Of a DNA stretch of 64,000 bases, positions 1 to 64,000 are shown one piece after another. A program made the position numbers and the translations under genes. This DNA comes from Nitrospira sp. GTDB lineage: Bacteria > Nitrospirota > Nitrospiria > Nitrospirales > Nitrospiraceae. Under the pieces are notes generated by a model, which worked only from the letters and a program-made list of their open reading frames with translations, did not search any database and had not been told where the DNA came from. The first letter of the stretch is position 1. Every line of letters starts with the position of its first letter. The stretch lies in NCBI GenBank assembly GCA_024331045.1, contig JANDJC010000001.1, forward strand, positions 62,001 to 126,000, read 5' to 3'.

Positions 1-373
1 GGACAAGAATTGTCCGGTTCGCGATGAACGAGGCACGGAGGAGCAGAGAACCTTGCCATGGGGAGTACTGCTCACTATCCGGCAACAACCCAACAAAACG
101 AGGAGTAAGCGACAGGTCTTCCCGCCCATGACGTTACGCTTCGTCTTGTTAGCATCCGTCAACCTCCTTCGGTCGCAGCCGCTTAGTTTGCGGCTGCACG
201 AGCAACGAGGTAGCAGGGCACGAAGCGTAACAGGGATGACGCTACGCATCCATAGGCAACTGGAGGCAACTGGCCGCAAAGGGAGGATGTTTCAACGCGT
301 GGAGCTGGCCTCTGAGAGAGTCTCTGTTGGGGGAACCCCTTCTCTGCATTCTTGTAGGTGACTCAGAAGGACA
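1..373. other. Intergenic region with nested inverted repeats
   Basis: No convincing gene lies here; the one open frame (53-361, forward) has no ribosome binding site and an unnatural arginine/serine-rich product. Bases 1-15 form a perfect palindrome, GGACAA-GAA-TTGTCC, like a dyad operator cut by the window edge. Further in, 12-bp arms GTTACGCTTCGT (133-144) and ACGAAGCGTAAC (220-231) enclose a perfect 8-bp hairpin (see the repeat entry). The region follows the 3' end of the GspE/PilB-like gene, so the hairpins could form a terminator or a structured RNA. Confidence 0.5.
133..231. repeat. Nested inverted repeats (12-bp outer arms, 8-bp inner hairpin)
   Basis: The outer arms at 133-144 and 220-231 are exact reverse complements. 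The inner stem GCAGCCGC (175-182) pairs with GCGGCTGC (190-197) around a 7-base loop. No T-run follows the inner stem, so it is not a classical intrinsic terminator. The nested layout could fold as one RNA or extruded DNA structure, or could be the trace of a small non-autonomous repeat element. No second copy was noticed in this window. Confidence 0.55.
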
Positions 374-1735
374 TTAGGCTTGAAGCGGGGTGGAAAATGC
401 TGATGGTGCGATCACAGATTCACAATCTCTCATGGTGACGGCCCTGACTTGCCGATAGGTCGTCACCCCCTGAATGACCTTCTCAATACCATGTTGAAAT
501 AGCGTGACCATCCCCTGATTCCTCGCCATCGACAACAGGTCCGCCGTGCTTGCCTTCGCTCGAATCAACCGTTTAATTTCCCTGGTTCCAATCAATACTT
601 CATGAAGTGCCACCCGCCCGCTGAATCCCCTGCCGTGACAGCGATCGCAGCCGACTGGTCGATACAATATCCAATCATCCGAATAGGGAACTCGCACTAT
701 CTCCCACTGCGATCGTCCGTACGCCTCGACTAATTCATCGTACTCTTGTTTGGAGGGGTGATAGGGCTCCTTGCATGACTCGCACAGCCGTTTGCAGAGG
801 CGGACGGCGAGCACCCCCACAATCGTATCGGCAACGTTCAGGGCATCACACCCCATCTCAATCAATCTGGTGACTGTCTCCGCCGCGCTGTTGGTGTGCA
901 ACGTGCTCATGACAAGATGGCCGGTCAGGGATGCCTCAATAGCAATATCGGCCGTCTCCCTGTCGCGCATCTCACCGATCATAATGACGTCCGGATCCGC
1001 CCGCAGAAATGCCCTCATGGCAGCGGCAAATGTCAAACCAATTTTGGGATGGACCTGCACCTGGCGTAACCCTTCCTGGGTTATCTCGATTGGATCTTCG
1101 GCCGTCCAGATCTTCCGTTCATCGGTATTGATATGTTTTAAGATGGCATGAAGGGTGGTCGTTTTGCCTGACCCTGTCGGCCCCACACACAGAAACAGGC
1201 CGTACGGGAGTTCCGCCAAGGCCTTGACGGCTCGCAACACATCCGGTGAAAACTCCATCGCCTCCAGCGGCATGATGTCTTTCTGCGCCAACAGTCGCAG
1301 CACCATATCCTCGATCCCTCCGGACGTCGGAATCGTGGCCACGCGCAGTTCAAGGTCATGACCATGCGCCAGTGTTAACCGAATTTTTCCGTCCTGCGGC
1401 TTGCGCCGTTCGGCAATGTCCAAGTTGGCCATGACCTTCAAACGGGAGACGACGGCTCGGTGATACGCCGCCGGAATCTTCATACTGGTGAAGCACGTAC
1501 CATCCACCCGCAAGCGGACGATCGTTTCTTTCCCGCCAGTGGACGGCTCGATATGTACATCAGAGGCTCCCCGTTGGTAGGCCTCAGAAAGGATTTGGTT
1601 GACTAGTCGCACGACGGTAGAGTCTTGCTCTACTACGATGTTCATCATGGTATCCCGTCGCCGCTCACGAACGTTTTCATCAACTGATTTGCAAGACATG
1701 GTCGCCTGCTTCATGGCCAAAACCGTCCTCTCCAC
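374..1735 (-). CDS. GspE/PilB-type secretion ATPase, short form
   Basis: Hexameric ATPase of the type II secretion/type IV pilus family, expected at the inner membrane to power pseudopilus or pilus assembly. The N2 domain (about residues 35-145, with GASDVHIEP) is followed by Walker A GPTGSGKTTT (about 185-194), an Asp box, a Walker B region (PDVIMIGEMRD), a His box (STLHTN) and a zinc-binding set with CxxC pairs (CESC, CDRC). At 453 residues it is shorter than PilB/GspE (roughly 500-570) because the N1/MshEN domain, which normally contacts the membrane platform, is missing. The first codon is GTG; ATGs at residues 8 and 30/31 are alternatives, none with an ideal ribosome binding site. It is the last gene of the prepilin cluster. 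No GspF/PilC platform gene is nearby. PilB versus GspE cannot be settled. Confidence 0.88.
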   Translation of the reverse strand: MERTVLAMKQATMSCKSVDENVRERRRDTMMNIVVEQDSTVVRLVNQILSEAYQRGASDVHIEPSTGGKETIVRLRVDGTCFTSMKIPAAYHRAVVSRLKVMANLDIAERRKPQDGKIRLTLAHGHDLELRVATIPTSGGIEDMVLRLLAQKDIMPLEAMEFSPDVLRAVKALAELPYGLFLCVGPTGSGKTTTLHAILKHINTDERKIWTAEDPIEITQEGLRQVQVHPKIGLTFAAAMRAFLRADPDVIMIGEMRDRETADIAIEASLTGHLVMSTLHTNSAAETVTRLIEMGCDALNVADTIVGVLAVRLCKRLCESCKEPYHPSKQEYDELVEAYGRSQWEIVRVPYSDDWILYRPVGCDRCHGRGFSGRVALHEVLIGTREIKRLIRAKASTADLLSMARNQGMVTLFQHGIEKVIQGVTTYRQVRAVTMRDCESVIAPSAFSTPLQA

Positions 1736-2071
1736 GAATGACGTCGGCGCAGCGCCTCACCAACCGAAACTCCATCTTTGCCTCATCCATCGGCAACCTC
1801 ACTGGGCAACATCGCTGTGTACGCACCAGCACGATCGTCGAACGGTAGGGACCTGATTGTTCTCCTACCACGACCGTTCTCCTCTCTATTGCAACCAGTA
1901 CTCGCCACCCACCCAGAGCACTCAGCTCCTTGAACATGTGGCGAGGGAGAGCGCCATGCGAAGAGGGACCAGTTGAGGCTCAACGCGATTGATGCTCCCG
2001 ACACGCTCCTCCCAGGAGAATCAGGCAAGTCGTCCGAGGAGCCGACCTCTAGTCTTATTCCATTCGGCATG
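1736..2071. other. Non-coding gap inside the pilus cluster
   Basis: This 336-bp stretch separates the PilX-like gene from the ATPase gene. Reverse-strand open frames at 1680-1937 and 1783-2124 overlap known genes out of frame and show no recognisable domain, in particular no MshEN/N1 motif that would restore the missing ATPase N-terminus. No clear terminator or promoter was found. Confidence 0.5.
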
Positions 2072-3514
2072 TCAATAATGCACCCTCCACGTGCCGGGGG
2101 CTCGATAAACAATTGGAACTCCACGAAACAGGCTCCAACTCATCTCGTCATCATGCCAGACCTCCAGCCGTCCTTGACCATCAGGTGCTTGGATATGTCC
2201 TTCGGCTACCATTGCTCCGTACAGCTTCACAGGACTCTCGACCACGATATTCCCCGCCACGTACAGCACGCCATTGAAGTGAATGCCGGTCAGGTTCACC
2301 GTTGTTCGAGCGGTGGCATTGTCGCGAGGGCTTAGAACGGTCAGCTGATTGCCGCCGCCGGACAAGCGAAGGCGAACGTGCCCTTGAATGACTGCGACTC
2401 CCTCGAAATATGGACTGGTGATGGAGATCGTCCCCAGGTTATCGGTGCGAGGAGCGGCGCGATCGAGGGTATCGACAAAGATCAGTCCTCGTTGATCGCC
2501 AACCCGCCGCGAAGTGAAGACCTGCGAAGGTGGTACCCCACTTCCGGCCTCCCTACCTCCATCCTCATACAGCAGCCCGTCTGCCCCCAACGCATAGTAG
2601 CTGCCGAACCTCATGGCCGTTTGCTTCAACTGTTCGTATTCCCACCTCTCAAGTGGAAGGCCGGGCGGCGCTTGACCCTGATGAACATTCGCGGGCAACG
2701 GATTACCGTTCGGCGATGGCTCGATGGTTTGGACCAGCCCTCCGGCCCAGAGCTGCATCCAACGGTCTTCAATGACCGTGCTTTCACCATAGCTCAGCCC
2801 TGTAATGGAAGCCGATGAGTTGAGGATAGGAATGTCCGCCATTCGGCGAACAACGACGTTGCCCCCACTCACAACCGGCGCCCAGTGCACACCGCTGACA
2901 AAGTGATCATCCGACAAGAGATCCAGATGTCCTCCCGCCCGAATACCGCTTCGCAAAACCGGCAGCTCCAGTGCTTCCAACTGCATGCTTATGGATTGTT
3001 GAACGGGCTTCGGATGAGTCGTTTCCACCGTTACCTCCACAGTACACAATAAACCAGGCTTGGACGGCGCATAGATCGCTAAGCGCCGAATGACTCCTAA
3101 TCCGGCCATGCTTCGGAAGAAGCCAACGGCGGGATCGTTGAGCAGCCGATCGTACACAGGATCCGACGAATCCAGCACGAGATCGGGATGGTCAGGCGTT
3201 CCTCGAAACTGCGATCGCCCTTGGTGATCAAAAAACGTCGGAGTTCCGTCACTCGCAATCAATCGTTTTTCCAAGAGCGGCGCAATAACGGAGGGGACGG
3301 TCGTTGGATCATGAAACCACGCAATGACAATCTCGCCCGCCGCATCAGCCACTTGGTGCACAACGGCGGCCTGTTTCCCAGCATTGGCGCTCAGCGATTC
3401 CTGCCAAACCAACTCCAACATCACCACACTCATGACCATCAGCAACAACGCAACGACCAGTGTCACCAGCAACACCGCCCCTTTTTCATCACGTCTTTGG
3501 GAAATGTGGTTCAT
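2072..3514 (-). CDS. PilX/GspK-like minor prepilin, large
   Basis: 480-residue exported protein with a short basic leader (MNHISQRRDEKG) and then AVLLVTLVVALLLMV, a prepilin cleavage context after Gly12. Glu at mature position 5 is absent, as is usual for GspK/PilX tip subunits. The rest is a large extracellular domain rich in beta-strand-like stretches and without cysteine pairs. The start is set by an AAGGAGAGGG ribosome binding site just upstream. It lies 13 bp after the PilW-like gene and is probably cotranscribed with it. The inferred role is a tip or adaptor subunit in a pilus or pseudopilus. No enzymatic domain was recognised. Confidence 0.75.
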   Translation of the reverse strand: MNHISQRRDEKGAVLLVTLVVALLLMVMSVVMLELVWQESLSANAGKQAAVVHQVADAAGEIVIAWFHDPTTVPSVIAPLLEKRLIASDGTPTFFDHQGRSQFRGTPDHPDLVLDSSDPVYDRLLNDPAVGFFRSMAGLGVIRRLAIYAPSKPGLLCTVEVTVETTHPKPVQQSISMQLEALELPVLRSGIRAGGHLDLLSDDHFVSGVHWAPVVSGGNVVVRRMADIPILNSSASITGLSYGESTVIEDRWMQLWAGGLVQTIEPSPNGNPLPANVHQGQAPPGLPLERWEYEQLKQTAMRFGSYYALGADGLLYEDGGREAGSGVPPSQVFTSRRVGDQRGLIFVDTLDRAAPRTDNLGTISITSPYFEGVAVIQGHVRLRLSGGGNQLTVLSPRDNATARTTVNLTGIHFNGVLYVAGNIVVESPVKLYGAMVAEGHIQAPDGQGRLEVWHDDEMSWSLFRGVPIVYRAPGTWRVHY

Positions 3515-3527
3515 CGGTACCCTCTCC

Positions 3528-4277
3528 TTAGGAGCGGAGCGCTACCTCTCTGAATTCACTCCGCCATGAATAGGATGGCTCAATCTCCAGAACCACACGT
3601 GCGACGTGGGAAGGATTGTCCGTCCTTCGCCCTTTGCGGTCCCGATAGGAAAAACGCACCGCCTTTAAATCCGCGATCAACACTCCCGCTCCCCCATCAA
3701 CCATGCGCATCAGGCGAAGCGACTCCCCCACCCTCGTGTAATAGATGACGCGGTTGTGCGTCTCCACGGAGGAGCCGGCCGGGAACTCCGTTTCCACCGC
3801 TCGTTCCAGCGTCAACTGGTTTCGTCGGCCGTCACTCGACAATCGGTGAGTTTCGCAGACACGCGGCTTGCACAGCTTCACCAATTTGCCCCTTTCCCAT
3901 CCCCTGCCCTCGACCACGGGCAGAACTGATTGCCCCGGCGTGATCGCCGCCGTGGTGTTGGTCCAGTTGCCGTGGATGTTTCCCAGAAATTCAACGGCAT
4001 CCTCCCGGATAGCCAGAATGGTTTCCGCTGTCGTCAAACGCACCTCTTGTTCAAAGACTTCCAAGCCGACACGAAGATCCTGCTGTTGAGCAATCCGGCG
4101 GTTGTTAGCATCCACCGCTCGCTGCCCAAGAATGAATAGTTCCAGCGAGGCAGCGAAGATCATAAGTGCGATGGCCATGCCGATCACTAATTCGATCAAA
4201 CACAGACCGTCCTCCTTTGAGAACCTTGTCCTGCCATCCTTTTTGACGTGACTCAAAGATCTGGTGCGTCTCTTCAT
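3528..4277 (-). CDS. PilW/GspJ-like minor prepilin
   Basis: 249 residues. After a longer basic leader (about 27 residues, ending KEDG) comes LCLIELVIGMAIALMIF, a prepilin helix with Glu at mature position 5. The following QDLRVGLEVFEQEVRLTTAETI is typical of PilW/GspJ proteins. The start ATG overlaps the stop of the upstream PilV-like gene, implying translational coupling. It would be cleaved by the prepilin peptidase encoded 1.2 kb upstream and built into the pilus tip complex. Assignment to PilW rather than GspJ rests on gene order. Confidence 0.8.
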   Translation of the reverse strand: MKRRTRSLSHVKKDGRTRFSKEDGLCLIELVIGMAIALMIFAASLELFILGQRAVDANNRRIAQQQDLRVGLEVFEQEVRLTTAETILAIREDAVEFLGNIHGNWTNTTAAITPGQSVLPVVEGRGWERGKLVKLCKPRVCETHRLSSDGRRNQLTLERAVETEFPAGSSVETHNRVIYYTRVGESLRLMRMVDGGAGVLIADLKAVRFSYRDRKGRRTDNPSHVARVVLEIEPSYSWRSEFREVALRS

Positions 4278-4759
4278 CGTGGCACGCTCCCCACGAAAGC
4301 GGGATTGGCCCTCATGGTCTTCATGCGCAGTTCCCGCCAGCCATCCGAATCCTCGAATGTCACAACGGCTGTGATAGTGACCATCCCCACCGAGGCAAGC
4401 GGAACGGAACCATGGATTTCAATCATCCACTTTTCAGTTAGTCCTCTATGCTCGGTCATAGCGGAATAAATGCCATCCCCCGCCTCCTCGTCTGGTTCCG
4501 TGCCATCATCCCTCATCACGGTGTCCGGCGCGCCGTCTCCATCCACATCCTCCACCAATAACAGCGGCCAGGCGACGGACCTCTTCGCTTCCAACCTAGA
4601 CTGAGCGATCGATTGGGCCCTGGTCATCATATCGGCTCGATGAACGAACCGGGCGGCAGTTCCTACAGTTTCCATGGTTCCCATAAACATGACACCGGCG
4701 ATGGCCGCCGCCACCATCGCTTCCAGCAACGTGCCTCCTTCTTCGTGTTTGCGTCTCAT
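4274..4759 (-). CDS. PilV/GspI-like minor prepilin
   Basis: 161 residues. A nine-residue leader MRRKHEEGG precedes TLLEAMVAAAIAGVMFMGTM, a class III signal with cleavage after Gly9 and Glu at mature position 5. The next segment contains AQSIAQSRLEAKR, common to GspI/PilV proteins. Its start overlaps the end of the FimT/GspH-like gene and its end overlaps the PilW-like gene, both by four bases, so the three are translationally coupled. Confidence 0.8.
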   Translation of the reverse strand: MRRKHEEGGTLLEAMVAAAIAGVMFMGTMETVGTAARFVHRADMMTRAQSIAQSRLEAKRSVAWPLLLVEDVDGDGAPDTVMRDDGTEPDEEAGDGIYSAMTEHRGLTEKWMIEIHGSVPLASVGMVTITAVVTFEDSDGWRELRMKTMRANPAFVGSVPR

Positions 4760-5199
4760 CTGATGCTCACCCGCCCGTTGAGCCCCACCGTAATTGTCCG
4801 CATTCGTCCATCCCGACCGTATAACCGAATCGTGGTAGCCGTTGCGGTTCGGCCGCTGGGGTAGAACACGATCTGGTCCCCATTGGTTGGCCGATCGATG
4901 GTCACACGTTTCTGATCATAGCGATACCAATGATGAGCGGCCTCCTCCCGAAGCAGCCTGACCTCCACCACTTGTTGCTCCCGTATCAACGTGACCAAGA
5001 CTCTGTCCCGTCGGGTAGCGGCCAACTGTCTCGCCAAGCGCAATTCCGACGCCAGTTCGGTCGTCACTGCTTGGAGGTGAACCTGCGCTTGCAAATGAGC
5101 GAGGCTAGGCCCCGCGAGGGCTGAAAGGATGCCTAGAACTACGAGCACGGTGAGTAACTCCAACAGGGTTTTGCCTTCTTGCGCGCCCCCCTGTGTCAT
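4756..5199 (-). CDS. FimT/GspH-like minor prepilin
   Basis: Pseudopilin with leader MTQGGAQEG and N-terminal helix KTLLELLTVLVVLGILSALA (Glu at mature position 5). ELASELRLARQLAATRR then matches the GspH/FimT helix, followed by beta-strand-like sequence (IVFYPSGRT) typical of the family. I place the start at the ATG at 5199, which has a GGAG 8 bases upstream and gives the standard short leader. An in-frame start at 5238 would add 13 residues. First of four coupled prepilin genes. Confidence 0.82.
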   Translation of the reverse strand: MTQGGAQEGKTLLELLTVLVVLGILSALAGPSLAHLQAQVHLQAVTTELASELRLARQLAATRRDRVLVTLIREQQVVEVRLLREEAAHHWYRYDQKRVTIDRPTNGDQIVFYPSGRTATATTIRLYGRDGRMRTITVGLNGRVSIR

Positions 5200-5439
5200 A
5201 GGGCAGCTCCGGCTTTGGTGTTCTGTTCGATCCAACACTTGCTCTTCTCAAACACTATGCCGATGACCATTCTCCGGCATGGCGAAACCTGGCACCGGTG
5301 GCATCTGGAATGCCTTTCACCAAACGACTGAGATTTATTAGAAAATTACGAGGCCTGCTTACAAAGACGTCCGGGAGAAGATCGGCAGAGACTTGGACAT
5401 CCCGCTTCATGTTCCCTTTTATTCAGATACAGGTCAGTG

Positions 5440-5485
5440 AGAAGAGATACAGAAGAGATACAGAGGAGGAGGAGGAGGAGGAGGG
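5440..5485. repeat. Purine-only short tandem repeats
   Basis: Two exact copies of AGAAGAGATAC (5440-5450 and 5451-5461) run directly into seven AGG triplets (5464-5484). The block is almost purely purine on the forward strand. It lies between the prepilin peptidase gene and the FimT-like gene, in the presumed leader of the prepilin genes. Such tracts can change length by slippage and can form triplex DNA; any regulatory effect is speculation. Confidence 0.8.
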
Positions 5486-5517
5486 AAAACCGCTCAGTGG
5501 TTAGCCGTCAGCCACGC

Positions 5518-6339
5518 TCAGCCGAAGAGAAGGATGTGGTACCAGTTGAGCATGGGTTGCCCCCAAAATAGGGCAACTAAGGCTCCGCCCACCAGGAAGG
5601 GGCCAAAGGGAATATAATCCTGTCGAGAGATCACGCGCGCACCGATCAGTGTGATCCCAATTAAAGAACCGAACAGGGACCCCACAAGAATCGTAAGCAG
5701 CGCCGGCTTCCACCCCAGAAATGCCCCGATCATGGCCATCAACTTAATATCCCCTCCACCCATGCCTTCCTTTCCAAACAAGTAGGGGCTCAGCCAAGCA
5801 AGGAACCACAACAGTCCCCCGCCAACCAGCATGCCGATCACGCCATTGGCCAAGCCCGTTGGCAAGACGGTCGCGGCACTTAAGAGGCCAATTCCAATTC
5901 CCGGCACTGTGATGGCATTGGGGATGATCCGATGAGTGAGGTCAGTGCCGGCCACCACAATGAGAGCGGAATAGAGCAAGGCATAGATGGCCACGGGCCA
6001 CCCAGGCCCGAAATACCAGAGCAAGCCGATATATCCGACAGCATTGAGGCCTTCCACCACCGGATAATGCCAGGGGATAGGGACAGCGCAGACACGACAG
6101 CGGCCAGCAAGCATGACGTAGCTGATCAACGGAATGTTGTCATACCAGGCAATGGGCGTGGTACAGGCTGGACAGTGCGAACCAGGCCACACGATCGACT
6201 CCCGTCTCGGCAACCGATAGATACAGACATTCAGAAAGCTCCCCACCAGGGCGCCAACAAGGCCGGTGATCAGATACCACACGAGCATGATCTGTCCCCC
6301 CTTGGCGAACGTGAGGAGTAGTCCCGCTTCTTCTTCCAT
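5518..6339 (-). CDS. pilD: Prepilin peptidase / N-methyltransferase
   Basis: Integral-membrane aspartic protease that cleaves prepilin leaders and N-methylates the new N-terminus. It has the N-terminal methyltransferase domain with GSFLNVCIYRLPRRES and two zinc CxxC pairs (CPAC at 56-59, CRVC at 81-84). The peptidase signatures follow, with catalytic aspartates in GTDLTHRIIPN and GGGDIKL. Several hydrophobic segments span the length. Two starts are possible: 6339 (preceded by GAGGGGG) and 6288 (MLVWYLITG, preceded by AAGGGGGGA); the latter puts the first membrane helix at the N-terminus. It sits upstream of the prepilin genes on the same strand, so enzyme and substrates are encoded together. 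Confidence 0.95.
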   Translation of the reverse strand: MEEEAGLLLTFAKGGQIMLVWYLITGLVGALVGSFLNVCIYRLPRRESIVWPGSHCPACTTPIAWYDNIPLISYVMLAGRCRVCAVPIPWHYPVVEGLNAVGYIGLLWYFGPGWPVAIYALLYSALIVVAGTDLTHRIIPNAITVPGIGIGLLSAATVLPTGLANGVIGMLVGGGLLWFLAWLSPYLFGKEGMGGGDIKLMAMIGAFLGWKPALLTILVGSLFGSLIGITLIGARVISRQDYIPFGPFLVGGALVALFWGQPMLNWYHILLFG

Positions 6340-6357
6340 TGCTCGTTCCCCCTCATC

Positions 6358-6373
6358 TTTTACTACCTAGTAA
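6358..6373. promoter_or_regulatory. Perfect palindrome between pilD and the LuxR-type gene
   Basis: TTTACTA-CC-TAGTAAA is a perfect 7-bp dyad with a 2-bp centre. It lies 18 bp upstream of the pilD start and about 25 bp upstream of the -35 box of the divergent LuxR-type gene. Size and symmetry suit a dimeric helix-turn-helix regulator, and the adjacent orphan LuxR-type protein is the obvious candidate. Binding is inferred only. Confidence 0.5.
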
Positions 6374-6398
6374 AAATTCCAGGGCTTAACGGCCTCGA

Positions 6399-6428
6399 TT
6401 TACTTTGTCCTCTAGGGGTTTTTATAAT
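6399..6428 (+). promoter_or_regulatory. Sigma70-like promoter of the LuxR-type gene
   Basis: TTTACT (6399-6404), an 18-bp spacer and a consensus TATAAT (6423-6428). The expected start point is around 6435, giving a leader of about 75 bases before the ATG at 6512. Confidence 0.55.
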
Positions 6429-6511
6429 CTTGTAACAGGAGGTGTCGACAGCATGCTGATCAACGGTCAGTATAGCTGAAACGTGTCCTACTTAAAGGAG
6501 AAGTGATCATT

Positions 6512-6790
6512 ATGCCCAAAGCAACAGGGAGGCCAACGGTTCAACGACCCACAGCACCCATCGAGCCGCCACCGCGGACGAAGCGGCCAGAAGAACTCAC
6601 CGCGCGCGAGCAAGAGATTCTGGAACTAATCTGGGCCGGCTACAAGAACAAGGAGATCGCCCAACGGCTCAAGATCAGCGTGAAGACGGTGGAGGCCCAC
6701 CGTTCCAACATGATGAAGAAGTTGCGTGTCTCCAACACCGCCCAACTGCTCAAGACGGCAATTGAGGGTGGGCTGCTCAAAATTAAGTGA
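6512..6790 (+). CDS. Orphan LuxR/GerE-type DNA-binding protein
   Basis: Small protein (92 residues from ATG 6512) that is nearly all a GerE helix-turn-helix: LTAREQEILELIWAGYKNKEIAQRLKIS, then VKTVEAHRSNMMKKL. There is no receiver or ligand domain; a proline-rich stretch of about 30 residues precedes the HTH. AAAGGAG ends at 6500, so the ATG at 6512 (11 bases) is better spaced than the GTG at 6503. It is divergent from pilD and may regulate the pilus cluster, itself or both. Such stand-alone HTH proteins resemble GerE; the target is unknown. Confidence 0.85.
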   Translation: MPKATGRPTVQRPTAPIEPPPRTKRPEELTAREQEILELIWAGYKNKEIAQRLKISVKTVEAHRSNMMKKLRVSNTAQLLKTAIEGGLLKIK

Positions 6791-6809
6791 CCTAGATTAA
6801 GTGACCTAG
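6782..6809. repeat. Exact 14-bp tandem duplication over two converging gene ends
   Basis: ATTAAGTGACCTAG occurs twice back to back (6782-6795, 6796-6809). The first copy holds the TGA stop of the LuxR-type gene and the second supplies the stop (CTA at 6806-6808, read in reverse) of rlmB. The duplication therefore separates two convergent genes that would otherwise overlap. Confidence 0.9.
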
Positions 6810-7576
6810 CGGTGCGCCAGGCTTCCTCTCTGGCGCACCGCCTCATAGAGAATAATGGCGACGGCCGCCGACACGTTTAATGACGCAACGTGTCCTTTCA
6901 TAGGGATATACATCAGCCTGTCACAGGCCTTTCGTATCCCCAGCCTCAACCCCTTGCCCTCTCCGCCGAACACCAGTGCAACAGGACCCGTCATGTCCAC
7001 GGCATCGTAGTTGATCATTGCGCTCGGCTCAACGCCGTAGATCCAGATGCCTTTTTCCTTGAGCTCTCCAATAAGACGAATCAGATTGTTAACCTGACAG
7101 ACCGCGACATGGTCGAGGGCACCAGCCGATGCCTTCGCCACCGTGGGAGTGAGGCCAACTGCTCGCCGTTCAGGAATGAAGACACCGTGGACACCGGCCG
7201 CGTCCGCCGTTCGCAATGCCGCTCCCAAGTTATGGGGGTCTTCCACACCGTCGAATAAAAGAAGAAGAGGCCGCTCCCCTCGCACCTGGGCCCGTTCAAG
7301 TATCTCGCCGGTTGTACTGTAGGCCTTCGCTGCGACGAAGGCCACGACGCCTTGGTGCTTGCCGTGGGGAACCAGCCGATGGAAGACCGCTGGTGGCTCA
7401 ACGTGAACTGGAATGCCCTTGGCCCGCGCCGTCTGGACCAGATCACCGAACTGCCGATCGAGTCGTAGCACTAAGATCCGACGGATCGGTCGCGTACCCG
7501 CTCGCACGGCTTCTCGCACCGAGTGCAAACCGTAGAGGATGTCTGGCCGGTCAGCGTTTCCATCTGCTCGTTCCAT
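6806..7576 (-). CDS. rlmB: 23S rRNA 2'-O-methyltransferase, TrmH/SpoU family (RlmB-like)
   Basis: SPOUT-fold SAM-dependent methyltransferase, expected to methylate the ribose of a guanosine in 23S rRNA. An N-terminal RNA-binding domain (ILYGLHSVREAVRAG, then the KGIPVHV and GKHQGVVAFV segments) precedes the catalytic motifs: motif 1 DPHNLGAALRTADAAG, motif 2 LVFGGEGKGL and motif 3 IPMKGHVASLNVSAAVAI. The 256 residues match RlmB. The gene overlaps the 3' end of cysS by 26 bp, a pairing also common in other bacteria. Substrate assignment is by family; other TrmH-type enzymes act on tRNA. Confidence 0.9.
   Translation of the reverse strand: MERADGNADRPDILYGLHSVREAVRAGTRPIRRILVLRLDRQFGDLVQTARAKGIPVHVEPPAVFHRLVPHGKHQGVVAFVAAKAYSTTGEILERAQVRGERPLLLLFDGVEDPHNLGAALRTADAAGVHGVFIPERRAVGLTPTVAKASAGALDHVAVCQVNNLIRLIGELKEKGIWIYGVEPSAMINYDAVDMTGPVALVFGGEGKGLRLGIRKACDRLMYIPMKGHVASLNVSAAVAIILYEAVRQRGSLAHR
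6809..6841. terminator. Bidirectional hairpin between convergent genes
   Basis: A perfect 12-bp stem, GCGGTGCGCCAG (6809-6820) with CTGGCGCACCGC (6830-6841), around a 9-base loop. It follows the LuxR-type stop and lies inside the last codons of rlmB on the other strand. No long T-run follows, so termination strength is uncertain, but it is the only hairpin between the genes. Confidence 0.6.
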
Positions 7577-9032
7577 CCGGCTTGTCCTCGATTATAATCC
7601 CTAAGGATGAAAGCTTGCGGCGAATCTCGTCGGCCTTCTTGAAGTCCTTTCGTTGGCGAGCCTCTCCCCGCTCCTTCACAAGACGTTCAATTTCATCATC
7701 GCTCAAACGAGTTGGCCCGGAAGCTCCCCCTTCGCGTTCATGTGCTGCATGGTGCCCAGGTAAACCAGAGAACGAGGCGCCAAACTGCCACGCCTCCAAC
7801 TGAAATAAGCCTAGGACCTTGCCCATTGTCCGAAACGCCTGCCTCGCTTGCGTTCGCCCCTGGTTCGATAACCCGCTTGCGAGTAACTTGTTGATCTCGC
7901 CACGCAGGCCCTGAAGCGCCGCAATCGCCATTGGAGTGTTGAGGTCATCGTCCATCGCCCGGACAAACGACATTCGCGCCCGCTCGATGACGCCATTAAT
8001 ATCACCGTCGCCTTGGGTGGCTGTGTCGTTCGGCTCTTTCAGTCGCTCAAACAGATCATAGAATCCGTTTAAGGCATTCTTCGCCTCTTTCAACGCCTGA
8101 TCAGAAAAATCCACCGGCCCGCGATACTGGGTGGATAACAGAAAATATCGCAGCACCTCTCCCGTCACCGGTTCCGGCCATTCAGACTTGGCGAAGATCT
8201 CCCGGATCGTAAAGAAGTTGCCAAGCGATTTGGACATTTTCTCCTGATTGACCTGGACAAAGCCGTTATGCACCCAGAACCGGGCAAATTCCTTTCCCGT
8301 CGCCCCACATGACTGGGCGATTTCGTTTTCGTGATGCGGGAAGATGAGGTCCATCCCGCCGCCGTGAATATCAAACGTCTCGCCCAGATGTTTGATCGAC
8401 ATCGCGGAACATTCAATGTGCCATCCCGGCCGACCCGGCCCCCATGGACTGAGCCAGGAGGGCTCACCCGGTTTACTGTGTTTCCAAAGGGCAAAATCCA
8501 TGGGGTGGCGTTTTCGCTCGTCCACCTCCACGCGGGCGCCAGCCTGCAAATCTTCCAGCCGCCGTTTGGACAGCCGCCCATAGGGCGGATAGGTGGCCAC
8601 GTTGAAGTACACATCTCCGTCCACGACGTAGGCCAATCCCTTGTCAATGAGGACCTCCGTCAGCCGAATGATGTCCTCGATGTGCTCCGTCGCCTTCGGT
8701 TCCTCCGTTGCGCGCCTGATGCCCAGTCTGTCCATGTCCTCATAGTAGGCTTCAATAAACCGGCTGGTGATGGCTTCACAGGGAACTCCTTGCTCCCGAG
8801 CCCGCGCGATGATCTTGTCATCCACATCGGTAAAGTTTTTCACGAACCGTACGGTATAGCCGCTGTACTCTAAATACCGCCGCAAGACGTCGAAGACGAG
8901 AGCGTTCCTTGCATGGCCGACGTGGCAATAGTCATAGACGGTCACGCCACAGACGTACATGCCGACCATTGGCGGATTGAGCGGCTCGAAGGGTTCCCGT
9001 TTACCTGTCAGCGTATTAAACAGATGCAGCAT
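7551..9032 (-). CDS. cysS: Cysteinyl-tRNA synthetase
   Basis: Class I aminoacyl-tRNA synthetase charging tRNA-Cys. It shows the zinc ligand Cys in MYVCGVTVYD, the HIGH-like HVGHARNALVFD, CSAMSIKHLGETFDIHGGGMDLIFPHHENEIAQS and the KMSKS loop. A C-terminal anticodon-binding region ends in the usual RxxxDxxRxxLxxxGIxxxD pattern. I chose the ATG at 9032 (493 residues; MLHLFNTLTGKRE is the family N-terminus), 10 bp after the dedA stop; an upstream start at 9116 would add 28 atypical residues. No T-box leader is visible. Confidence 0.97.
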   Translation of the reverse strand: MLHLFNTLTGKREPFEPLNPPMVGMYVCGVTVYDYCHVGHARNALVFDVLRRYLEYSGYTVRFVKNFTDVDDKIIARAREQGVPCEAITSRFIEAYYEDMDRLGIRRATEEPKATEHIEDIIRLTEVLIDKGLAYVVDGDVYFNVATYPPYGRLSKRRLEDLQAGARVEVDERKRHPMDFALWKHSKPGEPSWLSPWGPGRPGWHIECSAMSIKHLGETFDIHGGGMDLIFPHHENEIAQSCGATGKEFARFWVHNGFVQVNQEKMSKSLGNFFTIREIFAKSEWPEPVTGEVLRYFLLSTQYRGPVDFSDQALKEAKNALNGFYDLFERLKEPNDTATQGDGDINGVIERARMSFVRAMDDDLNTPMAIAALQGLRGEINKLLASGLSNQGRTQARQAFRTMGKVLGLFQLEAWQFGASFSGLPGHHAAHEREGGASGPTRLSDDEIERLVKERGEARQRKDFKKADEIRRKLSSLGIIIEDKPDGTSRWKR

Positions 9033-9042
9033 GGTGAAATGA

Positions 9043-9678
9043 TCATGATTCAACCTGACGTCGAGGCCAATGCGACCACACGAAATACATCGCGGCCAGC
9101 ACCAACCCTCCCCCAATCACGACATCAAACTGATGGAAGTACTCCCGCAGGTGATCCCATTCCTCACCCAACCGAACGCCAAGATAAGCGAGCCCATAAC
9201 ACCAGGGGAGTGCACCAACAAAGGTAAACAACGCGAAGCGCGGAAAATTCATCCTGGCAATGCCGGCAGGCAGCGAAATGAACGTCCGCACCACGGGTAA
9301 CATCCGGCTGAAGAACACAGCGGCTTCTCCATATCTGGCAAACCATTGGTCGGCGATATCAAGATCGCGTCGAGACATCAACAAGTATCGTCCATATCGT
9401 TCGACCAACGGTCGGCCGCCCCACACGCCAGCCCAATAGGCCACGATGGAGCCGATCAGATTGCCAGTGGCTCCGGCCAGCGTCACCCCCCACATCGTAA
9501 ATTGACCAGTCGCCACTAGATAACCGGAAAAGGGCATAATGATTTCGCTTGGAAGCGGAATACAGGCGCTTTCGATCGCCATTGTCATGACAATGCCGGT
9601 GTAGCCGAACAGGGAGATCGTCTCGATGACGAAGTGGCTGAGCTTGGCGAGCATCCACTCGATGGCCTGGCCGATCAC
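9043..9678 (-). CDS. DedA-family membrane protein
   Basis: 211-residue inner-membrane protein of the DedA/SNARE-associated (PF09335) family, proposed lipid-carrier scramblases such as undecaprenyl-phosphate flippases. Seen directly: the N-terminal hydrophobic hairpin, ESACIPLPSEIIMPFSGYL, the glycine-rich GATGNLIGSIVAYWAG, and the conserved FFSRMLPVVRTFISLPAGIARM with its essential arginines. It overlaps the surE stop by four bases and is followed closely by cysS, so it sits in a surE-dedA-cysS-rlmB operon. Substrate unknown. Confidence 0.92.
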   Translation of the reverse strand: MIGQAIEWMLAKLSHFVIETISLFGYTGIVMTMAIESACIPLPSEIIMPFSGYLVATGQFTMWGVTLAGATGNLIGSIVAYWAGVWGGRPLVERYGRYLLMSRRDLDIADQWFARYGEAAVFFSRMLPVVRTFISLPAGIARMNFPRFALFTFVGALPWCYGLAYLGVRLGEEWDHLREYFHQFDVVIGGGLVLAAMYFVWSHWPRRQVES

Positions 9679-10496
9679 GTCTGACGCCGCCTCTTCCGGT
9701 GATTCACCGATGGACTGAGCCGGTGATTGGCACTCCGCCTGTTCCGTGCCTGGAGTATCGATTCCCAGGCTCGGAACCGGTCCAGCGCACTGTAGTTCGT
9801 CGTATCGAGCCGAAGGGGGGTTAGTGAAACGGCTCCCTCCGCGATGGCCTCGTGATCGGAATCTTTGCTACGACTCCACGACAGGCGGGTCCCCGCGATC
9901 CAGTAGTAGCATCGTCCATGGGGATCGACTTTCTCAATAATGGGATTGTCGAACCGTCTGCGGCTGAGCGCGGTGACCCGCACGCCGACAATCGACCTGA
10001 GCGGGCGATCCGGAATATTAAGATTGACCAGCGTTTCCTCCGGCAACCCCTCCTCCATGATCAATCGAGCCACCAGGACCGCATAATGTGCCCCCACGTT
10101 GAAACGAAACCGGCCCTGCCCTTCCTGGGAGACCGCCATCGACGCCACGCCAAGAATCGTTCCTTCCACGGCGGCGGATACGGTTCCTGAATAGAGCACA
10201 TCGTCGCCTAGATTCACTCCCCGATTAATACCAGAGACCACCAATTGGGGAGGCTTGGGCATGATTCTCTGCACCGCCAGATTGACACAGTCCACCGGCG
10301 TCCCGCTGACCGCATAGATTCGTTTCCCGATGGCATGGACCCGCAGAGGCTTGTGGAGTGTCACGGCATGAGCCACGGCGGTTCGTTCACGATCGGGCGC
10401 CACGACCCACACCTCGCCGAGTTTCGTCATGGCAGAAGCCAGCGCCTGGAGGCCAGCGGAATGGATACCGTCATCGTTGGTCACCAGAATACGCAT
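9675..10496 (-). CDS. surE: 5'/3'-nucleotidase SurE
   Basis: Metal-dependent phosphatase hydrolysing nucleoside monophosphates, linked to stationary-phase survival. N-terminal MRILVTNDDGIHSAGL carries the metal-binding DD pair. VAPDRERTAVAHAVTLHKPLR, VSGTPVDCVNLA and VVSGINRGVNLGDDVLYSGTVSAAVEG are all family signatures. The 273 residues are close to typical. First gene of the surE-dedA-cysS-rlmB run. The last 20 or so residues are basic and unlike the family. Confidence 0.95.
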   Translation of the reverse strand: MRILVTNDDGIHSAGLQALASAMTKLGEVWVVAPDRERTAVAHAVTLHKPLRVHAIGKRIYAVSGTPVDCVNLAVQRIMPKPPQLVVSGINRGVNLGDDVLYSGTVSAAVEGTILGVASMAVSQEGQGRFRFNVGAHYAVLVARLIMEEGLPEETLVNLNIPDRPLRSIVGVRVTALSRRRFDNPIIEKVDPHGRCYYWIAGTRLSWSRSKDSDHEAIAEGAVSLTPLRLDTTNYSALDRFRAWESILQARNRRSANHRLSPSVNHRKRRRQT

Positions 10497-10697
10497 TGTC
10501 TTCGTTCCGTCAAAACATCCACCTCTCGGCCCCTGCTATCCACTTCGTGACCCTGCCTTGTGGGTGAGGTGCCCGGATGGCGGTCCTTGAAGTCTTCGAG
10601 AAGTCTTTGTAACGGGAATGGAACGGTAGGAAACCCCTGGCCCGTGAGCCTCGCCCCCACAAACTCAGGGCATATCACGTTCCCCTCATCGCCTCAT

Positions 10698-10774
10698 TGG
10701 TCGGGGCGGCGGGATTTGAACCCACGACCACTCGCACCCCAAGCGAGTGCGCTACCGGGCTGCGCCACGCCCCG
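10698..10774 (-). tRNA. tRNA-Pro (GGG)
   Basis: On the reverse strand the sequence starts CGGGGCG and ends CGCCCCG-A-CCA, giving a perfect 7-bp acceptor stem with an encoded CCA. The anticodon arm CTCGC-TTGGGGT-GCGAG gives anticodon GGG, and the T arm carries GGTTCAAAT. The D loop has the usual AGCCCGGTAGCGC. Confidence 0.97.
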
Positions 10775-10859
10775 ACTCGATGTGTGGACCAGTTGTCGCT
10801 CGTCTGCCCCTACGCCTTCACGCAAAAACAATAGGAACCTTTCCATTCCTTATTGTTGC

Positions 10860-11216
10860 CTATCGCGAATGGGCCTCGATGAGGTCGACGATCGCTTGGA
10901 GGTCTCCCCTGAGCTTCTTTGCGATTTCTCTGGGTGGAAGCGGCCGCGATGAGGCCCGTGTCCGGCGGACCCAATATCGTTTGACCCCTTCTAACGTATG
11001 GCCTTCCTCGTAAAGCATGCGTTTGATTTCCAGAATCGTCTCAATATCTCGTTGCACATACAATCGCTGGTTACCACTGCTTTTCCTCGGTTTGAGAAAG
11101 CTGAACTGCGACTCCCAGAAACGGAGGACATACGCGGGAACCTTCGTTAGTTTGCTGACCTCTCCAATCTTATAAAAAATTTTACTCCCCAGCCTGGGTT
11201 CCTCTCCCCTGCCCAT
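10860..11216 (-). CDS. MerR-family HTH regulator
   Basis: 118 residues. A winged-helix MerR domain covers most of the protein: [28 protein letters not shown], then [36 protein letters not shown]. There are no effector-binding cysteines or B12 domain, so it resembles the short MerR proteins often found next to ihfA in deltaproteobacteria and Nitrospirota. GAGGG precedes the ATG. It lies 190 bp after ihfA on the same strand and may be cotranscribed. Target unknown. Confidence 0.88.
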
Positions 11217-11407
11217 GACCGGCCCTCAGTTGCCACCTCGCGGAACGCAACCGGATTCCAGCACACCACGATGAGGGTCCCGTCACCATACCATGCCCCC
11301 GATCGGGAAGTGCCGCTCCTGTGCCCATTGTAATCGCTGAGCAGCCCAATGGCCCTCAGATACCTTGCTGAGGAATGAACATGTGCGGACGTCGGTGCTC
11401 CGCCTCC

Positions 11408-11683
11408 TTATGAGTTCACGTATTTCTTAAACACTTGGCTCGGCCGGAAGGTGACCACCCGGCGTGGGGTGATCCCGATTTCCTCGCCGGTACGGGGATT
11501 GCGCCCCTTCCGAGGACCTTTGCTTCGCACAATAAAATTTCCGAACCCGGCGATTTTCACCGACTCTCCCTTTTGCAGGACGGATTTGAGGAGATTCAAT
11601 ACCAGCTCAACGATGTTGGCTGCCTCGTTTTTGGGAATTCCCACCTGCTTGAAGATCTCATTGGCAATGTCTGCTTTCCTCAT
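11408..11683 (-). CDS. ihfA: Integration host factor / HU-family protein, alpha-like
   Basis: 91-residue histone-like DNA-bending protein. MRKADIANEIFKQVGIPKNEAANIVELVLNLL (helical body) precedes the beta-arm GFGNFIVRSKGPRKGRNPRTGEEIGITPRRVVTFRPS with the intercalating-proline motif RNPRTGE. The ending VFKKYVNS fits IhfA better than HU. GGAGGG is seven bases before the ATG. The IhfA name is by similarity of length and motif; HU or IhfB cannot be fully excluded. Confidence 0.88.
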   Translation of the reverse strand: MRKADIANEIFKQVGIPKNEAANIVELVLNLLKSVLQKGESVKIAGFGNFIVRSKGPRKGRNPRTGEEIGITPRRVVTFRPSQVFKKYVNS

Positions 11684-11795
11684 AACGACCCTCCAGCCAT
11701 CCCGTCCTCCTTTCCACTTGTTCTCTCCTCTTTTTCCAACCCTCTCACCAAGGGGAAAGGAGTTTTCTTGAATTTACGTAAGGTTAGGATGGCTG

Positions 11796-13478
11796 TCAAG
11801 ACAGAGAATGCGACGGCGGCTTCGTCTCAATCTGTTTGTCGGCCGCAAGAAGTTTATATTCGATGCTGTCGGCCAACGCCTGCCAGCTCGCCTCGATGAT
11901 ATTCTCGGAGACACCGACGGTCCCCCACTTGTCCTTCTGGTCACCCGATTCGATTAAGACCCGAACCTTGGACTGGGTCCCCTGATTTCCCGACAAGACC
12001 CGAACCTTGTAATCAAGCAACTTCACTTCTTTCAATTGCGGATAGAACTTCTCAAGGGATTTACGCAACGCATGGTCCAACGCATTAACAGGGCCTGATC
12101 CCACCGCCGCTGTGTGTTCGACCATGTCACCGACCTTGACCATGACGGTCGCTTCGGAGAGGGAAGGACCATCCTCCTGTTTTTTTTCTACGATCACGCG
12201 GAATCCCAAGAGTTGAAATGACGGGGTATGGTTACCCACCGCCTTGCGCACGAGTAACTCGAACGAGCCTTCAGCCCCCTCAAACTGGTATCCCTGACTT
12301 TCTCGTTCCTTAAGCGTGTTAACCAGTTCTTGAACCTTGGCATGGTCCTTGGCCAGTTTGATCCCATAGGCTTCGGCCTTTTCTACAACTCCGCTGCGCC
12401 CCACGTTATCGGAAACCAGCACACGCTGTCGATTGCCGACCACCGTCGGATCTATGTGTTCATAGGTCGCAGGATTTTTGAGCACGGCGTGAATATGGAC
12501 TCCTCCCTTATGGGCAAAGGCCGCGTCGCCCACGTAGGGCTGATGTTTGTTCGGCATCAGATTGGCGATTTCTGTAACAAACCCCGACACTTCCTTGAGT
12601 CGGCTCAGACGATCAGGGAGTGCTCGTCGGTTCATCTTCAATTCCAGATTGGGAATGATCGAACAGAGATTGGCGTTTCCGCACCGTTCGCCGATACCGT
12701 TGATCGTCCCCTGAACCTGCACGATGCCCATCTCAACGGCGACAAGCGAGTTCGCGACGGCCATCTCGCAGTCGTTGTGCGCGTGAATGCCCAGCGGAAC
12801 CGGACATTCGCGCCGGACTTCTTCGCAAATCCGCCGGATCTCCCACGGCATGGTCCCGCCATTCGTGTCGCAGAGGATCACCCGTTCAGCACCGGCTTTC
12901 ACTGCCTTCTGTAGGGTTTGCAGCGCGTAATCCGGGTCTGCCTTGTATCCGTCAAAGAAGTGCTCAGCGTCGTAGAATACTCGCCGACCCTTCTCGCGAA
13001 GATAGGCGATAGAGTCTTCGATCAGCTCAAGATTTTTTGCCAAAGAAATGCCCAGCGCATCAGTAACGTGCAGCGGCCATGTTTTTCCAAACAGGGTGAT
13101 GGTCTTCGTCTCCGCAGCCAGCAAGGCTTGAAGGTTTTGGTCCTTCTGAACGGGATTACTGGCCTTCCTTGTCGATCCAAAGGCCACGACGGTAGCATGG
13201 AGAGGAATCGTCTTGATGAGCCGAAAGAACTCGATGTCCTTCGGATTTGCTCCCGGCCACCCCCCTTCAATATAGTGCACGCCCAATTCGTCGAGCTTTT
13301 GGGCGATCCGCACCTTATCTTCAACCGAGAAACTGACATCTTCTGCCTGGGCCCCATCGCGCAGGGTAGTGTCGTAGATCTCCAGCGACGACACCTGGGC
13401 GTTAGAGAGCCCTGCCGGCCGGTTCGTTTCTTGATGAGCCGTTGGGGAACGACGCGGAGTCGATACCGTTCGACGCAT
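11796..13478 (-). CDS. cimA: Citramalate synthase (CimA type)
   Basis: Claisen-condensing enzyme of the HMGL-like family, expected to join acetyl-CoA and pyruvate to (R)-citramalate for threonine-independent isoleucine synthesis. The TIM barrel opens [23 protein letters not shown] (catalytic Arg and metal Asp), continues with [13 protein letters not shown] and [12 protein letters not shown], and has the metal histidines in [14 protein letters not shown] and the [15 protein letters not shown] loop. A C-terminal LeuA dimer/allosteric domain follows. The [11 protein letters not shown] segment favours CimA over LeuA or homocitrate synthase. The N-terminal 30 residues look disordered. No strong ribosome binding site precedes the ATG, so a slightly later start is possible. 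Confidence 0.9.
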
Positions 13479-13584
13479 GGTGCAAGGGTACCAAGAGCAG
13501 GGGCTTCCTGTCGAGACATCAAACGGCTTTCACGAGTGGAGCAAGTCTGTGCGGATCCCCTAGCTCCACGTCTGTTGGCGAGAT

Positions 13585-13842
13585 ATGGGCTCTCCTCGAA
13601 CTTACAACAGACCCGCTACGGAAGACCCGCTACAGATCGTCCATCCAACGCCGCTCAACGGGCGGGCAGAGCTGTTTTCTCCGTTTCCGCCCGCCTCCTT
13701 GACCGGACTGTCATGGGAAGCATATGCTGAACTTCCGATGGAGATCCGGTGGCGTGAGGGGGGGCGACACCGGCTCAATCCCCTAAGCCCAGCACCGCCG
13801 TACCGGATCGAGAAGGCTGATTTGTTCGCTGGCGCGCCGTAG
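13585..13842 (+). CDS. Hypothetical small protein
   Basis: 85-residue open frame ending 9 bp before the DUF1566-domain gene. Composition and codon use look protein-like (SLTGLSWEAYAELPMEIRWREGG), unlike typical shadow frames, and GCGAG lies just upstream of the ATG. Near its 5' end an 11-bp direct repeat (AGACCCGCTAC, 13609-13619 and 13623-13633) is part of the coding sequence. No domain, signal peptide or membrane segment was recognised. It could be spurious. The rest of the cimA to DUF1566 gap (13479-13584) shows nothing else. Confidence 0.45.
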   Translation: MGSPRTYNRPATEDPLQIVHPTPLNGRAELFSPFPPASLTGLSWEAYAELPMEIRWREGGRHRLNPLSPAPPYRIEKADLFAGAP

Positions 13843-13851
13843 CAATTCTCT

Positions 13852-14451
13852 ATGCAGCCCAGATGGTTCTTGGTCATGGCCCTCATCATCGGTATCGGCA
13901 GTCTTGCTCTTTTGGCCTACCTCCTGTCCCGATCGTTGGCAGGTCCGTCCATTGGCAAGGAGGAACTCTTGGCGGAAATTGTCAAAGATTGGCAGGCAGC
14001 CCACCCAGCAGAGCATCGGTTTGAGGTCCTGCCTTCGTTCAACAACGCGGCCGTCTTGGACAAGGAAACTGGCCTGATCTGGGAACTGGCGCCGGATCCT
14101 ACGCCCGTCACATGGAACGACGCCCGTGCTGTATGCGGACGTCGGGTGGTCGGAGGCCAAAAGGGATGGCGCCTACCCTCCCCTGCTGAGATGCGGAGCC
14201 TCGTCGGACCAGCGATCGACGCACCAGGCCCTCATATTCCTCCTGGCCATCCGTTCCAAAACGTCGCCCAGACCTCCTACTGGACCGTTGTGCCCGAAGC
14301 CAATCAGCCGCCCTACGCCCGTTACCTCGATGCCTTTCTAGGGAATGTCTTAAGCTTCGTCAAGATCTACACCTTCCCGGTCTGGTGTGTTCGCGGCCCT
14401 GTCCGCACAGAAAGTTGGCCGCTGGTACCTGACGGAACCAGCGGATCGTAA
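13852..14451 (+). CDS. Membrane-anchored DUF1566 (Lcl-type) domain protein
   Basis: 199 residues. A single N-terminal membrane helix (about 6-26, FLVMALIIGIGSLALLAYLL) is followed by an exported domain with the DUF1566 pattern: VLDKETGLIWE, W.DA...C, GWRLPSPAEMRSLV, SYWT and VWCVRG. The fold is C-type-lectin-like, related to the SUMF1 domains encoded 2-4 kb away. Function unknown; the position near the SUMF1-fold genes may be meaningful. It converges on carH. Confidence 0.8.
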   Translation: MQPRWFLVMALIIGIGSLALLAYLLSRSLAGPSIGKEELLAEIVKDWQAAHPAEHRFEVLPSFNNAAVLDKETGLIWELAPDPTPVTWNDARAVCGRRVVGGQKGWRLPSPAEMRSLVGPAIDAPGPHIPPGHPFQNVAQTSYWTVVPEANQPPYARYLDAFLGNVLSFVKIYTFPVWCVRGPVRTESWPLVPDGTSGS

Positions 14452-14533
14452 CTGCCCAAGCACTGACTGCTCCTCGAGTGGCACGTCTCAACGAACCACC
14501 TCGACATTCCCCTCCCACGATCAGCCTCACCGA

Positions 14534-15457
14534 CTATGAAGAATGGGGGACGGCGAATCGTTCCGCTAACAATCTGGTGAGACGACGCTGGAATTGAATC
14601 AGGTCATCGAGTAACTCGACGCGGGTTCCGCGCAACATCCCCTCCAGAGCACGGGCTCCCTCCCCTCCCATGGCCACGGGCCACCGTGCCGCCACATCAT
14701 CCAATTCCCTCAGAAGCTGTATCGTGTTGTCGGGTGATCTCACTTCGGTGAGGGATAAGAGAACAAGCTCCGGTTTGATTCGGTCACAAAACGACGCCAA
14801 GGAAGCAGTTGGAAGATTAGGGCCAAGATAGTACACGTGACAGCCCCGCATGGCGGCCAGGTACGCGACGGCCTGCGCTCCAATTTCATGCCATTCGCCC
14901 TCTGGGCAGGCAATCAGGAGTCGTGGTCCATGTTCATTGACCGGCAACTGGTTCATGACGGCAAAGAGTTTCTGTTGAATGAGCTTCGTCACATAATGTT
15001 CGACCGCGATGTCGATTTTTCCTTGGTGCCAAAGCTCCCCCACCAGCCGTTCTAACGGAAGCAGGATCCGCTGAATAGCCTCTTCAAATGGAATGACAGC
15101 CACTGCCCCGTTGAGTTTTTGCTCAAAGCGGACCTTATCGAGAGGATCAAGGCACGCAGCTAATTCCTCAAGGAGTGTCTGCAGAGGGGCCAGTTCTTGT
15201 TGCTTGGGCACTGCATCCAGCCTCATACGCTGAAGCAAGGACTCCCGCCCTTCAATTGCCAGGGCGCCAATGGTCTGGCCTCGATCTAGTTCTTCTTTCA
15301 AGAACCTCAATAAGGCCACATCTTCATCGGTGTATTCTCGGTAGCGATTGGGACTGCGGAGAGGCTTGACAAGTCCGTATCGCTTCTCCCAGACCCGTAT
15401 TACATCTCTGGATAGACCGGTTAATTTTGCAACCCTGTGAATTCTATGGGCTTTCAT
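14534..15457 (-). CDS. carH: CarH/LitR-type B12-dependent photoreceptor repressor
   Basis: Cytoplasmic transcriptional repressor expected to bind DNA as an adenosylcobalamin-loaded tetramer in the dark and to release it when light breaks the Co-C bond. Residues 5-65 form a MerR winged helix (VAKLTGLSRDVIRVWEKRYG). Residues 90-175 fit the four-helix B12-capping bundle with W143-x9-E153-H154, the Wx9EH signature of light-sensing CarH proteins. Residues 178-300 are a Rossmann B12 domain with E188-W-H190-E-I-G193, the ExHxxG motif whose His ligates cobalt. Its target is probably the divergent operon carrying photolyase (start 15587), next to which a three-repeat operator lies. The start ATG 15457 is only 7 bp from a good -10 box, suggesting a leaderless mRNA. 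The symbol is by motif and context. Confidence 0.92.
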   Translation of the reverse strand: MKAHRIHRVAKLTGLSRDVIRVWEKRYGLVKPLRSPNRYREYTDEDVALLRFLKEELDRGQTIGALAIEGRESLLQRMRLDAVPKQQELAPLQTLLEELAACLDPLDKVRFEQKLNGAVAVIPFEEAIQRILLPLERLVGELWHQGKIDIAVEHYVTKLIQQKLFAVMNQLPVNEHGPRLLIACPEGEWHEIGAQAVAYLAAMRGCHVYYLGPNLPTASLASFCDRIKPELVLLSLTEVRSPDNTIQLLRELDDVAARWPVAMGGEGARALEGMLRGTRVELLDDLIQFQRRLTRLLAERFAVPHSS

Positions 15458-15463
15458 GTTTTT

Positions 15464-15492
15464 ATCCTAACGCGATGTCTAGCGTTTGTCAA
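15464..15492 (-). promoter_or_regulatory. carH promoter, probably leaderless
   Basis: On the reverse strand, consensus TTGACA (15492-15487), a 17-bp spacer and TAGGAT (15469-15464). The carH ATG begins 6 bases after the -10 box, so transcription should start at or within a base or two of the ATG. Confidence 0.65.
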
Positions 15493-15511
15493 TCGTTATA
15501 GAAAATAACTC

Positions 15512-15539
15512 TTGACAAAAATGAGTGTGTGTCTATACA
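15512..15539 (+). promoter_or_regulatory. Promoter of the light-response operon
   Basis: Consensus TTGACA (15512-15517), a 16-bp spacer and TATACA (15534-15539). The predicted start is near 15546, inside the direct-repeat operator. It lies back to back with the carH promoter, the two -35 boxes being 19 bp apart. Confidence 0.7.
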
Positions 15540-15570
15540 TTGAACACAGAATGAACGAACATTGAACAAC
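15538..15570 (+). promoter_or_regulatory. Candidate CarH operator: three 11-bp direct repeats
   Basis: Three contiguous 11-mers: CATTGAACACA (15538-15548), GAATGAACGAA (15549-15559) and CATTGAACAAC (15560-15570). The TGAAC core recurs at 15541, 15552 and 15563, an exact 11-bp period. CarH of Thermus binds three tandem 11-bp direct repeats in this geometry with one repeat over a promoter element. Here the first repeat covers the end of the -10 box, so bound protein would block initiation at the forward promoter. Repeats seen directly; CarH binding inferred. Confidence 0.7.
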
Positions 15571-15586
15571 TAACAAGGAGTCACCT

Positions 15587-15889
15587 ATGGCTTTTCTCAC
15601 TTTGTCACAACCAACCACGGAACCCCAAGTCGAAACCGGCATGCCCTCCTCCTCAACTTGGAACTTACCGGCCTCCTGCATGAGATGCGGAGGACTCATG
15701 GTTGATCATATCTGTATGGATCTCTGCAATACCGGCCATGAGCTCGAGTTCGCCGCGCTCCGATGTATTCAATGCGGCGATATTGTCGATCCTGTGATTC
15801 TGTACCACCGCCAGCGGGGCCAGACTCGGCCACCCATTGAACCATATCAAACGGCGACTCCCATCCCAGATCCGAAAGTGGCCCTCTAG
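15587..15889 (+). CDS. Small double zinc-ribbon protein
   Basis: 100 residues with two CxxC pairs, CMRCGG (about 31-36) and CIQCGD (about 64-69), plus further Cys/His between them (HICMDLCNTGHE), suggesting one or two bound zinc ions. The N-terminal 28 residues and C-terminal tail look unstructured. AAGGAG is six bases before the ATG. It is the first gene behind the operator-controlled promoter, so it should be strongly light-induced if the CarH model holds. Function unknown; a protein- or DNA-binding accessory role is possible. Confidence 0.85.
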   Translation: MAFLTLSQPTTEPQVETGMPSSSTWNLPASCMRCGGLMVDHICMDLCNTGHELEFAALRCIQCGDIVDPVILYHRQRGQTRPPIEPYQTATPIPDPKVAL

Positions 15890-15944
15890 AAGAGAGGTGA
15901 GGCTTCATAAACGACCGTTGCAATTTCTGCGAGGGAGGATAACC

Positions 15945-16949
15945 ATGCGGAGTCAACAGATGGTCAATCACAACAACCCCTTCGGCTTGCCCCTCAGACT
16001 CCTGGGACTGGTTCTGCTGATAGGACCAGGGGCTCTTTTCTCTCTGGTCATGGCTACAGACAGTCCCGCAGCCGACACGGACATGGTCCTGATTCCCCAC
16101 GGTGAGTTCACAATGGGGAGCGATGAACATTCCGACGAGCCCAAACACCAAGTGGTGCTCGATGCCTACTACATTGATAAGTACGAGGTCTCCAACGCTC
16201 GATACAAGGCTTTTATGAACGCGACGGGGCATCCAGCCCCCGCCTATTGGGACGACCCCCGGCTAAACAAACCCGAACAGCCGGTTGTGGGGGTCAGTTG
16301 GACCGACGCCGCAGCCTTCTGCAAGTGGGAGGGGAAAAGACTGCCTACGGAAGCGGAATGGGAACGGGCGGCTAAGGGCCCCTCGGGCGACAACCATTAT
16401 CCATGGGGCCATACGCTTGACCCGAGTAAAGCCAACTATGGTCAACATGTCGGGCGCACTACCCCCATTGATTCATATCCAGATGGGGTGAGCGGCTTTG
16501 GCGTTTATAACATGGCGGGAAACGTTTTCGAATGGGTCCAAGACTGGTACGATCCCAACTACTATAGGCAGAGTGTTGCCCTCAACCCCCAGGGACCAAA
16601 AAAGGGATACAACTTTGCCAACCAGGGACCAGTACGGGTCCTCCGGGGAGGGTCATGGTTAGCACCAGGGACATCGCTCCATACCAGCCACCGATTTTGG
16701 AATCAGCCGGACAACAATTCGTACGGAGTGGGGTTGGGATTCCGCTGCGCCAAATCGGTCTGGGTCATTTCTGATGAGCTCAGGCAAGAGGCACGGGAGG
16801 CTTTCATCCAGACCCTCGTCTTCATGGGTGCTGAAAAGTACGCCAACGCCTTAACCACGATCAACAAAGCCTTAGCCATCGACCCAGACAACCAAGAATA
16901 TCTCGCCACCCGCGAGCTTATTCACAATGCAATGAAACGATCCAAATAA
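15945..16949 (+). CDS. Exported SUMF1-fold protein with TPR-like tail
   Basis: 334 residues from ATG 15945, chosen for its GGGAGG box. A signal or anchor segment (LLGLVLLIGPGALFSLVMA) precedes a formylglycine-generating-enzyme-type fold: MVLIPHGEFTMGS, YYIDKYEVSNARYKAFM, PVVGVSWTDAAAFCKWEGKRLPTEAEWERAAKG, YPWG, YNMAGNVFEWVQDWYD, RGGSW and LGFRCA. The two catalytic cysteines of true FGE are missing from the segment after RGGSW, so sulfatase-activating oxidation is unlikely. About 60 C-terminal residues resemble a TPR hairpin (ALTTINKALAIDPDNQEY). Likely periplasmic; a structural or assembly role is a guess. Confidence 0.85.
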   Translation: MRSQQMVNHNNPFGLPLRLLGLVLLIGPGALFSLVMATDSPAADTDMVLIPHGEFTMGSDEHSDEPKHQVVLDAYYIDKYEVSNARYKAFMNATGHPAPAYWDDPRLNKPEQPVVGVSWTDAAAFCKWEGKRLPTEAEWERAAKGPSGDNHYPWGHTLDPSKANYGQHVGRTTPIDSYPDGVSGFGVYNMAGNVFEWVQDWYDPNYYRQSVALNPQGPKKGYNFANQGPVRVLRGGSWLAPGTSLHTSHRFWNQPDNNSYGVGLGFRCAKSVWVISDELRQEAREAFIQTLVFMGAEKYANALTTINKALAIDPDNQEYLATRELIHNAMKRSK

Positions 16950-17055
16950 CGACAGGCGGGACAGATCGGTTCCGCCACAGTAGTACGGCTGTGCTGGTTC
17001 CAGAAACCTGGAGACTGTTCCCTTCATCAAGCAAAATGGATGGTGAAAGAGACCA

Positions 17056-17427
17056 ATGAATAGGCCCTTACTCCTCGCCAGTCTGGGATGCATCGTACTC
17101 CTCTGGTCGGCTCCATTAAGCGCCGGCCCCCTTGAGGGGGCAGAGGGTGCTCACCCTGATCAAGAACTCCTCCGAGCGATACACCAGGCCGCCCATGAAG
17201 TGGATGAGGCCTGGGACGTCTATCACCGAGCGGCGCTCGGAGGAACCGTGGCATCGCCCGAACTCCAGTCTTCGATAGAAGATCACCTGCACGAAGCGCG
17301 AACGCTCATTACCCAGGCCCTTGAAGCCGTTCAGCAGAGAGACCACCGCGCAGTGGAACACCTCCTACGACTCGTTCGGATCCATACCACTCAGGCAATT
17401 GAGGGAAGCCAGGAGCCCAAGCAGTAA
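17056..17427 (+). CDS. Small exported helical protein
   Basis: 123 residues with a clear signal peptide (MNRPLLLASLGCIVLLWSAPLSAG). The rest is helical and rich in His and Glu (LLRAIHQAAHEVDEAWDVYH, VQQRDHRAVEHLLRLVRIHT). The many histidines could bind metal or haem, but there is no CxxCH. Its TAA overlaps the ATG of the next SUMF1-fold gene (TAATG), so the two are coupled. The family was not recognised. Confidence 0.75.
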   Translation: MNRPLLLASLGCIVLLWSAPLSAGPLEGAEGAHPDQELLRAIHQAAHEVDEAWDVYHRAALGGTVASPELQSSIEDHLHEARTLITQALEAVQQRDHRAVEHLLRLVRIHTTQAIEGSQEPKQ

Positions 17428-18308
17428 TGACTGGTTCACGCCATTCCATCATCGAACTTGCTTGCCTCGCCTTGATAATGCTCACGGTGGGGACCGCACG
17501 GGGAGCATTCACGTCCCCTCCTGCTCCGCACGAACCAGATCCGGTGCCAATGGTAACCATTCCGGCTGGTGAATTTCTGATGGGGAGCCCGGAAGGACAA
17601 GGTCGCCCGGACGAATGGCCCCAGCGATCTATCTATCTCGATGCATTTCAAATTGATCAAGTCGAGGTGACCAATGAACGGTACATGCGATTCGTTAAGG
17701 CAACCGGCCATCGCCCTCCTCCTAATCCGTTTGGCCCCGGTGTCCTCCAATCCATTGAAGGTATCGAGCAACTGCCGGTCGTCCAGACGACCTGGTACGA
17801 TGCCAAGGCCTATTGCGCCTGGGCCAAAAAACGTTTGCCAACGGAGGCCGAGTGGGAGAAAGCCGCCCGGGGCACCGACGGCCGTCTCTACCCCTGGGGT
17901 AACGATCCCCCCACTCCCCAGCGAGCGAACTTTGACCGGGAGTGGGATCATGTGCGAACGCTGTATCCCGTTGGATCACTTCCTGGGGGGGACTCTCCCT
18001 ATGGGGTCAAGGATATGGCGGGCAATGCACGAGAATGGGTGGCCGATTGGTATGAGGCGGGGTACTATGCCCAGGCACCGGACCGCAATCCCCAGGGGCC
18101 AGAAAAAAAGGGGGTTGTTCGATCCATTCGAGGGGGATCCTGGCACAGTCCTGCCAATGATATTCGGACTGCAGCCCGAGGGCGAGGTGGGTTCGCCCTG
18201 CAAACACACGGAACTGGGTTTCGATGTGCCAGGAGCCTTTCGTCACCATCGCCGTCAAGCAAACCGACCGAGCCATACGACAAGAGGATGATAGAGAGTA
18301 ATGAGTAG
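17427..18308 (+). CDS. Second exported SUMF1-fold protein
   Basis: 293 residues. A signal peptide (about 1-27) precedes a SUMF1 domain: MVTIPAGEFLMGSPEGQGRPDEWP, FQIDQVEVTNERYMRFVKATGH, PVVQTTWYDAKAYCAWAKKRLPTEAEWEKAARG, YPWGND, MAGNAREWVADWY, IRGGSW and GTGFRCAR. As in the first copy, no cysteine pair follows RGGSW, so formylglycine-generating activity is not expected. It is clearly diverged from the 15945 protein and lacks the TPR-like tail. Coupled to the small exported protein before it; both probably act in the periplasm. Confidence 0.85.
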   Translation: MTGSRHSIIELACLALIMLTVGTARGAFTSPPAPHEPDPVPMVTIPAGEFLMGSPEGQGRPDEWPQRSIYLDAFQIDQVEVTNERYMRFVKATGHRPPPNPFGPGVLQSIEGIEQLPVVQTTWYDAKAYCAWAKKRLPTEAEWEKAARGTDGRLYPWGNDPPTPQRANFDREWDHVRTLYPVGSLPGGDSPYGVKDMAGNAREWVADWYEAGYYAQAPDRNPQGPEKKGVVRSIRGGSWHSPANDIRTAARGRGGFALQTHGTGFRCARSLSSPSPSSKPTEPYDKRMIESNE

Positions 18309-18418
18309 AAGGAGGCCAATCGTTTTCCAAGCGACAAGGACCGTCGCCAGCGCGTGGTGGAGGCCGGTCACCGGGGCCGCGACGCTACTCCGCACGGCGC
18401 AGCCCCCTGAGGCAGCTC

Positions 18419-18442
18419 GGGTCTCTCATGATTGAGGGACCC
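18419..18442 (+). terminator. Hairpin inside the light operon
   Basis: A 10-bp stem with one G-T wobble: GGGTCTCTCA (18419-18428) pairs with TGAGGGACCC (18433-18442) around a TGAT loop. It lies in the 217-bp gap after the second SUMF1-fold gene. No T-run follows, so it may attenuate or stabilise the transcript rather than end it. No clear promoter was seen between it and the next gene at 18526. Confidence 0.5.
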
Positions 18443-18525
18443 GGCTCCTCAGCACCCTCACCCATCAGAGACGCCAGACGGTCAGCCGGTCACAGGATTT
18501 CCCGGTGAAAGAAGAAGAGGGCGTC

Positions 18526-18768
18526 ATGACAACACTTATCTTCCTTATGTTCGTGCTTATGTTCGTGATGGGGACCTTGATCCGCTTCATCATAACCTCC
18601 ACAAGGATTCACGCTCCAATACTGAGACGGGTGGACAGAACAGGTCCACCTCGGCGGCGGCAGCTCCGCAGAGGCGAACATCCTCTCGATCCCTATCACA
18701 AGATAACAGCGGCGGGACGCTGCAACACGGATCCGTTACCCCCTGAAGGGAGGATCTTGAGCCTATGA
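18526..18768 (+). CDS. Small single-span membrane protein
   Basis: 80 residues from ATG 18526, which has GAGGG upstream; an in-frame start at 18505 would add seven acidic/basic residues. One N-terminal membrane helix (TTLIFLMFVLMFVMGTLIRFII) precedes a basic cytoplasmic tail with many arginines. The stop overlaps the ATG of the TIGR01777 gene (ATGA), which supports it being translated. Function unknown. Confidence 0.65.
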   Translation: MTTLIFLMFVLMFVMGTLIRFIITSTRIHAPILRRVDRTGPPRRRQLRRGEHPLDPYHKITAAGRCNTDPLPPEGRILSL

Positions 18769-19679
18769 ACATCGTCATTGCTGGTGGAACAGGATTCATC
18801 GGTCGAGCCCTGTGCGCTTCCTTGCTTCAGGGAGGGCATCAGGTGACCGTTCTCACCAGGAGAAGAGGAACCCTCCAAGGAGCGACCGCTAACCCACGGG
18901 TCATCGAGTGGGACGGTCAACGAGAAGGAGCCTGGGAATCGTGCCTCGATGGAGCTGATGCGGTCATCAACCTCGCAGGGGCTCCGATCGCAGAGTCACG
19001 GTGGACGGAGGCGCGGAAGCGCGAACTTGTCGACAGCCGCATCCTTTCCACCCGTGCCCTTGTCCGAGCCATGGCTAAACAAGCCTCTCGTCCTTCTATT
19101 CTTATCAATGCCTCGGGCATCGGCTATTACGGAGCCAGTGATGATCGGGTCCTGGATGAACAATCGCCAGCAGGGCAGGGGTTCCTCGCCGACCTCTGCC
19201 TCCAATGGGAAGCAGAAGCACAGCGTGCCAGTCAATTCGGGAGTCGAGTGGTACTGCTTCGAACCGGCATGGTGCTGGAACGGGACGGTGGCGCGTTGCC
19301 GCGGATGGTGTTCCCTTTTAAATTGTTTATGGGGGGCCCGATCTTGCCCGGCAATCAATGGGTCTCTTGGATTCACCGCCAGGACCACATTGGGTTAATC
19401 CGGTGGGCTCTCGAGACCCCGCATGTCACGGGCCCACTCAATGCGGTTGCGCCGGAGCCGGAGACCATGAGCAGATTCTGTTCTATCCTGGGGCTGGTCC
19501 TTCACCGCCCATCCTGGCTCCCTGTGCCTCGCATGGCGCTGCGATTTGCGCTCGGAGAGCTCGAATCGCTCTTGACGACCGGGCAGCGAGTACTGCCATC
19601 CAAGGCACTGGCCGGGGGCTATGTCTTTCAGTTCCCCACACTGGAATCCGCCTTACGAGCGATCATCTCCGCGAAATGA
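18765..19679 (+). CDS. TIGR01777-family NAD(P)-binding oxidoreductase/epimerase
   Basis: 304-residue extended SDR protein. N-terminal MNIVIAGGTGFIGRALC (GxxGxxG) precedes VINLAGAPIAESRW, SASGIGYYG-like INASGIGYYGASDD, VVLLRTGMVLERDGGALPRM, WVSWIHRQDHIGLI and a C-terminal DUF1731-like region (AGGYVFQFPTLESAL). YfcH-like family members recur in LitR/CarH light regulons next to photolyase. Substrate unknown. Overlaps the small genes on both sides by four bases. Confidence 0.9.
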   Translation: MNIVIAGGTGFIGRALCASLLQGGHQVTVLTRRRGTLQGATANPRVIEWDGQREGAWESCLDGADAVINLAGAPIAESRWTEARKRELVDSRILSTRALVRAMAKQASRPSILINASGIGYYGASDDRVLDEQSPAGQGFLADLCLQWEAEAQRASQFGSRVVLLRTGMVLERDGGALPRMVFPFKLFMGGPILPGNQWVSWIHRQDHIGLIRWALETPHVTGPLNAVAPEPETMSRFCSILGLVLHRPSWLPVPRMALRFALGELESLLTTGQRVLPSKALAGGYVFQFPTLESALRAIISAK

Positions 19680-19822
19680 CGATGCGCGCCTCTCGCCAAC
19701 TATCAAATCCGCTTTCCGTCCCTCACCCAAACGTTGCTCACGCGCGTCGCGTTTTGGCGCTGGCGGCCCTCGTGCTTGAGCAAGCACTCGACCAGGGCAG
19801 GCAGAAGATGAATCGAATCTAG
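19676..19822 (+). CDS. 48-residue ORF between oxidoreductase and photolyase
   Basis: Starts at an ATGA overlap with the preceding gene and ends 10 bp before the photolyase ATG. The product has a basic N-terminus and one helix (ARRVLALAALVLEQALDQG) but no known domain. Tight coupling on both sides and the absence of other use of this space favour translation. It does not match the small zinc-finger DUF2256 often found beside phr. It could be a mere leader that couples translation. Confidence 0.45.
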   Translation: MTMRASRQLSNPLSVPHPNVAHARRVLALAALVLEQALDQGRQKMNRI

Positions 19823-19832
19823 GAGGAGCACC

Positions 19833-21281
19833 ATGCGGGGACTCATGTGGTTTCGCAGGGATCTTCGGCTCGCCGATCAACCGGCGTTGAGTGCGGCCTG
19901 TACGGAATGTGATCAGGTGATTCCCTTGTTCGTCTTTGATGATCCGCTGCTTCAATCAAAAGAGTTCGGAGCTGCCTGCGTGAACTTCATGCTCGGCTCG
20001 TTGCGCGAGTTGGCCACCTCATTGGAGGCGCGGGGGCTTGCGCTCCAATGGCGGCGTGGTGATCCAGTCGAGGAAGTGGTAAGGGCCGCTCGCGACTGGA
20101 AGGCCGACGTCGTTTACTGGAACCGCGACTACGAACCGCGTGCCATCCTTCGAGACCAACTGGTTCAGCGGGAACTCGAGCGGATGGGCCTTATCGTCAG
20201 GACGTTCAAGGATCATGTGGTGTTCGAGCCTCAGGACATTCGAGGAGTAAGCGGCGAACCATTGCAACGATATAGTGCCTACCGAGCGCGCTGGTGGGCC
20301 CAGTGGTCCACCCACAAGCCGAGAGCACTACCGGTCCCTGCCGCGCTCCGCTCCTCCAAACAGGCTATGGGACTGCCATCCAGCCCGTTGCCTTCTGCGG
20401 AGGAACTGGGATATGCCTCCTTCGATCCGTGGATCGAACCGGGCGAACAACAAGCTTGGAAACGATTGCGCTGGTTTTGCGAAGGCCCTCTCCACCGCTA
20501 TGGCACAGGCCGCAACATCCCCGGCATTGAGGGGAGTTCGAAACTGTCTCCTCATTTTCGTTTCGGCACGATCTCTCCCCGTGCCGCCATTCTGGCGGCC
20601 CTTAAAACTTTGAGGAAGGGACGGGCAGGCGTCTCCCGCCCCGACGTGTTCCTCTGGATTGATGAGTTGATTTGGAGGGAGTTCTTCCAGCAGATCTTGG
20701 CCGAATTTCCCCACGTCATCTCGGGACCGTTTCGGCGGGAGGTTGCCCCACCCGTTCGCGAACCGGGCCACGAACGAGACCGGCTCTTTCAGGCCTGGTG
20801 TGAAGGGAAGACTGGCTACCCCATCGTGGACGCTGGCATGAGGCAATTGCGGCAAACCGGCTGGATGCACAATCGCGTGCGCATGATCGTCGCCTCATTT
20901 TTGGTCAAGGATCTTCGCATCGACTGGCAGAGCGGCGAACGGTATTTCATGGCCCACCTGCTGGACGCCGACGTAGCAGCAAACAACGGGAATTGGCAAT
21001 GGTGCGCCTCGACGGGCACGGACGCCATGAAGGGCTACCGCATTTTTAATCCGACCTTGCAAGGCAAAAAGTTTGACCCAGATGGTCTCTACATCCGACG
21101 CTATGTTCCAGCATTGGCCTCGGTCCCGACGGCCAACATTCACGAGCCGCATCTGATGGCCCTCAGCGAGCAGGAAGAGGCCCGTTGCCGGATCGGCGTC
21201 GATTACCCGGCCCCCATCGTGGATCATCGTCAGGCCCGTGAGGACTATCTCAGGCTCAGCACGCAAAAGAGGACGCCATGA
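19833..21281 (+). CDS. phrB: Deoxyribodipyrimidine photolyase, class I CPD type
   Basis: 482-residue light-driven DNA repair flavoprotein that splits cyclobutane pyrimidine dimers. N-terminal antenna domain: GLMWFRRDLRLADQPAL and VIPLFVFD. FAD domain: RYGTGRNIPGIEGSSKLSPHFRFGTISPRAA, WRDFF-like IWREFFQQIL, QAWCEGKTGYPIVDAGMRQLRQTGWMHNRVRMIVASFLVKDL, and NNGNWQWCASTGTDAMKGYRIFNP with the FAD-contacting Asn and Trp. AGGAGG precedes the ATG. The core gene of the light-responsive operon; it overlaps the next gene by four bases. Confidence 0.97.
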   Translation: MRGLMWFRRDLRLADQPALSAACTECDQVIPLFVFDDPLLQSKEFGAACVNFMLGSLRELATSLEARGLALQWRRGDPVEEVVRAARDWKADVVYWNRDYEPRAILRDQLVQRELERMGLIVRTFKDHVVFEPQDIRGVSGEPLQRYSAYRARWWAQWSTHKPRALPVPAALRSSKQAMGLPSSPLPSAEELGYASFDPWIEPGEQQAWKRLRWFCEGPLHRYGTGRNIPGIEGSSKLSPHFRFGTISPRAAILAALKTLRKGRAGVSRPDVFLWIDELIWREFFQQILAEFPHVISGPFRREVAPPVREPGHERDRLFQAWCEGKTGYPIVDAGMRQLRQTGWMHNRVRMIVASFLVKDLRIDWQSGERYFMAHLLDADVAANNGNWQWCASTGTDAMKGYRIFNPTLQGKKFDPDGLYIRRYVPALASVPTANIHEPHLMALSEQEEARCRIGVDYPAPIVDHRQAREDYLRLSTQKRTP

Positions 21282-22240
21282 CCTCCCTTCCACTTCGTCT
21301 GGGAATCAGCCGATGTCTGCTGGGCGACCCCGTGCGTTACGACGGAGGGCATAAGCGAGACCCCTTTTTGACGGATATCCTGGGCCCCTATGTCGAGTGG
21401 GTGCCCGTCTGCCCCGAAGTGGAGGCAGGGCTGGGAATCCCCCGGGAGGCCATGAGACTGGTCTGGAGAGCACACCAGCCCCAGCCAGTCCGCCTTGTCA
21501 CCATTGCAGGGGGAGTCGATCATACCAAGGCGCTGATGGCCGCCACTGCGAAACGGTTGGAAGAACTTGCCGCGCTTGACCTGTGCGGGTATGTCTTTAA
21601 AAAGAACTCCCCCAGTTGTGGTCTTGAGCGCGTCCGCATCTACAACGAACACGGCATGCCTAGTCGAAGCGGCGCCGGGCTCTTCGCCCAAGCCTTTCGG
21701 GAAACGTTTCCGCTGATTCCTGTAGAAGAGGAAGGACGTCTCTGCGACCCCGCCATCAGGGAAAACTTCATCGAGCGGGTCTTCTGCTACCAACGGTATC
21801 GACAACTACTACGCAACGGAGTCACGCGGCAAGCGGTGGTTCGGTTTCATACGATCCATAAATATCTGTTGCTTGCTCACAGTCCACAGGATTACGAACG
21901 GCTCGGCAGACTGGTCGGCCACGCCCACCACTTCGGGCCTCGAGAGTTGGCCGTGAAATATGGCCCCCTCTTCATGAAGGCCCTCGCGGTCAAGGCTACG
22001 GTCCGCAAACACGTCAACGTGTTGCACCATATCGTGGGACATTTCAAAGACCGTTTGACCGCCGGCGAGAAATCCGAATTGCTGAGCGTTATCGGCGACT
22101 ATCAGCGGGGGCTCACGCCCTTAATCGTACCACTTACATTGATTAAACATTACGTGCAGCTCTTCAACGTCGAATACGTCCGCGACCAGATTTACCTCAA
22201 TCCCCACCCCAAGGAATTGATGCTGCGCAATCACGTCTAA
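21278..22240 (+). CDS. DUF523-DUF1722 protein (YbgA fusion)
   Basis: 320 residues. The N-terminal DUF523 domain (about 1-155) has conserved cysteines in ISRCLLGDPVRYDGGHK, VPVCPEVEAGLGIPRE and KKNSPSCG, matching the iron-sulfur cysteines of TudS-type thiouracil desulfurases. The C-terminal DUF1722 domain (about 190-310) has FHTIHKYLLLAHSP and HHFGPRELAVKYG. This fusion is commonly encoded beside phr in light-controlled operons. Repair or salvage of photodamaged (perhaps thiolated) nucleobases is plausible but unproven. ATGA overlap with photolyase. Confidence 0.9.
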   Translation: MTSLPLRLGISRCLLGDPVRYDGGHKRDPFLTDILGPYVEWVPVCPEVEAGLGIPREAMRLVWRAHQPQPVRLVTIAGGVDHTKALMAATAKRLEELAALDLCGYVFKKNSPSCGLERVRIYNEHGMPSRSGAGLFAQAFRETFPLIPVEEEGRLCDPAIRENFIERVFCYQRYRQLLRNGVTRQAVVRFHTIHKYLLLAHSPQDYERLGRLVGHAHHFGPRELAVKYGPLFMKALAVKATVRKHVNVLHHIVGHFKDRLTAGEKSELLSVIGDYQRGLTPLIVPLTLIKHYVQLFNVEYVRDQIYLNPHPKELMLRNHV

Positions 22241-22262
22241 TCGTCTCATTTGGAGGAGCTCT

Positions 22263-22781
22263 ATGAAAACAGGGAAGCAAGGAGTCGTGTTGGTCGGGCA
22301 TGGTGGAATTCCCAAGGATTGTCCGCAAGAGCTGGTGACCAAGTTGAAGCGGCTGGAAGCCCAACGACGAGCCACCCACCAGCCGCCATCGAGCGAAGAA
22401 CTCGAGCTGGATACAACGATTCGTCGCTGGCCGAGGACAGCAGAGACCGATCCCTACCTGTTTGGACTCCAAGCGGTGGCCGCACGCTTGCAAGCTCAAT
22501 TAAACGGCGTCTTGTTTGGCATCGCTTTTAATGAGTTCTGCGCCCCGACACTAGAAGAATCCGTCCAAGCCCTGATCAATCGAGGTGCGACCGATGTAAT
22601 CGTGACTACGACCATGTTCACACCCGGTGGAGCCCACTCAGAAATCGAGATCCCGGAAATCCTGGCGCGACTTCGCCCTCTCTATCCTCATGTCACCATC
22701 CGTTATGCTTGGCCCTTCGACATGGATCTTGTCGCCTCAACCCTGGCCGAACAGATCCGACGGTTTACGATCTCTTCTTGA
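22263..22781 (+). CDS. CbiX/SirB-like sirohydrochlorin chelatase homologue
   Basis: 172 residues of the small class II chelatase family, which inserts Co or Fe into sirohydrochlorin for B12 or sirohaem. It has the N-terminal VVLVGHGGIPKDCP (catalytic-His region), FNEFCAPTLEESVQALINRGATDVIVTTTMFTPGGAHSEIEIPEI and a C-terminal IRYAWPFDMDLVASTLAEQI. An insertion at residues 30-60 is unlike short CbiX proteins. Placed after photolyase in a B12-controlled operon, it may serve tetrapyrrole supply; some LitR/CarH regulons carry hemH in this slot. Metal and substrate are not predictable here. Confidence 0.78.
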   Translation: MKTGKQGVVLVGHGGIPKDCPQELVTKLKRLEAQRRATHQPPSSEELELDTTIRRWPRTAETDPYLFGLQAVAARLQAQLNGVLFGIAFNEFCAPTLEESVQALINRGATDVIVTTTMFTPGGAHSEIEIPEILARLRPLYPHVTIRYAWPFDMDLVASTLAEQIRRFTISS

Positions 22782-22885
22782 TATTACGTTGATATGACGC
22801 CGGCCATGATTGTTCTCCCTTTGCCCCCCATCAGGTGTACAATAGCGGCCGCTCGTCAACCAGTCTCTTGCAGGGGGAACGACCC

Positions 22886-23476
22886 GTGACCACGCCGCAT
22901 CATCAATTAGTCCACGCATTCCACGAGACTCAGTCGTTTAAATGGGATCCCGGAAACGGTTTCAAGCTGGCCTCGGGACTGAGGAGTCCCTATTACGTTG
23001 ATTGTCGTTCATTGATGGCCCATCCCCATGCTCGGTGGCTCGTGGCCCAGCTGGGGTACGAACTCTTGAAGCCCCTCGCGTTCGATTGCCTGGGCGGTCT
23101 CGAAATCGGCGCGATTGCCATCGCCACCTCCCTTTCGGACTATGCGCTGATGGCCCAGCCACCGAGAGCCTGGCGAACGTTCGTGGTGCGAAAACAGGCC
23201 AAAGATCATGGGTTGGGCAAATTGGTCGAGGGCGCCATCCACTCAGGGGATCGTGCGGTCATTGTCGATGATGTGTTGACCAGCGGAGGGTCTTTGTTGA
23301 AGGCTATCGCCGCCGCAAGGGCGGCGGGGTTGACGGTTGCGCACGCCTTGGTCATCGTGGACCGGGAAGAGCAGGACGGACGAAACAGAGTGGAACAGGA
23401 AGGGGTGACGGTGCTCAGCCTATTGAGCATTCGCGATCTGACGGCAGGCTTCGTTTCCCCCGCGTCATCGAGATAG
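22886..23476 (+). CDS. pyrE: Orotate phosphoribosyltransferase
   Basis: Pyrimidine synthesis enzyme joining orotate and PRPP to OMP. The signature PRPP loop is AVIVDDVLTSGGSLLKAI. KLASGLRSPYYVDCRSLMAHP, GGLEIGAIAIATSLS and FVVRKQAKDHGLGKLVEG match PyrE. I start at GTG 22886 (196 residues), which has AGGGGGAA upstream; 22835 would add 17 residues from the untranslated leader. It follows the CbiX-like gene by 104 bp and may have its own promoter (TACAAT near 22838), so membership of the light operon is doubtful. Confidence 0.93.
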   Translation: MTTPHHQLVHAFHETQSFKWDPGNGFKLASGLRSPYYVDCRSLMAHPHARWLVAQLGYELLKPLAFDCLGGLEIGAIAIATSLSDYALMAQPPRAWRTFVVRKQAKDHGLGKLVEGAIHSGDRAVIVDDVLTSGGSLLKAIAAARAAGLTVAHALVIVDREEQDGRNRVEQEGVTVLSLLSIRDLTAGFVSPASSR

Positions 23477-23502
23477 GCGCCGAATCCAGGCGGATCTCAA
23501 GG

Positions 23503-23862
23503 TTAGCGGCACTGAAACTCGATGCCCCAACGCCGTTCGTGGATCATTTCTTCCCGCCCCTCGATCAGGCTGACGATCCTGGTTCGTCCTTTGGCCTCCC
23601 CTTCGCGCAGAATCTCGTAGGAGCGATCTCCACACTTCCGACGAATGATGGCCAGGGCCTCGGTTCGAAACGACGAGAGCAAGGGCCCTTGCCCGTCCTT
23701 GAATGGATAGACAACCACCCCGCCGTGTTCCTGTTCCTGAACGAGTTTCGCTCCGTCCGCGCAACCGGCACCCATAACGATCCCCATCACAATGACCGCC
23801 AGCCATGATCTTGACCGACCGTTCTCCGCACTTTTATCATTAAACCACCAAGGGAACCGCAC
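23503..23862 (-). CDS. Probable small lipoprotein
   Basis: 119 residues from GTG 23862, chosen because GGAGG lies six bases upstream. An N-terminal basic region, a hydrophobic run (WLAVIVMGIVMGAGC) and Cys at about residue 34 suggest lipoprotein signal processing, though the lipobox (MGAGC) is not ideal. The mature part (VVVYPFKDGQGPLLSSFRTEALAIIRRKCG) may be a small alpha/beta domain. No family name. Its start is 27 bp from the divergent rhodanese gene, so the two share a promoter region. Confidence 0.75.
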   Translation of the reverse strand: MRFPWWFNDKSAENGRSRSWLAVIVMGIVMGAGCADGAKLVQEQEHGGVVVYPFKDGQGPLLSSFRTEALAIIRRKCGDRSYEILREGEAKGRTRIVSLIEGREEMIHERRWGIEFQCR

Positions 23863-23889
23863 TGAACCTCCATAGAAAGGACTGCCCCG

Positions 23890-24315
23890 ATGACACGTCT
23901 GAGCTGGAACCTGATGGCCGGCCTGCTCGCCACAGTCCTGATGATGGGCGATGTGGCGCTGGGCGCTCCACCCTCTGTCCTGACAGTGGAGCAACTGCAT
24001 AGCGCCCTCTCAAAAGGACGGTCCCGCGAGGAGAAGGGATTTATCCTCGTGGACGTGCGCACGCCCCAAGAACATCGGGCGGGGATGATTCCCGGCACGG
24101 ATTTCAACATCGACTTTCGCGAGATCAAATCCCGTCACCGTGAACTAGGAGCCCAGCCTGATGACCATATTGTGGTCTACTGTCAATCAGGCCGCCGGAG
24201 CAGTATTGCTGCCCAAGCGCTGGCTGAGCTCGGCTACCGTCATGTCTATAATGTCGAGGGCAGCATGAATGCTTGGATGGAGGCCGGCTTCCCCGTTGAA
24301 CGGCCCCCACAATAG
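23890..24315 (+). CDS. Periplasmic rhodanese-like protein
   Basis: 141 residues with a signal peptide (about 1-25, ending VALGA) and one rhodanese domain: ILVDVRTPQEHRAGMIPG, then active-site loop VVYCQSGRRSSIAAQAL with catalytic Cys and GYRHVYNVEGSMNAWMEAGFPVE. Single-domain exported rhodaneses transfer or bind sulfane sulfur; the physiological partner is unknown. AGAAAGGA precedes the ATG. Confidence 0.9.
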   Translation: MTRLSWNLMAGLLATVLMMGDVALGAPPSVLTVEQLHSALSKGRSREEKGFILVDVRTPQEHRAGMIPGTDFNIDFREIKSRHRELGAQPDDHIVVYCQSGRRSSIAAQALAELGYRHVYNVEGSMNAWMEAGFPVERPPQ

Positions 24316-24394
24316 CCGTCGGTTGTCGAGTTGCTCTCCTGGTGATCAGCAACGGAAGCCTGTTTCCTCTTGAGTGTCTTTCTTCCTCTTATGG

Positions 24395-25333
24395 TCATCG
24401 CGGGCTGATGCCGATGACGGTCGGTAGAGGGATATGGGTGCTTATTTTGCCACCGAACAATGCCTTCCACGACACCCGCCCAGCAGTTCTCCGATCATCC
24501 CGCCAAAGCGATTCCACGACCAACACATCCGCCGACGACCCTCCATCCATGGCCATGGCTTGACGGACCCAGGGTGCGGCATCGCGTAAACATTGCGCAA
24601 GATCGTAAAGGCTCGTGATTTCTCGGCTCTTCATCACGACAATATGCCCCGCCTCGGTTTCCGCCACAATGGTTTGATACGCGGCTTTCCCTGATTGACG
24701 CACGCGGATGGTCCGCCGTCCATCTAACAGCATTAACGACTGGGCCGCCTCCCGATAAGAAGGTCGATCCTCATCGAACGATTCAACGGACAAATCTAGC
24801 ACTCGCGCCTTCCTCAATCCATCATAAACCGGCTCGGCAGCGAACAGACCTTGCCACGTCCCATGCCGGCGCCCACCCAACGACCGTCCATCTTTGTACA
24901 GCAATCCCAGGTACGAAAAGTTCTCCCGAAACAATCCTGCGTTAAACAACACGGGATGTCCGGTTAACCTTTGCCATTGATCAATGGTAATCGGCTCTCT
25001 GAGCTTCTCGTCAGCATAGTAATGAACGGAGAACCTGACTCGATCGGGATCGACGTCGATTGCCAGCAAGTCCGGCACGGCGGGGCAGGACGCCCCCGGC
25101 GTCCACACGGAAACGGCCAGACCATCTATCAACGGTTCCCACACCAGGTCTGCTCCCCAGCCGGCGAGCGGCGTAGCTATCAGCATCACCATGAAGCACG
25201 CCGCGCAATAGGCCTCGCCTTTCCGTCTTCCGCCCTGCAACAAAGGACCCCTCAACGGTTGGCACGGCCATCCCAAACGATGCTCGCCGGAGTCAGGAAG
25301 CGCTCTACGCCTCTTCCTCTGACAATCAGGCAT
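24395..25333 (-). CDS. Exported NAGPA-domain (phosphodiester glycosidase-like) protein
   Basis: 312 residues. A hydrophobic signal segment (CAACFMVMLIATPLAGWGA) lies at about 43-61, so the true start may be a later TTG/GTG within the first 40 residues. The mature domain has VLFNAGLFRENFSYLGLLYKDG and the late AMAMDGGSSADVLVVES, the DGGSS motif of the NAGPA/DUF2233 family, glycosidases that cleave phosphodiester-linked sugars in envelope polymers. It begins 8 bp before the stop of the hybrid kinase and is likely cotranscribed. Substrate unknown. Confidence 0.75.
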   Translation of the reverse strand: MPDCQRKRRRALPDSGEHRLGWPCQPLRGPLLQGGRRKGEAYCAACFMVMLIATPLAGWGADLVWEPLIDGLAVSVWTPGASCPAVPDLLAIDVDPDRVRFSVHYYADEKLREPITIDQWQRLTGHPVLFNAGLFRENFSYLGLLYKDGRSLGGRRHGTWQGLFAAEPVYDGLRKARVLDLSVESFDEDRPSYREAAQSLMLLDGRRTIRVRQSGKAAYQTIVAETEAGHIVVMKSREITSLYDLAQCLRDAAPWVRQAMAMDGGSSADVLVVESLWRDDRRTAGRVSWKALFGGKISTHIPLPTVIGISPR

Positions 25334-26930
25334 TGGGACTTCCCCCTGTCTGGGCTCCTGATTGTTTCATCGGCCCATCAAGCAATTCACGGATCATTTC
25401 TGCCAACATTTCCGGCGCAAACGGTTTCTGAACATAGGCACTGGCCGGATCCTCGCATCCGACACCCGCATGGTCGGGATAGCCCGAAATAAAGAGCTGT
25501 TTCAAGCCCGGTTTGAGTGCTCGCAGGTGGCAAGCCACATCTGTTCCACTCATTCCCGGCATCACAACGTCCATCAACAAGAGATCGATATCGCCGAGGT
25601 GTTGCCTGCCGATGGCGCAGGCCTCCTCGCCATTGGCAGCAACATAGACTTGGTACCCCAGTTTGATCAACAGATCGTGGATCAGTTCGCGGACTCCGCT
25701 GTCGTCCTCAGCCAACAGAATCGTCTCTCGCCCCCGTGCTAGACGCAACGAATCCGAGGAGGCCATCTCCGGCTTCACCTCTCCCGCCATAAGCGGCAGG
25801 TACACATCAAACCGTGTGCCTTTCCCAACGGCGCTGGTCACGTCAATCCCTCCGCCGCCTTGGGCCACGATGCCAAACACGGTCGAGAGCCCCAAGCCTG
25901 TGCCCTTCCCCTCTTCCTTCGTCGTAAAAAACGGCTCGAACATCCGAGATTGGACGTATTCAGACATCCCATAGCCTGTGTCCGTCACCGAGAGTCTGGC
26001 ATAGGAGCCAGGAACCCAGGAGGTGAACGCGTACATTGGTGTACGCTGAAGCTCGGTCTGAGCCGTCTCAATGATCAACGTTCCACCTTGTGGCATCGCG
26101 TCTCTCGCGTTGACCACCAGGTTCATCACCACTTGCTCGAGCTGCGAGCAATCCCCCTTGACCAGCAGCGGGTCCTTGCTGAGCCTGACGACCAGCGTAA
26201 TGTGCTCCCCGATCAGCCGCCGGAACATGGTCTCGATATTCGCAACGACGCCATTGACATCCAGCACCTCCGCTGCCAGAGATTGTCTCCGGCTGAACGC
26301 CAACAATTGGCGGATCAAGACCGCCGCCCGTTCACCAGCGCCGCGAATTTCCTCTATTTTGGCCCGCAGAGGATCATCCGCCTTCAACTCGGCTAGCACC
26401 ACTTGGCTCTGGCCCAGAATGACGGTCAACAGGTTGTTGAAATCGTGGGCCAGCCCGCCGGCCAGTCGCCCAATCGCCTCCATCTTTTGCGCCCGCCGAA
26501 GTTGCAATTCGCTCTGACGCAGTGCCTCTTGGGCGCGCTGACGCGCTGTCCGTTCTGACGCCTCACGCACTGCACGCTGGACAGACGGCACCAGGCGCCC
26601 CAGCCGCTGCTTGAGGATATAGTCCGTGGCACCCCGGTGCATCAAATCAATGGCCAGTTCCTCACCAATGATGGCGGAAACAAACAGAAACGGAATGTCG
26701 GGCACGAGTTGTCTAGCCACATCAAGAGCCGCCTCCCCGCTGAAGCCGGGTAGCGAGTAGTCGGCCAAGATGAGATCGATGGCTCCTTCTTTCAAAGCTT
26801 CGACAAAGGCCTCCCGGCTGACCACGCGCCGAGCCGTGCAGGGGATTCCCGACTCGCTCAACAGAGAAATGATCAAATCGGCGTCGGTTGGATTATCCTC
26901 CAAAAGAAGCAGGCGCAGTGGGGCACTCAC
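25326..26930 (-). CDS. Hybrid histidine kinase: REC-HisKA-HATPase-REC
   Basis: 534-residue soluble signalling protein. An N-terminal receiver (1-125; LLLEDNPTDADL, phospho-acceptor Asp in LILADYSLPG) precedes a HisKA helix with GRLAGGLAHDFNNLL (His about 161). The ATP-binding domain has an intact N box (NLVVNARDAM), G1 (DTGYGM) and G2 (GKGTGLGLSTVFGIV). A C-terminal receiver (395-515; DLLLMDVVMPG, Lys in YVQKPF) completes it. No membrane segment or sensor domain is present, so input probably arrives by phosphorylation of the first receiver. Partner unknown. Confidence 0.92.
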   Translation of the reverse strand: MSAPLRLLLLEDNPTDADLIISLLSESGIPCTARRVVSREAFVEALKEGAIDLILADYSLPGFSGEAALDVARQLVPDIPFLFVSAIIGEELAIDLMHRGATDYILKQRLGRLVPSVQRAVREASERTARQRAQEALRQSELQLRRAQKMEAIGRLAGGLAHDFNNLLTVILGQSQVVLAELKADDPLRAKIEEIRGAGERAAVLIRQLLAFSRRQSLAAEVLDVNGVVANIETMFRRLIGEHITLVVRLSKDPLLVKGDCSQLEQVVMNLVVNARDAMPQGGTLIIETAQTELQRTPMYAFTSWVPGSYARLSVTDTGYGMSEYVQSRMFEPFFTTKEEGKGTGLGLSTVFGIVAQGGGGIDVTSAVGKGTRFDVYLPLMAGEVKPEMASSDSLRLARGRETILLAEDDSGVRELIHDLLIKLGYQVYVAANGEEACAIGRQHLGDIDLLLMDVVMPGMSGTDVACHLRALKPGLKQLFISGYPDHAGVGCEDPASAYVQKPFAPEMLAEMIRELLDGPMKQSGAQTGGSPNA

Positions 26931-27123
26931 GATCCCTCAACGATTGGCGAAATCATTTTCCCTCACGAACAACGACTCACGATCAGGCCGGCCTGGGGGA
27001 ACACACGAGAACAGGCGAACGAGGGATCATTAAGGTCATGGATTCCATATGGTTTCCCCTTTTGAACGAGAGACATTTCCCCTGGCACCAACAGGAACCG
27101 TTTCGTTGACTCTCCGTGGCTGG

Positions 27124-27567
27124 TCATGAGGGGTCGGGCGGGGGCTCATTGATGAGGCCCCACAATGACCCCAGTTCCTTCACCGCGGAGACAAACTGGG
27201 TAAATTCCACTGGCTTGACGACGTAGGCGTTGGCGCCTAACGCATAACTTTCCCGCAGGTCCCGCTCTTCGCGCGATGACGTCAGCATCACGACTGGAAT
27301 GGACCGCAGCGTCGCGTCCGCCTTCATGACTCGCAAGACCTCCAATCCATCGACTTTTGGCATCTTGAGATCGAGAAGGACCACCAGTGGATTGCCCTTT
27401 TGGCGAAAAGCAAAGGGGCCGCGGCAGTACAAGTAATCCAGCACCTCCGCTCCATCACAACACACCACCACTTTATCGGCCATGTGATGGGCTTCCATCG
27501 CCGCCAAGGCCAGCTCGACATCTCTGGGGTTGTCCTCCGCCAAGAGAATCGGTTTGGCGACTTTCAC
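27124..27567 (-). CDS. Rcp1-type single-domain response regulator
   Basis: 147 residues from GTG 27567: a single receiver (ILLAEDNPRDVELALAAME, VVLLDLKMPKVDGLEVLR with the acceptor Asp, VVMLTSS, YVVKPVEF). The DNPRDVELAL start and slightly long form match Rcp1-like regulators partnered with phytochrome-type kinases. The GTG overlaps the stop of the CHASE3 kinase gene (GTGA) and has GGGGGAGGAA upstream, so the pair is coupled. No output domain; it probably acts by protein contact or phosphorelay. Confidence 0.92.
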   Translation of the reverse strand: MKVAKPILLAEDNPRDVELALAAMEAHHMADKVVVCCDGAEVLDYLYCRGPFAFRQKGNPLVVLLDLKMPKVDGLEVLRVMKADATLRSIPVVMLTSSREERDLRESYALGANAYVVKPVEFTQFVSAVKELGSLWGLINEPPPDPS

Positions 27568-29081
27568 GCGCGTTCCTCCCCCCTGGGCAGGGCCACGTAA
27601 AACGTCGCCCCTTGATTGAGGATACCTTCGGCCCACACCCGCCCGCCGTGCCGATGCACGATCCGCCGCACATTGGCCAGGCCGATTCCCGTCCCTTCGA
27701 ACTCGTCGGCCCGGTGGAGCCGCTGAAACACACCGAAGAGTTTCGAGGCATATTGCATGTCGAAGCCCACTCCATTGTCGCGAACGAACACGACAACTTC
27801 CGTTGCTGTCTGTCGATCAATGCCAATCGCGATTTCTGCCCTTGGTTTGGTGCTGGTAAATTTGACGGCGTTGCCAATCAAATTGACAAAAACTTGTCTG
27901 AGCATTGCGGAATCTCCGATCACCAACGGCAATGGATCAATTGTCCAGGATATGTGGCGCTCTTGCAAGTCGAGACGAAAGCCTTCTAGCACTTCCGACA
28001 CCAGTCGACCAAGATCGACAGTGGTTCGCACCATATCCTGACGGCCCATCCTTGAGAACATGAGGAGGTCGTCGATCAGTCGTCCCATTTGCTGAGCAGA
28101 TGCGGAAATCGTGTCTAGATATCTGGCAGCTCGCTCGTTCAATGCATCCCCCATAGCTTTGCGCAACAAAGCCGCATACCCGTCGATATGGCGCAGCGGC
28201 GCCCTGAGATCATGCGACACCGAGTAGCTAAACGATTCGAGCTCTTTGTTCGCGGCTTCAAGCAGCCGGCTGTGACGTTTGAGCTCGTCCGCGACACGCC
28301 GCCGCTGCGTAATATCGTGGCGGATCAAGGAGTACACGGAGGCCAGGAGCACCAGTTGCAGGAACGCTCCTGCAGCCAGCAACACGCTAGTGGTGCGTGT
28401 CTCGGCGGTGGACTCCGTCACCCGCCGGCGTAACGCCTCCCGTTCATGCCGGTCCATTTCCGCCACGATTCGGTGAATCTCTTCGATCTCCCGTTTGGCC
28501 ACTCCATCGAAGGCCATCTTTTTGACGGATCTGGTTCCGCCCTCAGCGAATTTAGCGATGGCCTGTGCCTGAGCCGCAAACTGCTGCTCCAGAACAGCGC
28601 CCAGCCGTTCGGCTCGCCGCTCCTGTTCTCCCACTCCTCGGACGAGGCTATGGAGATCGTGGAGGGCCTCCCGCTTTTGCTTGGCGACTTCCTGATAGTT
28701 CTGGAGATAGAGTGGGTCGCCGGTTACCAGGTAGCGGCGGAGCTGTTTCTCCGCCCCATCAGTGGCTATATCGATATCCCGTAGCAACTGGATAAGCTCA
28801 TGGCTTTTCGTGTCACGGCCGCCGTTGTCGAGCAAGACACGAATGCTGCTGTAGGAAAGAGCGCAGATAGCAAGAACTCCCAGAAAGGCGATGCCAAACC
28901 CGATCAGAATTCGCTCTTCAATGGTCAGCGCTCGAAACCATGGCCCACGAGGACGTTCCGCCGACTCCATTGACTCCGGAGAAAGCCGCGAGGACTCCAC
29001 CTGATCATTATCGTCCGTCTCGGTCTCCCCCCGTGGAATTCGCAGTTCGCCATCTCTCTCCGGTTCCATAGACGGGCGCAT
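27564..29081 (-). CDS. Membrane histidine kinase with CHASE3-like sensor
   Basis: 505 residues. A membrane helix at about 60-82 and a second near 255-275 flank a helical periplasmic domain of CHASE3 type (ATDGAEKQLRRYLVTGDPLYLQNYQEV). The kinase core has FSYSVSHDLRAPLRHIDGYAALL (phospho-His), an N box (NLIGNAVKFTS), G1 (DNGVGFDM), F box (GVFQRLH) and G2 (GTGIGLANVRRIV). The core matches bacteriophytochrome-type kinases, but no GAF/PHY chromophore domain exists. It partners the Rcp1-like regulator downstream. The signal is unknown. Confidence 0.92.
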   Translation of the reverse strand: MRPSMEPERDGELRIPRGETETDDNDQVESSRLSPESMESAERPRGPWFRALTIEERILIGFGIAFLGVLAICALSYSSIRVLLDNGGRDTKSHELIQLLRDIDIATDGAEKQLRRYLVTGDPLYLQNYQEVAKQKREALHDLHSLVRGVGEQERRAERLGAVLEQQFAAQAQAIAKFAEGGTRSVKKMAFDGVAKREIEEIHRIVAEMDRHEREALRRRVTESTAETRTTSVLLAAGAFLQLVLLASVYSLIRHDITQRRRVADELKRHSRLLEAANKELESFSYSVSHDLRAPLRHIDGYAALLRKAMGDALNERAARYLDTISASAQQMGRLIDDLLMFSRMGRQDMVRTTVDLGRLVSEVLEGFRLDLQERHISWTIDPLPLVIGDSAMLRQVFVNLIGNAVKFTSTKPRAEIAIGIDRQTATEVVVFVRDNGVGFDMQYASKLFGVFQRLHRADEFEGTGIGLANVRRIVHRHGGRVWAEGILNQGATFYVALPRGEERA

Positions 29082-29191
29082 GCCTCATGAAAAGCAGACA
29101 AGGGCCGGATCATTCTCGAACATTCATGTACACAGCATGGTCCCATTGTAGCAGACCAGGTCATCCGGACAATCAGAATACCTACTGAAAC

Positions 29192-30685
29192 TTATCCACC
29201 AAAGGGAGAAGGGGAAGGAACGACGCCGGCTGCAGGGCCCATTACGTGGGAAAACATGAGTGTCGCGTTGACGACCCACTCAATGACTGGCTGGGGATAG
29301 ATGCCGATCGCCAACGTGCCTGCCAAACCGATATACACCACGGCCTTCATGGGGCCGGACACACTGACCGGCGACGGATCGATCGGCTCATTGATGTACA
29401 TCTTCTTGACGACCACCAAGTAGTAGTACATCGAAATCACGATGTTGATCAGGCCCACCACAATCAACGTGTACAGCCCCTCTCTGACAGCGGCAATGAA
29501 AATGTACAGTTTGCCGATAAACCCCGCCAGCGGAGGGACGCCTGCCAAAGACAACAAAAATAACAGCATGGCAAAGGCGAGGAAGGGGGACCGACGGTTC
29601 AGTCCGCTGTAGTCATCAATCTCCTCGCTCCCAATGGCCTGCCCCACTGCGATCACGACAGCGAATGCACCGATGTTGGCAAATAGATAGGTGAGCAGAT
29701 AAAACAAGATGGCGTCGCTCCCCATTTTCGTGCCGGCGGCCAGGCCGATCAGCACGTTTCCGACTTGCGCGATTCCCGAGTAGGCCAGCAGTCGCTTGAT
29801 ATTGCGCTGTGCGATGGCCACGATGTTGCCGTACGTCATGGACAGGATCGACACCGCCACCAACAACAGCACCCACACCGGCTTGAAAGCAGCCAGCACG
29901 ACCAAAAAGAGGCGGATCAAAATGGCAAACGCTGCTCCCTTGGGCGCGATCGACAGGAACGCTGTCACCGGTGTCGGCGCTCCATGATAGGTATCGGGAA
30001 TCCAAGAATGGAATGGCACGGCCCCAATCTTGAACCCCAGCGCCGCAAAAATCAGAAGAAACCCGATCATTGCGCCAGGAGTGGCGGGAGGGGTCATGTC
30101 CGAAAACACGAGCTTGCCCGTTTCCCCATACACCAGGCTGATCCCATACGCCAAGAGCCCAGCCGCAAACACGCCCAGCACAAAAAACTTGAGTCCCGCT
30201 TCATTAGAGGTGAGATCCTCACGAAGATAGCCAACCAGGATGTAAAACCCTAGGGTGGAGAATTCGATGCTCACGAACAGCGACAAGAGATCGTTTGCCG
30301 ACACCATGAACATCATCCCTAGGGCCGACATGGTCACCAGGAAGTAATACTCCCCGCGGAAAAAGGTGAACCGATTGACGTATTGCATCGATGTCAAGAT
30401 GACCAGCGCGGTGGAGCCAACGACAAACATCTTGAAAAAGATGGCCATCCGATCCAGCACAAACATGTTGTTGAACAAGGTGCCCGATACCCCGGTCACA
30501 TCGAACCATGCGAGACCAAGAAGCGTGATTGCCAACCCCCCAACACTCAGGTGCGCGAGGCGCGTATGGGGCAGACGCGGACAGCTAAAATCAACGATCA
30601 AGACCACGCAGAGCCAGCAGGTCAGGAAAATCTCCGGCAGCAGGAGCAAGAGATCGGCGGCGGAAAGAGTCAGATCGAACGTCAT
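29192..30685 (-). CDS. nuoN: Complex I subunit N
   Basis: 497-residue Mrp-antiporter-like membrane subunit of the proton-pumping arm. It keeps EFSTLGFYILVGY (TM5 Glu), the TM7 Lys in LGFKIGAVPFHSWIPDTYHGAP and later lysine-bearing helices. Last gene of the nuo operon; its start overlaps the preceding nuoM by four bases. As NuoN sits next to NuoM in the arm, both NuoM paralogues must fit between it and NuoL. Confidence 0.96.
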   Translation of the reverse strand: MTFDLTLSAADLLLLLPEIFLTCWLCVVLIVDFSCPRLPHTRLAHLSVGGLAITLLGLAWFDVTGVSGTLFNNMFVLDRMAIFFKMFVVGSTALVILTSMQYVNRFTFFRGEYYFLVTMSALGMMFMVSANDLLSLFVSIEFSTLGFYILVGYLREDLTSNEAGLKFFVLGVFAAGLLAYGISLVYGETGKLVFSDMTPPATPGAMIGFLLIFAALGFKIGAVPFHSWIPDTYHGAPTPVTAFLSIAPKGAAFAILIRLFLVVLAAFKPVWVLLLVAVSILSMTYGNIVAIAQRNIKRLLAYSGIAQVGNVLIGLAAGTKMGSDAILFYLLTYLFANIGAFAVVIAVGQAIGSEEIDDYSGLNRRSPFLAFAMLLFLLSLAGVPPLAGFIGKLYIFIAAVREGLYTLIVVGLINIVISMYYYLVVVKKMYINEPIDPSPVSVSGPMKAVVYIGLAGTLAIGIYPQPVIEWVVNATLMFSHVMGPAAGVVPSPSPFGG

Positions 30686-32391
30686 TGCGAATCTCGCAAA
30701 GCATAGGTAACTGGCGGACGCGAGACATCGGCCGTTCCCGATAGGGGAATCGTGGCCGACGCTTTCGCTCTATCGTCGCGGCCACCGTCTGTTCCCTCGT
30801 CATTCTTCGCTACCGGCATGACGTAGGTGATTTTCGCAACCAAGGGATCCACCCCTGAACGGACGACGTCATACAACCGGACGGGAAACAGTCCAAACCC
30901 GATGCTAACCGCGATCATGACCAACAGTGGTAGCCGGTCCACCGTCGCGACAGCGTCTCGTGTATGGCTGTATTTCTGGCTCATCGGTCCATAGAAGACG
31001 GCTCGCATCATGTTGAAGAGATAGGCGAGCGTGAGCACGATCCCCAGCACGGCCACAATCACTTGTAGCGGATATTTGTTCCAACTGCCGACGATGATCA
31101 TGATCTCCGCGATGAAATTGACCGTGCCCGGCATTCCGATGGAGGCCATACAGCCAACGACGAAGCATCCCGCGATGAACGGCATCTTGTTTGACAGTCC
31201 TCCCAGAGAAGGCAAATCCCGCGTATGGGTCTGGTCGTACACCCACCCAGCCATGGCGAAAAGCATCCCCGTCGCCATCGCGTGCGCGAACATATAGATG
31301 ACGGCTCCGCTGAGACTAATGTAGTTGAGTGCCGCCATGCCGAGGAAGACATAGCCCATGTGACTGGAACTTGAATAGCCGATCACATATTTGGTGTCGT
31401 TGGCGTAAAACGCGACCAGCCCTCCGTAGATGATGCTGAACACGCACAGCACGGCGGCGATTGGCATCAGCTCTCTGGTTGTCTCTGGCAGAATTTCAAA
31501 CGCGACGCGGATGATCGAGAAGTGCCCCAGCTTCATGAGCACCCCGGCGTGCAACATACTGGTGGCTGCCGGCGCGGCGGCGTGTCCTACAGGAGACCAC
31601 GAGTGGAGGGGCCAGATCGGCGCGATGGATGCAAAGCCGAAGAACACCAGGATCCAAATGATCTTGTCCAACGTCGTCCCCAGCACCGGGATGTTCATCA
31701 GATGCGCTTGTTCGCGCAACACCAGGATGTCAAAGGTGTTTAAGCCCGCATACTTGTAGATAAGCAGAATCCCCATCAGCGCCACCACCGCAAAGGCGGA
31801 CAGAAAGAGGACCAGTTTCATCGCCGCATACTCTTTACTGTTGGCGCCGAAATTAAAGATAAACCCGACCGAGTCCCTCAGCTTGAGCCCTTCGGGATCC
31901 GTCATCTCCAAATACTTCTTCGTGTGACTACCCCACATGCCCAGCAACAGGTACATCGGGATCACAGACATCTCATAGAAGAAATAGAGAAAGAAGAGGT
32001 CCAACGACATGAAGACGCCGATCGTGGCCGCCGCCAGGATCAAAAGCCAGATATAGAACTCCTTGGTGCGATCCGTGATGTGCCACGACACAAAAACGCC
32101 GGCAAACAGGAGAATGGCCGACGCCAAGACCAGCGGAACACCGATGCCATCCACTCCGAGATGCAGAGCGATGCCCAGCTCCGTGGACCACGGAAACTTC
32201 TGAACGAACTGGAACCCTCCCCTCCCGGCATCATACGCGTAAAACAGATAGATCGAGGCGACAAGCGACACAAACGACGACACCACGGCGACGCTCCGCA
32301 CCAGCAACGGCCGGCTATTGGGGACGAAGATCAGCGCCAGGGCTCCGGCGAACGGGGCAAATAGGATATACAGCAGCAGGTGCTCGCTCAT
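30682..32391 (-). CDS. nuoM: Complex I subunit M, divergent second paralogue
   Basis: 569 residues from ATG 32391, which overlaps the stop of the other nuoM (ATGA). The antiporter fold is clear: TM5 Glu140 in FFYEMSVIPMYLLLGMWG, TM8 Lys287 in HAGVLMKLG, SSSSHMGYVFLG, and TM12 Glu in PGTVNFIAEIMII. Three features depart from ordinary NuoM. The TM7 Lys (Lys234 in E. coli) is Ile256 (FGFASIAPIWPLHSW); the LPDAH motif is SPVGH; and about 25 extra residues (161-185) lie between TM5 and TM6. The C-terminal tail is long and polar. It is the likely extra pump module of a 2M complex I; proton transport by an altered path is inference. Confidence 0.93.
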   Translation of the reverse strand: MSEHLLLYILFAPFAGALALIFVPNSRPLLVRSVAVVSSFVSLVASIYLFYAYDAGRGGFQFVQKFPWSTELGIALHLGVDGIGVPLVLASAILLFAGVFVSWHITDRTKEFYIWLLILAAATIGVFMSLDLFFLYFFYEMSVIPMYLLLGMWGSHTKKYLEMTDPEGLKLRDSVGFIFNFGANSKEYAAMKLVLFLSAFAVVALMGILLIYKYAGLNTFDILVLREQAHLMNIPVLGTTLDKIIWILVFFGFASIAPIWPLHSWSPVGHAAAPAATSMLHAGVLMKLGHFSIIRVAFEILPETTRELMPIAAVLCVFSIIYGGLVAFYANDTKYVIGYSSSSHMGYVFLGMAALNYISLSGAVIYMFAHAMATGMLFAMAGWVYDQTHTRDLPSLGGLSNKMPFIAGCFVVGCMASIGMPGTVNFIAEIMIIVGSWNKYPLQVIVAVLGIVLTLAYLFNMMRAVFYGPMSQKYSHTRDAVATVDRLPLLVMIAVSIGFGLFPVRLYDVVRSGVDPLVAKITYVMPVAKNDEGTDGGRDDRAKASATIPLSGTADVSRPPVTYALRDSQ

Positions 32392-33959
32392 GGGTTCAAC
32401 GGTCCGTCTTGACCGAGAGACGTGGAGGAATGCAACGCCACGGTTCCGTGATTCAACCGATCCACCAGCGCCTGCACCGACCCATTCATAATACGTAGAA
32501 ACGGGGACGGATAGAGGCCGATCCATAAAATCATCACCGAGAGGGAGCCCGCGATCAGGAGTTCCCGAAATTGGAGATCGCCAATCGTATTCTTAACGGC
32601 TCGGCCCACCGGTCCGAACATGGCCCGTTCGTAGTACCACAGAAAGTAGGCAGCCCCAAAGATCACCCCCAGCACGGCCACTGCTCCATACCACCAGTTG
32701 GCTTGGAACGCCCCTAAGAGAATCAGGAACTCTCCCACAAAGCCATTTGTCCCTGGCAAGCCGATGGAGGCCAGCCCTATAATCAGAAAGAACGTCGCCA
32801 ACAGCGGAACCTGCTTAGCCATGCCCCCGAACGCAGACAACTGAGTGGTCTGTTGCCGGGCATAGAGGAAACCCGCGATAAAAAACAATCCCGCAGTGCT
32901 AAACCCCAGGTTGATCATGGTCAGCAAGCTTCCTTGCAGCCCCTGAAAGTTCAGAGCAAAGAGCCCCACCACGACAAAACCCAAGTGGCTGACGCTGCTG
33001 TAGGCTAACAGCCGCCTGAAATCGTGCTGAACCAGCGCAACCCACGCCCCATAGAGGATGGCACACAGTCCCAGGGCAACGACCGTCAACACAACCGCTT
33101 CACTCTTGGACGCATCCGGCAGGAGGGGGATACTGAATCGGAGAAAGCCAAATGTTCCCAGCTTAACACCTGCCAACACCACCGCCATGCCAATCGGCCC
33201 TTCGAGTAACGCATCGGGAAGCCAGGTGTGGAAGGGAAACAGCGGGGCTTTGAACGCAAACCCCATAAACATCAGCCAAAAGATCACCACTTGCTGTTCA
33301 TAGGGGACTGGCACCGAAAGCAATTCCAGCAAATCAAACGAATAGAGCTGGTCGGCATGGTGCAACGAGGCCCACTGAGAATAATTGAGATTCAGCAACG
33401 CAATGCCGACTAGCAGAAACACACTGCCCAACAGGGTATAGACAACGAACTTTAGCGCCGCATACTGCCGTTCGGCCCCTCCGCCCCAGAGTTTGATCAG
33501 GAAATAGCTGGGGATCAGCATGAGTTCCCAAAAGACAAAAAATAGCAGCAGATCAAGGGAGACAAAGACTCCTATCGTCGTCGTCTCCAGCGCAAACACG
33601 GACATCATATAGAGCTTCACCCGATACCGGACGGTGTCCCATGAATAGAGGACGACCAGCAGGGTGAGAAAGGCCGTTAGGCCCACAAAGAGCACGCTGA
33701 TGCCATCCACCCCCAGGTGATAGCTGATCCCTAACGCCGGCACCCAGCGAACCCGCTCGGCAAACTGCATCGCAGCCGACTCTGGCACAAAGCGGAGCAG
33801 CACAAAGACGGTCAACGCCAATTCAAGCACAGCGATCCCCACAGCCGAGGCCCGCACCAGATCCTCATCTTCGATCAGCCAGAGGACCAGTGCACCTACA
33901 AGTGGCCAAAAGAGAATGCAGGAGAGAATTGGGAAGCCAGCCGTGAGTTCTTCCAGCAT
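32388..33959 (-). CDS. nuoM: Complex I subunit M, first paralogue
   Basis: 523 residues. TM5 Glu145 (FVFWELMLIPSYFLI), TM7 Lys237 (FAFKAPLFPFHTWLPDA) and TM12 Glu (GTNGFVGEFLILLGAF) are present, so it can be read as a working channel. Relative to common NuoM the LPDAH/E-AP segment is LPDALLEGP, and two residues appear missing just before the TM8 Lys (AGVKLGTFG). It shares only limited identity with the second nuoM, so the two are old paralogues, not a recent duplication. Located between nuoL and the second nuoM. Confidence 0.94.
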   Translation of the reverse strand: MLEELTAGFPILSCILFWPLVGALVLWLIEDEDLVRASAVGIAVLELALTVFVLLRFVPESAAMQFAERVRWVPALGISYHLGVDGISVLFVGLTAFLTLLVVLYSWDTVRYRVKLYMMSVFALETTTIGVFVSLDLLLFFVFWELMLIPSYFLIKLWGGGAERQYAALKFVVYTLLGSVFLLVGIALLNLNYSQWASLHHADQLYSFDLLELLSVPVPYEQQVVIFWLMFMGFAFKAPLFPFHTWLPDALLEGPIGMAVVLAGVKLGTFGFLRFSIPLLPDASKSEAVVLTVVALGLCAILYGAWVALVQHDFRRLLAYSSVSHLGFVVVGLFALNFQGLQGSLLTMINLGFSTAGLFFIAGFLYARQQTTQLSAFGGMAKQVPLLATFFLIIGLASIGLPGTNGFVGEFLILLGAFQANWWYGAVAVLGVIFGAAYFLWYYERAMFGPVGRAVKNTIGDLQFRELLIAGSLSVMILWIGLYPSPFLRIMNGSVQALVDRLNHGTVALHSSTSLGQDGPLNP

Positions 33960-33986
33960 AAGAAGCGTCGTCCGATTCGCCGAACC

Positions 33987-35963
33987 TTACTGTTGCACGA
34001 TGACCTGTACCATGAGGGCAATGAGAAAAATTCCCGCCACCAGTACCGCAGCATAATGGTGGACCATGCCGCTTTGGATTTTTCGTCCCTGCCGCGCGGC
34101 GAGGTGGTTACCGTAGCCGATCAGGTTCAAGATCGCATAAATGACGTGCTTCTCGAACCATGTGGACCCAGCTGACCCCCAATCGGCCAAACGGCCCACC
34201 CCTCGCACGATGCCATCAATGACGGTTCGATCGAACCAATCAAGGAATTCACCCAACCGTTTCGTCGGTTCGACCACTATCACATCGTAGAGCTCATCCA
34301 CGTAGTATTTGTTCAGCAAGGTCGTATAGACACTGGAGAATTGAGCCGCCCATCCCTCGGCCGTCTGGGGGCTCACATGGTAGAGAAAATGTGCGAGTCC
34401 CCACCCCAGCAAAGCAATGGCTGTCGCTGCGCCCATGAGGACAAAGGTCAGGCCAAGATTGACATCATGCTCGGTCGGGAGACCAACGACCGGATCCAGA
34501 AATTGATGCAACCAGCCATGTTCGGGCGGGAACCCCAGGAGCAGTCCTCCAACCAGGGAGAGGGCTCCCAATACCATCAATGGTCCCACCATGACCATGG
34601 GAGATTCATGGACATGCTCTTCGGTGTGATGATCCATCCGAGGTGAGCCGTAGAAGGTCAGATACATGAGCCGAAACATATAAAATGACGTCAGAAATGC
34701 GCCGGCCGCCGCAATCGCATAGAGGAAATAATGGTCGCGAATGAAGGCGTGGGCCATGATTTCGTCCTTGCTCCAAAAACCGGCCAGAGGCGGCAAGCCT
34801 GCAATCGCGACAGTGCCGACCACAAAGAGACGATAGGTCCAGGGGATCTTCTTGCTTAATCCCCCCATCTTGCGAATGTCCTGTTCGCCTGCTAGCGCGT
34901 GGATTACTGACCCGGCCGAGAGAAACAACAACGCCTTGAAGAAGGCATGGGTAATGACATGGAACACGGCGGCCGCATACGCTCCGATTCCACATCCCAG
35001 AAACATGTAGCCGAGCTGGCTCACGGTTGAATAGGCCAAGACCCGCTTGATGTCGGTTTGGACCAGCCCAATTGTCGCCGCAAACAGGGCCGTACCGCCG
35101 CCGATGAACGCGACCACCGACATGGCCACGGGAGACAAATCAAAGATCGCATGGTTGCGGACAATCATATAGACGCCCGCCGTGACCATGGTGGCGGCAT
35201 GAATGAGGGCGCTGACGGGGGTTGGCCCCTCCATTGCATCGGGGAGCCACGTGTAGAGGGGAATTTGCGCCGACTTCCCCACCGCCCCGATCAGCAGGCA
35301 CAGCGCGATAGCTGTTGCCATCGCTGGCGAAAGCGACTCCACCTGCGCAAAGACGCTGGTGTAGTCGAGCGTATGGAAATTGACGAAAACAAGGAAGATG
35401 GCTAGTAGAAACCCGGCATCGCCGATACGGTTGACGACAAAGGCCTTGGTTGCGGCTTTCGCCGCCGGAACACGCTCGTAATAGTACCCGATCAGCAGAT
35501 ACGAACAGAGTCCGACTCCTTCCCACCCAATGAACAGTACGACATAGTTGTTCCCCATGACCAGCAGAAGCATGGAGACCATGAACAGGTTCATGTAGGT
35601 AAAAAAGCGCGTGAACCCCGGTTCCCCCTGCATGTAGCCGACAGAGTAGACATGGATGAGAAAGCCCACGCCGGTCACGACCAACAGCCAGGCGCAGGTG
35701 AGAGGATCGACCAAATAGGCCAGATTGATGTTTAGGTTTCCCCCGAAAATCCACTGATAAACGACCACCTCGCGCGAAGCGCCCGTTCGCCACACTTCCG
35801 CGAACACAGCGACCGCACAGAGGAACGACAATCCGACCGATCCCCACGCCAGCCGGTGAGCCACATTGGTCGAATACCGACTCCCGAACAGACCATTAGA
35901 AATCACGGCCAACAGAGGAAGCACTGGAATCAACTTGATGAGGATGTCAGTGAGCTCCACCAT
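33987..35963 (-). CDS. nuoL: Complex I subunit L
   Basis: 658-residue distal antiporter-like subunit. Key segments: GWEGVGLCSYLLIGYY (TM5 Glu), GKSAQIPLYTWLPDAMEGPTPVSALIHAATMVTAGVYMI, DIKRVLAYSTVSQLGYM, HAFFKALLFLSAGSVIHA and PPLAGFWSKDEI. It is about 45 residues longer than E. coli NuoL (613). Extra length in the C-terminal lateral-helix region is expected when one more antiporter subunit must be spanned. The start directly abuts the nuoK stop. Confidence 0.96.
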   Translation of the reverse strand: MVELTDILIKLIPVLPLLAVISNGLFGSRYSTNVAHRLAWGSVGLSFLCAVAVFAEVWRTGASREVVVYQWIFGGNLNINLAYLVDPLTCAWLLVVTGVGFLIHVYSVGYMQGEPGFTRFFTYMNLFMVSMLLLVMGNNYVVLFIGWEGVGLCSYLLIGYYYERVPAAKAATKAFVVNRIGDAGFLLAIFLVFVNFHTLDYTSVFAQVESLSPAMATAIALCLLIGAVGKSAQIPLYTWLPDAMEGPTPVSALIHAATMVTAGVYMIVRNHAIFDLSPVAMSVVAFIGGGTALFAATIGLVQTDIKRVLAYSTVSQLGYMFLGCGIGAYAAAVFHVITHAFFKALLFLSAGSVIHALAGEQDIRKMGGLSKKIPWTYRLFVVGTVAIAGLPPLAGFWSKDEIMAHAFIRDHYFLYAIAAAGAFLTSFYMFRLMYLTFYGSPRMDHHTEEHVHESPMVMVGPLMVLGALSLVGGLLLGFPPEHGWLHQFLDPVVGLPTEHDVNLGLTFVLMGAATAIALLGWGLAHFLYHVSPQTAEGWAAQFSSVYTTLLNKYYVDELYDVIVVEPTKRLGEFLDWFDRTVIDGIVRGVGRLADWGSAGSTWFEKHVIYAILNLIGYGNHLAARQGRKIQSGMVHHYAAVLVAGIFLIALMVQVIVQQ

Positions 35964-36266
35964 TCACCACTTCAACAAGTTCATCTCGTCCACGTTCGTT
36001 GCAATCTTGCCCCGGAAGACAACGATGATAATTGCGAGCCCCACGGCGGCTTCCCCCGCAGCGATCGCAATGACAAACAACGCGACCAATTGGCCGGCCA
36101 TCGACTCGAGATGATGGGAGAACGCCACCAGATTGATGTTTGCGGCGTTCAGCATGATCTCAACGGCCATCAGGACGATAATAAAATTACGCCGGATCAG
36201 CACGCCCAGCAGTCCCGTGATAAACAGGACCGCGCTCACGGCTACATACGCGCTCAGCGGTACCAC
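35964..36266 (-). CDS. nuoK: Complex I subunit K
   Basis: 100 residues, three membrane helices, with the conserved glutamates in LMAVEIMLNAANINLVAF and AAGEAAVGLAIIIVVFR. Ends immediately before nuoL. Part of the E-channel linking the quinone site to the pump modules. Confidence 0.96.
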   Translation of the reverse strand: MVPLSAYVAVSAVLFITGLLGVLIRRNFIIVLMAVEIMLNAANINLVAFSHHLESMAGQLVALFVIAIAAGEAAVGLAIIIVVFRGKIATNVDEMNLLKW

Positions 36267-36307
36267 GCTTCATTCCTCCGATAACCGACGACCGTCGGAC
36301 ACCTCAC

Positions 36308-36853
36308 CTATTGACCGCCCCTGCGCTCGCTTCCACCTGTGGGTTTGGGAATCGGCTTGGGCGTCTTGGCCAGTACAACCGCACCAATGATGGCTCCGAG
36401 CAGAAAGATGCCCACGATTTCGAACTGCAGCAGATGGTCGCTGAACATCTTGATCCCGACGGCATACGTATCTCCATGTTCGAGCACAGCCGAGACCGGT
36501 GCATCACCTTTGGCCCCTTCGTAGGGTGACCGAAGCAGGAGAAAGAGGACATAGCCGGCGCCCACTAGCGCGGGACCGAGCAAGTAGGGATACGACGAAT
36601 GAAGATAGCGTTCATCGGTCTTGAGGTTCAGTAACATCAAGACGAACAAATACAGCACCAAAATGGCGCCCGCATAGACAATGACCTGCACCGCCCAGAG
36701 AAATTCGGCGTTCAGCAACACAAACAGACCGGAGACGTGCATCAAGACGGCCAACAGCGCAAGGCCGCAGTGAACCGGATTGCGGAGGGCCACCGTAAGC
36801 ACACCCGCAACAATACTGACCACCGCAAAATACGCGAAAAACACCGTGATCAT
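36308..36853 (-). CDS. nuoJ: Complex I subunit J
   Basis: 181 residues, about five membrane helices. NPVHCGLALLAVLMHVSGLFVLLNAEFLWAVQVIVYAGAILVLYLFVLMLL contains the TM3 pi-bulge region and typical VQVIVYAGAI motif. The polar loop after TM4 is short and the C-terminal tail is proline/lysine-rich. Lies between nuoI and nuoK with short spacers. Confidence 0.95.
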   Translation of the reverse strand: MITVFFAYFAVVSIVAGVLTVALRNPVHCGLALLAVLMHVSGLFVLLNAEFLWAVQVIVYAGAILVLYLFVLMLLNLKTDERYLHSSYPYLLGPALVGAGYVLFLLLRSPYEGAKGDAPVSAVLEHGDTYAVGIKMFSDHLLQFEIVGIFLLGAIIGAVVLAKTPKPIPKPTGGSERRGGQ

Positions 36854-36862
36854 GCCGTCGAC

Positions 36863-37450
36863 TCAGCTCAGATGCTTGGGGGGAGGCTGCGTAGGCTGGA
36901 GCACGGACTGGGGAAAGTAGTACCGATACTCGCGGCTCTCCTGGACATCTTGCTCCTGATTATGAGCGTAAAGATACTTTTTCCCGTCTTCCAAATGACG
37001 TTCCCCGATTTCGTACAGCTTCTTTTTGTCAAAGAGTAACGCGCGCTTGTCATGCGTGGAAAACTCATACATCTTGGTCATCGCGAGGGCGTTCACGGGA
37101 CAGGCCTCGACACAATATCCGCAAAACACGCACTTGGTGATATCGATATAAAACTCGGCGGCATAACGTTGCAACGGACGTTCCCGATCCTCGGCACTGA
37201 TCACCTTGATACACCGCGATGGGCAGGCTGCCTCACAGAGATCGCACCCCACACACCGCTCACGCCCGTCGTCGTAGCGCAGAAGCCCCAGGGCACCGCG
37301 ATGGGCATCGGGGATCACCCGCTGCTCGCGGGGGTACTGAAAGGTGATGGGACGGTGGAACATGTGTTTAAAGGTGACCTTCATCGCCTCCCAGATCTCC
37401 TGGAAGAGAGCCGCCTGCAAAATTTTCTTCGTTACCGCCCCCACGCTCAT
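36863..37450 (-). CDS. nuoI: Complex I subunit I, two 4Fe-4S clusters
   Basis: 195 residues. Two ferredoxin motifs, CVGCDLCEAACPSRC and CVFCGYCVEACPVNA, bind clusters N6a and N6b that carry electrons to NuoB. The amphipathic N-terminus (VTFKHMFHRPITFQYP) anchors it to the membrane arm. It follows nuoG directly; in common nuo operons nuoH would lie between them. Confidence 0.96.
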   Translation of the reverse strand: MSVGAVTKKILQAALFQEIWEAMKVTFKHMFHRPITFQYPREQRVIPDAHRGALGLLRYDDGRERCVGCDLCEAACPSRCIKVISAEDRERPLQRYAAEFYIDITKCVFCGYCVEACPVNALAMTKMYEFSTHDKRALLFDKKKLYEIGERHLEDGKKYLYAHNQEQDVQESREYRYYFPQSVLQPTQPPPKHLS

Positions 37451-37509
37451 CGCCGTCCCCTACCTGGCATGATCATTAGGCGTGACCGCCACAGCCCCCT
37501 CATTTCTCA

Positions 37510-40203
37510 TCACGCTCGTTCGATAGAAACCCAACATTGCTTGAACGCAGGAACGCCGGTCACGGGATCGACCGAAACCGCAATCAGGTCCTTGACGGGC
37601 GGCTCGTTGAAATGCTCGGGGAAAAAACATGTCCCCGGGGCAACCGATTGATCCGGTTCCACGCCAAGCTGGAGCGATCCTCGCTCCGAGGTGATACGGA
37701 CCTTGTCACCGTCCTGTATACCGAGTTTTTCCATATCCTCCGGATGCATGTGCAACCTGCCGGTGTTCGGCGCGATCTTCATCAGGCCCGGTGCTTGCGT
37801 CGATAATTTCCCCGAATGAGTTAGCACCTGCCCCATCTGCAACGAGAATGGACGGGCTTGATCTCTGGCAACCGAGGTAACCGCGTACCGTTCCGCGACT
37901 TCGTGGACATAGCCGCCGCTCCAATAATCATCCAATACGGGCTCGGCCTTGCGAGGCTGACCCAAGTTGTAGTAGCCGGGCACCAGCTTTCTGATTTCGG
38001 CTTGCACATCACTGACGGATTGATATTCCCATGGATAATCCAGAGCATTGGCCAAGGCGGTCATAATGTGCCAATCCGGCAGACTCTCCCCCTTTGGATC
38101 CAACGCCTGCCGAATGTGAAGCACGCGCCCCTCCAAGTTTGTGAAGGTCCCGTCCTTCTCGGCATAGGTGCAAGCGGGAAGCACCACGTGCGCCATCCTG
38201 CCGGTCTCTGTGAGAAACGGATCTTGCACCACCAGCCACTCGAGCCGCTCAAGCGCGGACCGCACTTCTGCAGAAGCCGGCAGGGTAGCCAGCGGATTTT
38301 CCCCCAGCACGTACAGCGCCTTGATCGCACCCGATTTGCACCCCTCCAGAATTTCGAGCAGCGACCGTCCCTCCCCGGGAGAAGGCAACGATGCTCCCCA
38401 CACCTTCTCAAACCGTTCACGAGCCGTGGGATCATCAAATGGGGCCAGACCGGGCAAGAACTCCGGAGCCGCCCCCATGTCAACCACTCCCTGCTCATTT
38501 GGCTCTTCCGTCACCGTGTTCACGCCACAGCCGGGACGCCCCAGTTTGCCGGTAAGCCAGGCCAAATCGACGAGCTTCAAGACGTTCCGGTATCCGTCCG
38601 CTCTCCTAACAAGGCCTTCGGCGCACACAATGATCGATCGCGGCGCCTCGGCGAAGATCTCCGCGATCTCCTGGAACGATTCAACTGATACGCCTGTCTG
38701 AGACGACAATTGATCCAGCGACAAGCGAGAGACCGCCTCTTTCAAGGCTTCAAAGGCCGCGGGATATTGGCCGACGGCCTCTTCATCGATCAGGTCTCGT
38801 TCGATGACCGTTTTCACAAGACCGTCCAGCACCAACCCCTCCGTACCCGGCGTGATCAAGAACGGATGAGACGCCAGCTTGGCCATGTTGGTAATGGCGG
38901 AGTCGAAGGTCACCACTTGCGCCTTGTATACGCGAATGGCTTCTTTGATCCGCACTGACGTCAAAGGATTGGTTTCCGTCAAGTTCGAGCCGATTAACAA
39001 GATGGCCTTGGCTTTGGTGAAATCCTCCCATGTGTTGAGCGACCGTCCGATCCCGACCGCCCGCTTCATCGCACGCACAAAATTGAGATGCCCGTACCGG
39101 GCACTGCTGTCGAGATGGTTGCTCCCTAGCACAACGCGCATGAGCTTTTGGAACAGGTATGCCTCTTCGTTGGTGCATCGCGCCGTGATGAGTCCGGCAA
39201 TAGCACCAGAGCCATATCGCCGCTTGATCTCCGCTAACCGCCCAGCGACCAGGTCGATCACCTCCAACCACGGCTTTTCAACGAGCCGATCGCCCTCGCG
39301 GACCAACGGCTGTTGTAGCCTGGTCGCACTGTCAATATATTCAAAACCGAACCGCCCTCGAACACAGAGACCGCCGTGACCTTTTGCCGTTTCGGCCCGA
39401 TCACCCCACTTGTTTTTCCAGGACAAGTGAGAAGTGATGCGAATAACATCTTCGTCCTTGGTCTCTAAATACAACTGACAGCCATCTCCGCAATAGTTGC
39501 AGGTGGTGGCCGTTTTTTTCATCTGCCAAGGCTTGTACAGATACTTGGAGAATTTGTTCGTAATCGCACCAACCGGGCAGACCGCCAGACAGTCGCCGCA
39601 AAACTCGCATTGGAGGGGGACATCTCCCTTGGGGACGACTTGATTGAATCCCCCTTTCTTCATGAATTGCAGGGCATCAATCATCAACACGTCCTTGCAC
39701 ACATTGATGCACTCGGCGCAGGCAATGCACCGATTCATGTTGAAGTCCAGGACCAAGCTGCGCGTGTCTTCGGGAATAAATTTCTGCTTGGCGTTGGGAA
39801 GGTTCGTGACACCGTGTTCGAACGCCATGTCCTGCAGTTCGCAGTGACCGTCTGCGTCACAGACCGGACAATCCAGCGGATGGACAGACAGGTGCTTTTC
39901 AACAGCCTTCTTCCGGGCAAGAAAGAGATCTTCCCCCTCCGTGCGAATGATCATGCCGGCCGTCGCCTTGGCAGTGCACGACCGAACGGGAGCCTTCTTT
40001 CCCTCCTGCATCACCAGACACATCCCGCAGGAGCCGAAGGGATCGAATGTATAGTGGTAACACATAGCGGGGATAATCTTGCCCGTCATGGAGATGACGT
40101 CGTACAGGGACACGCCATCCTTAGCGGTCACACGAGTCCCATCGATCGTCAATTCGATTGTCGCCGCCTCGACCTCAGGATTGGTGGCCGGTTTCAGTCC
40201 CAT
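37510..40203 (-). CDS. nuoG: Complex I subunit G, FDH-like
   Basis: 897 residues. 2Fe-2S ligands C48, C59, C62, C76; His108-C112-C115-C121 cluster; two ferredoxin clusters (C159/162/165/169 and C199/202/205/209); then a molybdopterin-oxidoreductase part with its own 4Fe-4S set (C235, C238, C242, C280). The latter resembles formate dehydrogenase alpha subunits: ARCTNEEAYLFQKLMR and SSARYGH. At the position of the catalytic Cys/Sec (FdhF: ARVUH) there is Gly371, so formate oxidation is not expected. With nuoE and nuoF absent, its N-terminal clusters may accept electrons from, or deliver them to, a ferredoxin-like partner. That is inference. Confidence 0.95.
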   Translation of the reverse strand: MGLKPATNPEVEAATIELTIDGTRVTAKDGVSLYDVISMTGKIIPAMCYHYTFDPFGSCGMCLVMQEGKKAPVRSCTAKATAGMIIRTEGEDLFLARKKAVEKHLSVHPLDCPVCDADGHCELQDMAFEHGVTNLPNAKQKFIPEDTRSLVLDFNMNRCIACAECINVCKDVLMIDALQFMKKGGFNQVVPKGDVPLQCEFCGDCLAVCPVGAITNKFSKYLYKPWQMKKTATTCNYCGDGCQLYLETKDEDVIRITSHLSWKNKWGDRAETAKGHGGLCVRGRFGFEYIDSATRLQQPLVREGDRLVEKPWLEVIDLVAGRLAEIKRRYGSGAIAGLITARCTNEEAYLFQKLMRVVLGSNHLDSSARYGHLNFVRAMKRAVGIGRSLNTWEDFTKAKAILLIGSNLTETNPLTSVRIKEAIRVYKAQVVTFDSAITNMAKLASHPFLITPGTEGLVLDGLVKTVIERDLIDEEAVGQYPAAFEALKEAVSRLSLDQLSSQTGVSVESFQEIAEIFAEAPRSIIVCAEGLVRRADGYRNVLKLVDLAWLTGKLGRPGCGVNTVTEEPNEQGVVDMGAAPEFLPGLAPFDDPTARERFEKVWGASLPSPGEGRSLLEILEGCKSGAIKALYVLGENPLATLPASAEVRSALERLEWLVVQDPFLTETGRMAHVVLPACTYAEKDGTFTNLEGRVLHIRQALDPKGESLPDWHIMTALANALDYPWEYQSVSDVQAEIRKLVPGYYNLGQPRKAEPVLDDYWSGGYVHEVAERYAVTSVARDQARPFSLQMGQVLTHSGKLSTQAPGLMKIAPNTGRLHMHPEDMEKLGIQDGDKVRITSERGSLQLGVEPDQSVAPGTCFFPEHFNEPPVKDLIAVSVDPVTGVPAFKQCWVSIERA

Positions 40204-40440
40204 CGTGTTCCCTTACCCGCTTCCGTCGCTCCAATCACGCGCTTCAATCACACCCCCACACACCATCCACCACTCATCATCATCATTCCACCACTCATCG
40301 TCATTGCTCAGATTCATCCCCTGCCGTCTTTTGTCGCTCGTGCCCCTCTCGCCGCCTTCATCGTCTCCAGATGACCTTGTGACAAGACCACGCTTGGGCT
40401 GCCAGTTAGTCCGGGGCTTTCCACGTGCCACTCTTATCGA
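40204..40440. other. 237-bp low-complexity spacer between nuoD and nuoG
   Basis: The spacer sits where nuoE and nuoF normally lie. Its forward strand has runs of CAC, CAT and CCA with a direct repeat CCACCACTCATC (two copies near 40267 and 40290). It holds no convincing gene. It may be the scar of lost subunit genes or an mRNA stability region. Confidence 0.6.
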
Positions 40441-41685
40441 TTATCGGTCGCATTCCCCCATCACAATGTCGTATGTCCCAAAAATCGTGCAGGCGTCGGA
40501 GATCATGTATCCCCTGGCCATGTGGTCGAACGCTCCCATGTGAACGAAGGACGGAGCACGGATTTTCAACCGATAGGGTTTGCTTCCTCCCGTGCTGACG
40601 ATATAAAAGCCCAATTCGCCCTTGTGCGCCTCGGTCCCACAATAAATTTCACCGGGCGGAGCTTTGAATCCTTGCGAGAACAGCTTGAACTGTTGGATCA
40701 TGGACTCGAGGTTCGTGAACACCCGCTGTTTCGGCGGAAAGGTGACACTGGGCACCTCCGCCATGATCGGCCCCTCTTCCATCTGCTCCAAACACTGCTT
40801 GATAATCTTTACGCTTTCGTACAGCTCCATCATGCGGATCCAGTACCGGTCGTAGGTGTCGCCGTTCTTCCCCACCGGAACACTGAACTCGCAGCGCGGA
40901 TAGGCGCTGTAGGGCTCGTACTTGCGCAAGTCATAATCGACCCCGGAGCCACGCAAAGTCGGCCCGCTCAGCCCGAAGTTAATGGCGTCCTCGGCCGAAA
41001 TAACGGCAATCCCTTTGGTGCGAGCAAGCCAGATGCGGTTCTTCTCGAGGAAGACTTGATATTCATCGATTTTGGGCGGGAAATAGTCGAGAAAGGCCTT
41101 CAATTTGGCAATCAGCGAGGGGGTCAGGTCTCGCTCAACACCGCCGATGCGATACCAGCTTGTCGTGAGGCGCGCCCCGCACAGTTCATCAAACCAGTCC
41201 AACAGGATTTCCCGATCGCGGAAGCAATAAAAAAAGACGGTCATGGCGCCGATATCAAGGGCTTGGGCGCTCAACCAAAAGAGATGACCGATGATGCGCT
41301 GAACCTCCGCCACAATGGTTCGCAAGTACTCAGCTCGATCTGGCACCTTGAGGTCCAACAGTTTCTCCACCGCTCGGCAATAGGCGAAGTTGTTGTACAT
41401 GGCGCAGACATAGTCGAGCCGATCCGTGTGGGGGATAAACTGATGATAGGTGCCATCCTCCGCCAGCTTTTCCACCCCTCGATGCAGATACCCCATCACA
41501 GGCGTGGACTTCACAACCCGCTCCCCTTCCAGTTCCATAATGACCTTGAGCACCCCGTGAGTGCTGGGGTGCTGAGGCCCCATGTTGAGGAGCAGTTCCT
41601 CGGTCCGCAACGCCGGGAGCGTTTCACTCTCCGGATGATTGGGATCGACCTTATAGACGGTGGTTCTTTGATCCTCCAACGCCAT
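40441..41685 (-). CDS. nuoD: Complex I subunit D
   Basis: 414 residues, quinone-site subunit related to NiFe-hydrogenase large subunits. NMGPQHPSTHGVLKVIMELEGE, MGYLHRGVEKLAE, TDRLDYVCAMYNN, GLSGPTLRGSGVDYDLRK and the C-terminal GTYDIVMGECDR are all canonical. It starts 11 bp after nuoC. Not fused to NuoC. Confidence 0.97.
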   Translation of the reverse strand: MALEDQRTTVYKVDPNHPESETLPALRTEELLLNMGPQHPSTHGVLKVIMELEGERVVKSTPVMGYLHRGVEKLAEDGTYHQFIPHTDRLDYVCAMYNNFAYCRAVEKLLDLKVPDRAEYLRTIVAEVQRIIGHLFWLSAQALDIGAMTVFFYCFRDREILLDWFDELCGARLTTSWYRIGGVERDLTPSLIAKLKAFLDYFPPKIDEYQVFLEKNRIWLARTKGIAVISAEDAINFGLSGPTLRGSGVDYDLRKYEPYSAYPRCEFSVPVGKNGDTYDRYWIRMMELYESVKIIKQCLEQMEEGPIMAEVPSVTFPPKQRVFTNLESMIQQFKLFSQGFKAPPGEIYCGTEAHKGELGFYIVSTGGSKPYRLKIRAPSFVHMGAFDHMARGYMISDACTIFGTYDIVMGECDR

Positions 41686-41696
41686 GCGCCACTCTC

Positions 41697-42209
41697 TTAT
41701 CGCGGCTGTTCATCCAAAAATTCAAATGTGTCCCGCCACCCTTTCCCCCTCAGCGGAAAATCCTTGCGCAAGGGGTAGCCTTCATTGAAATCGTCGGGCA
41801 ATAAAATCCGACGGAGGTCCGGATGATTCCGGAACCGAATGCCCATCATGTCGTAGACTTCGCGCTCCATGAAATTGGCACCCCGCCAGAGGTCCGTCAA
41901 CGAATCCACCACACAGTCGGATTCTGGCACTCTTGTTTTTAACCGAATGCGATGCCGCTTTCGAATCGAATAGAACTCCCACACCACTTCGAATCGCTCT
42001 TCGTCATCCGGCCAATCGACCGAACTCACATGGACGATGTAGTCAAAATCCATTGACGGATCGTCGCGCAGAAACTGAGCAATCTCATGGACCTTGTCTC
42101 GCGTGACGGTGACTGCCACATCGCCCCGCCATTCCGTCGAGCTGACGAAACCGGTGGGAAACGTTTCCTGAATGCGTCTGGCCAAGGGATGCATCGCCCC
42201 GCTCATCAT
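41697..42209 (-). CDS. nuoC: Complex I subunit C
   Basis: 170 residues from the ATG overlapping the nuoB stop (42209; a second ATG follows at 42206). The 30-kDa subunit pattern ends [49 protein letters not shown] longer frame to 42323 would run through nuoB and is rejected. Contacts NuoD and NuoB in the peripheral arm. Confidence 0.96.
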
Positions 42210-42733
42210 ACCTTCAAGCCAGCCTTCACCTCTTTGGGCTGCGTCGTAAAGACACGCCTTTGCATGATGCGCTCTTGGAGCTTCAGGATGCCGTCCAACA
42301 GCGCTTCCGGCGTCGGCGGACAACCGGGCACATACATGTCAACCGGAATGAACCGATCAACCCCCTGCACAACACTGTAACTGTCATAAATGTTGCCGGA
42401 CGTCGCACAGGAACCCATGGCGATCACGTACTTCGGCTCCGGCATCTGATCATAGATTTTCCTAATCACTGGAGCCATTCGTCGACAGACCGTTCCCGCC
42501 ACGATCATGAGGTCCGACTGCCTGGGCGAACCGCGAAACACCCCAGCCCCAAACCGATCCATGTCGTATCGAGAGGAGACGGCGGCCATCATTTCAATCG
42601 CGCAACAGGCAAGCCCGAAGGTCATAGGCCACAGAGATCCTTTGCGCGCCCAATTTACCGCTTTTTCGAGGGAGCCGACGAAGACGTCCGGAGTGCCGTC
42701 CTTTTCATGCCGCCCCAGCTGGATCAATCCCAT
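42206..42733 (-). CDS. nuoB: Complex I subunit B, cluster N2
   Basis: 175 residues. Ligands of the terminal 4Fe-4S cluster N2 are seen: the tandem Cys in [10 protein letters not shown], then VCRRM, GSCA and [26 protein letters not shown] is canonical. Overlaps nuoA by 10 bp and nuoC by four. Confidence 0.97.
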
Positions 42734-43104
42734 TCCAACGCCCCCTTTCGCCAGGCATACACATACGCCACGACGAACAGACCAATAAAAATCAACATCT
42801 CAATCAATCCGATAATGCCAATGTTGCGAAAGACCACCGCCCAGGGATAAAGGAAGATCACTTCGATGTCGAAAATCACGAACAACACGGCAAAGACATA
42901 GTACCGAACCGGAAACGGCATGCGCGCATCGGAAAACGGTTCTGACCCACATTCATAGACCGAGAGTTTTTCCGGCTCCGGATACTTCGGCTGGACCAGA
43001 TAACTGACCACCAATGTTCCGATTCCGAAGGTCAGGGCTGCAAAAATGAACAAGAGAACCGGAAAAAACTTGGTCAGGTATTGGGCTAGATCAGGTTCGA
43101 TCAT
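42724..43104 (-). CDS. nuoA: Complex I subunit A
   Basis: 126 residues from ATG 43104, which gives the normal NuoA length; an upstream frame to 43227 is not family-like. Three membrane helices with [42 protein letters not shown], the conserved NuoA core including the loop Cys. First gene of the operon. Confidence 0.96.
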
Positions 43105-43156
43105 TAATAAATAGATCCCACCGCTCAAAATATATTGACTTGAATCAAGAGCTGTG

Positions 43157-43186
43157 ATCTTAGAAAGAAGAATCTCGCGATAGCAA
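43157..43186 (-). promoter_or_regulatory. Candidate promoter of the nuo operon
   Basis: On the reverse strand TTGCTA (43186-43181), an 18-bp spacer and TAAGAT (43162-43157), about 50 bp upstream of nuoA. A perfect dyad CTTGA-A-TCAAG (43139-43149) lies at the predicted start point and could be an operator. Weakly supported. Confidence 0.4.
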
Positions 43187-43301
43187 GCGAGCAAAGGACC
43201 TAATGAGATGAGTCCCGAAAGCCCCACATTGGTTCCCGGTAGGAGGTCTGACCAGCAACTCCCTTCTGTTCAGGGAGATCCCATGACGAGCTCTTGAGGG
43301 C

Positions 43302-43541
43302 TCATGGCTCTTGTCCCGCTTGGGAGGATTTCTTCTCTTCCCCATCCTCGTTCCCGTCTATAACCATCCTGCCATCCCGTAAGAGGCTCGACGCGTCCGT
43401 CATGCGGAGCCGAACAGGCGGTTGCCCCTCCGAGACGTCCCACTCTGCTTTCATTGCCCCGGAGGCCGGAGCAGCGCGGCGGCGGTGGATTTGGGTGTCA
43501 ATCCGTTCCTTCGACTTTGGGTTCATCGATTTTGGGTTCAT
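43302..43541 (-). CDS. Possible small hydrophilic protein upstream of nuoA
   Basis: 79-residue frame with credible codon use and a polar, charged product (MTDASSLLRDGRMVIDGNEDGEEK). It opens with a tandem MNPKS-MNPKS, made by a 15-bp duplication (43511-43540). No good ribosome binding site precedes the first ATG. An overlapping short frame starting in GGAGGAGCATG makes a 19-residue peptide in another frame, so a frameshifted older gene is possible. No domain. The rest of the nuoA to OmpA-gene gap (43105-43301, 43542-43797) holds promoters and short repeats only. Confidence 0.35.
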   Translation of the reverse strand: MNPKSMNPKSKERIDTQIHRRRAAPASGAMKAEWDVSEGQPPVRLRMTDASSLLRDGRMVIDGNEDGEEKKSSQAGQEP

Positions 43542-43588
43542 AACCTGGGTCGCTCATGCTCCTCCACATAACAGACCACATAACAGAC
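43511..43588. repeat. Short tandem duplications upstream of the OmpA-domain gene
   Basis: A 15-bp unit is duplicated with one mismatch (43511-43525, 43526-43540), and a 12-bp unit CCACATAACAGA is duplicated exactly (43563-43574, 43575-43586). A third repeat, TTTCGGCGTG, recurs with a 15-bp period at 43758 and 43773. They look like slippage products in a non-conserved gap. Confidence 0.8.
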
Positions 43589-43701
43589 CAGCTCGATCAA
43601 CGGTCGGACGGGCCAGGCAAGAGAAGGAAGCAGCAAGGACCCTACCACTTCAGAAAAACTGTCGTCAAATGCCCCTCGTACGTCCTGTTGCTCGCTCTTT
43701 C

Positions 43702-43729
43702 TTGACAGTCCCCTCCGATTTGCTATGGT
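43702..43729 (+). promoter_or_regulatory. Promoter of the OmpA-domain gene
   Basis: Consensus TTGACA (43702-43707), a 16-bp spacer and TATGGT (43724-43729), giving a leader of about 60 bases before the ATG at 43798. Confidence 0.55.
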
Positions 43730-43797
43730 TTGAGAGGACCTTTTGATCCCGTCTGGATTTCGGCGTGCGCAGTTTCGGCGTGTGTAAAGGAACAGCC

Positions 43798-45495
43798 ATG
43801 ACGACAAAGACTCACGGTCGACTGGTGTGCATCGTTCTCCTGGCCTTCGGGCTGGCCTCCTTATGGAACAATAGCCACGCTCAAGTTCACGACCCCAACC
43901 TTGTTCGTTACGGAGAAGCGGCGCTCACCTTCGCTAGCGGCGCCATCCAAAAAGCCACCCCCCGCGATGGAATCGTGAATCTGGTGACAGGTGACAATCA
44001 ATCTGCCGGCAACCGAATGCTTCTGGGCCTCCGTGACACCCTCTACTTGAAACTCGACCGTCCAACCAACGTGGCCGTGGGCGACCTCTTTACCGTATAC
44101 CGACGAGTGCGGAAAGTCTTCCACCCCTTGACCAAAGAATATCTTGGCCTGGTTACCATTCGTGTGGCCGTGGTGAAGGTGACCGACGTCCACCCTACTC
44201 TGACGACCGCTGAAACGGTGGTGAGCTACGGACCAATCGTTCCTGGCGACCTCATCATGCGCTTCGTCCCGCCGTCCGCCGGCCCGGCTAAACAAAGAGG
44301 GCACGCTTCCGATGTGGAAGGGATGCTCGTCGAAATTCAGGCCGACAAACCGATGACCATGGTCTCCCAGTCAAACATCGTCTATGTGGATCGCGGCAAA
44401 GCAGAGGGGCTTCAGGCTGGCGACATTCTGGATCTCTACCGCCAGAACGCGGCGCTGCCCATGAGAAAAATCGGCGAGCTCAAGGTCTTGGCCACCGAAG
44501 ACCACACAGCCACGGCACGAGTCATTAAAGCCAACACCCGTGTATTCAAAGGAGACCGATTTAAGCGCGCTGGAACCCCCGCATCGGCGGTTCCCACAAT
44601 GGGAGTTGCCCTCCCGTCGGATCCGTCAGCGAATCCACTGGACACCGAAACAGGCAGCGCAGCAAAGGACAGACCATCCACGAGTGCCGCCGCGAGTGAG
44701 CTCGTGGCAAAACAATTGGGTACGAAGCAGGCATCGGGCGAAAGCCGCCTCAATCTCGGCGATCTCTCCAACATCCTCTATTATGATTCGGGAGACGCCT
44801 CGATCAAACCAGAAGGACGCCCTGTGCTCGATCAACTCATCGCCTACCTCGCCCACAGCGGAGACCAGCGGTTCATTCGCGTGGAAGGTCACACGGATAA
44901 CGTCGAGATCGGCCCTTCCTTAAAAAGCCGTTACCCCACCAATGTGGACCTGGCAAGGGCGCGCGCCGAGAGTGTCGTGCGCTATCTGGTCGGGAACGGT
45001 GGAGTCGATCCGTCCCGCTTGACCTCCGTCGGCTATGGGGAGAGCAAACCGGCCGCCACCAATGCCAACGAGGAGGGGCGCCGGAAAAATCGCCGCGTGG
45101 AAATCGTACTCTATGACCCATCTTCCTCTGCTCCGGCTACCGAGCATAACCGAACCTCCTTGCCGCAACCATCGTCCTCTGTCCACGGTGGGAACGGCGG
45201 AAATGAGCATGAGATCCATGACACGACCCCTTCACGCTCTTTCGGATCAGACGTCGGCACCCTCTCCTTCAGCCCGCGCGATCCTGCAACCATGCAAAGC
45301 TCCCTCCCAACAGCCATAACGGCTGATCCTCTTGACGTCCCTCCCACAGTGCCTGTTGGTGATCCCCCCTCTTCATCCGTCGGTGGCACCGACCGTGACA
45401 ACGGCGCCTCGTGGCCGATTGATTCCCTTGACAAGGCTTCCTCCCCCCACGGTACTGACAACCACGCTGCTCCACCGGACTCATCCGGTTCATAA
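43798..45495 (+). CDS. OmpA/MotB-domain envelope protein with long disordered tail
   Basis: 565 residues from ATG 43798 (AAAGGAA upstream). A signal peptide (1-29, ending SHA) precedes about 250 residues with two related beta-type segments (VAVGDLFTVYRRVRKVF and LQAGDILDLYRQNAALP), perhaps SH3/LysM-like. The OmpA C-like peptidoglycan-binding domain follows (about 315-440): LYYDSGDASIKPEG, VEGHTDNVEIG, LARARAESVVRYLV, GYGESKPAATNANEEGRRKNRRVEI. Unusually, some 120 Ser/Pro/Thr-rich residues follow it, where this domain is normally terminal. Expected to tie the outer membrane or a complex to peptidoglycan. Confidence 0.88.
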   Translation: MTTKTHGRLVCIVLLAFGLASLWNNSHAQVHDPNLVRYGEAALTFASGAIQKATPRDGIVNLVTGDNQSAGNRMLLGLRDTLYLKLDRPTNVAVGDLFTVYRRVRKVFHPLTKEYLGLVTIRVAVVKVTDVHPTLTTAETVVSYGPIVPGDLIMRFVPPSAGPAKQRGHASDVEGMLVEIQADKPMTMVSQSNIVYVDRGKAEGLQAGDILDLYRQNAALPMRKIGELKVLATEDHTATARVIKANTRVFKGDRFKRAGTPASAVPTMGVALPSDPSANPLDTETGSAAKDRPSTSAAASELVAKQLGTKQASGESRLNLGDLSNILYYDSGDASIKPEGRPVLDQLIAYLAHSGDQRFIRVEGHTDNVEIGPSLKSRYPTNVDLARARAESVVRYLVGNGGVDPSRLTSVGYGESKPAATNANEEGRRKNRRVEIVLYDPSSSAPATEHNRTSLPQPSSSVHGGNGGNEHEIHDTTPSRSFGSDVGTLSFSPRDPATMQSSLPTAITADPLDVPPTVPVGDPPSSSVGGTDRDNGASWPIDSLDKASSPHGTDNHAAPPDSSGS

Positions 45496-45504
45496 TTTCT
45501 CGGC

Positions 45505-45536
45505 GCCGGCGGGGAACTAATCGATTCCCCGTCGGC
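45505..45536 (+). terminator. Hairpin after the OmpA-domain gene
   Basis: A 12-bp stem with one G-T wobble: GCCGGCGGGGAA (45505-45516) pairs with TTCCCCGTCGGC (45525-45536), 8-base loop, beginning 10 bp after the stop. No immediate T-run follows. It separates this gene from the priA-like promoter. Confidence 0.65.
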
Positions 45537-45547
45537 ACTGTTCCGCG

Positions 45548-45577
45548 TTGTTCCCATTTTTGGGGCACTGCTACAAT
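45548..45577 (+). promoter_or_regulatory. Promoter of the priA-like gene, probably leaderless
   Basis: TTGTTC (45548-45553), an 18-bp spacer and TACAAT (45572-45577). The ATG at 45583 starts five bases after the -10 box, so the transcript should begin at or next to the start codon. No ribosome binding site is visible, which agrees. Confidence 0.55.
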
Positions 45578-45582
45578 ACCGC

Positions 45583-47832
45583 ATGCCCACCGACTTTTCT
45601 CCTACTGGTGAGGGCTCCAGTGTCTACGCCGACGTTCTTGTGCCACGTCCTCTGACCCAGACCTTTACGTATCTGGTTCCTCCCCCCTTGCTCCCGACAA
45701 TCACCGTGGGCGCGACCGTTCTGGTTCCCCTCGGGAAAACCCTTGTACCTGGTGCCGTTATCGGAGTGCGACACTATCTCCCAGAGGGGCTTGATCCCTC
45801 CCAGTTGAAGACCATCTATAGCGTGATAGACAGAGACCATGGGGGCAACTCCGGCCTCTCATGGTTGGAATTGTCACGCGCTCTGGCAGAACGGTACGTT
45901 GCCCCCTGGGGGCAATGTCTTCGACTGGTCGCCCCCGGTTGGCTCAAGTCACGCCCGTCAGGGGTTCGTCTTCGCGCCACCGAGCTGGGCCGCGCCGCTC
46001 TCGAGCATAGCACCTGTCCAGATCACTTGCGGGAAGCGCTCGCCAAGATCGCGCGTGCACCTCGAGGGATTTCCTTATCCACGATCAGGAGGCACCGTCC
46101 CCGGGTAACGGAAGCCATCATCGAAACTCTTCTTCGTCAATCATGGATCATCGCGGTGGCTTCCCCGACTCCCCCCCCTTCTCCCGTCCCGAATCCCTCC
46201 TTCATCCCCAATGACAATGAGCTCAAGGACATCCCTTTCAACAACCATGCGAAGGAAAAAACAGACGATCTACGGTGGACTACGCTGATTGCCGACAGTC
46301 TTCGTGGCGGCCAGGCCAAGAAACTGGTCCTGCATGCCCCCTGGGAACACCGGCTCCGCCGGCTGATCGATGCCGTCCGGCATACATTCGCCCGAGAAAA
46401 ATCTGCAATCGTGCTCGTGGGGGAGGCAGCAAAAGCCGAGTGGCTGGGACGAATCATGTCGGACCTCTACGGTCCCTCGGTCTTCGTCCTTGCTTCTTCT
46501 GCTTCCTCACGCTCTCAGCCGCTGACTTGGGACAAGGTGCCAGCGCTCTTCATCGGCACACGCTCATCGATTTTCGCACCGGTGAGATCAATCGGCTTGA
46601 TTTGGGTCGAAGGGGAAGAAGACCCCTCCTTCAAGGAACTCCGCGAACCACGCTATCATGCCCGTGACGCCGCATGGTTGAGAGCTCACATCGAGCAGGC
46701 GTTGCTGGTACTGGCATCCTCCCATCCTTCTCTTGAGTCGCTATTCGACCCGACAGCAGAAATCCACACGGTCCATGCCGAACCGACCAGTCGGCCGGTT
46801 GTGGAACTGATCGACTTGAACCATGAGCCAAGACCCTCCCTCTTCAGTCAGCGGCTTATCGAGACCATGCGGCAGACGCTGATGTCTCAAGGAAAGATCA
46901 TCCTGTTCCTCAACCGCAAGGGCTATGCGCACACGTTGCTGTGCCGAGACTGTGGATGGATTCCACGTTGTTCTATCTGCACGGTTCCCCTGGCCCATTC
47001 GCACGCATTCGGCAATCTCTTGTGTCGGTACTGTGGTATGAGCGAGCCCCTCCCGCAATCGTGTCCCATCTGCCATGCTGCGCGGGTGATTTCCGTCGGC
47101 GAAGGGACCGAACAGGCGGAAGCAGCGGTACAGCGCCTGTTTCCCACAGCTACCGTTCTTCGGCTGGACGGAGACCGCTTGCGCCATCCCCCCACCGCCC
47201 ACCAACTTTGGAACCAGATCCAATCAGGGGCATGGGACGTGGTGGTCGGCACTCAGGCATTGTTCCAACACCCGCCTCGCCCGCGGGCACATGTGGTCGG
47301 TATCCTGCGCGCTGATTCCGGCTTGCATGTTCCCGACTTTCGGGCAGCGGAACGCACCTACCAGCTTCTTGATGAGGCCATCGACTGCGCGCTTCCGGCA
47401 TCGGAAGGAGGCCGGGTCATCCTGCAAACACGGTTTCCCACTCATCACGCCATACAGGCCGTGTTCTTGAATTCCCCCTCTCGATTTTACGACGAAGAAT
47501 TGGCGGCACGTCACCTGCTGAACTTTCCTCCCGCATGCCACCTCGCTTCTCTCTCCATATCCGGGGCAGACCGAGCGGAGGTCGAAGCCGCCGCCAAGGA
47601 ATGGCGGCATTACCTGGAATCGCTTGGCACCGCAACATTGGTGATCCTGGGACCAATCCCCGTGCCCGCTCGCACGTCCAGACGACTCGCTCGCCAGCAG
47701 CTTTTGATAAAAGGATCCGATCGCGCGCTTCTCGCTCGAGCAATCCGCACCTCGCTCGAAACCATGCAGAGCGAACATCGAACGAAGCGGCTCAAGTTCG
47801 TGGTTGATATAGACCCGGTAGACAGGGGATAG
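45583..47832 (+). CDS. priA: PriA-like primosome protein with lost helicase motifs
   Basis: 749 residues with PriA architecture: an N-terminal 3'-DNA-binding domain (VYADVLVPRPLTQTFTYLVP, VGATVLVPLGK), a winged helix, two helicase lobes, and an intact zinc domain (CRDCG, CSIC, CRYCG, CPIC; eight Cys). RYHARDAAW, LFLNRKGYAHTLLC and VGEGTEQAE are recognisable. Motif I, normally GVTGSGKTE, reads VLHAPWEHR; motif II DEEH reads EGEE; TQMLAKGH reads TQALFQHPP; QVAGRAGR reads DEAIDCAL. ATP-driven unwinding therefore looks lost, while DNA and protein contacts for replication restart may remain, as proposed for actinobacterial PriA. Good codon use and length argue against a pseudogene. Confidence 0.9.
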   Translation: MPTDFSPTGEGSSVYADVLVPRPLTQTFTYLVPPPLLPTITVGATVLVPLGKTLVPGAVIGVRHYLPEGLDPSQLKTIYSVIDRDHGGNSGLSWLELSRALAERYVAPWGQCLRLVAPGWLKSRPSGVRLRATELGRAALEHSTCPDHLREALAKIARAPRGISLSTIRRHRPRVTEAIIETLLRQSWIIAVASPTPPPSPVPNPSFIPNDNELKDIPFNNHAKEKTDDLRWTTLIADSLRGGQAKKLVLHAPWEHRLRRLIDAVRHTFAREKSAIVLVGEAAKAEWLGRIMSDLYGPSVFVLASSASSRSQPLTWDKVPALFIGTRSSIFAPVRSIGLIWVEGEEDPSFKELREPRYHARDAAWLRAHIEQALLVLASSHPSLESLFDPTAEIHTVHAEPTSRPVVELIDLNHEPRPSLFSQRLIETMRQTLMSQGKIILFLNRKGYAHTLLCRDCGWIPRCSICTVPLAHSHAFGNLLCRYCGMSEPLPQSCPICHAARVISVGEGTEQAEAAVQRLFPTATVLRLDGDRLRHPPTAHQLWNQIQSGAWDVVVGTQALFQHPPRPRAHVVGILRADSGLHVPDFRAAERTYQLLDEAIDCALPASEGGRVILQTRFPTHHAIQAVFLNSPSRFYDEELAARHLLNFPPACHLASLSISGADRAEVEAAAKEWRHYLESLGTATLVILGPIPVPARTSRRLARQQLLIKGSDRALLARAIRTSLETMQSEHRTKRLKFVVDIDPVDRG

Positions 47833-47836
47833 GGAG

Positions 47837-48253
47837 TTATTGCCCGCGACGACGGGCTTCTTTCAACGGAGAAGCGCCCGAGGGCGAATCCCCCACCGAA
47901 GTGGCGGCGACTCTCCATGCGCGTTGGAATAGGCCGTATGAAAAGGAGAGCCAAAACACGGAAGAGAAGAGGCCCATCACCACGGCGGAAAGAATCGCGC
48001 CCATCTCTTCATCGGATAGCGTTCCCGTCGCATCATGAAATTGGATCATCCGCTGGATTGGCCACATCACACTCTGCAACCCGAGCCCCAGCGTCGACCA
48101 TGCCCAAATTTCCGTGACGGATCCCGCCTTCCACCAAAGAAACCCACCTGCTGCGAGGGCCCAGACCGCGACACCACCCCACGAAGGCTGGCTCCAGAGG
48201 AGCCAAAACCCCCCCGTGGTCACGAGAGTCGCCAACGCCACATTGAGCAGCAT
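47837..48253 (-). CDS. Small integral membrane protein
   Basis: 138 residues from ATG 48253; the longer frame to 48394 runs into the response-regulator gene. Four hydrophobic segments (LLNVALATLVTTGGFWLLW, VAVWALAAGGFLWW, WSTLGLGLQSVMW, ILSAVVMGLFSSVFWLSFSYGLF) and a polar C-terminus. No family was recognised. It converges on priA with four bases between them and lies downstream of a kinase/regulator pair. Confidence 0.7.
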   Translation of the reverse strand: MLLNVALATLVTTGGFWLLWSQPSWGGVAVWALAAGGFLWWKAGSVTEIWAWSTLGLGLQSVMWPIQRMIQFHDATGTLSDEEMGAILSAVVMGLFSSVFWLSFSYGLFQRAWRVAATSVGDSPSGASPLKEARRRGQ

Positions 48254-48344
48254 GGTATCAGCCCCAGAGCCGTTCAGACTCTGATGGTTTTGGAGGTGAT
48301 TGTCAAGGGGACGGGGAAATGGCACCACGGAGCAGAGTCCGAGC

Positions 48345-48716
48345 CTAGGCATCGGCCTCCGCTGCGACAGCGGCCAGCAGGGTTTCCAGTTCAAACGGTT
48401 TCTGGATAGTCCGGCGGGCCCCTAACATCTTGGCAACTTCGAGAAAATTCATGATGCCGATCAAGTCACTACCGCCGGTCATGGCAATGACGCGAGCGGA
48501 GGGGAACTCCTGTCGAAATGCCAGGATGCTCTCCAATCCGTCCTGATCTGGCATCAAGATATCCATGAGCACCACATCTGCCGGGCTGGCCCGATATCGC
48601 TCCAGGCCCTCCGCCCCATTGCGCGCCTCCTCGACACCATAGCCTGCCGCCTCCAGGGTGTCTCGGATCATGCGCCGCACCTGCTCGTCATCATCAATCA
48701 CAAGAACCGACGGCAT
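48345..48716 (-). CDS. Single-domain response regulator (CheY-like)
   Basis: 123 residues: SVLVIDDDEQVRRMIRDTLEAAG, DVVLMDILMPDQDGLE (acceptor Asp), VIAMTGG (Thr) and IQKPFELETLL (Lys). Start at ATG 48716, which has GAGG six bases upstream; a TTG at 48728 abutting the kinase stop is possible. No output domain. Encoded just after the kinase at 48729, so it is its likely partner. Confidence 0.9.
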   Translation of the reverse strand: MPSVLVIDDDEQVRRMIRDTLEAAGYGVEEARNGAEGLERYRASPADVVLMDILMPDQDGLESILAFRQEFPSARVIAMTGGSDLIGIMNFLEVAKMLGARRTIQKPFELETLLAAVAAEADA

Positions 48717-48728
48717 CCGGTTCCTCAA

Positions 48729-49955
48729 TCAACAATTCTCGAAAGCTGCGGTTAGGGGATCCTGCCTCTCGGGGCCTGTGGAGGGGGAAGAGATGGCCAT
48801 CGTGGGGAACAAGATCGAGACCCCTGTCCCCGCCTCGACCAGGATATGGCCTCCATGAGCTGATACAATGCTGCGGACCGCGGACAGTCCGATTATCCGC
48901 TCCTCGCCCAGACGGTCAGACATCGACAACTCATTCGAAGCCAAGGGCCCTTCTTTCGTTTTCCCAACCTCCCCGGAATCCTTTACCCGCAAACAGACGT
49001 AACGACCAGCGCAAATCCCGGTCAGCGAGGTGTTCAGACCGGCAACCTGATCCTCCGAGATCTCTTCGTCATGTAACTCAACCTGCAACACACCGCCGGT
49101 CTGTCGCATCGCATGCACGACATCTGCGATCAAACCGGCCAGCAGTTGGCGTATCTGCCCTGGATCAGCTTCCACCGGAGTGGTGGCATCTGCGATGTGT
49201 TCTTGCACCTCAATCCAGCACGGAATCGCAGGGCGCAAAAACGCCAAGAATTCCTTGGCCAAGACATGAAGCAATACCGGCCGTTTGGCCTCCGGGCCGG
49301 GCCGTGCAAACATCAGGATCCGCTGCACCAGTTCACTCGACTTCCGGCCGGCGGCAATGACCTGCTGGATATGTTGGTGCGCCTTATTGTCGGAGGAAAT
49401 CAGTCTCAAAGCAAGTTGCCCATATCCCAACACAGCGGTCAGTGCATTGTTGACCTCATGAATAATGCCCGCCGCCAGCATACCAATCGTTTGCATTTTT
49501 GATTCGGCCCGCCGCTGTGCTTCGGCCATCACGACTCGTTCAACAGGATGACCGTCGGTGGCGCCGCTCTTGTCACTCTTCTTGTTACTCTTAATGAGTA
49601 CCAGAGAGGCGGTAGCCCCTTCCCACGCCCACGCGATCGGGAATGCAGAAAGGGTCACTGTCATGGTGCGGCCGTCAATTCCAAACAGATCTCCTTCCAT
49701 AGCAGGAATAATAGGAGTGCTTCTGACTTCCGTCCGGGCCTGTGACCGCCAGCCCTCTGCTTGCTCCAACAGTTCGCACACCGTGTCTCGACCAAAGAAC
49801 ATCGAGAGCGGCCGCCCCACCACCTGTTCCGGCCGGTCTGCCCCCACGAGTCTTAGCCCACTCGGATTGATGTATCGCACCTCCTCCGTTGCAATGAGCA
49901 CTCCTTCCGCTAATTGATCAGCCATGGCAAGGAGGAAAAGAGGCGCCTGTTCCAT
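48729..49955 (-). CDS. PAS histidine kinase with degenerate ATP-binding domain
   Basis: 408 residues from ATG 49955 (AAGGAGG nine bases upstream; GTG 49961 is too close). A PAS domain (about 10-130; VRYINPSGLRLVGADRPEQVVGRP) precedes a HisKA helix with intact IGMLAAGIIHEVNNALTAVLGYG (phospho-His about 170). In the ATPase domain the N box reads GLIADVVHAM (Mg-binding Asn replaced by Asp), G1 reads DSGEVG, and the F box and G2 glycines are missing (GEERIIGLSAVRSIV). ATP binding is therefore doubtful. It could be a phosphatase, a phosphotransfer platform or a pseudokinase. It precedes a single-domain regulator. Confidence 0.85.
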   Translation of the reverse strand: MEQAPLFLLAMADQLAEGVLIATEEVRYINPSGLRLVGADRPEQVVGRPLSMFFGRDTVCELLEQAEGWRSQARTEVRSTPIIPAMEGDLFGIDGRTMTVTLSAFPIAWAWEGATASLVLIKSNKKSDKSGATDGHPVERVVMAEAQRRAESKMQTIGMLAAGIIHEVNNALTAVLGYGQLALRLISSDNKAHQHIQQVIAAGRKSSELVQRILMFARPGPEAKRPVLLHVLAKEFLAFLRPAIPCWIEVQEHIADATTPVEADPGQIRQLLAGLIADVVHAMRQTGGVLQVELHDEEISEDQVAGLNTSLTGICAGRYVCLRVKDSGEVGKTKEGPLASNELSMSDRLGEERIIGLSAVRSIVSAHGGHILVEAGTGVSILFPTMAISSPSTGPERQDPLTAAFENC

Positions 49956-50181
49956 TGACACATCCCTCCTTGGGCTTCAGCGGCTCCCGCATCCGCTCGG
50001 CAGATGAGTGGTCCATTCCTTCGCTTCCTTCTCTCTTCTCTTGGACTCCACGTGCTTCCCTCGGGCTTCACAAGGTTTGGCATGTCACTCCGTTAGGATA
50101 CTCGATTGTGGGAAAGCCGCCTAGAGGATAACGGCGCTCTCCGCATGAGGACATTGTTCCCTGCTCGCCTAAGGCCACTTG

Positions 50182-50844
50182 TCAGAAGCGATCGGATTGT
50201 TTGACGAAGAGCGCGGCAGCTTGCGCGCGCCGATTGACTCGCAGTTTTTTAAAGACGTTGGTCAGATAATTTCTCACGGTTTTGTCGCTCAAATTCAAGA
50301 GGGCTGCAATTTCCTTATTCGTCCGCCCTTCGGCCACCAACGCCAGAATTCGTTCTTCCTGGGTTGAAAGCGCTTTGTTTCCGCCTGCCTCAGGACCGGA
50401 AGTCAGTCGTTGCACCCATCGAATCGCCCGCTCCACTACGGCAGGATCAAGAATCGACTGCCCGGCTGCAACGGTCTGAATGGCATTCAGCAACGAAGCC
50501 GTGTTGATATCTTTTAGGATATACCCCTGGGCGCCGGCCAGCACGGCTGCCAATACGGACTCATCCTCGGCAAAGGACGTCAGAAAAATCACTCGCGCCT
50601 TCGAACCGGAGGCTAGAATGTCTCGACAGGCCTCGACGCCCGATCCGTTTTCCAGACGTACATCCATCAAGACGATATCTGGTTTCAGCTCCGCCGTCTT
50701 GCGGATCGCGTCGGCAGCCGTGGCAGATTCGCCTACAACCACAATGGAGGGTTGCTGACCCAGCAATTTTCGAAGTCCCACCCGGACGACCTCGTGATCA
50801 TCAACGAGCAGCACACGGATGGCCTCATCTTTCTTGGTTGCCAT
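50182..50844 (-). CDS. NarL/DevR-type response regulator
   Basis: 220 residues. Receiver (VLLVDDHEVVRVGLRKLL, DIVLMDVRLENGSGVEA with acceptor Asp, VIFLTSF, GYILKDI with Lys) and a GerE helix-turn-helix (LSTQEERILALVAEGRTNKEIAALLNLS, DKTVRNYLTNVFKKL). KTVRNYLTNVF is the DevR/LiaR-type recognition helix. No kinase gene is directly coupled; the nearest is the degenerate kinase 227 bp downstream on the same strand. Confidence 0.93.
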   Translation of the reverse strand: MATKKDEAIRVLLVDDHEVVRVGLRKLLGQQPSIVVVGESATAADAIRKTAELKPDIVLMDVRLENGSGVEACRDILASGSKARVIFLTSFAEDESVLAAVLAGAQGYILKDINTASLLNAIQTVAAGQSILDPAVVERAIRWVQRLTSGPEAGGNKALSTQEERILALVAEGRTNKEIAALLNLSDKTVRNYLTNVFKKLRVNRRAQAAALFVKQSDRF

Positions 50845-51206
50845 GGTCGGTATCTTTCATCCATCGAGACCGCTTCTCCACGGGGTCTCCTTCCTAGCCG
50901 CCTGGTAAAAAGGGCACCGCTGTTCCCCCGTTGCTTCTCCTTCGACACGAACGAACGACACGAACGAAGATTCCGCTGAATACCACGTAGTTATTCTTAG
51001 GACAATTGTCAAAGAAAGATAGGCTCCTTTCACCTCAACTCTGTTGAGGAGCTGATTTCCTATCGCCAGGCTATCCTCCTTGACCTTATCGGATTACCTC
51101 GCAAGTCGCGCTGCCGAGGAGAGACTCACAGAGACAACTGCCTCCTCGGGGACAGAAGCCTACCCATCTTCTTGTTTTGGTGACTATTTGATGAATTGAT
51201 GAATAG
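50845..51206. other. Intergenic region between devR-like gene and tRNA-Leu
   Basis: No credible gene. A reverse-strand TTGACA (around 51012-51007) sits in a dyad GACAATTGTC and could be a -35 for the regulator gene, but the matching -10 is poor. The repeat ACGAACG/ACGAACG near 50950-50967 is minor. Confidence 0.4.
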
Positions 51207-51290
51207 TGGTGCCGAAGGCGGGACTTGAACCCGCACGGCTTGCGCCACACGCCCCTCAAACGTGCGTGTCTGCCATTCCACCACTTCGGC
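51207..51290 (-). tRNA. tRNA-Leu (GAG)
   Basis: On the reverse strand GCCGAAG at the 5' end pairs with CTTCGGC, followed by A and encoded CCA. The anticodon loop TTGAGGG gives GAG. A long variable arm (GTGGCGCAAGCC) and TGGTGGAATGGCAGAC in the D arm are typical of tRNA-Leu. The T arm holds GGTTCAAGT. Confidence 0.97.
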
Positions 51291-51422
51291 AACCAGGCCC
51301 CACGGAGGCGACCACTCAAGGCCCCTGCCTCTTCAGGCCAACCCCTGCCATTTTCGGAGGGAATCTTTCATTAGGGAACTATCGACCAAGGGGTGGTTCA
51401 TTATAGAAGGAGCCTAAAATCC

Positions 51423-51451
51423 TTGTCAACGAAAGGACCCTCCGGTAGAAT
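51423..51451 (+). promoter_or_regulatory. Promoter upstream of the HAD phosphatase gene
   Basis: TTGTCA (51423-51428), a 17-bp spacer and TAGAAT (51446-51451). The leader to the ATG at 51526 would be about 68 bases. Confidence 0.55.
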
Positions 51452-51525
51452 CCCACCGCCACTTTTTCCGTGTGAGGCGCGTGAGGCTTGATGAACAAGA
51501 TTGATGAACAATTGGCAGAAAAATC

Positions 51526-52221
51526 ATGCTTCTTGCTCCGACAACCAATAGCGTTGCCCCTCGTCTGAATGGGCGGACAGCGGCGTTCTTCGATGTGGAC
51601 AATACTGTGCTGCCCGGTGAAGCGAGCGAGGTCCGTTTTTTTCGGTGGCTGTGGCAGCGGGGAGTCGTCGGATGGCCGGAAATCCGCGCCAGTCTCTCCT
51701 GGCTGGCCCGTCATCTGCCCGCTATCTCGTTGCATCCACTGCGCGAACGGAAACTGTACCTTGCGGGCAAACCGTCGCGCCTCATCCGTCCCCTGGGTGA
51801 GGCATTCTGTCGTGAGCAGCTCTGCTCCGGGGTGTCCGAGGCTGCCTTGCAGGCAATCGAAGAGCATCGGAAGGCCGGTCATGCGATCATCTTGCTGTCC
51901 GGATCACTCGATTTTTTGATTCACCCCCTCGCCGTAACCCTGCAAGCCGAACAGTGTTTCGCAGGAAGGCTGGAACAAATCGATGGTATCTACACCGGTC
52001 GTCTTGTCCCACCTCTCCCCTACGGACAGGGCAAGCGGCGATTGATCGAACAGTTGGCCAAGGACTTCTCGCTCGATTTGTCCCGTTGCTACGCCTACGG
52101 CGACAGCCCCGGGGACTTCGAACTCTTGCAAGCGGTCGGCTATCCAACGGTCATCAATCCCATCAGGGGAATGGCGAGGGTGGCGAGGCAAAACCGGTGG
52201 CCGGTCCGCCAATGGCGATAG
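51526..52221 (+). CDS. HAD-IB family phosphatase (SerB-like)
   Basis: 231 residues. Motif I FFDVDNTVLPG (nucleophile Asp), motif II IILLSGS, the Lys in GQGKRRLIEQLAKDF and motif III YAYGDSPGDFELLQAVG. The HAD-IB subfamily (TIGR01490 type) includes phosphoserine and lysophosphatidic-acid-type phosphatases; the cap here is helical. Phosphoserine phosphatase activity is possible but not shown by sequence. Free-standing, followed by queE. Confidence 0.88.
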   Translation: MLLAPTTNSVAPRLNGRTAAFFDVDNTVLPGEASEVRFFRWLWQRGVVGWPEIRASLSWLARHLPAISLHPLRERKLYLAGKPSRLIRPLGEAFCREQLCSGVSEAALQAIEEHRKAGHAIILLSGSLDFLIHPLAVTLQAEQCFAGRLEQIDGIYTGRLVPPLPYGQGKRRLIEQLAKDFSLDLSRCYAYGDSPGDFELLQAVGYPTVINPIRGMARVARQNRWPVRQWR

Positions 52222-52332
52222 ACCAAACAACGGCGTTACTGTTAAGAGGCCTCACGTTGTGCGTCCTTCCTTTTTTCAAAATAAGTTTAAACAATAAGAT
52301 CGGGTCGGGGGGTGCTCCACCGGGGCCATGCC

Positions 52333-52968
52333 ATGCGCGTCACTGAAATTTTTCATAGTCTGCAGGGCGAATCGACTTTTGCGGGACTTCCTTGTGTCTT
52401 TGTGCGCCTCACCGGTTGTCCGCTTCGATGCTCGTGGTGCGACACGGAGTACGCCTTTTACGGCGGCACAGAACGGTCAATCGATTCCATCGTTGAAGAA
52501 GTGCGTGCTTATGAATGTCCGCTCGTCGAGGTGACAGGCGGTGAACCGCTCGCCCAGGCAGATTGCCTTCCCTTGTTGTCCAGACTCTGTGATCACGGGT
52601 TTACTGTTCTATTGGAGACAAGCGGCGCTCTTGATACAGCCTGCGTCGATGTGAGGGTGCATGTCATTTTAGACGTCAAATGCCCCGGCAGCGGCATGAC
52701 AAACCGCATGCACTGGCCGAACCTCGAACGGCTGCGTGCCCGGGATGAAGCCAAGTTCGTGATCGCGGATCGCGTTGACTACGAATGGGCGAAAGACATT
52801 CTGAACCGATTCGACCTGGCTCACCGATGCACAGTGTTGTTTAGTCCGGTTTTTGGCGCCCTGGAGCCACGGCAACTGGCGGAATGGATCTTGGCCGACC
52901 GGCTCTTCGTGCGGTATCAATTGCAATTACACAAGTTCATATGGGCCCCGGATACAAGGGGAGTATAA
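52333..52968 (+). CDS. queE: 7-carboxy-7-deazaguanine synthase
   Basis: Radical-SAM enzyme of queuosine/7-deazaguanine synthesis that contracts carboxy-tetrahydropterin to CDG. 211 residues from ATG 52333 (MRVTEIFHSLQGEST is the family N-terminus). The cluster motif is CPLRCSWCDTEYAF (CxxxCxxC), then VTGGEPLAQ and LDVKCPGSGM. The tail HKFIWAP is canonical. No queC, queD or queF is in the window. Confidence 0.95.
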   Translation: MRVTEIFHSLQGESTFAGLPCVFVRLTGCPLRCSWCDTEYAFYGGTERSIDSIVEEVRAYECPLVEVTGGEPLAQADCLPLLSRLCDHGFTVLLETSGALDTACVDVRVHVILDVKCPGSGMTNRMHWPNLERLRARDEAKFVIADRVDYEWAKDILNRFDLAHRCTVLFSPVFGALEPRQLAEWILADRLFVRYQLQLHKFIWAPDTRGV

Positions 52969-53059
52969 CTCCAAAGAGTGCACCGGTGAGCGATATGATC
53001 TTGAGAGAGATCGACGCAAGCTCGCGCGGGTCTCGTCGCACAAGAGAAAGGGTGGACGT

Positions 53060-54574
53060 ATGAAGAACTTGAACGTTGAGGTACGAACGGGGCGCTTGGC
53101 CTCTGAAGCAACAGAGGTCCTCGTGCTCTTTCAGTGCGAAGGATCAGAGCCGGCTCAACAGGAAGAGCTCGCAGCCCTCGACCGAGCACTGGAAGGGTCG
53201 GTGTCCGAACTGTTCCGATCCAAGGAGTTCGAAGGCAAGTGCGCGGACCTTGCCCTGCTCCACACCCACCGGAAGATTCCTGCCAAACGTCTCCTGTTTG
53301 TTGGGCTCGGGAAGAAGGATGCCCTCGGGCTCGATACCATCCGCCAAGCCATGGGTCACGCGGTCAAACGGGTTCGACAAGTCATGGCGACTTCTTTCAC
53401 AGCAGCGATTCCAGAGATGATGCCTCCTGATACCACCAGGATAGACCTTGCCCAAGCGATGACGGAGGGCGCCATTCTGGGCTCGTACCAATTCACCGCT
53501 TACCGGACCGAACCAGCGGCAGGAGCCGATGTCCGCTCCTTACGGCTTCTGACCGCTCACCCAGCTGATGTGCGTCCATTGTCCGAAGGTGTTCGCCGGG
53601 GGATCGCCACCGCGGAGGCAACGGTGTTTGTTCGTGATCTATGCAACCATCCCTCCAATGTCATGACGCCGTCCAAGATCGCGGAAGAGGCCAAGGCCGT
53701 GGCAAAAGAGACGGGCGTGTCGCTCAAAATCCTTGAGCGCACGGACATGGCCAAGCTTGGCATGGGTGCCCTGTTGGGTGTCGCTCGTGGCAGCCATGAA
53801 CCTCCCAAATTCATTATCCTGGAATACCACGGAGCTCGAAAGAAGACCGACCGCCCCGTCGTTCTCGTCGGCAAAACCATCACCTTCGATAGCGGCGGGA
53901 TTTCGCTCAAGCCGGCCGAGAACATGGAGCACATGAAGGCAGACATGACGGGAGGGGCCGAGGTCCTGGCTGCGGTACGCGCGGCAGCGCGACTCAAGTT
54001 GCCGCTCAATCTGGTCGGGTTGCTCCCCGCCACCGAGAACATGCCTGGCGGTGGCGCCATGAAACCGGGTGACATCGTCAAGACGTTGTCGGGGAAAACC
54101 GTCGAGGTCCAAAACACCGATGCCGAGGGCCGGTTGATTCTCGCCGATGGGCTGGCCTACGCCGCTCGCTATAAGCCGGCCGCGCTGATTGACGTCGCTA
54201 CCTTGACCGGCGCCTGTGTCATTGCCCTCGGCCAGTTTGCCATTGGCATGTTCGGCACCGACGAGACCCTCAAGAACGCGCTCCGCAAGGCTGGCCAACG
54301 CTCGGGCGAGCGGGTCTGGGAAATGCCGCTCTGGGAGGAGTATTTCGAACAACTCAAAAGCGACGTGGCAGACATGAGAAACATCGGGGGCCGCGGAGCC
54401 GGCATGATCACCGCCGCTCTTTTCTTGAGCAAATTCGCCGGCAGCTACCCGTGGGTGCATCTCGACATTGCCAGCACCGATTGGAGCGAGCGCGAACGGG
54501 CCTATATCCCCAAAGGGCCAACTGGCATCGGCACCCGGCTGCTGATTCAATACCTCATAGATCGATCGCTGTAA
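53060..54574 (+). CDS. pepA: Leucyl aminopeptidase (M17)
   Basis: 504 residues from ATG 53060; a longer frame overlaps queE and is unlikely. Two-metal cytosolic aminopeptidase. Catalytic domain: MGALLGVARGSHEPPKFIILEY, VGKTITFDSGGISLKPAENMEHMKADMTGGAEVL (metal Lys, Asp), LPATENMPGGGAMKPGDIV, the signature NTDAEGRLILADGLAYA, and DVATLTGACVIALG. The N-terminal macro-like domain is present. Some PepA proteins also bind DNA; nothing here tests that. Confidence 0.96.
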   Translation: MKNLNVEVRTGRLASEATEVLVLFQCEGSEPAQQEELAALDRALEGSVSELFRSKEFEGKCADLALLHTHRKIPAKRLLFVGLGKKDALGLDTIRQAMGHAVKRVRQVMATSFTAAIPEMMPPDTTRIDLAQAMTEGAILGSYQFTAYRTEPAAGADVRSLRLLTAHPADVRPLSEGVRRGIATAEATVFVRDLCNHPSNVMTPSKIAEEAKAVAKETGVSLKILERTDMAKLGMGALLGVARGSHEPPKFIILEYHGARKKTDRPVVLVGKTITFDSGGISLKPAENMEHMKADMTGGAEVLAAVRAAARLKLPLNLVGLLPATENMPGGGAMKPGDIVKTLSGKTVEVQNTDAEGRLILADGLAYAARYKPAALIDVATLTGACVIALGQFAIGMFGTDETLKNALRKAGQRSGERVWEMPLWEEYFEQLKSDVADMRNIGGRGAGMITAALFLSKFAGSYPWVHLDIASTDWSERERAYIPKGPTGIGTRLLIQYLIDRSL

Positions 54575-54682
54575 CGGGGCTTCGTGTAGGATGGCTTGCC
54601 AACCACCGGTCAGCGCCATGCTCCGCCCATCAATCCCTTTCACCATCAGTGAGCACAATCCGGTTGTTCGGAAGTCAATTCC

Positions 54683-55798
54683 ATGCTGATAGCGCGCGAA
54701 ACCATCGGCCAGATGTTCATGATCGGCTTCGACGGCACGGCTGTTTCTCCCGACCTTGCCGCTTTCTTCAAGGAGTATCGGCCCGGTGGCGTCATCCTGT
54801 TTTCGAGAAATCTGGAATCGGCGGAACAGATCGTTGCCCTCACCAATGCCCTTCAGCGGTGCAGCACGGCTACTCCCTTGCTGATCGCGATTGACCAGGA
54901 GGGAGGACGGGTATCTCGGCTTCCTAAAGAGTTTACGATTTTCCCTGCCGGCGAAGTTGTGGGCCGATGCCGGTCTCCGCAATTGGCCTATGCGGCCGCG
55001 GAAGCGACAGCCCGCGAGCTGCGGGCCGTTGGCATCAACATGAACATGGCTCCCGTATTGGACATCAACAGTAACCCTGCCAATCCCGTGATCGGAGATC
55101 GAGCCTTCGGCTCCACCCCTGAGTTGGTGTGCGACTTGGGATGGGCTACGGCCAGGGGGCTACAAGAAAACGGTGTCATCGCCTGCGGCAAACACTTCCC
55201 CGGCCATGGCGAGACGGGGGCCGATTCGCACCACGAGTTGCCCATCGTCACGGCCTCACGCGACCGGCTGGAGTGTTTCGAACTACTGCCTTTTCGGCAT
55301 GCTGCAGCGCAGGGCATCGCAACGATGATGACGGCCCATGTGCTGTATCGCTCGTTGGATGAACACCGACCGGCAACACTTTCTCCGGCCATTATCGGCA
55401 CGCTCCTGCGCCACACGTGGCACTACGACGGCGTGGTCCTCACCGACGATCTCGAAATGCGTGCGATCATTGACCATTATGGCATTGAGGACGCAACCCT
55501 GTGGTCAATTCTCGCCGGTTGCGACATTGTGCTCATCTGCAAAGATCGCAACCGGCAAGTGGCGGCGATGGAGGCCTTGCACAAGGCGGTCTCGGATGGC
55601 TCCATCCCACCTGAGCAGATCGCTCGATCACTCGAACGGATTGGCCGTCTCAAACAACGGTTCCTCACCTCGCTCCGACCAGCCACTCTCTCCGAAGCCA
55701 CGCTGGTGGTTGGGTGTTCGGCTCACCGGGCTTTGCTCCACTCGATTCAGCACCTGGCAAAACAAACGGCAGAAGCCCCCGGACAGATTGGCCTCTAG
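54683..55798 (+). CDS. nagZ: Beta-N-acetylhexosaminidase (GH3, NagZ-like)
   Basis: 371 residues. Cell-wall recycling enzyme removing GlcNAc from muropeptides. IGQMFMIGFDG, GGVILFSRNLES, IAIDQEGGRVSRL, AYAAAEATARELRAVGINMNMAPVLDINSNP, the signature KHFPGHGETGADSHHELP (catalytic His) and VVLTDDLEMRAI (nucleophile Asp) are all present. No signal peptide, as for cytoplasmic NagZ. Confidence 0.95.
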   Translation: MLIARETIGQMFMIGFDGTAVSPDLAAFFKEYRPGGVILFSRNLESAEQIVALTNALQRCSTATPLLIAIDQEGGRVSRLPKEFTIFPAGEVVGRCRSPQLAYAAAEATARELRAVGINMNMAPVLDINSNPANPVIGDRAFGSTPELVCDLGWATARGLQENGVIACGKHFPGHGETGADSHHELPIVTASRDRLECFELLPFRHAAAQGIATMMTAHVLYRSLDEHRPATLSPAIIGTLLRHTWHYDGVVLTDDLEMRAIIDHYGIEDATLWSILAGCDIVLICKDRNRQVAAMEALHKAVSDGSIPPEQIARSLERIGRLKQRFLTSLRPATLSEATLVVGCSAHRALLHSIQHLAKQTAEAPGQIGL

Positions 55799-56089
55799 TA
55801 TCCGGAGCGTTTCATCTCCCCTCGCAGATCCAGCAACTGGATTCTCCGTCGGTGACCTGCCACCTTGCGAGGTTTCGACAGAGAGCCTAAATTTCCATCG
55901 CTCCAGGCCAGCCAGGTCCGAAAAGAGCTTACGGCGCGGAATCGAGTTGAACTCACCGCAGGTCGGCGTGCCCGTCGATCACTACCAGGTGAGCAAAAGG
56001 AATACCAGCGCAGCGCAGGAAAACCATGGTGGGGCCTGGCTCTTCGCTCCCGCTCTTGTCCAAGGGGGCTTACCTAGGCTGAAACCGAA

Positions 56090-57496
56090 CGGTGCCTCGT
56101 GGTCAATACCGCCCACCTCAACCCTTTCGGCCTTCGCCGCAAGGACGCGATGGGACGGACCCCCCCTGGGAGTATCTCTGTGGCCCGACTCTCATCCACA
56201 ACAGCGATTGACCAAACGGACCCTCTCGGCGCATTCCCTTCGCAACCTGAACGTATCGCTCGAGCTGCCTGGGCGAGGCCGGCGCCAATTGTTTGTCACC
56301 ATTGACCGTATTTCCCTCGGAAGAGAAGAAGGGCTAATGACCGCCTACCATGACATCACCAGCGGATCTCCCAGTGGACAGCTTGCAGCACCGTGTTAGC
56401 ACGCTCAAAAAGGAAATCGCCTGCGCCAAGTCGCGCCGCAGCGGAGCGCAGAGCGGCTCCGCACATCCTGCGATTACGTGCCCAACCTGGTGTTCATGAA
56501 AGACACAGACAGGCGATATCTGTACGTGAATCACCGCTTTCGGTCGGCATTCAATTCAAATGGAAGAACACGACATCCTCGGCAAAACCGACGAGCAACT
56601 TTTTCCACTGGAACAAGCATCGCCAGATGCAGGCCCATGATCGCCTGATTGCCGAGTCAGGCCGATCCCTACAGGTTGAGGAGTCCGTCACCTGCACCGA
56701 TAGTCTCCGAACCAGCATCGTCGTGCACGTCCCCCTCCGAGATAAACGTGGGACTATTTCTGCCATGGGTGGGATTGCCTCCGATATCACCGACCGCAAA
56801 CGGATCAAGGAAGAAATCCAGCGCCAGCACACCCAACTGGAAGACATGACGGCCGGACTCATCACGGCCTAGGACCACGAACGGCAGCGAATTGCCCATG
56901 ACCTGCACGAGGGCGTGGGCCAACAAATGACCACTTTCCTCCTCAACCTCACCCTCTGTGAACGACGCCCACCGGTCAAGCCCCAGCGTTGGATCCAGCC
57001 TTTGGCTTCCGTCTGTGAACAACTCGAGCAGCTCTCCGATGATCCCCATACTCTTGCTCATCACCTTCACCTGACCCTACTCGTGCATGCCGGGCTGTAG
57101 GCGGCTATGGAAGACTTTGTCCATCGAGTCGCCAGCCACACAGGCCTTCATCTCTGGATTACGACCAGCCGTATTCCGCCGAAGCTCTCCTTTGAACAAG
57201 GACTCCTGAACAAGGACTCCGCCTGTTTCGAGTCCTTCATGAAAGCCTCCCAAACGTGGTGAGACTGGCCGGCAACGGAAGTCACGGTCTGCGTGGGTAA
57301 CTCAACGAAGGAGTGGGATTATCCATGATAATGGCCAGGAGTTCCGCTCCAGTAAGAACCTAGGAGCTGGACAGGATGGGGGCTGATTAGCATGCGCAAG
57401 CGATGGAGGCTGATGGGCGGATGGCTCAACCTCCATGCCCAGCCGGGCGACGGCACAAAGATCTGCGCATGGATTCCTTTCCATGAAGGTGCCCGG
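56090..57496 (+). pseudogene. Decayed PAS-PAS-HisKA_3 sensor kinase
   Basis: Pieces of one NarX-like kinase lie in order in different frames. A first PAS: VNTAHLNPFGLRRKDAMGR (from about 56100), then after a shift LGVSLWPDSHPQQRL and FVTIDRISLGREEGLMTAYHDIT. A second PAS: PNLVFMKDTDRRYLYVNHRF, after a shift EEHDILGKTDEQLFPLEQ, after another HVPLRDKRGTISAMGGIASDITDRKR. Then an in-frame TAG at about 56870 and HERQRIAHDLHEGVGQQM, the phospho-His motif, followed by more stops. The last remnant, LNLHAQPGDGTKICAWIPF, is an ATPase-domain end and runs up to the regulator start. The stretch 55799-56089 has no readable gene and may be the eroded 5' end. Confidence 0.88.
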
Positions 57497-58107
57497 ATGT
57501 CCCTGCCCCGCATGCTGATCGCAGATGACCATGCCCTTGTGCTTGCAGGCCTGCGGAAACTCGTCAAAGGAGAAGGCCACGTGGTGGGGATTGTGGAGGA
57601 CGGTCATGCTCTGCTTGCCACTACACAAAAGCTGCAACCAGACATCCTCCTCCTCGACATTTCCATGCCGCCGTTGAACGGTCTGGATGCCGTTCGCCAA
57701 CTGAAAAAACTGGTTCCTGAATGCAAACTCATCTTCCTCACCCATGCTACACCAACCTATGCCACGGAAACGTTCAGGGGCGGTGCTTCTGCTTACCTGC
57801 TCAAACGATCCGCCATCTCGGAACTGAGACAGGCCATTGAGGCTGTCACGCGGAGGCAACACGATCTCACTCCCCAGATCACGAAGGGTGTCTTCGCCAC
57901 CATCGTCCATCCTCTTGCCGGTAAGCCAGTACAGCGCCAGCCTGTTGGTACACTGACACCTCGGCAACGGGAGGTTCTGCAGCTTGCCGCTCAAGGAAAG
58001 AGTGCCAAGGCGATGGCCTCCCCTTAAACGTTTCCGTCAAGACCGTTGAATTTCACAAGACTCGGCTCTATGGCCGTCGCCGAGGGACTGGTGAACCTCT
58101 AATCTAA
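57497..58107 (+). pseudogene. NarL-type response regulator, frameshifted in its HTH
   Basis: Receiver (MLIADDHALVLAGLRKLV, DILLLDISMPPLNGLDAV, IFLTHA, AYLLKRS) and the first half of a GerE HTH (LTPRQREVLQLAAQGKSAKAMAS) read well from ATG 57497. The frame then stops (TAA near 58025). After a one-base shift the recognition helix LNVSVKTVEFHKTRL continues, and a further shift/deletion yields the usual end, AVAEGLVNL. The kinase remnant before it shows the pair decayed together. A truncated receiver-only protein could still be made from 57497 to 58027. Confidence 0.85.
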
Positions 58108-58357
58108 TTAGAAGAGAGCCTCCGCTGCCTCTTTGTTTCCCTGAAGGACAACTGTCGCCGAAGACAGGCCGTTGCCTGCCGGTCGCCGCGGCAACCCGCA
58201 CATTTCAAGTCCCCCCAGAATATTCCCCTGTGTTTCTAGTAATCTCCCTAGTATGCCTCGCTTCAGAATTTCTTTATGAACGTTCCTTGAGTCAAAGGAA
58301 GTCCCTCTCTCTGCAACAGAGAGGGGAAAGAGCAAGCCTTCAACCAGGAGGTGGACC
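58108..58357. other. Gap after the pseudogene pair
   Basis: Nothing gene-like was found. It ends in a strong ribosome binding site (AGGAGGTGG) for the next ORF; no confident promoter. Confidence 0.4.
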
Positions 58358-58627
58358 ATGACCGTCACAGCGGTAGAGACCATCGCTCGGGTGCGGCTGG
58401 CGCTCGAACAGCTGGGCACCGATTGCGCCATTGAAGAGGTCGTCGGCCTCTGCCCCGATCTGACATGGAACCAAGTCTTTTTGGCAATCGACTACCTCAG
58501 TCGCACGGGACAGGTCCGCATCTCACTTGACCAACATAGAACTTACCGAGTGCAAGCTACCCCTGCCCCGGAAGACCACCAGATTCAAGCCTCGACTGGC
58601 CTCCTCAGGCTTAACTCTGTTCAATAA
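58358..58627 (+). CDS. Small winged-helix-like hypothetical protein
   Basis: 89 residues with a near-perfect AGGAGG before the ATG. TVETIARVRLALEQLG, CPDLTWNQVFLAIDYLSRTGQVRISLDQHRTYRV has the helix-helix-wing spacing of a small winged helix, in which WNQVFLAIDYLSRTGQV would be the recognition helix and wing. The C-terminal 20 residues are polar. No family name. Similar short proteins may act as DNA-binding regulators, but this is inference. Confidence 0.75.
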   Translation: MTVTAVETIARVRLALEQLGTDCAIEEVVGLCPDLTWNQVFLAIDYLSRTGQVRISLDQHRTYRVQATPAPEDHQIQASTGLLRLNSVQ

Positions 58628-58849
58628 CGCCCGTGGCTTGTTCTGACCAAGCCGGGGCGGTGAGGGGAGGGAACATCTTCGCCGTTTGATAAAGGAAATT
58701 GGGAAGCAGCATTGCTGGACCATCGTTTGAGTTGACCCATGTGACACGGCGCGACACGACGAGAGAAGCCTCATTCTGTGCACAGAAGAGCGGCACAGAC
58801 TGTAGCCCCCCCAAAGCTAAAAGGGCCCAAGCCAAAAGAGAGGTGACCG

Positions 58850-59092
58850 ATGAAGACCTTGCAAACACTATCGCACAGGAGACCTGGTGGAAAGGCAACG
58901 GATATTGTGGAAATGAAGATCGCGGAAGTGAAAAGAGCTTTTGACGCTGGTGAGTTTGACTCTCCCCTTCTCGGAACACCCTGTGCCCATCGACGGATCA
59001 TCGATGAGATCCGAACTAGACGAGGAACCCCGACAGGGAAAGTTCGTTGCCTGGAATGTGGAGCGATTTTTGATGATCCGCCACGGCCATGA
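58850..59092 (+). CDS. Small putative zinc-binding protein
   Basis: 80 residues with GAGAGGTGA before the ATG. DIVEMKIAEVKRAFDAGEFDSPLLG is helical, and CAH (about 46) with CLECG (about 67-71) near the end could bind zinc. A bias to basic residues suggests nucleic-acid contact. Family not recognised; no partner gene nearby. Bases 59093-59288 after it show nothing. Confidence 0.65.
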   Translation: MKTLQTLSHRRPGGKATDIVEMKIAEVKRAFDAGEFDSPLLGTPCAHRRIIDEIRTRRGTPTGKVRCLECGAIFDDPPRP

Positions 59093-59288
59093 AATGTCCG
59101 CACGAAACAATGTGGATCTGGTGATCATTTGCTCAAACGTCCCGTCGTTCCCATGAAAAATCATAACGACCAGGCTGCCTCGCCCCTCGGCACTGGCACC
59201 GAGGAGAAGAAGCGTCTCCGTTTGGCAGGAAGAGAACACCTGGTCGTTCAGGGGGGAGATAAGCCCCACGGGCAGCAGTTAGAATTGA

Positions 59289-60773
59289 TCACGGGTGTTG
59301 GGGCTGCACCGCGAGTTTGCTGTGCCGAAATCCATACACCAGGTAAATGAGAATCCCCACAACAGTCCACACAATGAACCGAATCCAGGTCAACTTCGGC
59401 AATCCCGCCATCAGATAAAGACAGGCCGTGACCCCCAAGAGGGGAACAATTGGCATGAACGGAAGGCGAAATGGACGTGGATGATCCGGTTTGGTGTAGC
59501 GAAGCACCATGACGCCGGAACAGACCAGCACGAAGGCAAAAAAGGTGCCAATGTTGGTCATATCGGCCGCATCTCCAATACGAAACAGTGCAGCCAATAC
59601 CGCCACGACCACTCCCGTCAGAATCGTCACCCGATGAGGCGTGCCGAACCTTGGGTGCACCACTGACAGCCCGGGACTCAGCAGCCGATCCCGTGACATC
59701 GCAAAGAACACCCGAATCTGGCCTAACATCATGACGACCAACACACTAGTGATGCCAGCCACCGCTCCAATGGCAACCAACACCGCCCCCCATTGGATCC
59801 CCACAACGCTCAGCGCCTCGGCGACCGGTGCATGGATATCAATTTGTTCCATCGGCACGAGGCCGGTCAGCACTGCTGCGACAGAAATATAGAGCACGGT
59901 GCAAATGGCCAACGAACCAAGAATACCTACCGGCACATCGCGTTGAGGATTGCGTGCCTCCTCAGCCGCGGTCGAAACAGCGTCAAACCCGATGTACGCA
60001 AAGAAGATGATGGCGGCGGCGGCTCGCACACCCTCAAAGCCGTTTGGCATGAAGGGTTGCCAATTCTTGACGTCCACGGAGGGAGCGCCGACCGCAATAA
60101 AGAAGAGAATCACCGCCAGTTTCAAGGCGACGATCACTCCCGCCGTCCGCGCACTCTCTTTAATGCCGATCACCAGAATCAATGTGATCAACAAGACAAT
60201 GATCGCGGCAGGGAAATTAGCGACACTGCCCTCCGGCCCACCAGCCCAATGGGGAGGATTCGTCGCCCAATAGGGCAACTCCCATCCCGCAAGCGCAAGC
60301 AATTTGGTGAAGTAGCCGGACCATCCGATGGCCACCGCCACACAGGCGACGCCGTACTCCAGAATCAGGTTCCAGCCCGTGAGCCAGGCCAGAAATTCGC
60401 CCAAGGTCGCATAGGAGAAGGTATAGGCAGAACCGGCGACGGGAATCATCGCTGAAAACTCCGCGTAACAGAGAGCGGCGAGGGCGCACGTGAGTCCTGA
60501 TAACACAAACGACAGCATGATGCCGGGGCCCGCTCCCGGCCGATACATATCGCCGACGATGGCGGTCCCGACCAGCACGAAAATACCAGTCCCGATGATC
60601 GCTCCAATCCCAAGAGCGACCAGATCCCAGGCAGTCAACGTCTTCTTCAGACGGTGTTCAGGCTGGTCCGCATCGGCCAGAATCTGGGCAATGGATTTTG
60701 TCCGAAAGAGCTGGCTGGTCACTGAATCGCCGGCATTATTACCTGCACCGGAAGGGGTCGTCGGTGCGCTCAC
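59289..60773 (-). CDS. APC-family amino acid permease (cationic amino acid transporter type)
   Basis: 494 residues from GTG 60773, which has AAGGAG six bases upstream; a start at 60818 would add 15. About 12-14 membrane helices. The substrate-binding TM1 break is LGIGAIIGTGIFVLVG, with YAEFSAMIPVAGSAYTFSYATLGEF, IFFAYIGFDAVSTAAEEARNPQRDVPVGI (TM6 break) and FFAMSRDRLLSP. Closest to YfnA/CAT transporters. Substrate, probably an amino acid or polyamine, is uncertain. It follows the hydrolase gene by 78 bp. Confidence 0.92.
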   Translation of the reverse strand: MSAPTTPSGAGNNAGDSVTSQLFRTKSIAQILADADQPEHRLKKTLTAWDLVALGIGAIIGTGIFVLVGTAIVGDMYRPGAGPGIMLSFVLSGLTCALAALCYAEFSAMIPVAGSAYTFSYATLGEFLAWLTGWNLILEYGVACVAVAIGWSGYFTKLLALAGWELPYWATNPPHWAGGPEGSVANFPAAIIVLLITLILVIGIKESARTAGVIVALKLAVILFFIAVGAPSVDVKNWQPFMPNGFEGVRAAAAIIFFAYIGFDAVSTAAEEARNPQRDVPVGILGSLAICTVLYISVAAVLTGLVPMEQIDIHAPVAEALSVVGIQWGAVLVAIGAVAGITSVLVVMMLGQIRVFFAMSRDRLLSPGLSVVHPRFGTPHRVTILTGVVVAVLAALFRIGDAADMTNIGTFFAFVLVCSGVMVLRYTKPDHPRPFRLPFMPIVPLLGVTACLYLMAGLPKLTWIRFIVWTVVGILIYLVYGFRHSKLAVQPQHP

Positions 60774-60851
60774 CCGCGTCTCCTTACGCACTGAAGTATA
60801 GCAGGCTCGCTGACGCATCCCATTTGGCTTAGCCCCGTTCGCCGTTCTGCG

Positions 60852-61586
60852 TCACGCTCGGCGTGCAGCTCGCAACAGGGCAAGAAACAATTTCTTATGG
60901 ACCTCATATCGGTCAAAGAGAAATTCCGGATGCCATTGCACGCCCAAGAAGAAACGGCACGAGGGAGATTCGACCGCTTCCACTACGCCATCGGGTGCCG
61001 TCGCACTGGCACTCAGCGAGGGAGCCACTCGTTTAACCGCTTGATGGTGGGAACTATTAACCAACAACACCGATTGTCCGACAATGCGTCGCAGAAGGCT
61101 CTTGGGGGCAACCGCAACCGGATGAGAAACCCTCGTTGCCTTGGTCTTCTGACGATGGTTTAAAGGCCTCTCCAGTTGGGAGGGAATATCTTGATAGAGG
61201 CTCCCACCGCACGCCACATTGATCGTCTGCATTCCCCCGCAAATTCCCAAAAGAGGAAGGTCCCGAAGACGGGCTTGATGGACGATCTCCAACTCGAAAT
61301 CAGCGCGTCGTTCACTGACCAGCGGAAACTGGTACAGTTGCCGCTCACCATAGAGATGCGGGGGGAGGTCCGGTCCGCTGCCGGTAATGAGAAGCCCATC
61401 AACACGGTCGAGCAACCTGCTCCGTGCACGAGGAGTAGCCACCAGCGGGAGAATGAGCGGGATGCCTCCCAATTCCTCGATGGCCCGAATGTAACGGGCA
61501 CGCAGAAAGTACGTCGGCTCCCTTCCCCCCATGTCTTTCCTGTCACCGGCATTGAAGTCCGGGGTGACCCCGATGACAGGCTGCAT
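60852..61586 (-). CDS. Gamma-glutamyl hydrolase-like class I amidotransferase (PuuD type)
   Basis: 244 residues of the peptidase C26 family. PVIGVTPDFN, YIRAIEELGGIPLILPL, GLLITGSGPDLPPHLYGE, catalytic Cys in LPLLGICGGMQTINVACGGSLYQDI, VNSSHHQAVKRVAP and the His/Glu of FLGVQWHPEF. Relatives free gamma-glutamyl groups from GABA or polyamine derivatives or from glutathione-like compounds. Encoded five bases after a small exported protein and upstream of the APC permease, so uptake and hydrolysis may be linked. Substrate unknown. Confidence 0.9.
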   Translation of the reverse strand: MQPVIGVTPDFNAGDRKDMGGREPTYFLRARYIRAIEELGGIPLILPLVATPRARSRLLDRVDGLLITGSGPDLPPHLYGERQLYQFPLVSERRADFELEIVHQARLRDLPLLGICGGMQTINVACGGSLYQDIPSQLERPLNHRQKTKATRVSHPVAVAPKSLLRRIVGQSVLLVNSSHHQAVKRVAPSLSASATAPDGVVEAVESPSCRFFLGVQWHPEFLFDRYEVHKKLFLALLRAARRA

Positions 61587-61591
61587 AACGA

Positions 61592-61978
61592 TCAGTAAGA
61601 GGGGTTGCCTGTCGCCTCTGTCGGCATCGTCGCACCGTCTCCGTCCGCGGCGACACCGATGAACCTAATCGGCCGCTCGCCGGTCAGGTGTTCGGGTGTA
61701 ATCACGTAAGTGCCGTAGATGCTGGGAACCCAGATGCTCTTCGCTGTCTGCTCATTCAAGCCGGAGAACAAATAGGCAAGGCCACCGACGATGCCTCCTC
61801 CGAGCGCAAAGGCCCCTTTGAATGGAAAATACAAAATAGTGGCCACGGCCGAGGCGGCTCCCAGGCCCGCTCCGCTGGCCGTGCCTTGCTGAGCGTCGGT
61901 GGACGATGACTGGCTCCATGAGGGAGCGGCTACCATGGAACTGTACACGAGGACGATAATGAACACGACCGTTCTCAC
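61592..61978 (-). CDS. Small exported protein with glycine-rich membrane segment
   Basis: 128 residues from GTG 61978, with AAGGAGG eight bases upstream. A signal peptide (about 1-22) is followed by a glycine/alanine-rich hydrophobic stretch (ASGAGLGAASAVATILYFPFKGAFALGGGIVGGLAYLFSG) that may form one or two membrane spans, then a polar end (IWVPSIYGTYVITPEHLTGERPIRFIG). Function unknown. Coupled to the PuuD-like gene. Confidence 0.78.
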   Translation of the reverse strand: MRTVVFIIVLVYSSMVAAPSWSQSSSTDAQQGTASGAGLGAASAVATILYFPFKGAFALGGGIVGGLAYLFSGLNEQTAKSIWVPSIYGTYVITPEHLTGERPIRFIGVAADGDGATMPTEATGNPSY

Positions 61979-62170
61979 GTGAGGTGCCTCCTTCCTCTCG
62001 TTTTCTGCCCGAAAGCCGCGGGCTCGGATGACTGCTCTTCCATCCTCCCTCCCCCCCCTCCTCCATCCCTTGCGGTGTGACGGTGCCCTTGCGGTGCGAC
62101 CATGAGAACTTGGTTATAACAAATCCGCGGGTGAATGCAAACCCCTTGCGCAAAAAGACCGGTTAACAGG

Positions 62171-62641
62171 CTAGGATGTAGAAGAAGACGACTGATCCGG
62201 GACCAGATCCAGCTCGGACAGGATGTAAGCGACGATGTCGGCTTGCCGATCAACCACTATTCGGTCCACGTCGACGACGAGGTCCGTGCAGGAAATGCGT
62301 TGGTTTTCTTGAGCCAGCCCCGTCTCAATTCGGCGGGCAAGTTTGCACCATGCTATTGCCTGCACAAAGAGCTCTTCGATCCGCTGTTCAGCAGCCTGAC
62401 GTTCCTCAAGATCGAGTGCCAGCAAGGGCACCGCCAATCGATCCGTTGGTCGCAGCGCCTGCCGGAGACGGGCGACCTGCTCACAGGCGATTTCGACAAC
62501 AACCTGGATACCGGCTTTCCAGCTCCGCTTCTTGACGTTGAACACGCATGCCAACACCTCGATTGTCCCCTGAACCGGCTCCGGCCCAAAAAACAAGGTC
62601 ACGCGATAGGGTGAGGATCCGCCGAACAGTTCTTTCATCAT
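62171..62641 (-). CDS. Hypothetical cytoplasmic protein
   Basis: 156 residues from the ATG at 62641 (a second ATG follows at 62638; an upstream frame to 62731 adds 30 basic residues). SPYRVTLFFGPEPVQGTIEVLACVFNVKKRSWKAGIQVVVEI looks like a beta-rich core, followed by long charged helices and a serine tail. Codon use is good. No domain was recognised. It diverges from the M24 peptidase gene. Confidence 0.7.
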   Translation of the reverse strand: MMKELFGGSSPYRVTLFFGPEPVQGTIEVLACVFNVKKRSWKAGIQVVVEIACEQVARLRQALRPTDRLAVPLLALDLEERQAAEQRIEELFVQAIAWCKLARRIETGLAQENQRISCTDLVVDVDRIVVDRQADIVAYILSELDLVPDQSSSSTS

Positions 62642-62760
62642 AAAGAGTCCGGGCATTTTACCATGTCGAGCCACCGGACTCCGGGCATTCCGAGCCCCCT
62701 GCTTGCCATCCCCTCGATCGCTATCTCCCAAATTGACGTATTCCGCTCATCCCGAATAAG

Positions 62761-63972
62761 ATGGCGTACGTGGACTCCTTGGCCCACCACCAGCGCGTTG
62801 CCTTCATTCAGGAAGCCCTCCGAGCAACACAGGGGCTGGATGGATGGCTGTTTTATGACTTTCGGGGGAGTGATCCCCTCGCGTATCGGGTCTTGTTGCT
62901 CGACCGAGCTCGGCATGTCACGAGGCGGTGGTACTATTGGATTCCGGCTTCCGGCACACCGATAAAACTTCTCCATCGAATCGAACCCCATGTCTTGGAC
63001 GAGTTGCCCGGCGACACCTACTCTTATGTCTCATGGGAGCAACAACGAACGTTGCTTGCGTCGCTGCTTCGTGGCTGCCATCGCATCGCCATGCAGTATT
63101 CTCCGTTGAACGCCGTTCCCTATGTCTCCCGGGTGGATGCGGGCACCATCGACTTAATCCGCAGCCTGGGGGTCGACGTCGTGACATCGGCCGATTTGGT
63201 TCAGCAATTCGAGGCGGTCTGGACCGACGAACAATTGGAGTCCCATCGGTACGCCATCACGGCGCTGCGGACAATCGTCGATGACGCCTTTGAGTACATC
63301 AGGTCGGCGCTCACCAACTCCTGTTCGTTGACCGAGCACGACGTGCAGCAGTTTCTGCTGGCTCGCATCCACGATGCGGGCATGGTCACCTCTGGTGCCC
63401 CCATCGTCGCGGCCGACGCTCACAGTGCTGATCCCCACTACAGTCCCACAGTATCGAGTGCCACCCCCATCACGCGTGACAGTTTGATTTTGATAGATCT
63501 CTGGGCCAAACAAAAAGAGCCCGGGGCGGTCTACGGCGACATCACCTGGACCTGCTATACCAGTAGCCACGTGCCGGCGCCGCAGGCTCAGATTTTTGAG
63601 GTCGTCCGACGCGGACGCGATGCGGCGCTTTCATTCCTTCGAGACCAGGTGACCCAAGGTCATTTCCCTTACGGATGGGAGGTCGATGACGTATGCCGTG
63701 CCGTCATCCGAGCAGCGGGCTATGGCGAATACTTCGTGCATCGGACCGGCCATTCCATCGGCGAAGAGGTCCATGGCAACGGGGCCAACATCGATAACCT
63801 GGAGACACGGGACGAACGACGGCTCTTGCCACGTACCTGTTTTTCCCTGGAGCCTGGCATTTATCTGCCCGGTAAATTTGGTATTCGTAGTGAACTGGAC
63901 GTCTACCTCGCCGATCGCGAAGTGGTGACCTACGGCACTCCGCTCCAAACGGCCATCGTTCCTCTTTTTTGA
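62761..63972 (+). CDS. M24-family metallopeptidase (Xaa-Pro aminopeptidase-like)
   Basis: 403 residues. An N-terminal creatinase-like domain (GWLFYDFRGSDPLAYRVL) precedes the pita-bread catalytic domain. All five metal ligands can be placed: Asp in LILIDLWAK, Asp in YGDITWT, His in HRTGHSIGEEVHG, Glu in FSLEPGIYLPG and Glu in IRSELDVYL. True Xaa-Pro activity versus another peptide bond cannot be decided. No strong ribosome binding site precedes the ATG. The last 28 bases of the window hold nothing. Confidence 0.93.
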   Translation: MAYVDSLAHHQRVAFIQEALRATQGLDGWLFYDFRGSDPLAYRVLLLDRARHVTRRWYYWIPASGTPIKLLHRIEPHVLDELPGDTYSYVSWEQQRTLLASLLRGCHRIAMQYSPLNAVPYVSRVDAGTIDLIRSLGVDVVTSADLVQQFEAVWTDEQLESHRYAITALRTIVDDAFEYIRSALTNSCSLTEHDVQQFLLARIHDAGMVTSGAPIVAADAHSADPHYSPTVSSATPITRDSLILIDLWAKQKEPGAVYGDITWTCYTSSHVPAPQAQIFEVVRRGRDAALSFLRDQVTQGHFPYGWEVDDVCRAVIRAAGYGEYFVHRTGHSIGEEVHGNGANIDNLETRDERRLLPRTCFSLEPGIYLPGKFGIRSELDVYLADREVVTYGTPLQTAIVPLF

Positions 63973-64000
63973 TACCGCAAGCGGCTACGACTCTTTGCCA

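Follow-up and report, generated by a model that had tools for sequence, protein, structure and literature searches.

The tandem 11-bp repeats between two divergently transcribed genes of a Nitrospira genome very probably serve as the operator for CarH (class I LitR), a photoreceptor-repressor encoded next to them, which would repress both divergent promoters in the dark and release them in the light. The genes themselves, a conserved light-response signature, conserved boxes lying across both promoters and further boxes at target promoters that have no carH beside them are seen directly in the sequence; binding, dark repression and release by light we infer from the CarH proteins of Thermus, Bacillus and Myxococcus. 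The CarH family is a known one, and what is new is the taxon and the set of probable targets in Nitrospiraceae.

The intergenic region of the window (the whole 64-kb stretch of DNA that was analysed) holds a promoter on each strand together with repeat units that are either direct repeats (DR) or pseudorepeats (dr):

15464 to 15492, minus strand: carH promoter, with -35 TTGACA at 15492-15487, a 17-bp spacer and -10 TAGGAT at 15469-15464
15476 to 15492, minus strand: two-unit direct repeat TTGACA-N5-TAGACA (TnnACA twice, 11 bp apart), whose first unit is the carH -35
15512 to 15539, plus strand: promoter of the target operon, TTGACA-N16-TATACA, with -35 at 15512-15517 and -10 at 15534-15539, supported by a related consensus match
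15537 to 15547, plus strand: operator unit B, a DR, acatTgaACAc (TnnACA), which fits the published nnnnTnnACAn
15548 to 15558, plus strand: operator middle unit, a pseudorepeat dr, agaaTgaACGa (TnnACG)
15559 to 15569, plus strand: operator unit C, a DR, acatTgaACAa (TnnACA), which also fits nnnnTnnACAn

As the first-pass annotation had recorded, TGAAC begins at 15541, 15552 and 15563 on the plus strand, at a spacing of exactly 11 bp, beside the divergent carH; the 10-mer ACATTGAACA stands without mismatch at both 15537 and 15559, a distance of 22 bp. The window has a single exact triple, against 0.0002 expected in 64 kb from the frequency of TGAAC, and on its plus strand there is no further case of a 5-mer in three copies evenly spaced by 8-20 bp. 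The looser triple TNRACA/TNRACR/TNRACA at 11 bp has a single site in the 2.85-Mb genome, the one at carH. TGAAC begins 2 bp past the -10 of the target promoter, whose -35 and TATACA are conserved in the genus, and the overlap of the repeats with this -10, claimed at first pass, holds in the CarH register, where the first 11-mer (15537-15547) covers the last three bases of TATACA (15534-15539). The core had been taken to differ from that of Thermus, which proved mistaken: it is the published TnnACA, from a repeat consensus given as nnnnTnnACAn (PMC9304148) or alternatively as nAnnTnnACAn (PMC8156234). Units 1 and 3 match it exactly and the middle unit has ACG instead of ACA, the array reading DR-dr-DR in the CarH register. 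By the first of these consensus forms the region contains 11-bp TnnACA direct repeats that overlap promoter elements, which on sequence grounds makes them the likely operator of the adjacent CarH. Most relatives carry a further box, A, within the spacer between -35 and -10, and this genome lacks it; together with the ACG middle unit this implies that affinity may be lower here. On the opposite strand the carH -10 is separated from the ATG by 6 nt, and by 5-13 nt in nearly all relatives, so that the carH transcript probably has little or no leader. Together, the divergent -35 regions make a 15-nt inverted repeat with 87% complementarity (15485-15519), and a search of 14000-24000 of the window recovered no Rfam elements.

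The gene facing this array on the left has the following architecture:

14534 to 15457, minus strand: carH, 307 aa, with a MerR-type HTH, a B12-binding_2 four-helix bundle and a B12-binding Rossmann domain (Pfam PF13411, PF02607 and PF02310)

This is the domain set of CarH (class I LitR), and the Pfam match to PF02310 (E 5e-11) rules out a class II LitR, which is without this Rossmann domain and retains the four-helix bundle alone. The closest PDB sequences are those of Thermus CarH/LitR (E 2e-30), and a Foldseek search with an AF2 model (pLDDT 88.8) had 5C8F, 5C8D and 5C8E as its top matches. The VIA comparison with the B12 domain of Thermus thermophilus CarH (TtCarH) gave Z 21.2 and an rmsd of 2.6-2.7 A over about 195 residues; the TM-scores of the full-length model are about 0.5 with a large rmsd, values that probably reflect how the HTH is placed relative to the B12 module. 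The first-pass description of a MerR/B12 protein with Wx9EH and ExHxxG motifs is borne out by the Ado-capping residues W143, E153 and H154 and the lower-ligand histidine H190. In TtCarH numbering, 65/65 Nitrospira homologues have W131, E141, H142 and H177, and 64/65 have the bis-His residue H132, which corresponds to H144 next to W143 in the window protein. The light-responsive signature GxxW/EH/GxxH/GxxxP, as published (PMC11796333), is complete in the window protein. Missing is the R176-D201 salt-bridge pair of TtCarH, with W and N at the two positions; position 176 is variable among the Nitrospira homologues and position 201 is Asn in 65/65. Such an Arg-Asp pair at the TtCarH dimer interface occurs in many homologues, not all (PMC9304148), and its absence means that oligomer assembly may differ from that of TtCarH. 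The top NCBIfam match is the CarH equivalog NF052513, at 135 bits and short of a cut-off of 400 that is an annotation threshold and no functional feature. Taken together, these comparisons support a CarH-class protein (class I LitR) with a predicted light response. The genome encodes a PduO-type ATP:cob(I)alamin adenosyltransferase (E 4e-51), and should thus be able to make AdoCbl; no BtuR/CobA adenosyltransferase was found in it. A separate 118-aa ORF with a MerR-type HTH lies at 10860-11216 on the minus strand.

To the right of the repeats a cluster of genes follows on the plus strand:

15587 to 15889, plus strand: orf100, a small Cys-containing protein and the first gene of the target operon, with an RBS (aAGGAG) at about 15576
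15945 to 16949, plus strand: SUMF1/FGE-like protein a (PF03781, E 1.9e-57)
17056 to 17427, plus strand: orf123, conserved in the cluster
17427 to 18308, plus strand: SUMF1/FGE-like protein b (PF03781, E 1.4e-56)
18765 to 19679, plus strand: NAD-dependent epimerase with DUF1731 (PF01370, PF08338)
19833 to 21281, plus strand: phr, a class I-type DNA photolyase (PF03441, E 3e-87; PF00875)
21278 to 22240, plus strand: rudS-like gene, a TudS desulfidase fused to DUF1722 (PF04463 and PF08349 in one ORF), overlapping phr

The order orf100, SUMF1-like a, orf123, SUMF1-like b, epimerase, phr, rudS is conserved in the cluster, and gene order, strand and conservation point to a probable single operon through phr and rudS. 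The phr gene is not the immediate neighbour that it had been taken for at first pass: it follows on the same strand about 4.3 kb downstream, after six intervening ORFs, and belongs to this probable operon. Gaps of about 150-200 bp precede orf87 and phr, making internal promoters possible; a promoter scan of the cluster gave few convincing ones, and internal promoter-like and terminator-like sites within it were not above shuffles. The photolyase is the sole PF03441 match in the genome and scores 429 bits against TIGR03556, under the cut-off of 884.6. The product of 21278-22240 shows the fusion of a TudS domain to DUF1722 that characterizes RudS, a tRNA 4-thiouridine desulfidase often found in light-responsive operons (PMC11417400). 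No Pfam or NCBIfam match was obtained for orf100, whose small, Cys-rich family has homologues in 79/79 genus genomes, with up to 13 copies per genome. More than one SUMF1/FGE-like protein is encoded in this one light-associated cluster (15945-18308). The cluster contains no carotenoid genes, and carotenoid control was discarded, since the 11-bp triple, in the pattern tested, has no second site in the genome and the sole SQS_PSY gene lies on another contig.

The main rival to a light switch, and one that does not exclude it, is that the protein is a CarH-fold sensor of B12 (cobamide) availability acting through the same operator in an AdoCbl-dependent manner, with light of minor importance in nitrifiers that live mostly in the dark. 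CarH repression depends on AdoCbl anyway, N. marina is auxotrophic for B12 and salvages precursors (PMC8115632), and a CbiX-like gene lies just downstream in the window. However, the linkage to cbiX is inconsistent in relatives, 64/65 homologues retain the complete light signature along with H132, a residue specific to photolysis, and phr and RudS, both probable targets, are light-damage genes, so that we regard a pure B12 sensor as unlikely.

The case for a CarH operator draws most on related genomes. Of the conservation anticipated there, the part concerning the TnnACA array stood, both in the genus and in other genera of the family, and the part concerning the literal TGAAC-N6 triplet did not: the triplet is found in 1/64 distinct upstream regions of the genus, that of this genome, and was rejected as the conserved unit. 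Of these upstream regions, 35/64 have the TnnACA A-B-C array, where shuffles predict 0.02, and 14/64 have three TnnRCR units in 11-bp steps, where 0.06 would be expected. The family-wide layout consists of TnnACA boxes A-(21/22 bp)-B-(22 bp)-C at the target promoter, with A within the -35/-10 spacer, B abutting the -10, C downstream and a degenerate unit between B and C. Columns of the three boxes carry 0.87-1.69 bits in the genus upstream regions, against 0.25 just downstream; in the middle unit the ACA columns are conserved at 71/86/71% in the genus and the T is not conserved. A PWM trained solely on the 50-54% paralogue clade, whose training is hence independent of the window's clade, recovers CATTRRACAnn boxes at spacings of 21/22 and then 22 in the 60-90% clade. 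In the window's own subclade box A has been lost, and in the nearest relative (L032, with a CarH 90% identical) the boxes are degraded. Nearly all of 27 loci from a family search, most of them in other genera, have the array. Counts across the two paralogue clades share ancestry and hence are not independent events; the argument for an operator is instead that the boxes were kept while the spacers diverged. A per-locus shuffle test for the strict 11-bp triple gave p<=0.05 in only 42/64, because many loci are spaced at 21/22/23 bp, and the PWM analysis took over from it. On the carH side, a two-unit repeat TTGACA-N5-TnnRCR that holds the carH -35 occurs in 56/64 upstream regions with a shuffled expectation of 0, from which autoregulation is predicted.

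The pattern ATTRGACA-N14-ATTRRACA has 20 matches in the 79 genus genomes and 0 in a reversed control, 18 of them at promoters of carH and 2 at promoters of an orf100 with no carH next to it. PWM scanning places boxes at the promoters of such lone orf100 genes in four genomes (G004, G015, G016 and G018), which indicates that the boxes accompany the target promoter and not carH alone. L123 and L124 carry the array at contig ends, where the absence of carH is uninformative. In genomes without carH, no array was seen at the promoters of weaker orf100 paralogues (L125-L139), bar one weak pair in L135; this is weak evidence, as these paralogues may be non-orthologous. That the repeats bind another regulator, with carH a mere neighbour, appears very improbable: a second MerR-type ORF (10860-11216) does exist, more than 3 kb beyond the carH 3' end, but ATTRGACA-N14-ATTRRACA is confined to carH-bearing genomes (20/20, P 1e-4), with most sites at carH itself, and the boxes fit the CarH repeat and follow carH across two paralogue clades as well as several genera. 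A chance resemblance, in favour of which the literal triplet is restricted to this genome, is scarcely credible and was rejected, since the TnnACA register is kept family-wide within diverged intergenic DNA.

CarH is encoded in 54/79 genomes of the genus, with none in 25/79, and in 97/157 sampled genomes of the family, representing 11/22 genera. The attribution of the window to a Nitrospira-like organism is supported, and the presence of an AMO subunit gene in the host genome (PF02461, E 1.5e-99; G000:C39:29123-29830) suggests that the host is probably a comammox Nitrospira. Some genomes with an AMO gene have a second carH divergent to genes for a NapC/NirT cytochrome and a cytochrome c-SUMF1 fusion. 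This second locus shows the same operator, as for example at L088:6957-8880 on the minus strand, with carH at 9010-9933 on the plus strand.

We propose that in the dark AdoCbl-loaded CarH would assemble such that each DNA-binding domain contacts one 11-bp TnnACA unit on one face of the DNA. Lying over units B-dr-C (15537-15569), it would cover the -10 end and start site of the rightward promoter, and over 15476-15492 it would mask both the -35 and the spacer of the divergent carH promoter. Light in the UV, blue or green would then break the Co-C bond and, after photolysis, H144 beside W143 would become the upper cobalt ligand. Dissociation of the oligomer would open both promoters, and light would thereby induce orf100, the SUMF1-like proteins, the epimerase, the photolyase and RudS, plus more CarH. 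A more inclusive scheme strikes us as possible, if somewhat doubtful: that CarH in Nitrospiraceae, comammox organisms included, runs a SUMF1/photolyase/tRNA-s4U-repair cluster and not pigment genes, assembles in a manner unlike Thermus, as would be suggested by two strong sites at a distance of 22 bp with a weak unit between them and by the lost salt bridge, and through the operator of the second carH wires light to respiration via the NapC/NirT quinol-oxidizing cytochrome.

CarH senses UV, blue and green light, a range that is largely the one inhibiting nitrification in N. inopinata. Light of wavelengths below 550 nm inhibits nitrification in this comammox species; a possible part for gene regulation has been suggested and the molecular response left open (PMC9797979). 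A light-sensor operator conserved in Nitrospiraceae offers a concrete candidate, with defined target genes, for the question of nitrification photoinhibition. The photoinhibition of N. inopinata (PMC9797979) is a motive for testing and no evidence that the CarH system acts there. The literature searched for CarH and Nitrospira together returned no report of such a system. The array also extends the known CarH operators by a natural set of variants that is well sampled.

The Nitrospira system has the domain order, W131/H132/E141/H142/H177 and fold (Z 21) of Thermus thermophilus CarH, and like the three-repeat operator of that species it has tandem 11-bp TnnACA units at a promoter. It differs from Thermus CarH in an identity of about 30%, in not keeping the R176-D201 pair, and in targets that comprise SUMF1-like genes, phr and rudS; the operator units lie on the -35 in Thermus, whereas at the Nitrospira target they lie on the -10 and start. 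The Bacillus megaterium CarH operator, with four DRs or three DRs and a pseudorepeat, is likewise a mixed DR/dr array able to overlap the -10 (PMC9304148). In contrast to it, the Nitrospira array has two strong units 22 bp apart flanking a weak one, and relatives add a box 21/22 bp upstream in the promoter spacer. The myxobacterial CarH/CarA operators show the same DR/dr plasticity and a -35 TTGACA within a repeat, as at the Nitrospira carH promoter, and in Sorangiineae the promoters are divergent as at the Nitrospira locus; unlike the latter, these operators control carotenogenesis. Finally, the class II LitR proteins of Pseudomonas (PplR/PmlR) are comparable in that phr and RudS-type genes are under a LitR family repressor (PMC11417400, PMC9758184). 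However, they have a partial B12 domain and act as effectors of LOV receptors, whereas the Nitrospira protein possesses the complete class I B12 module.
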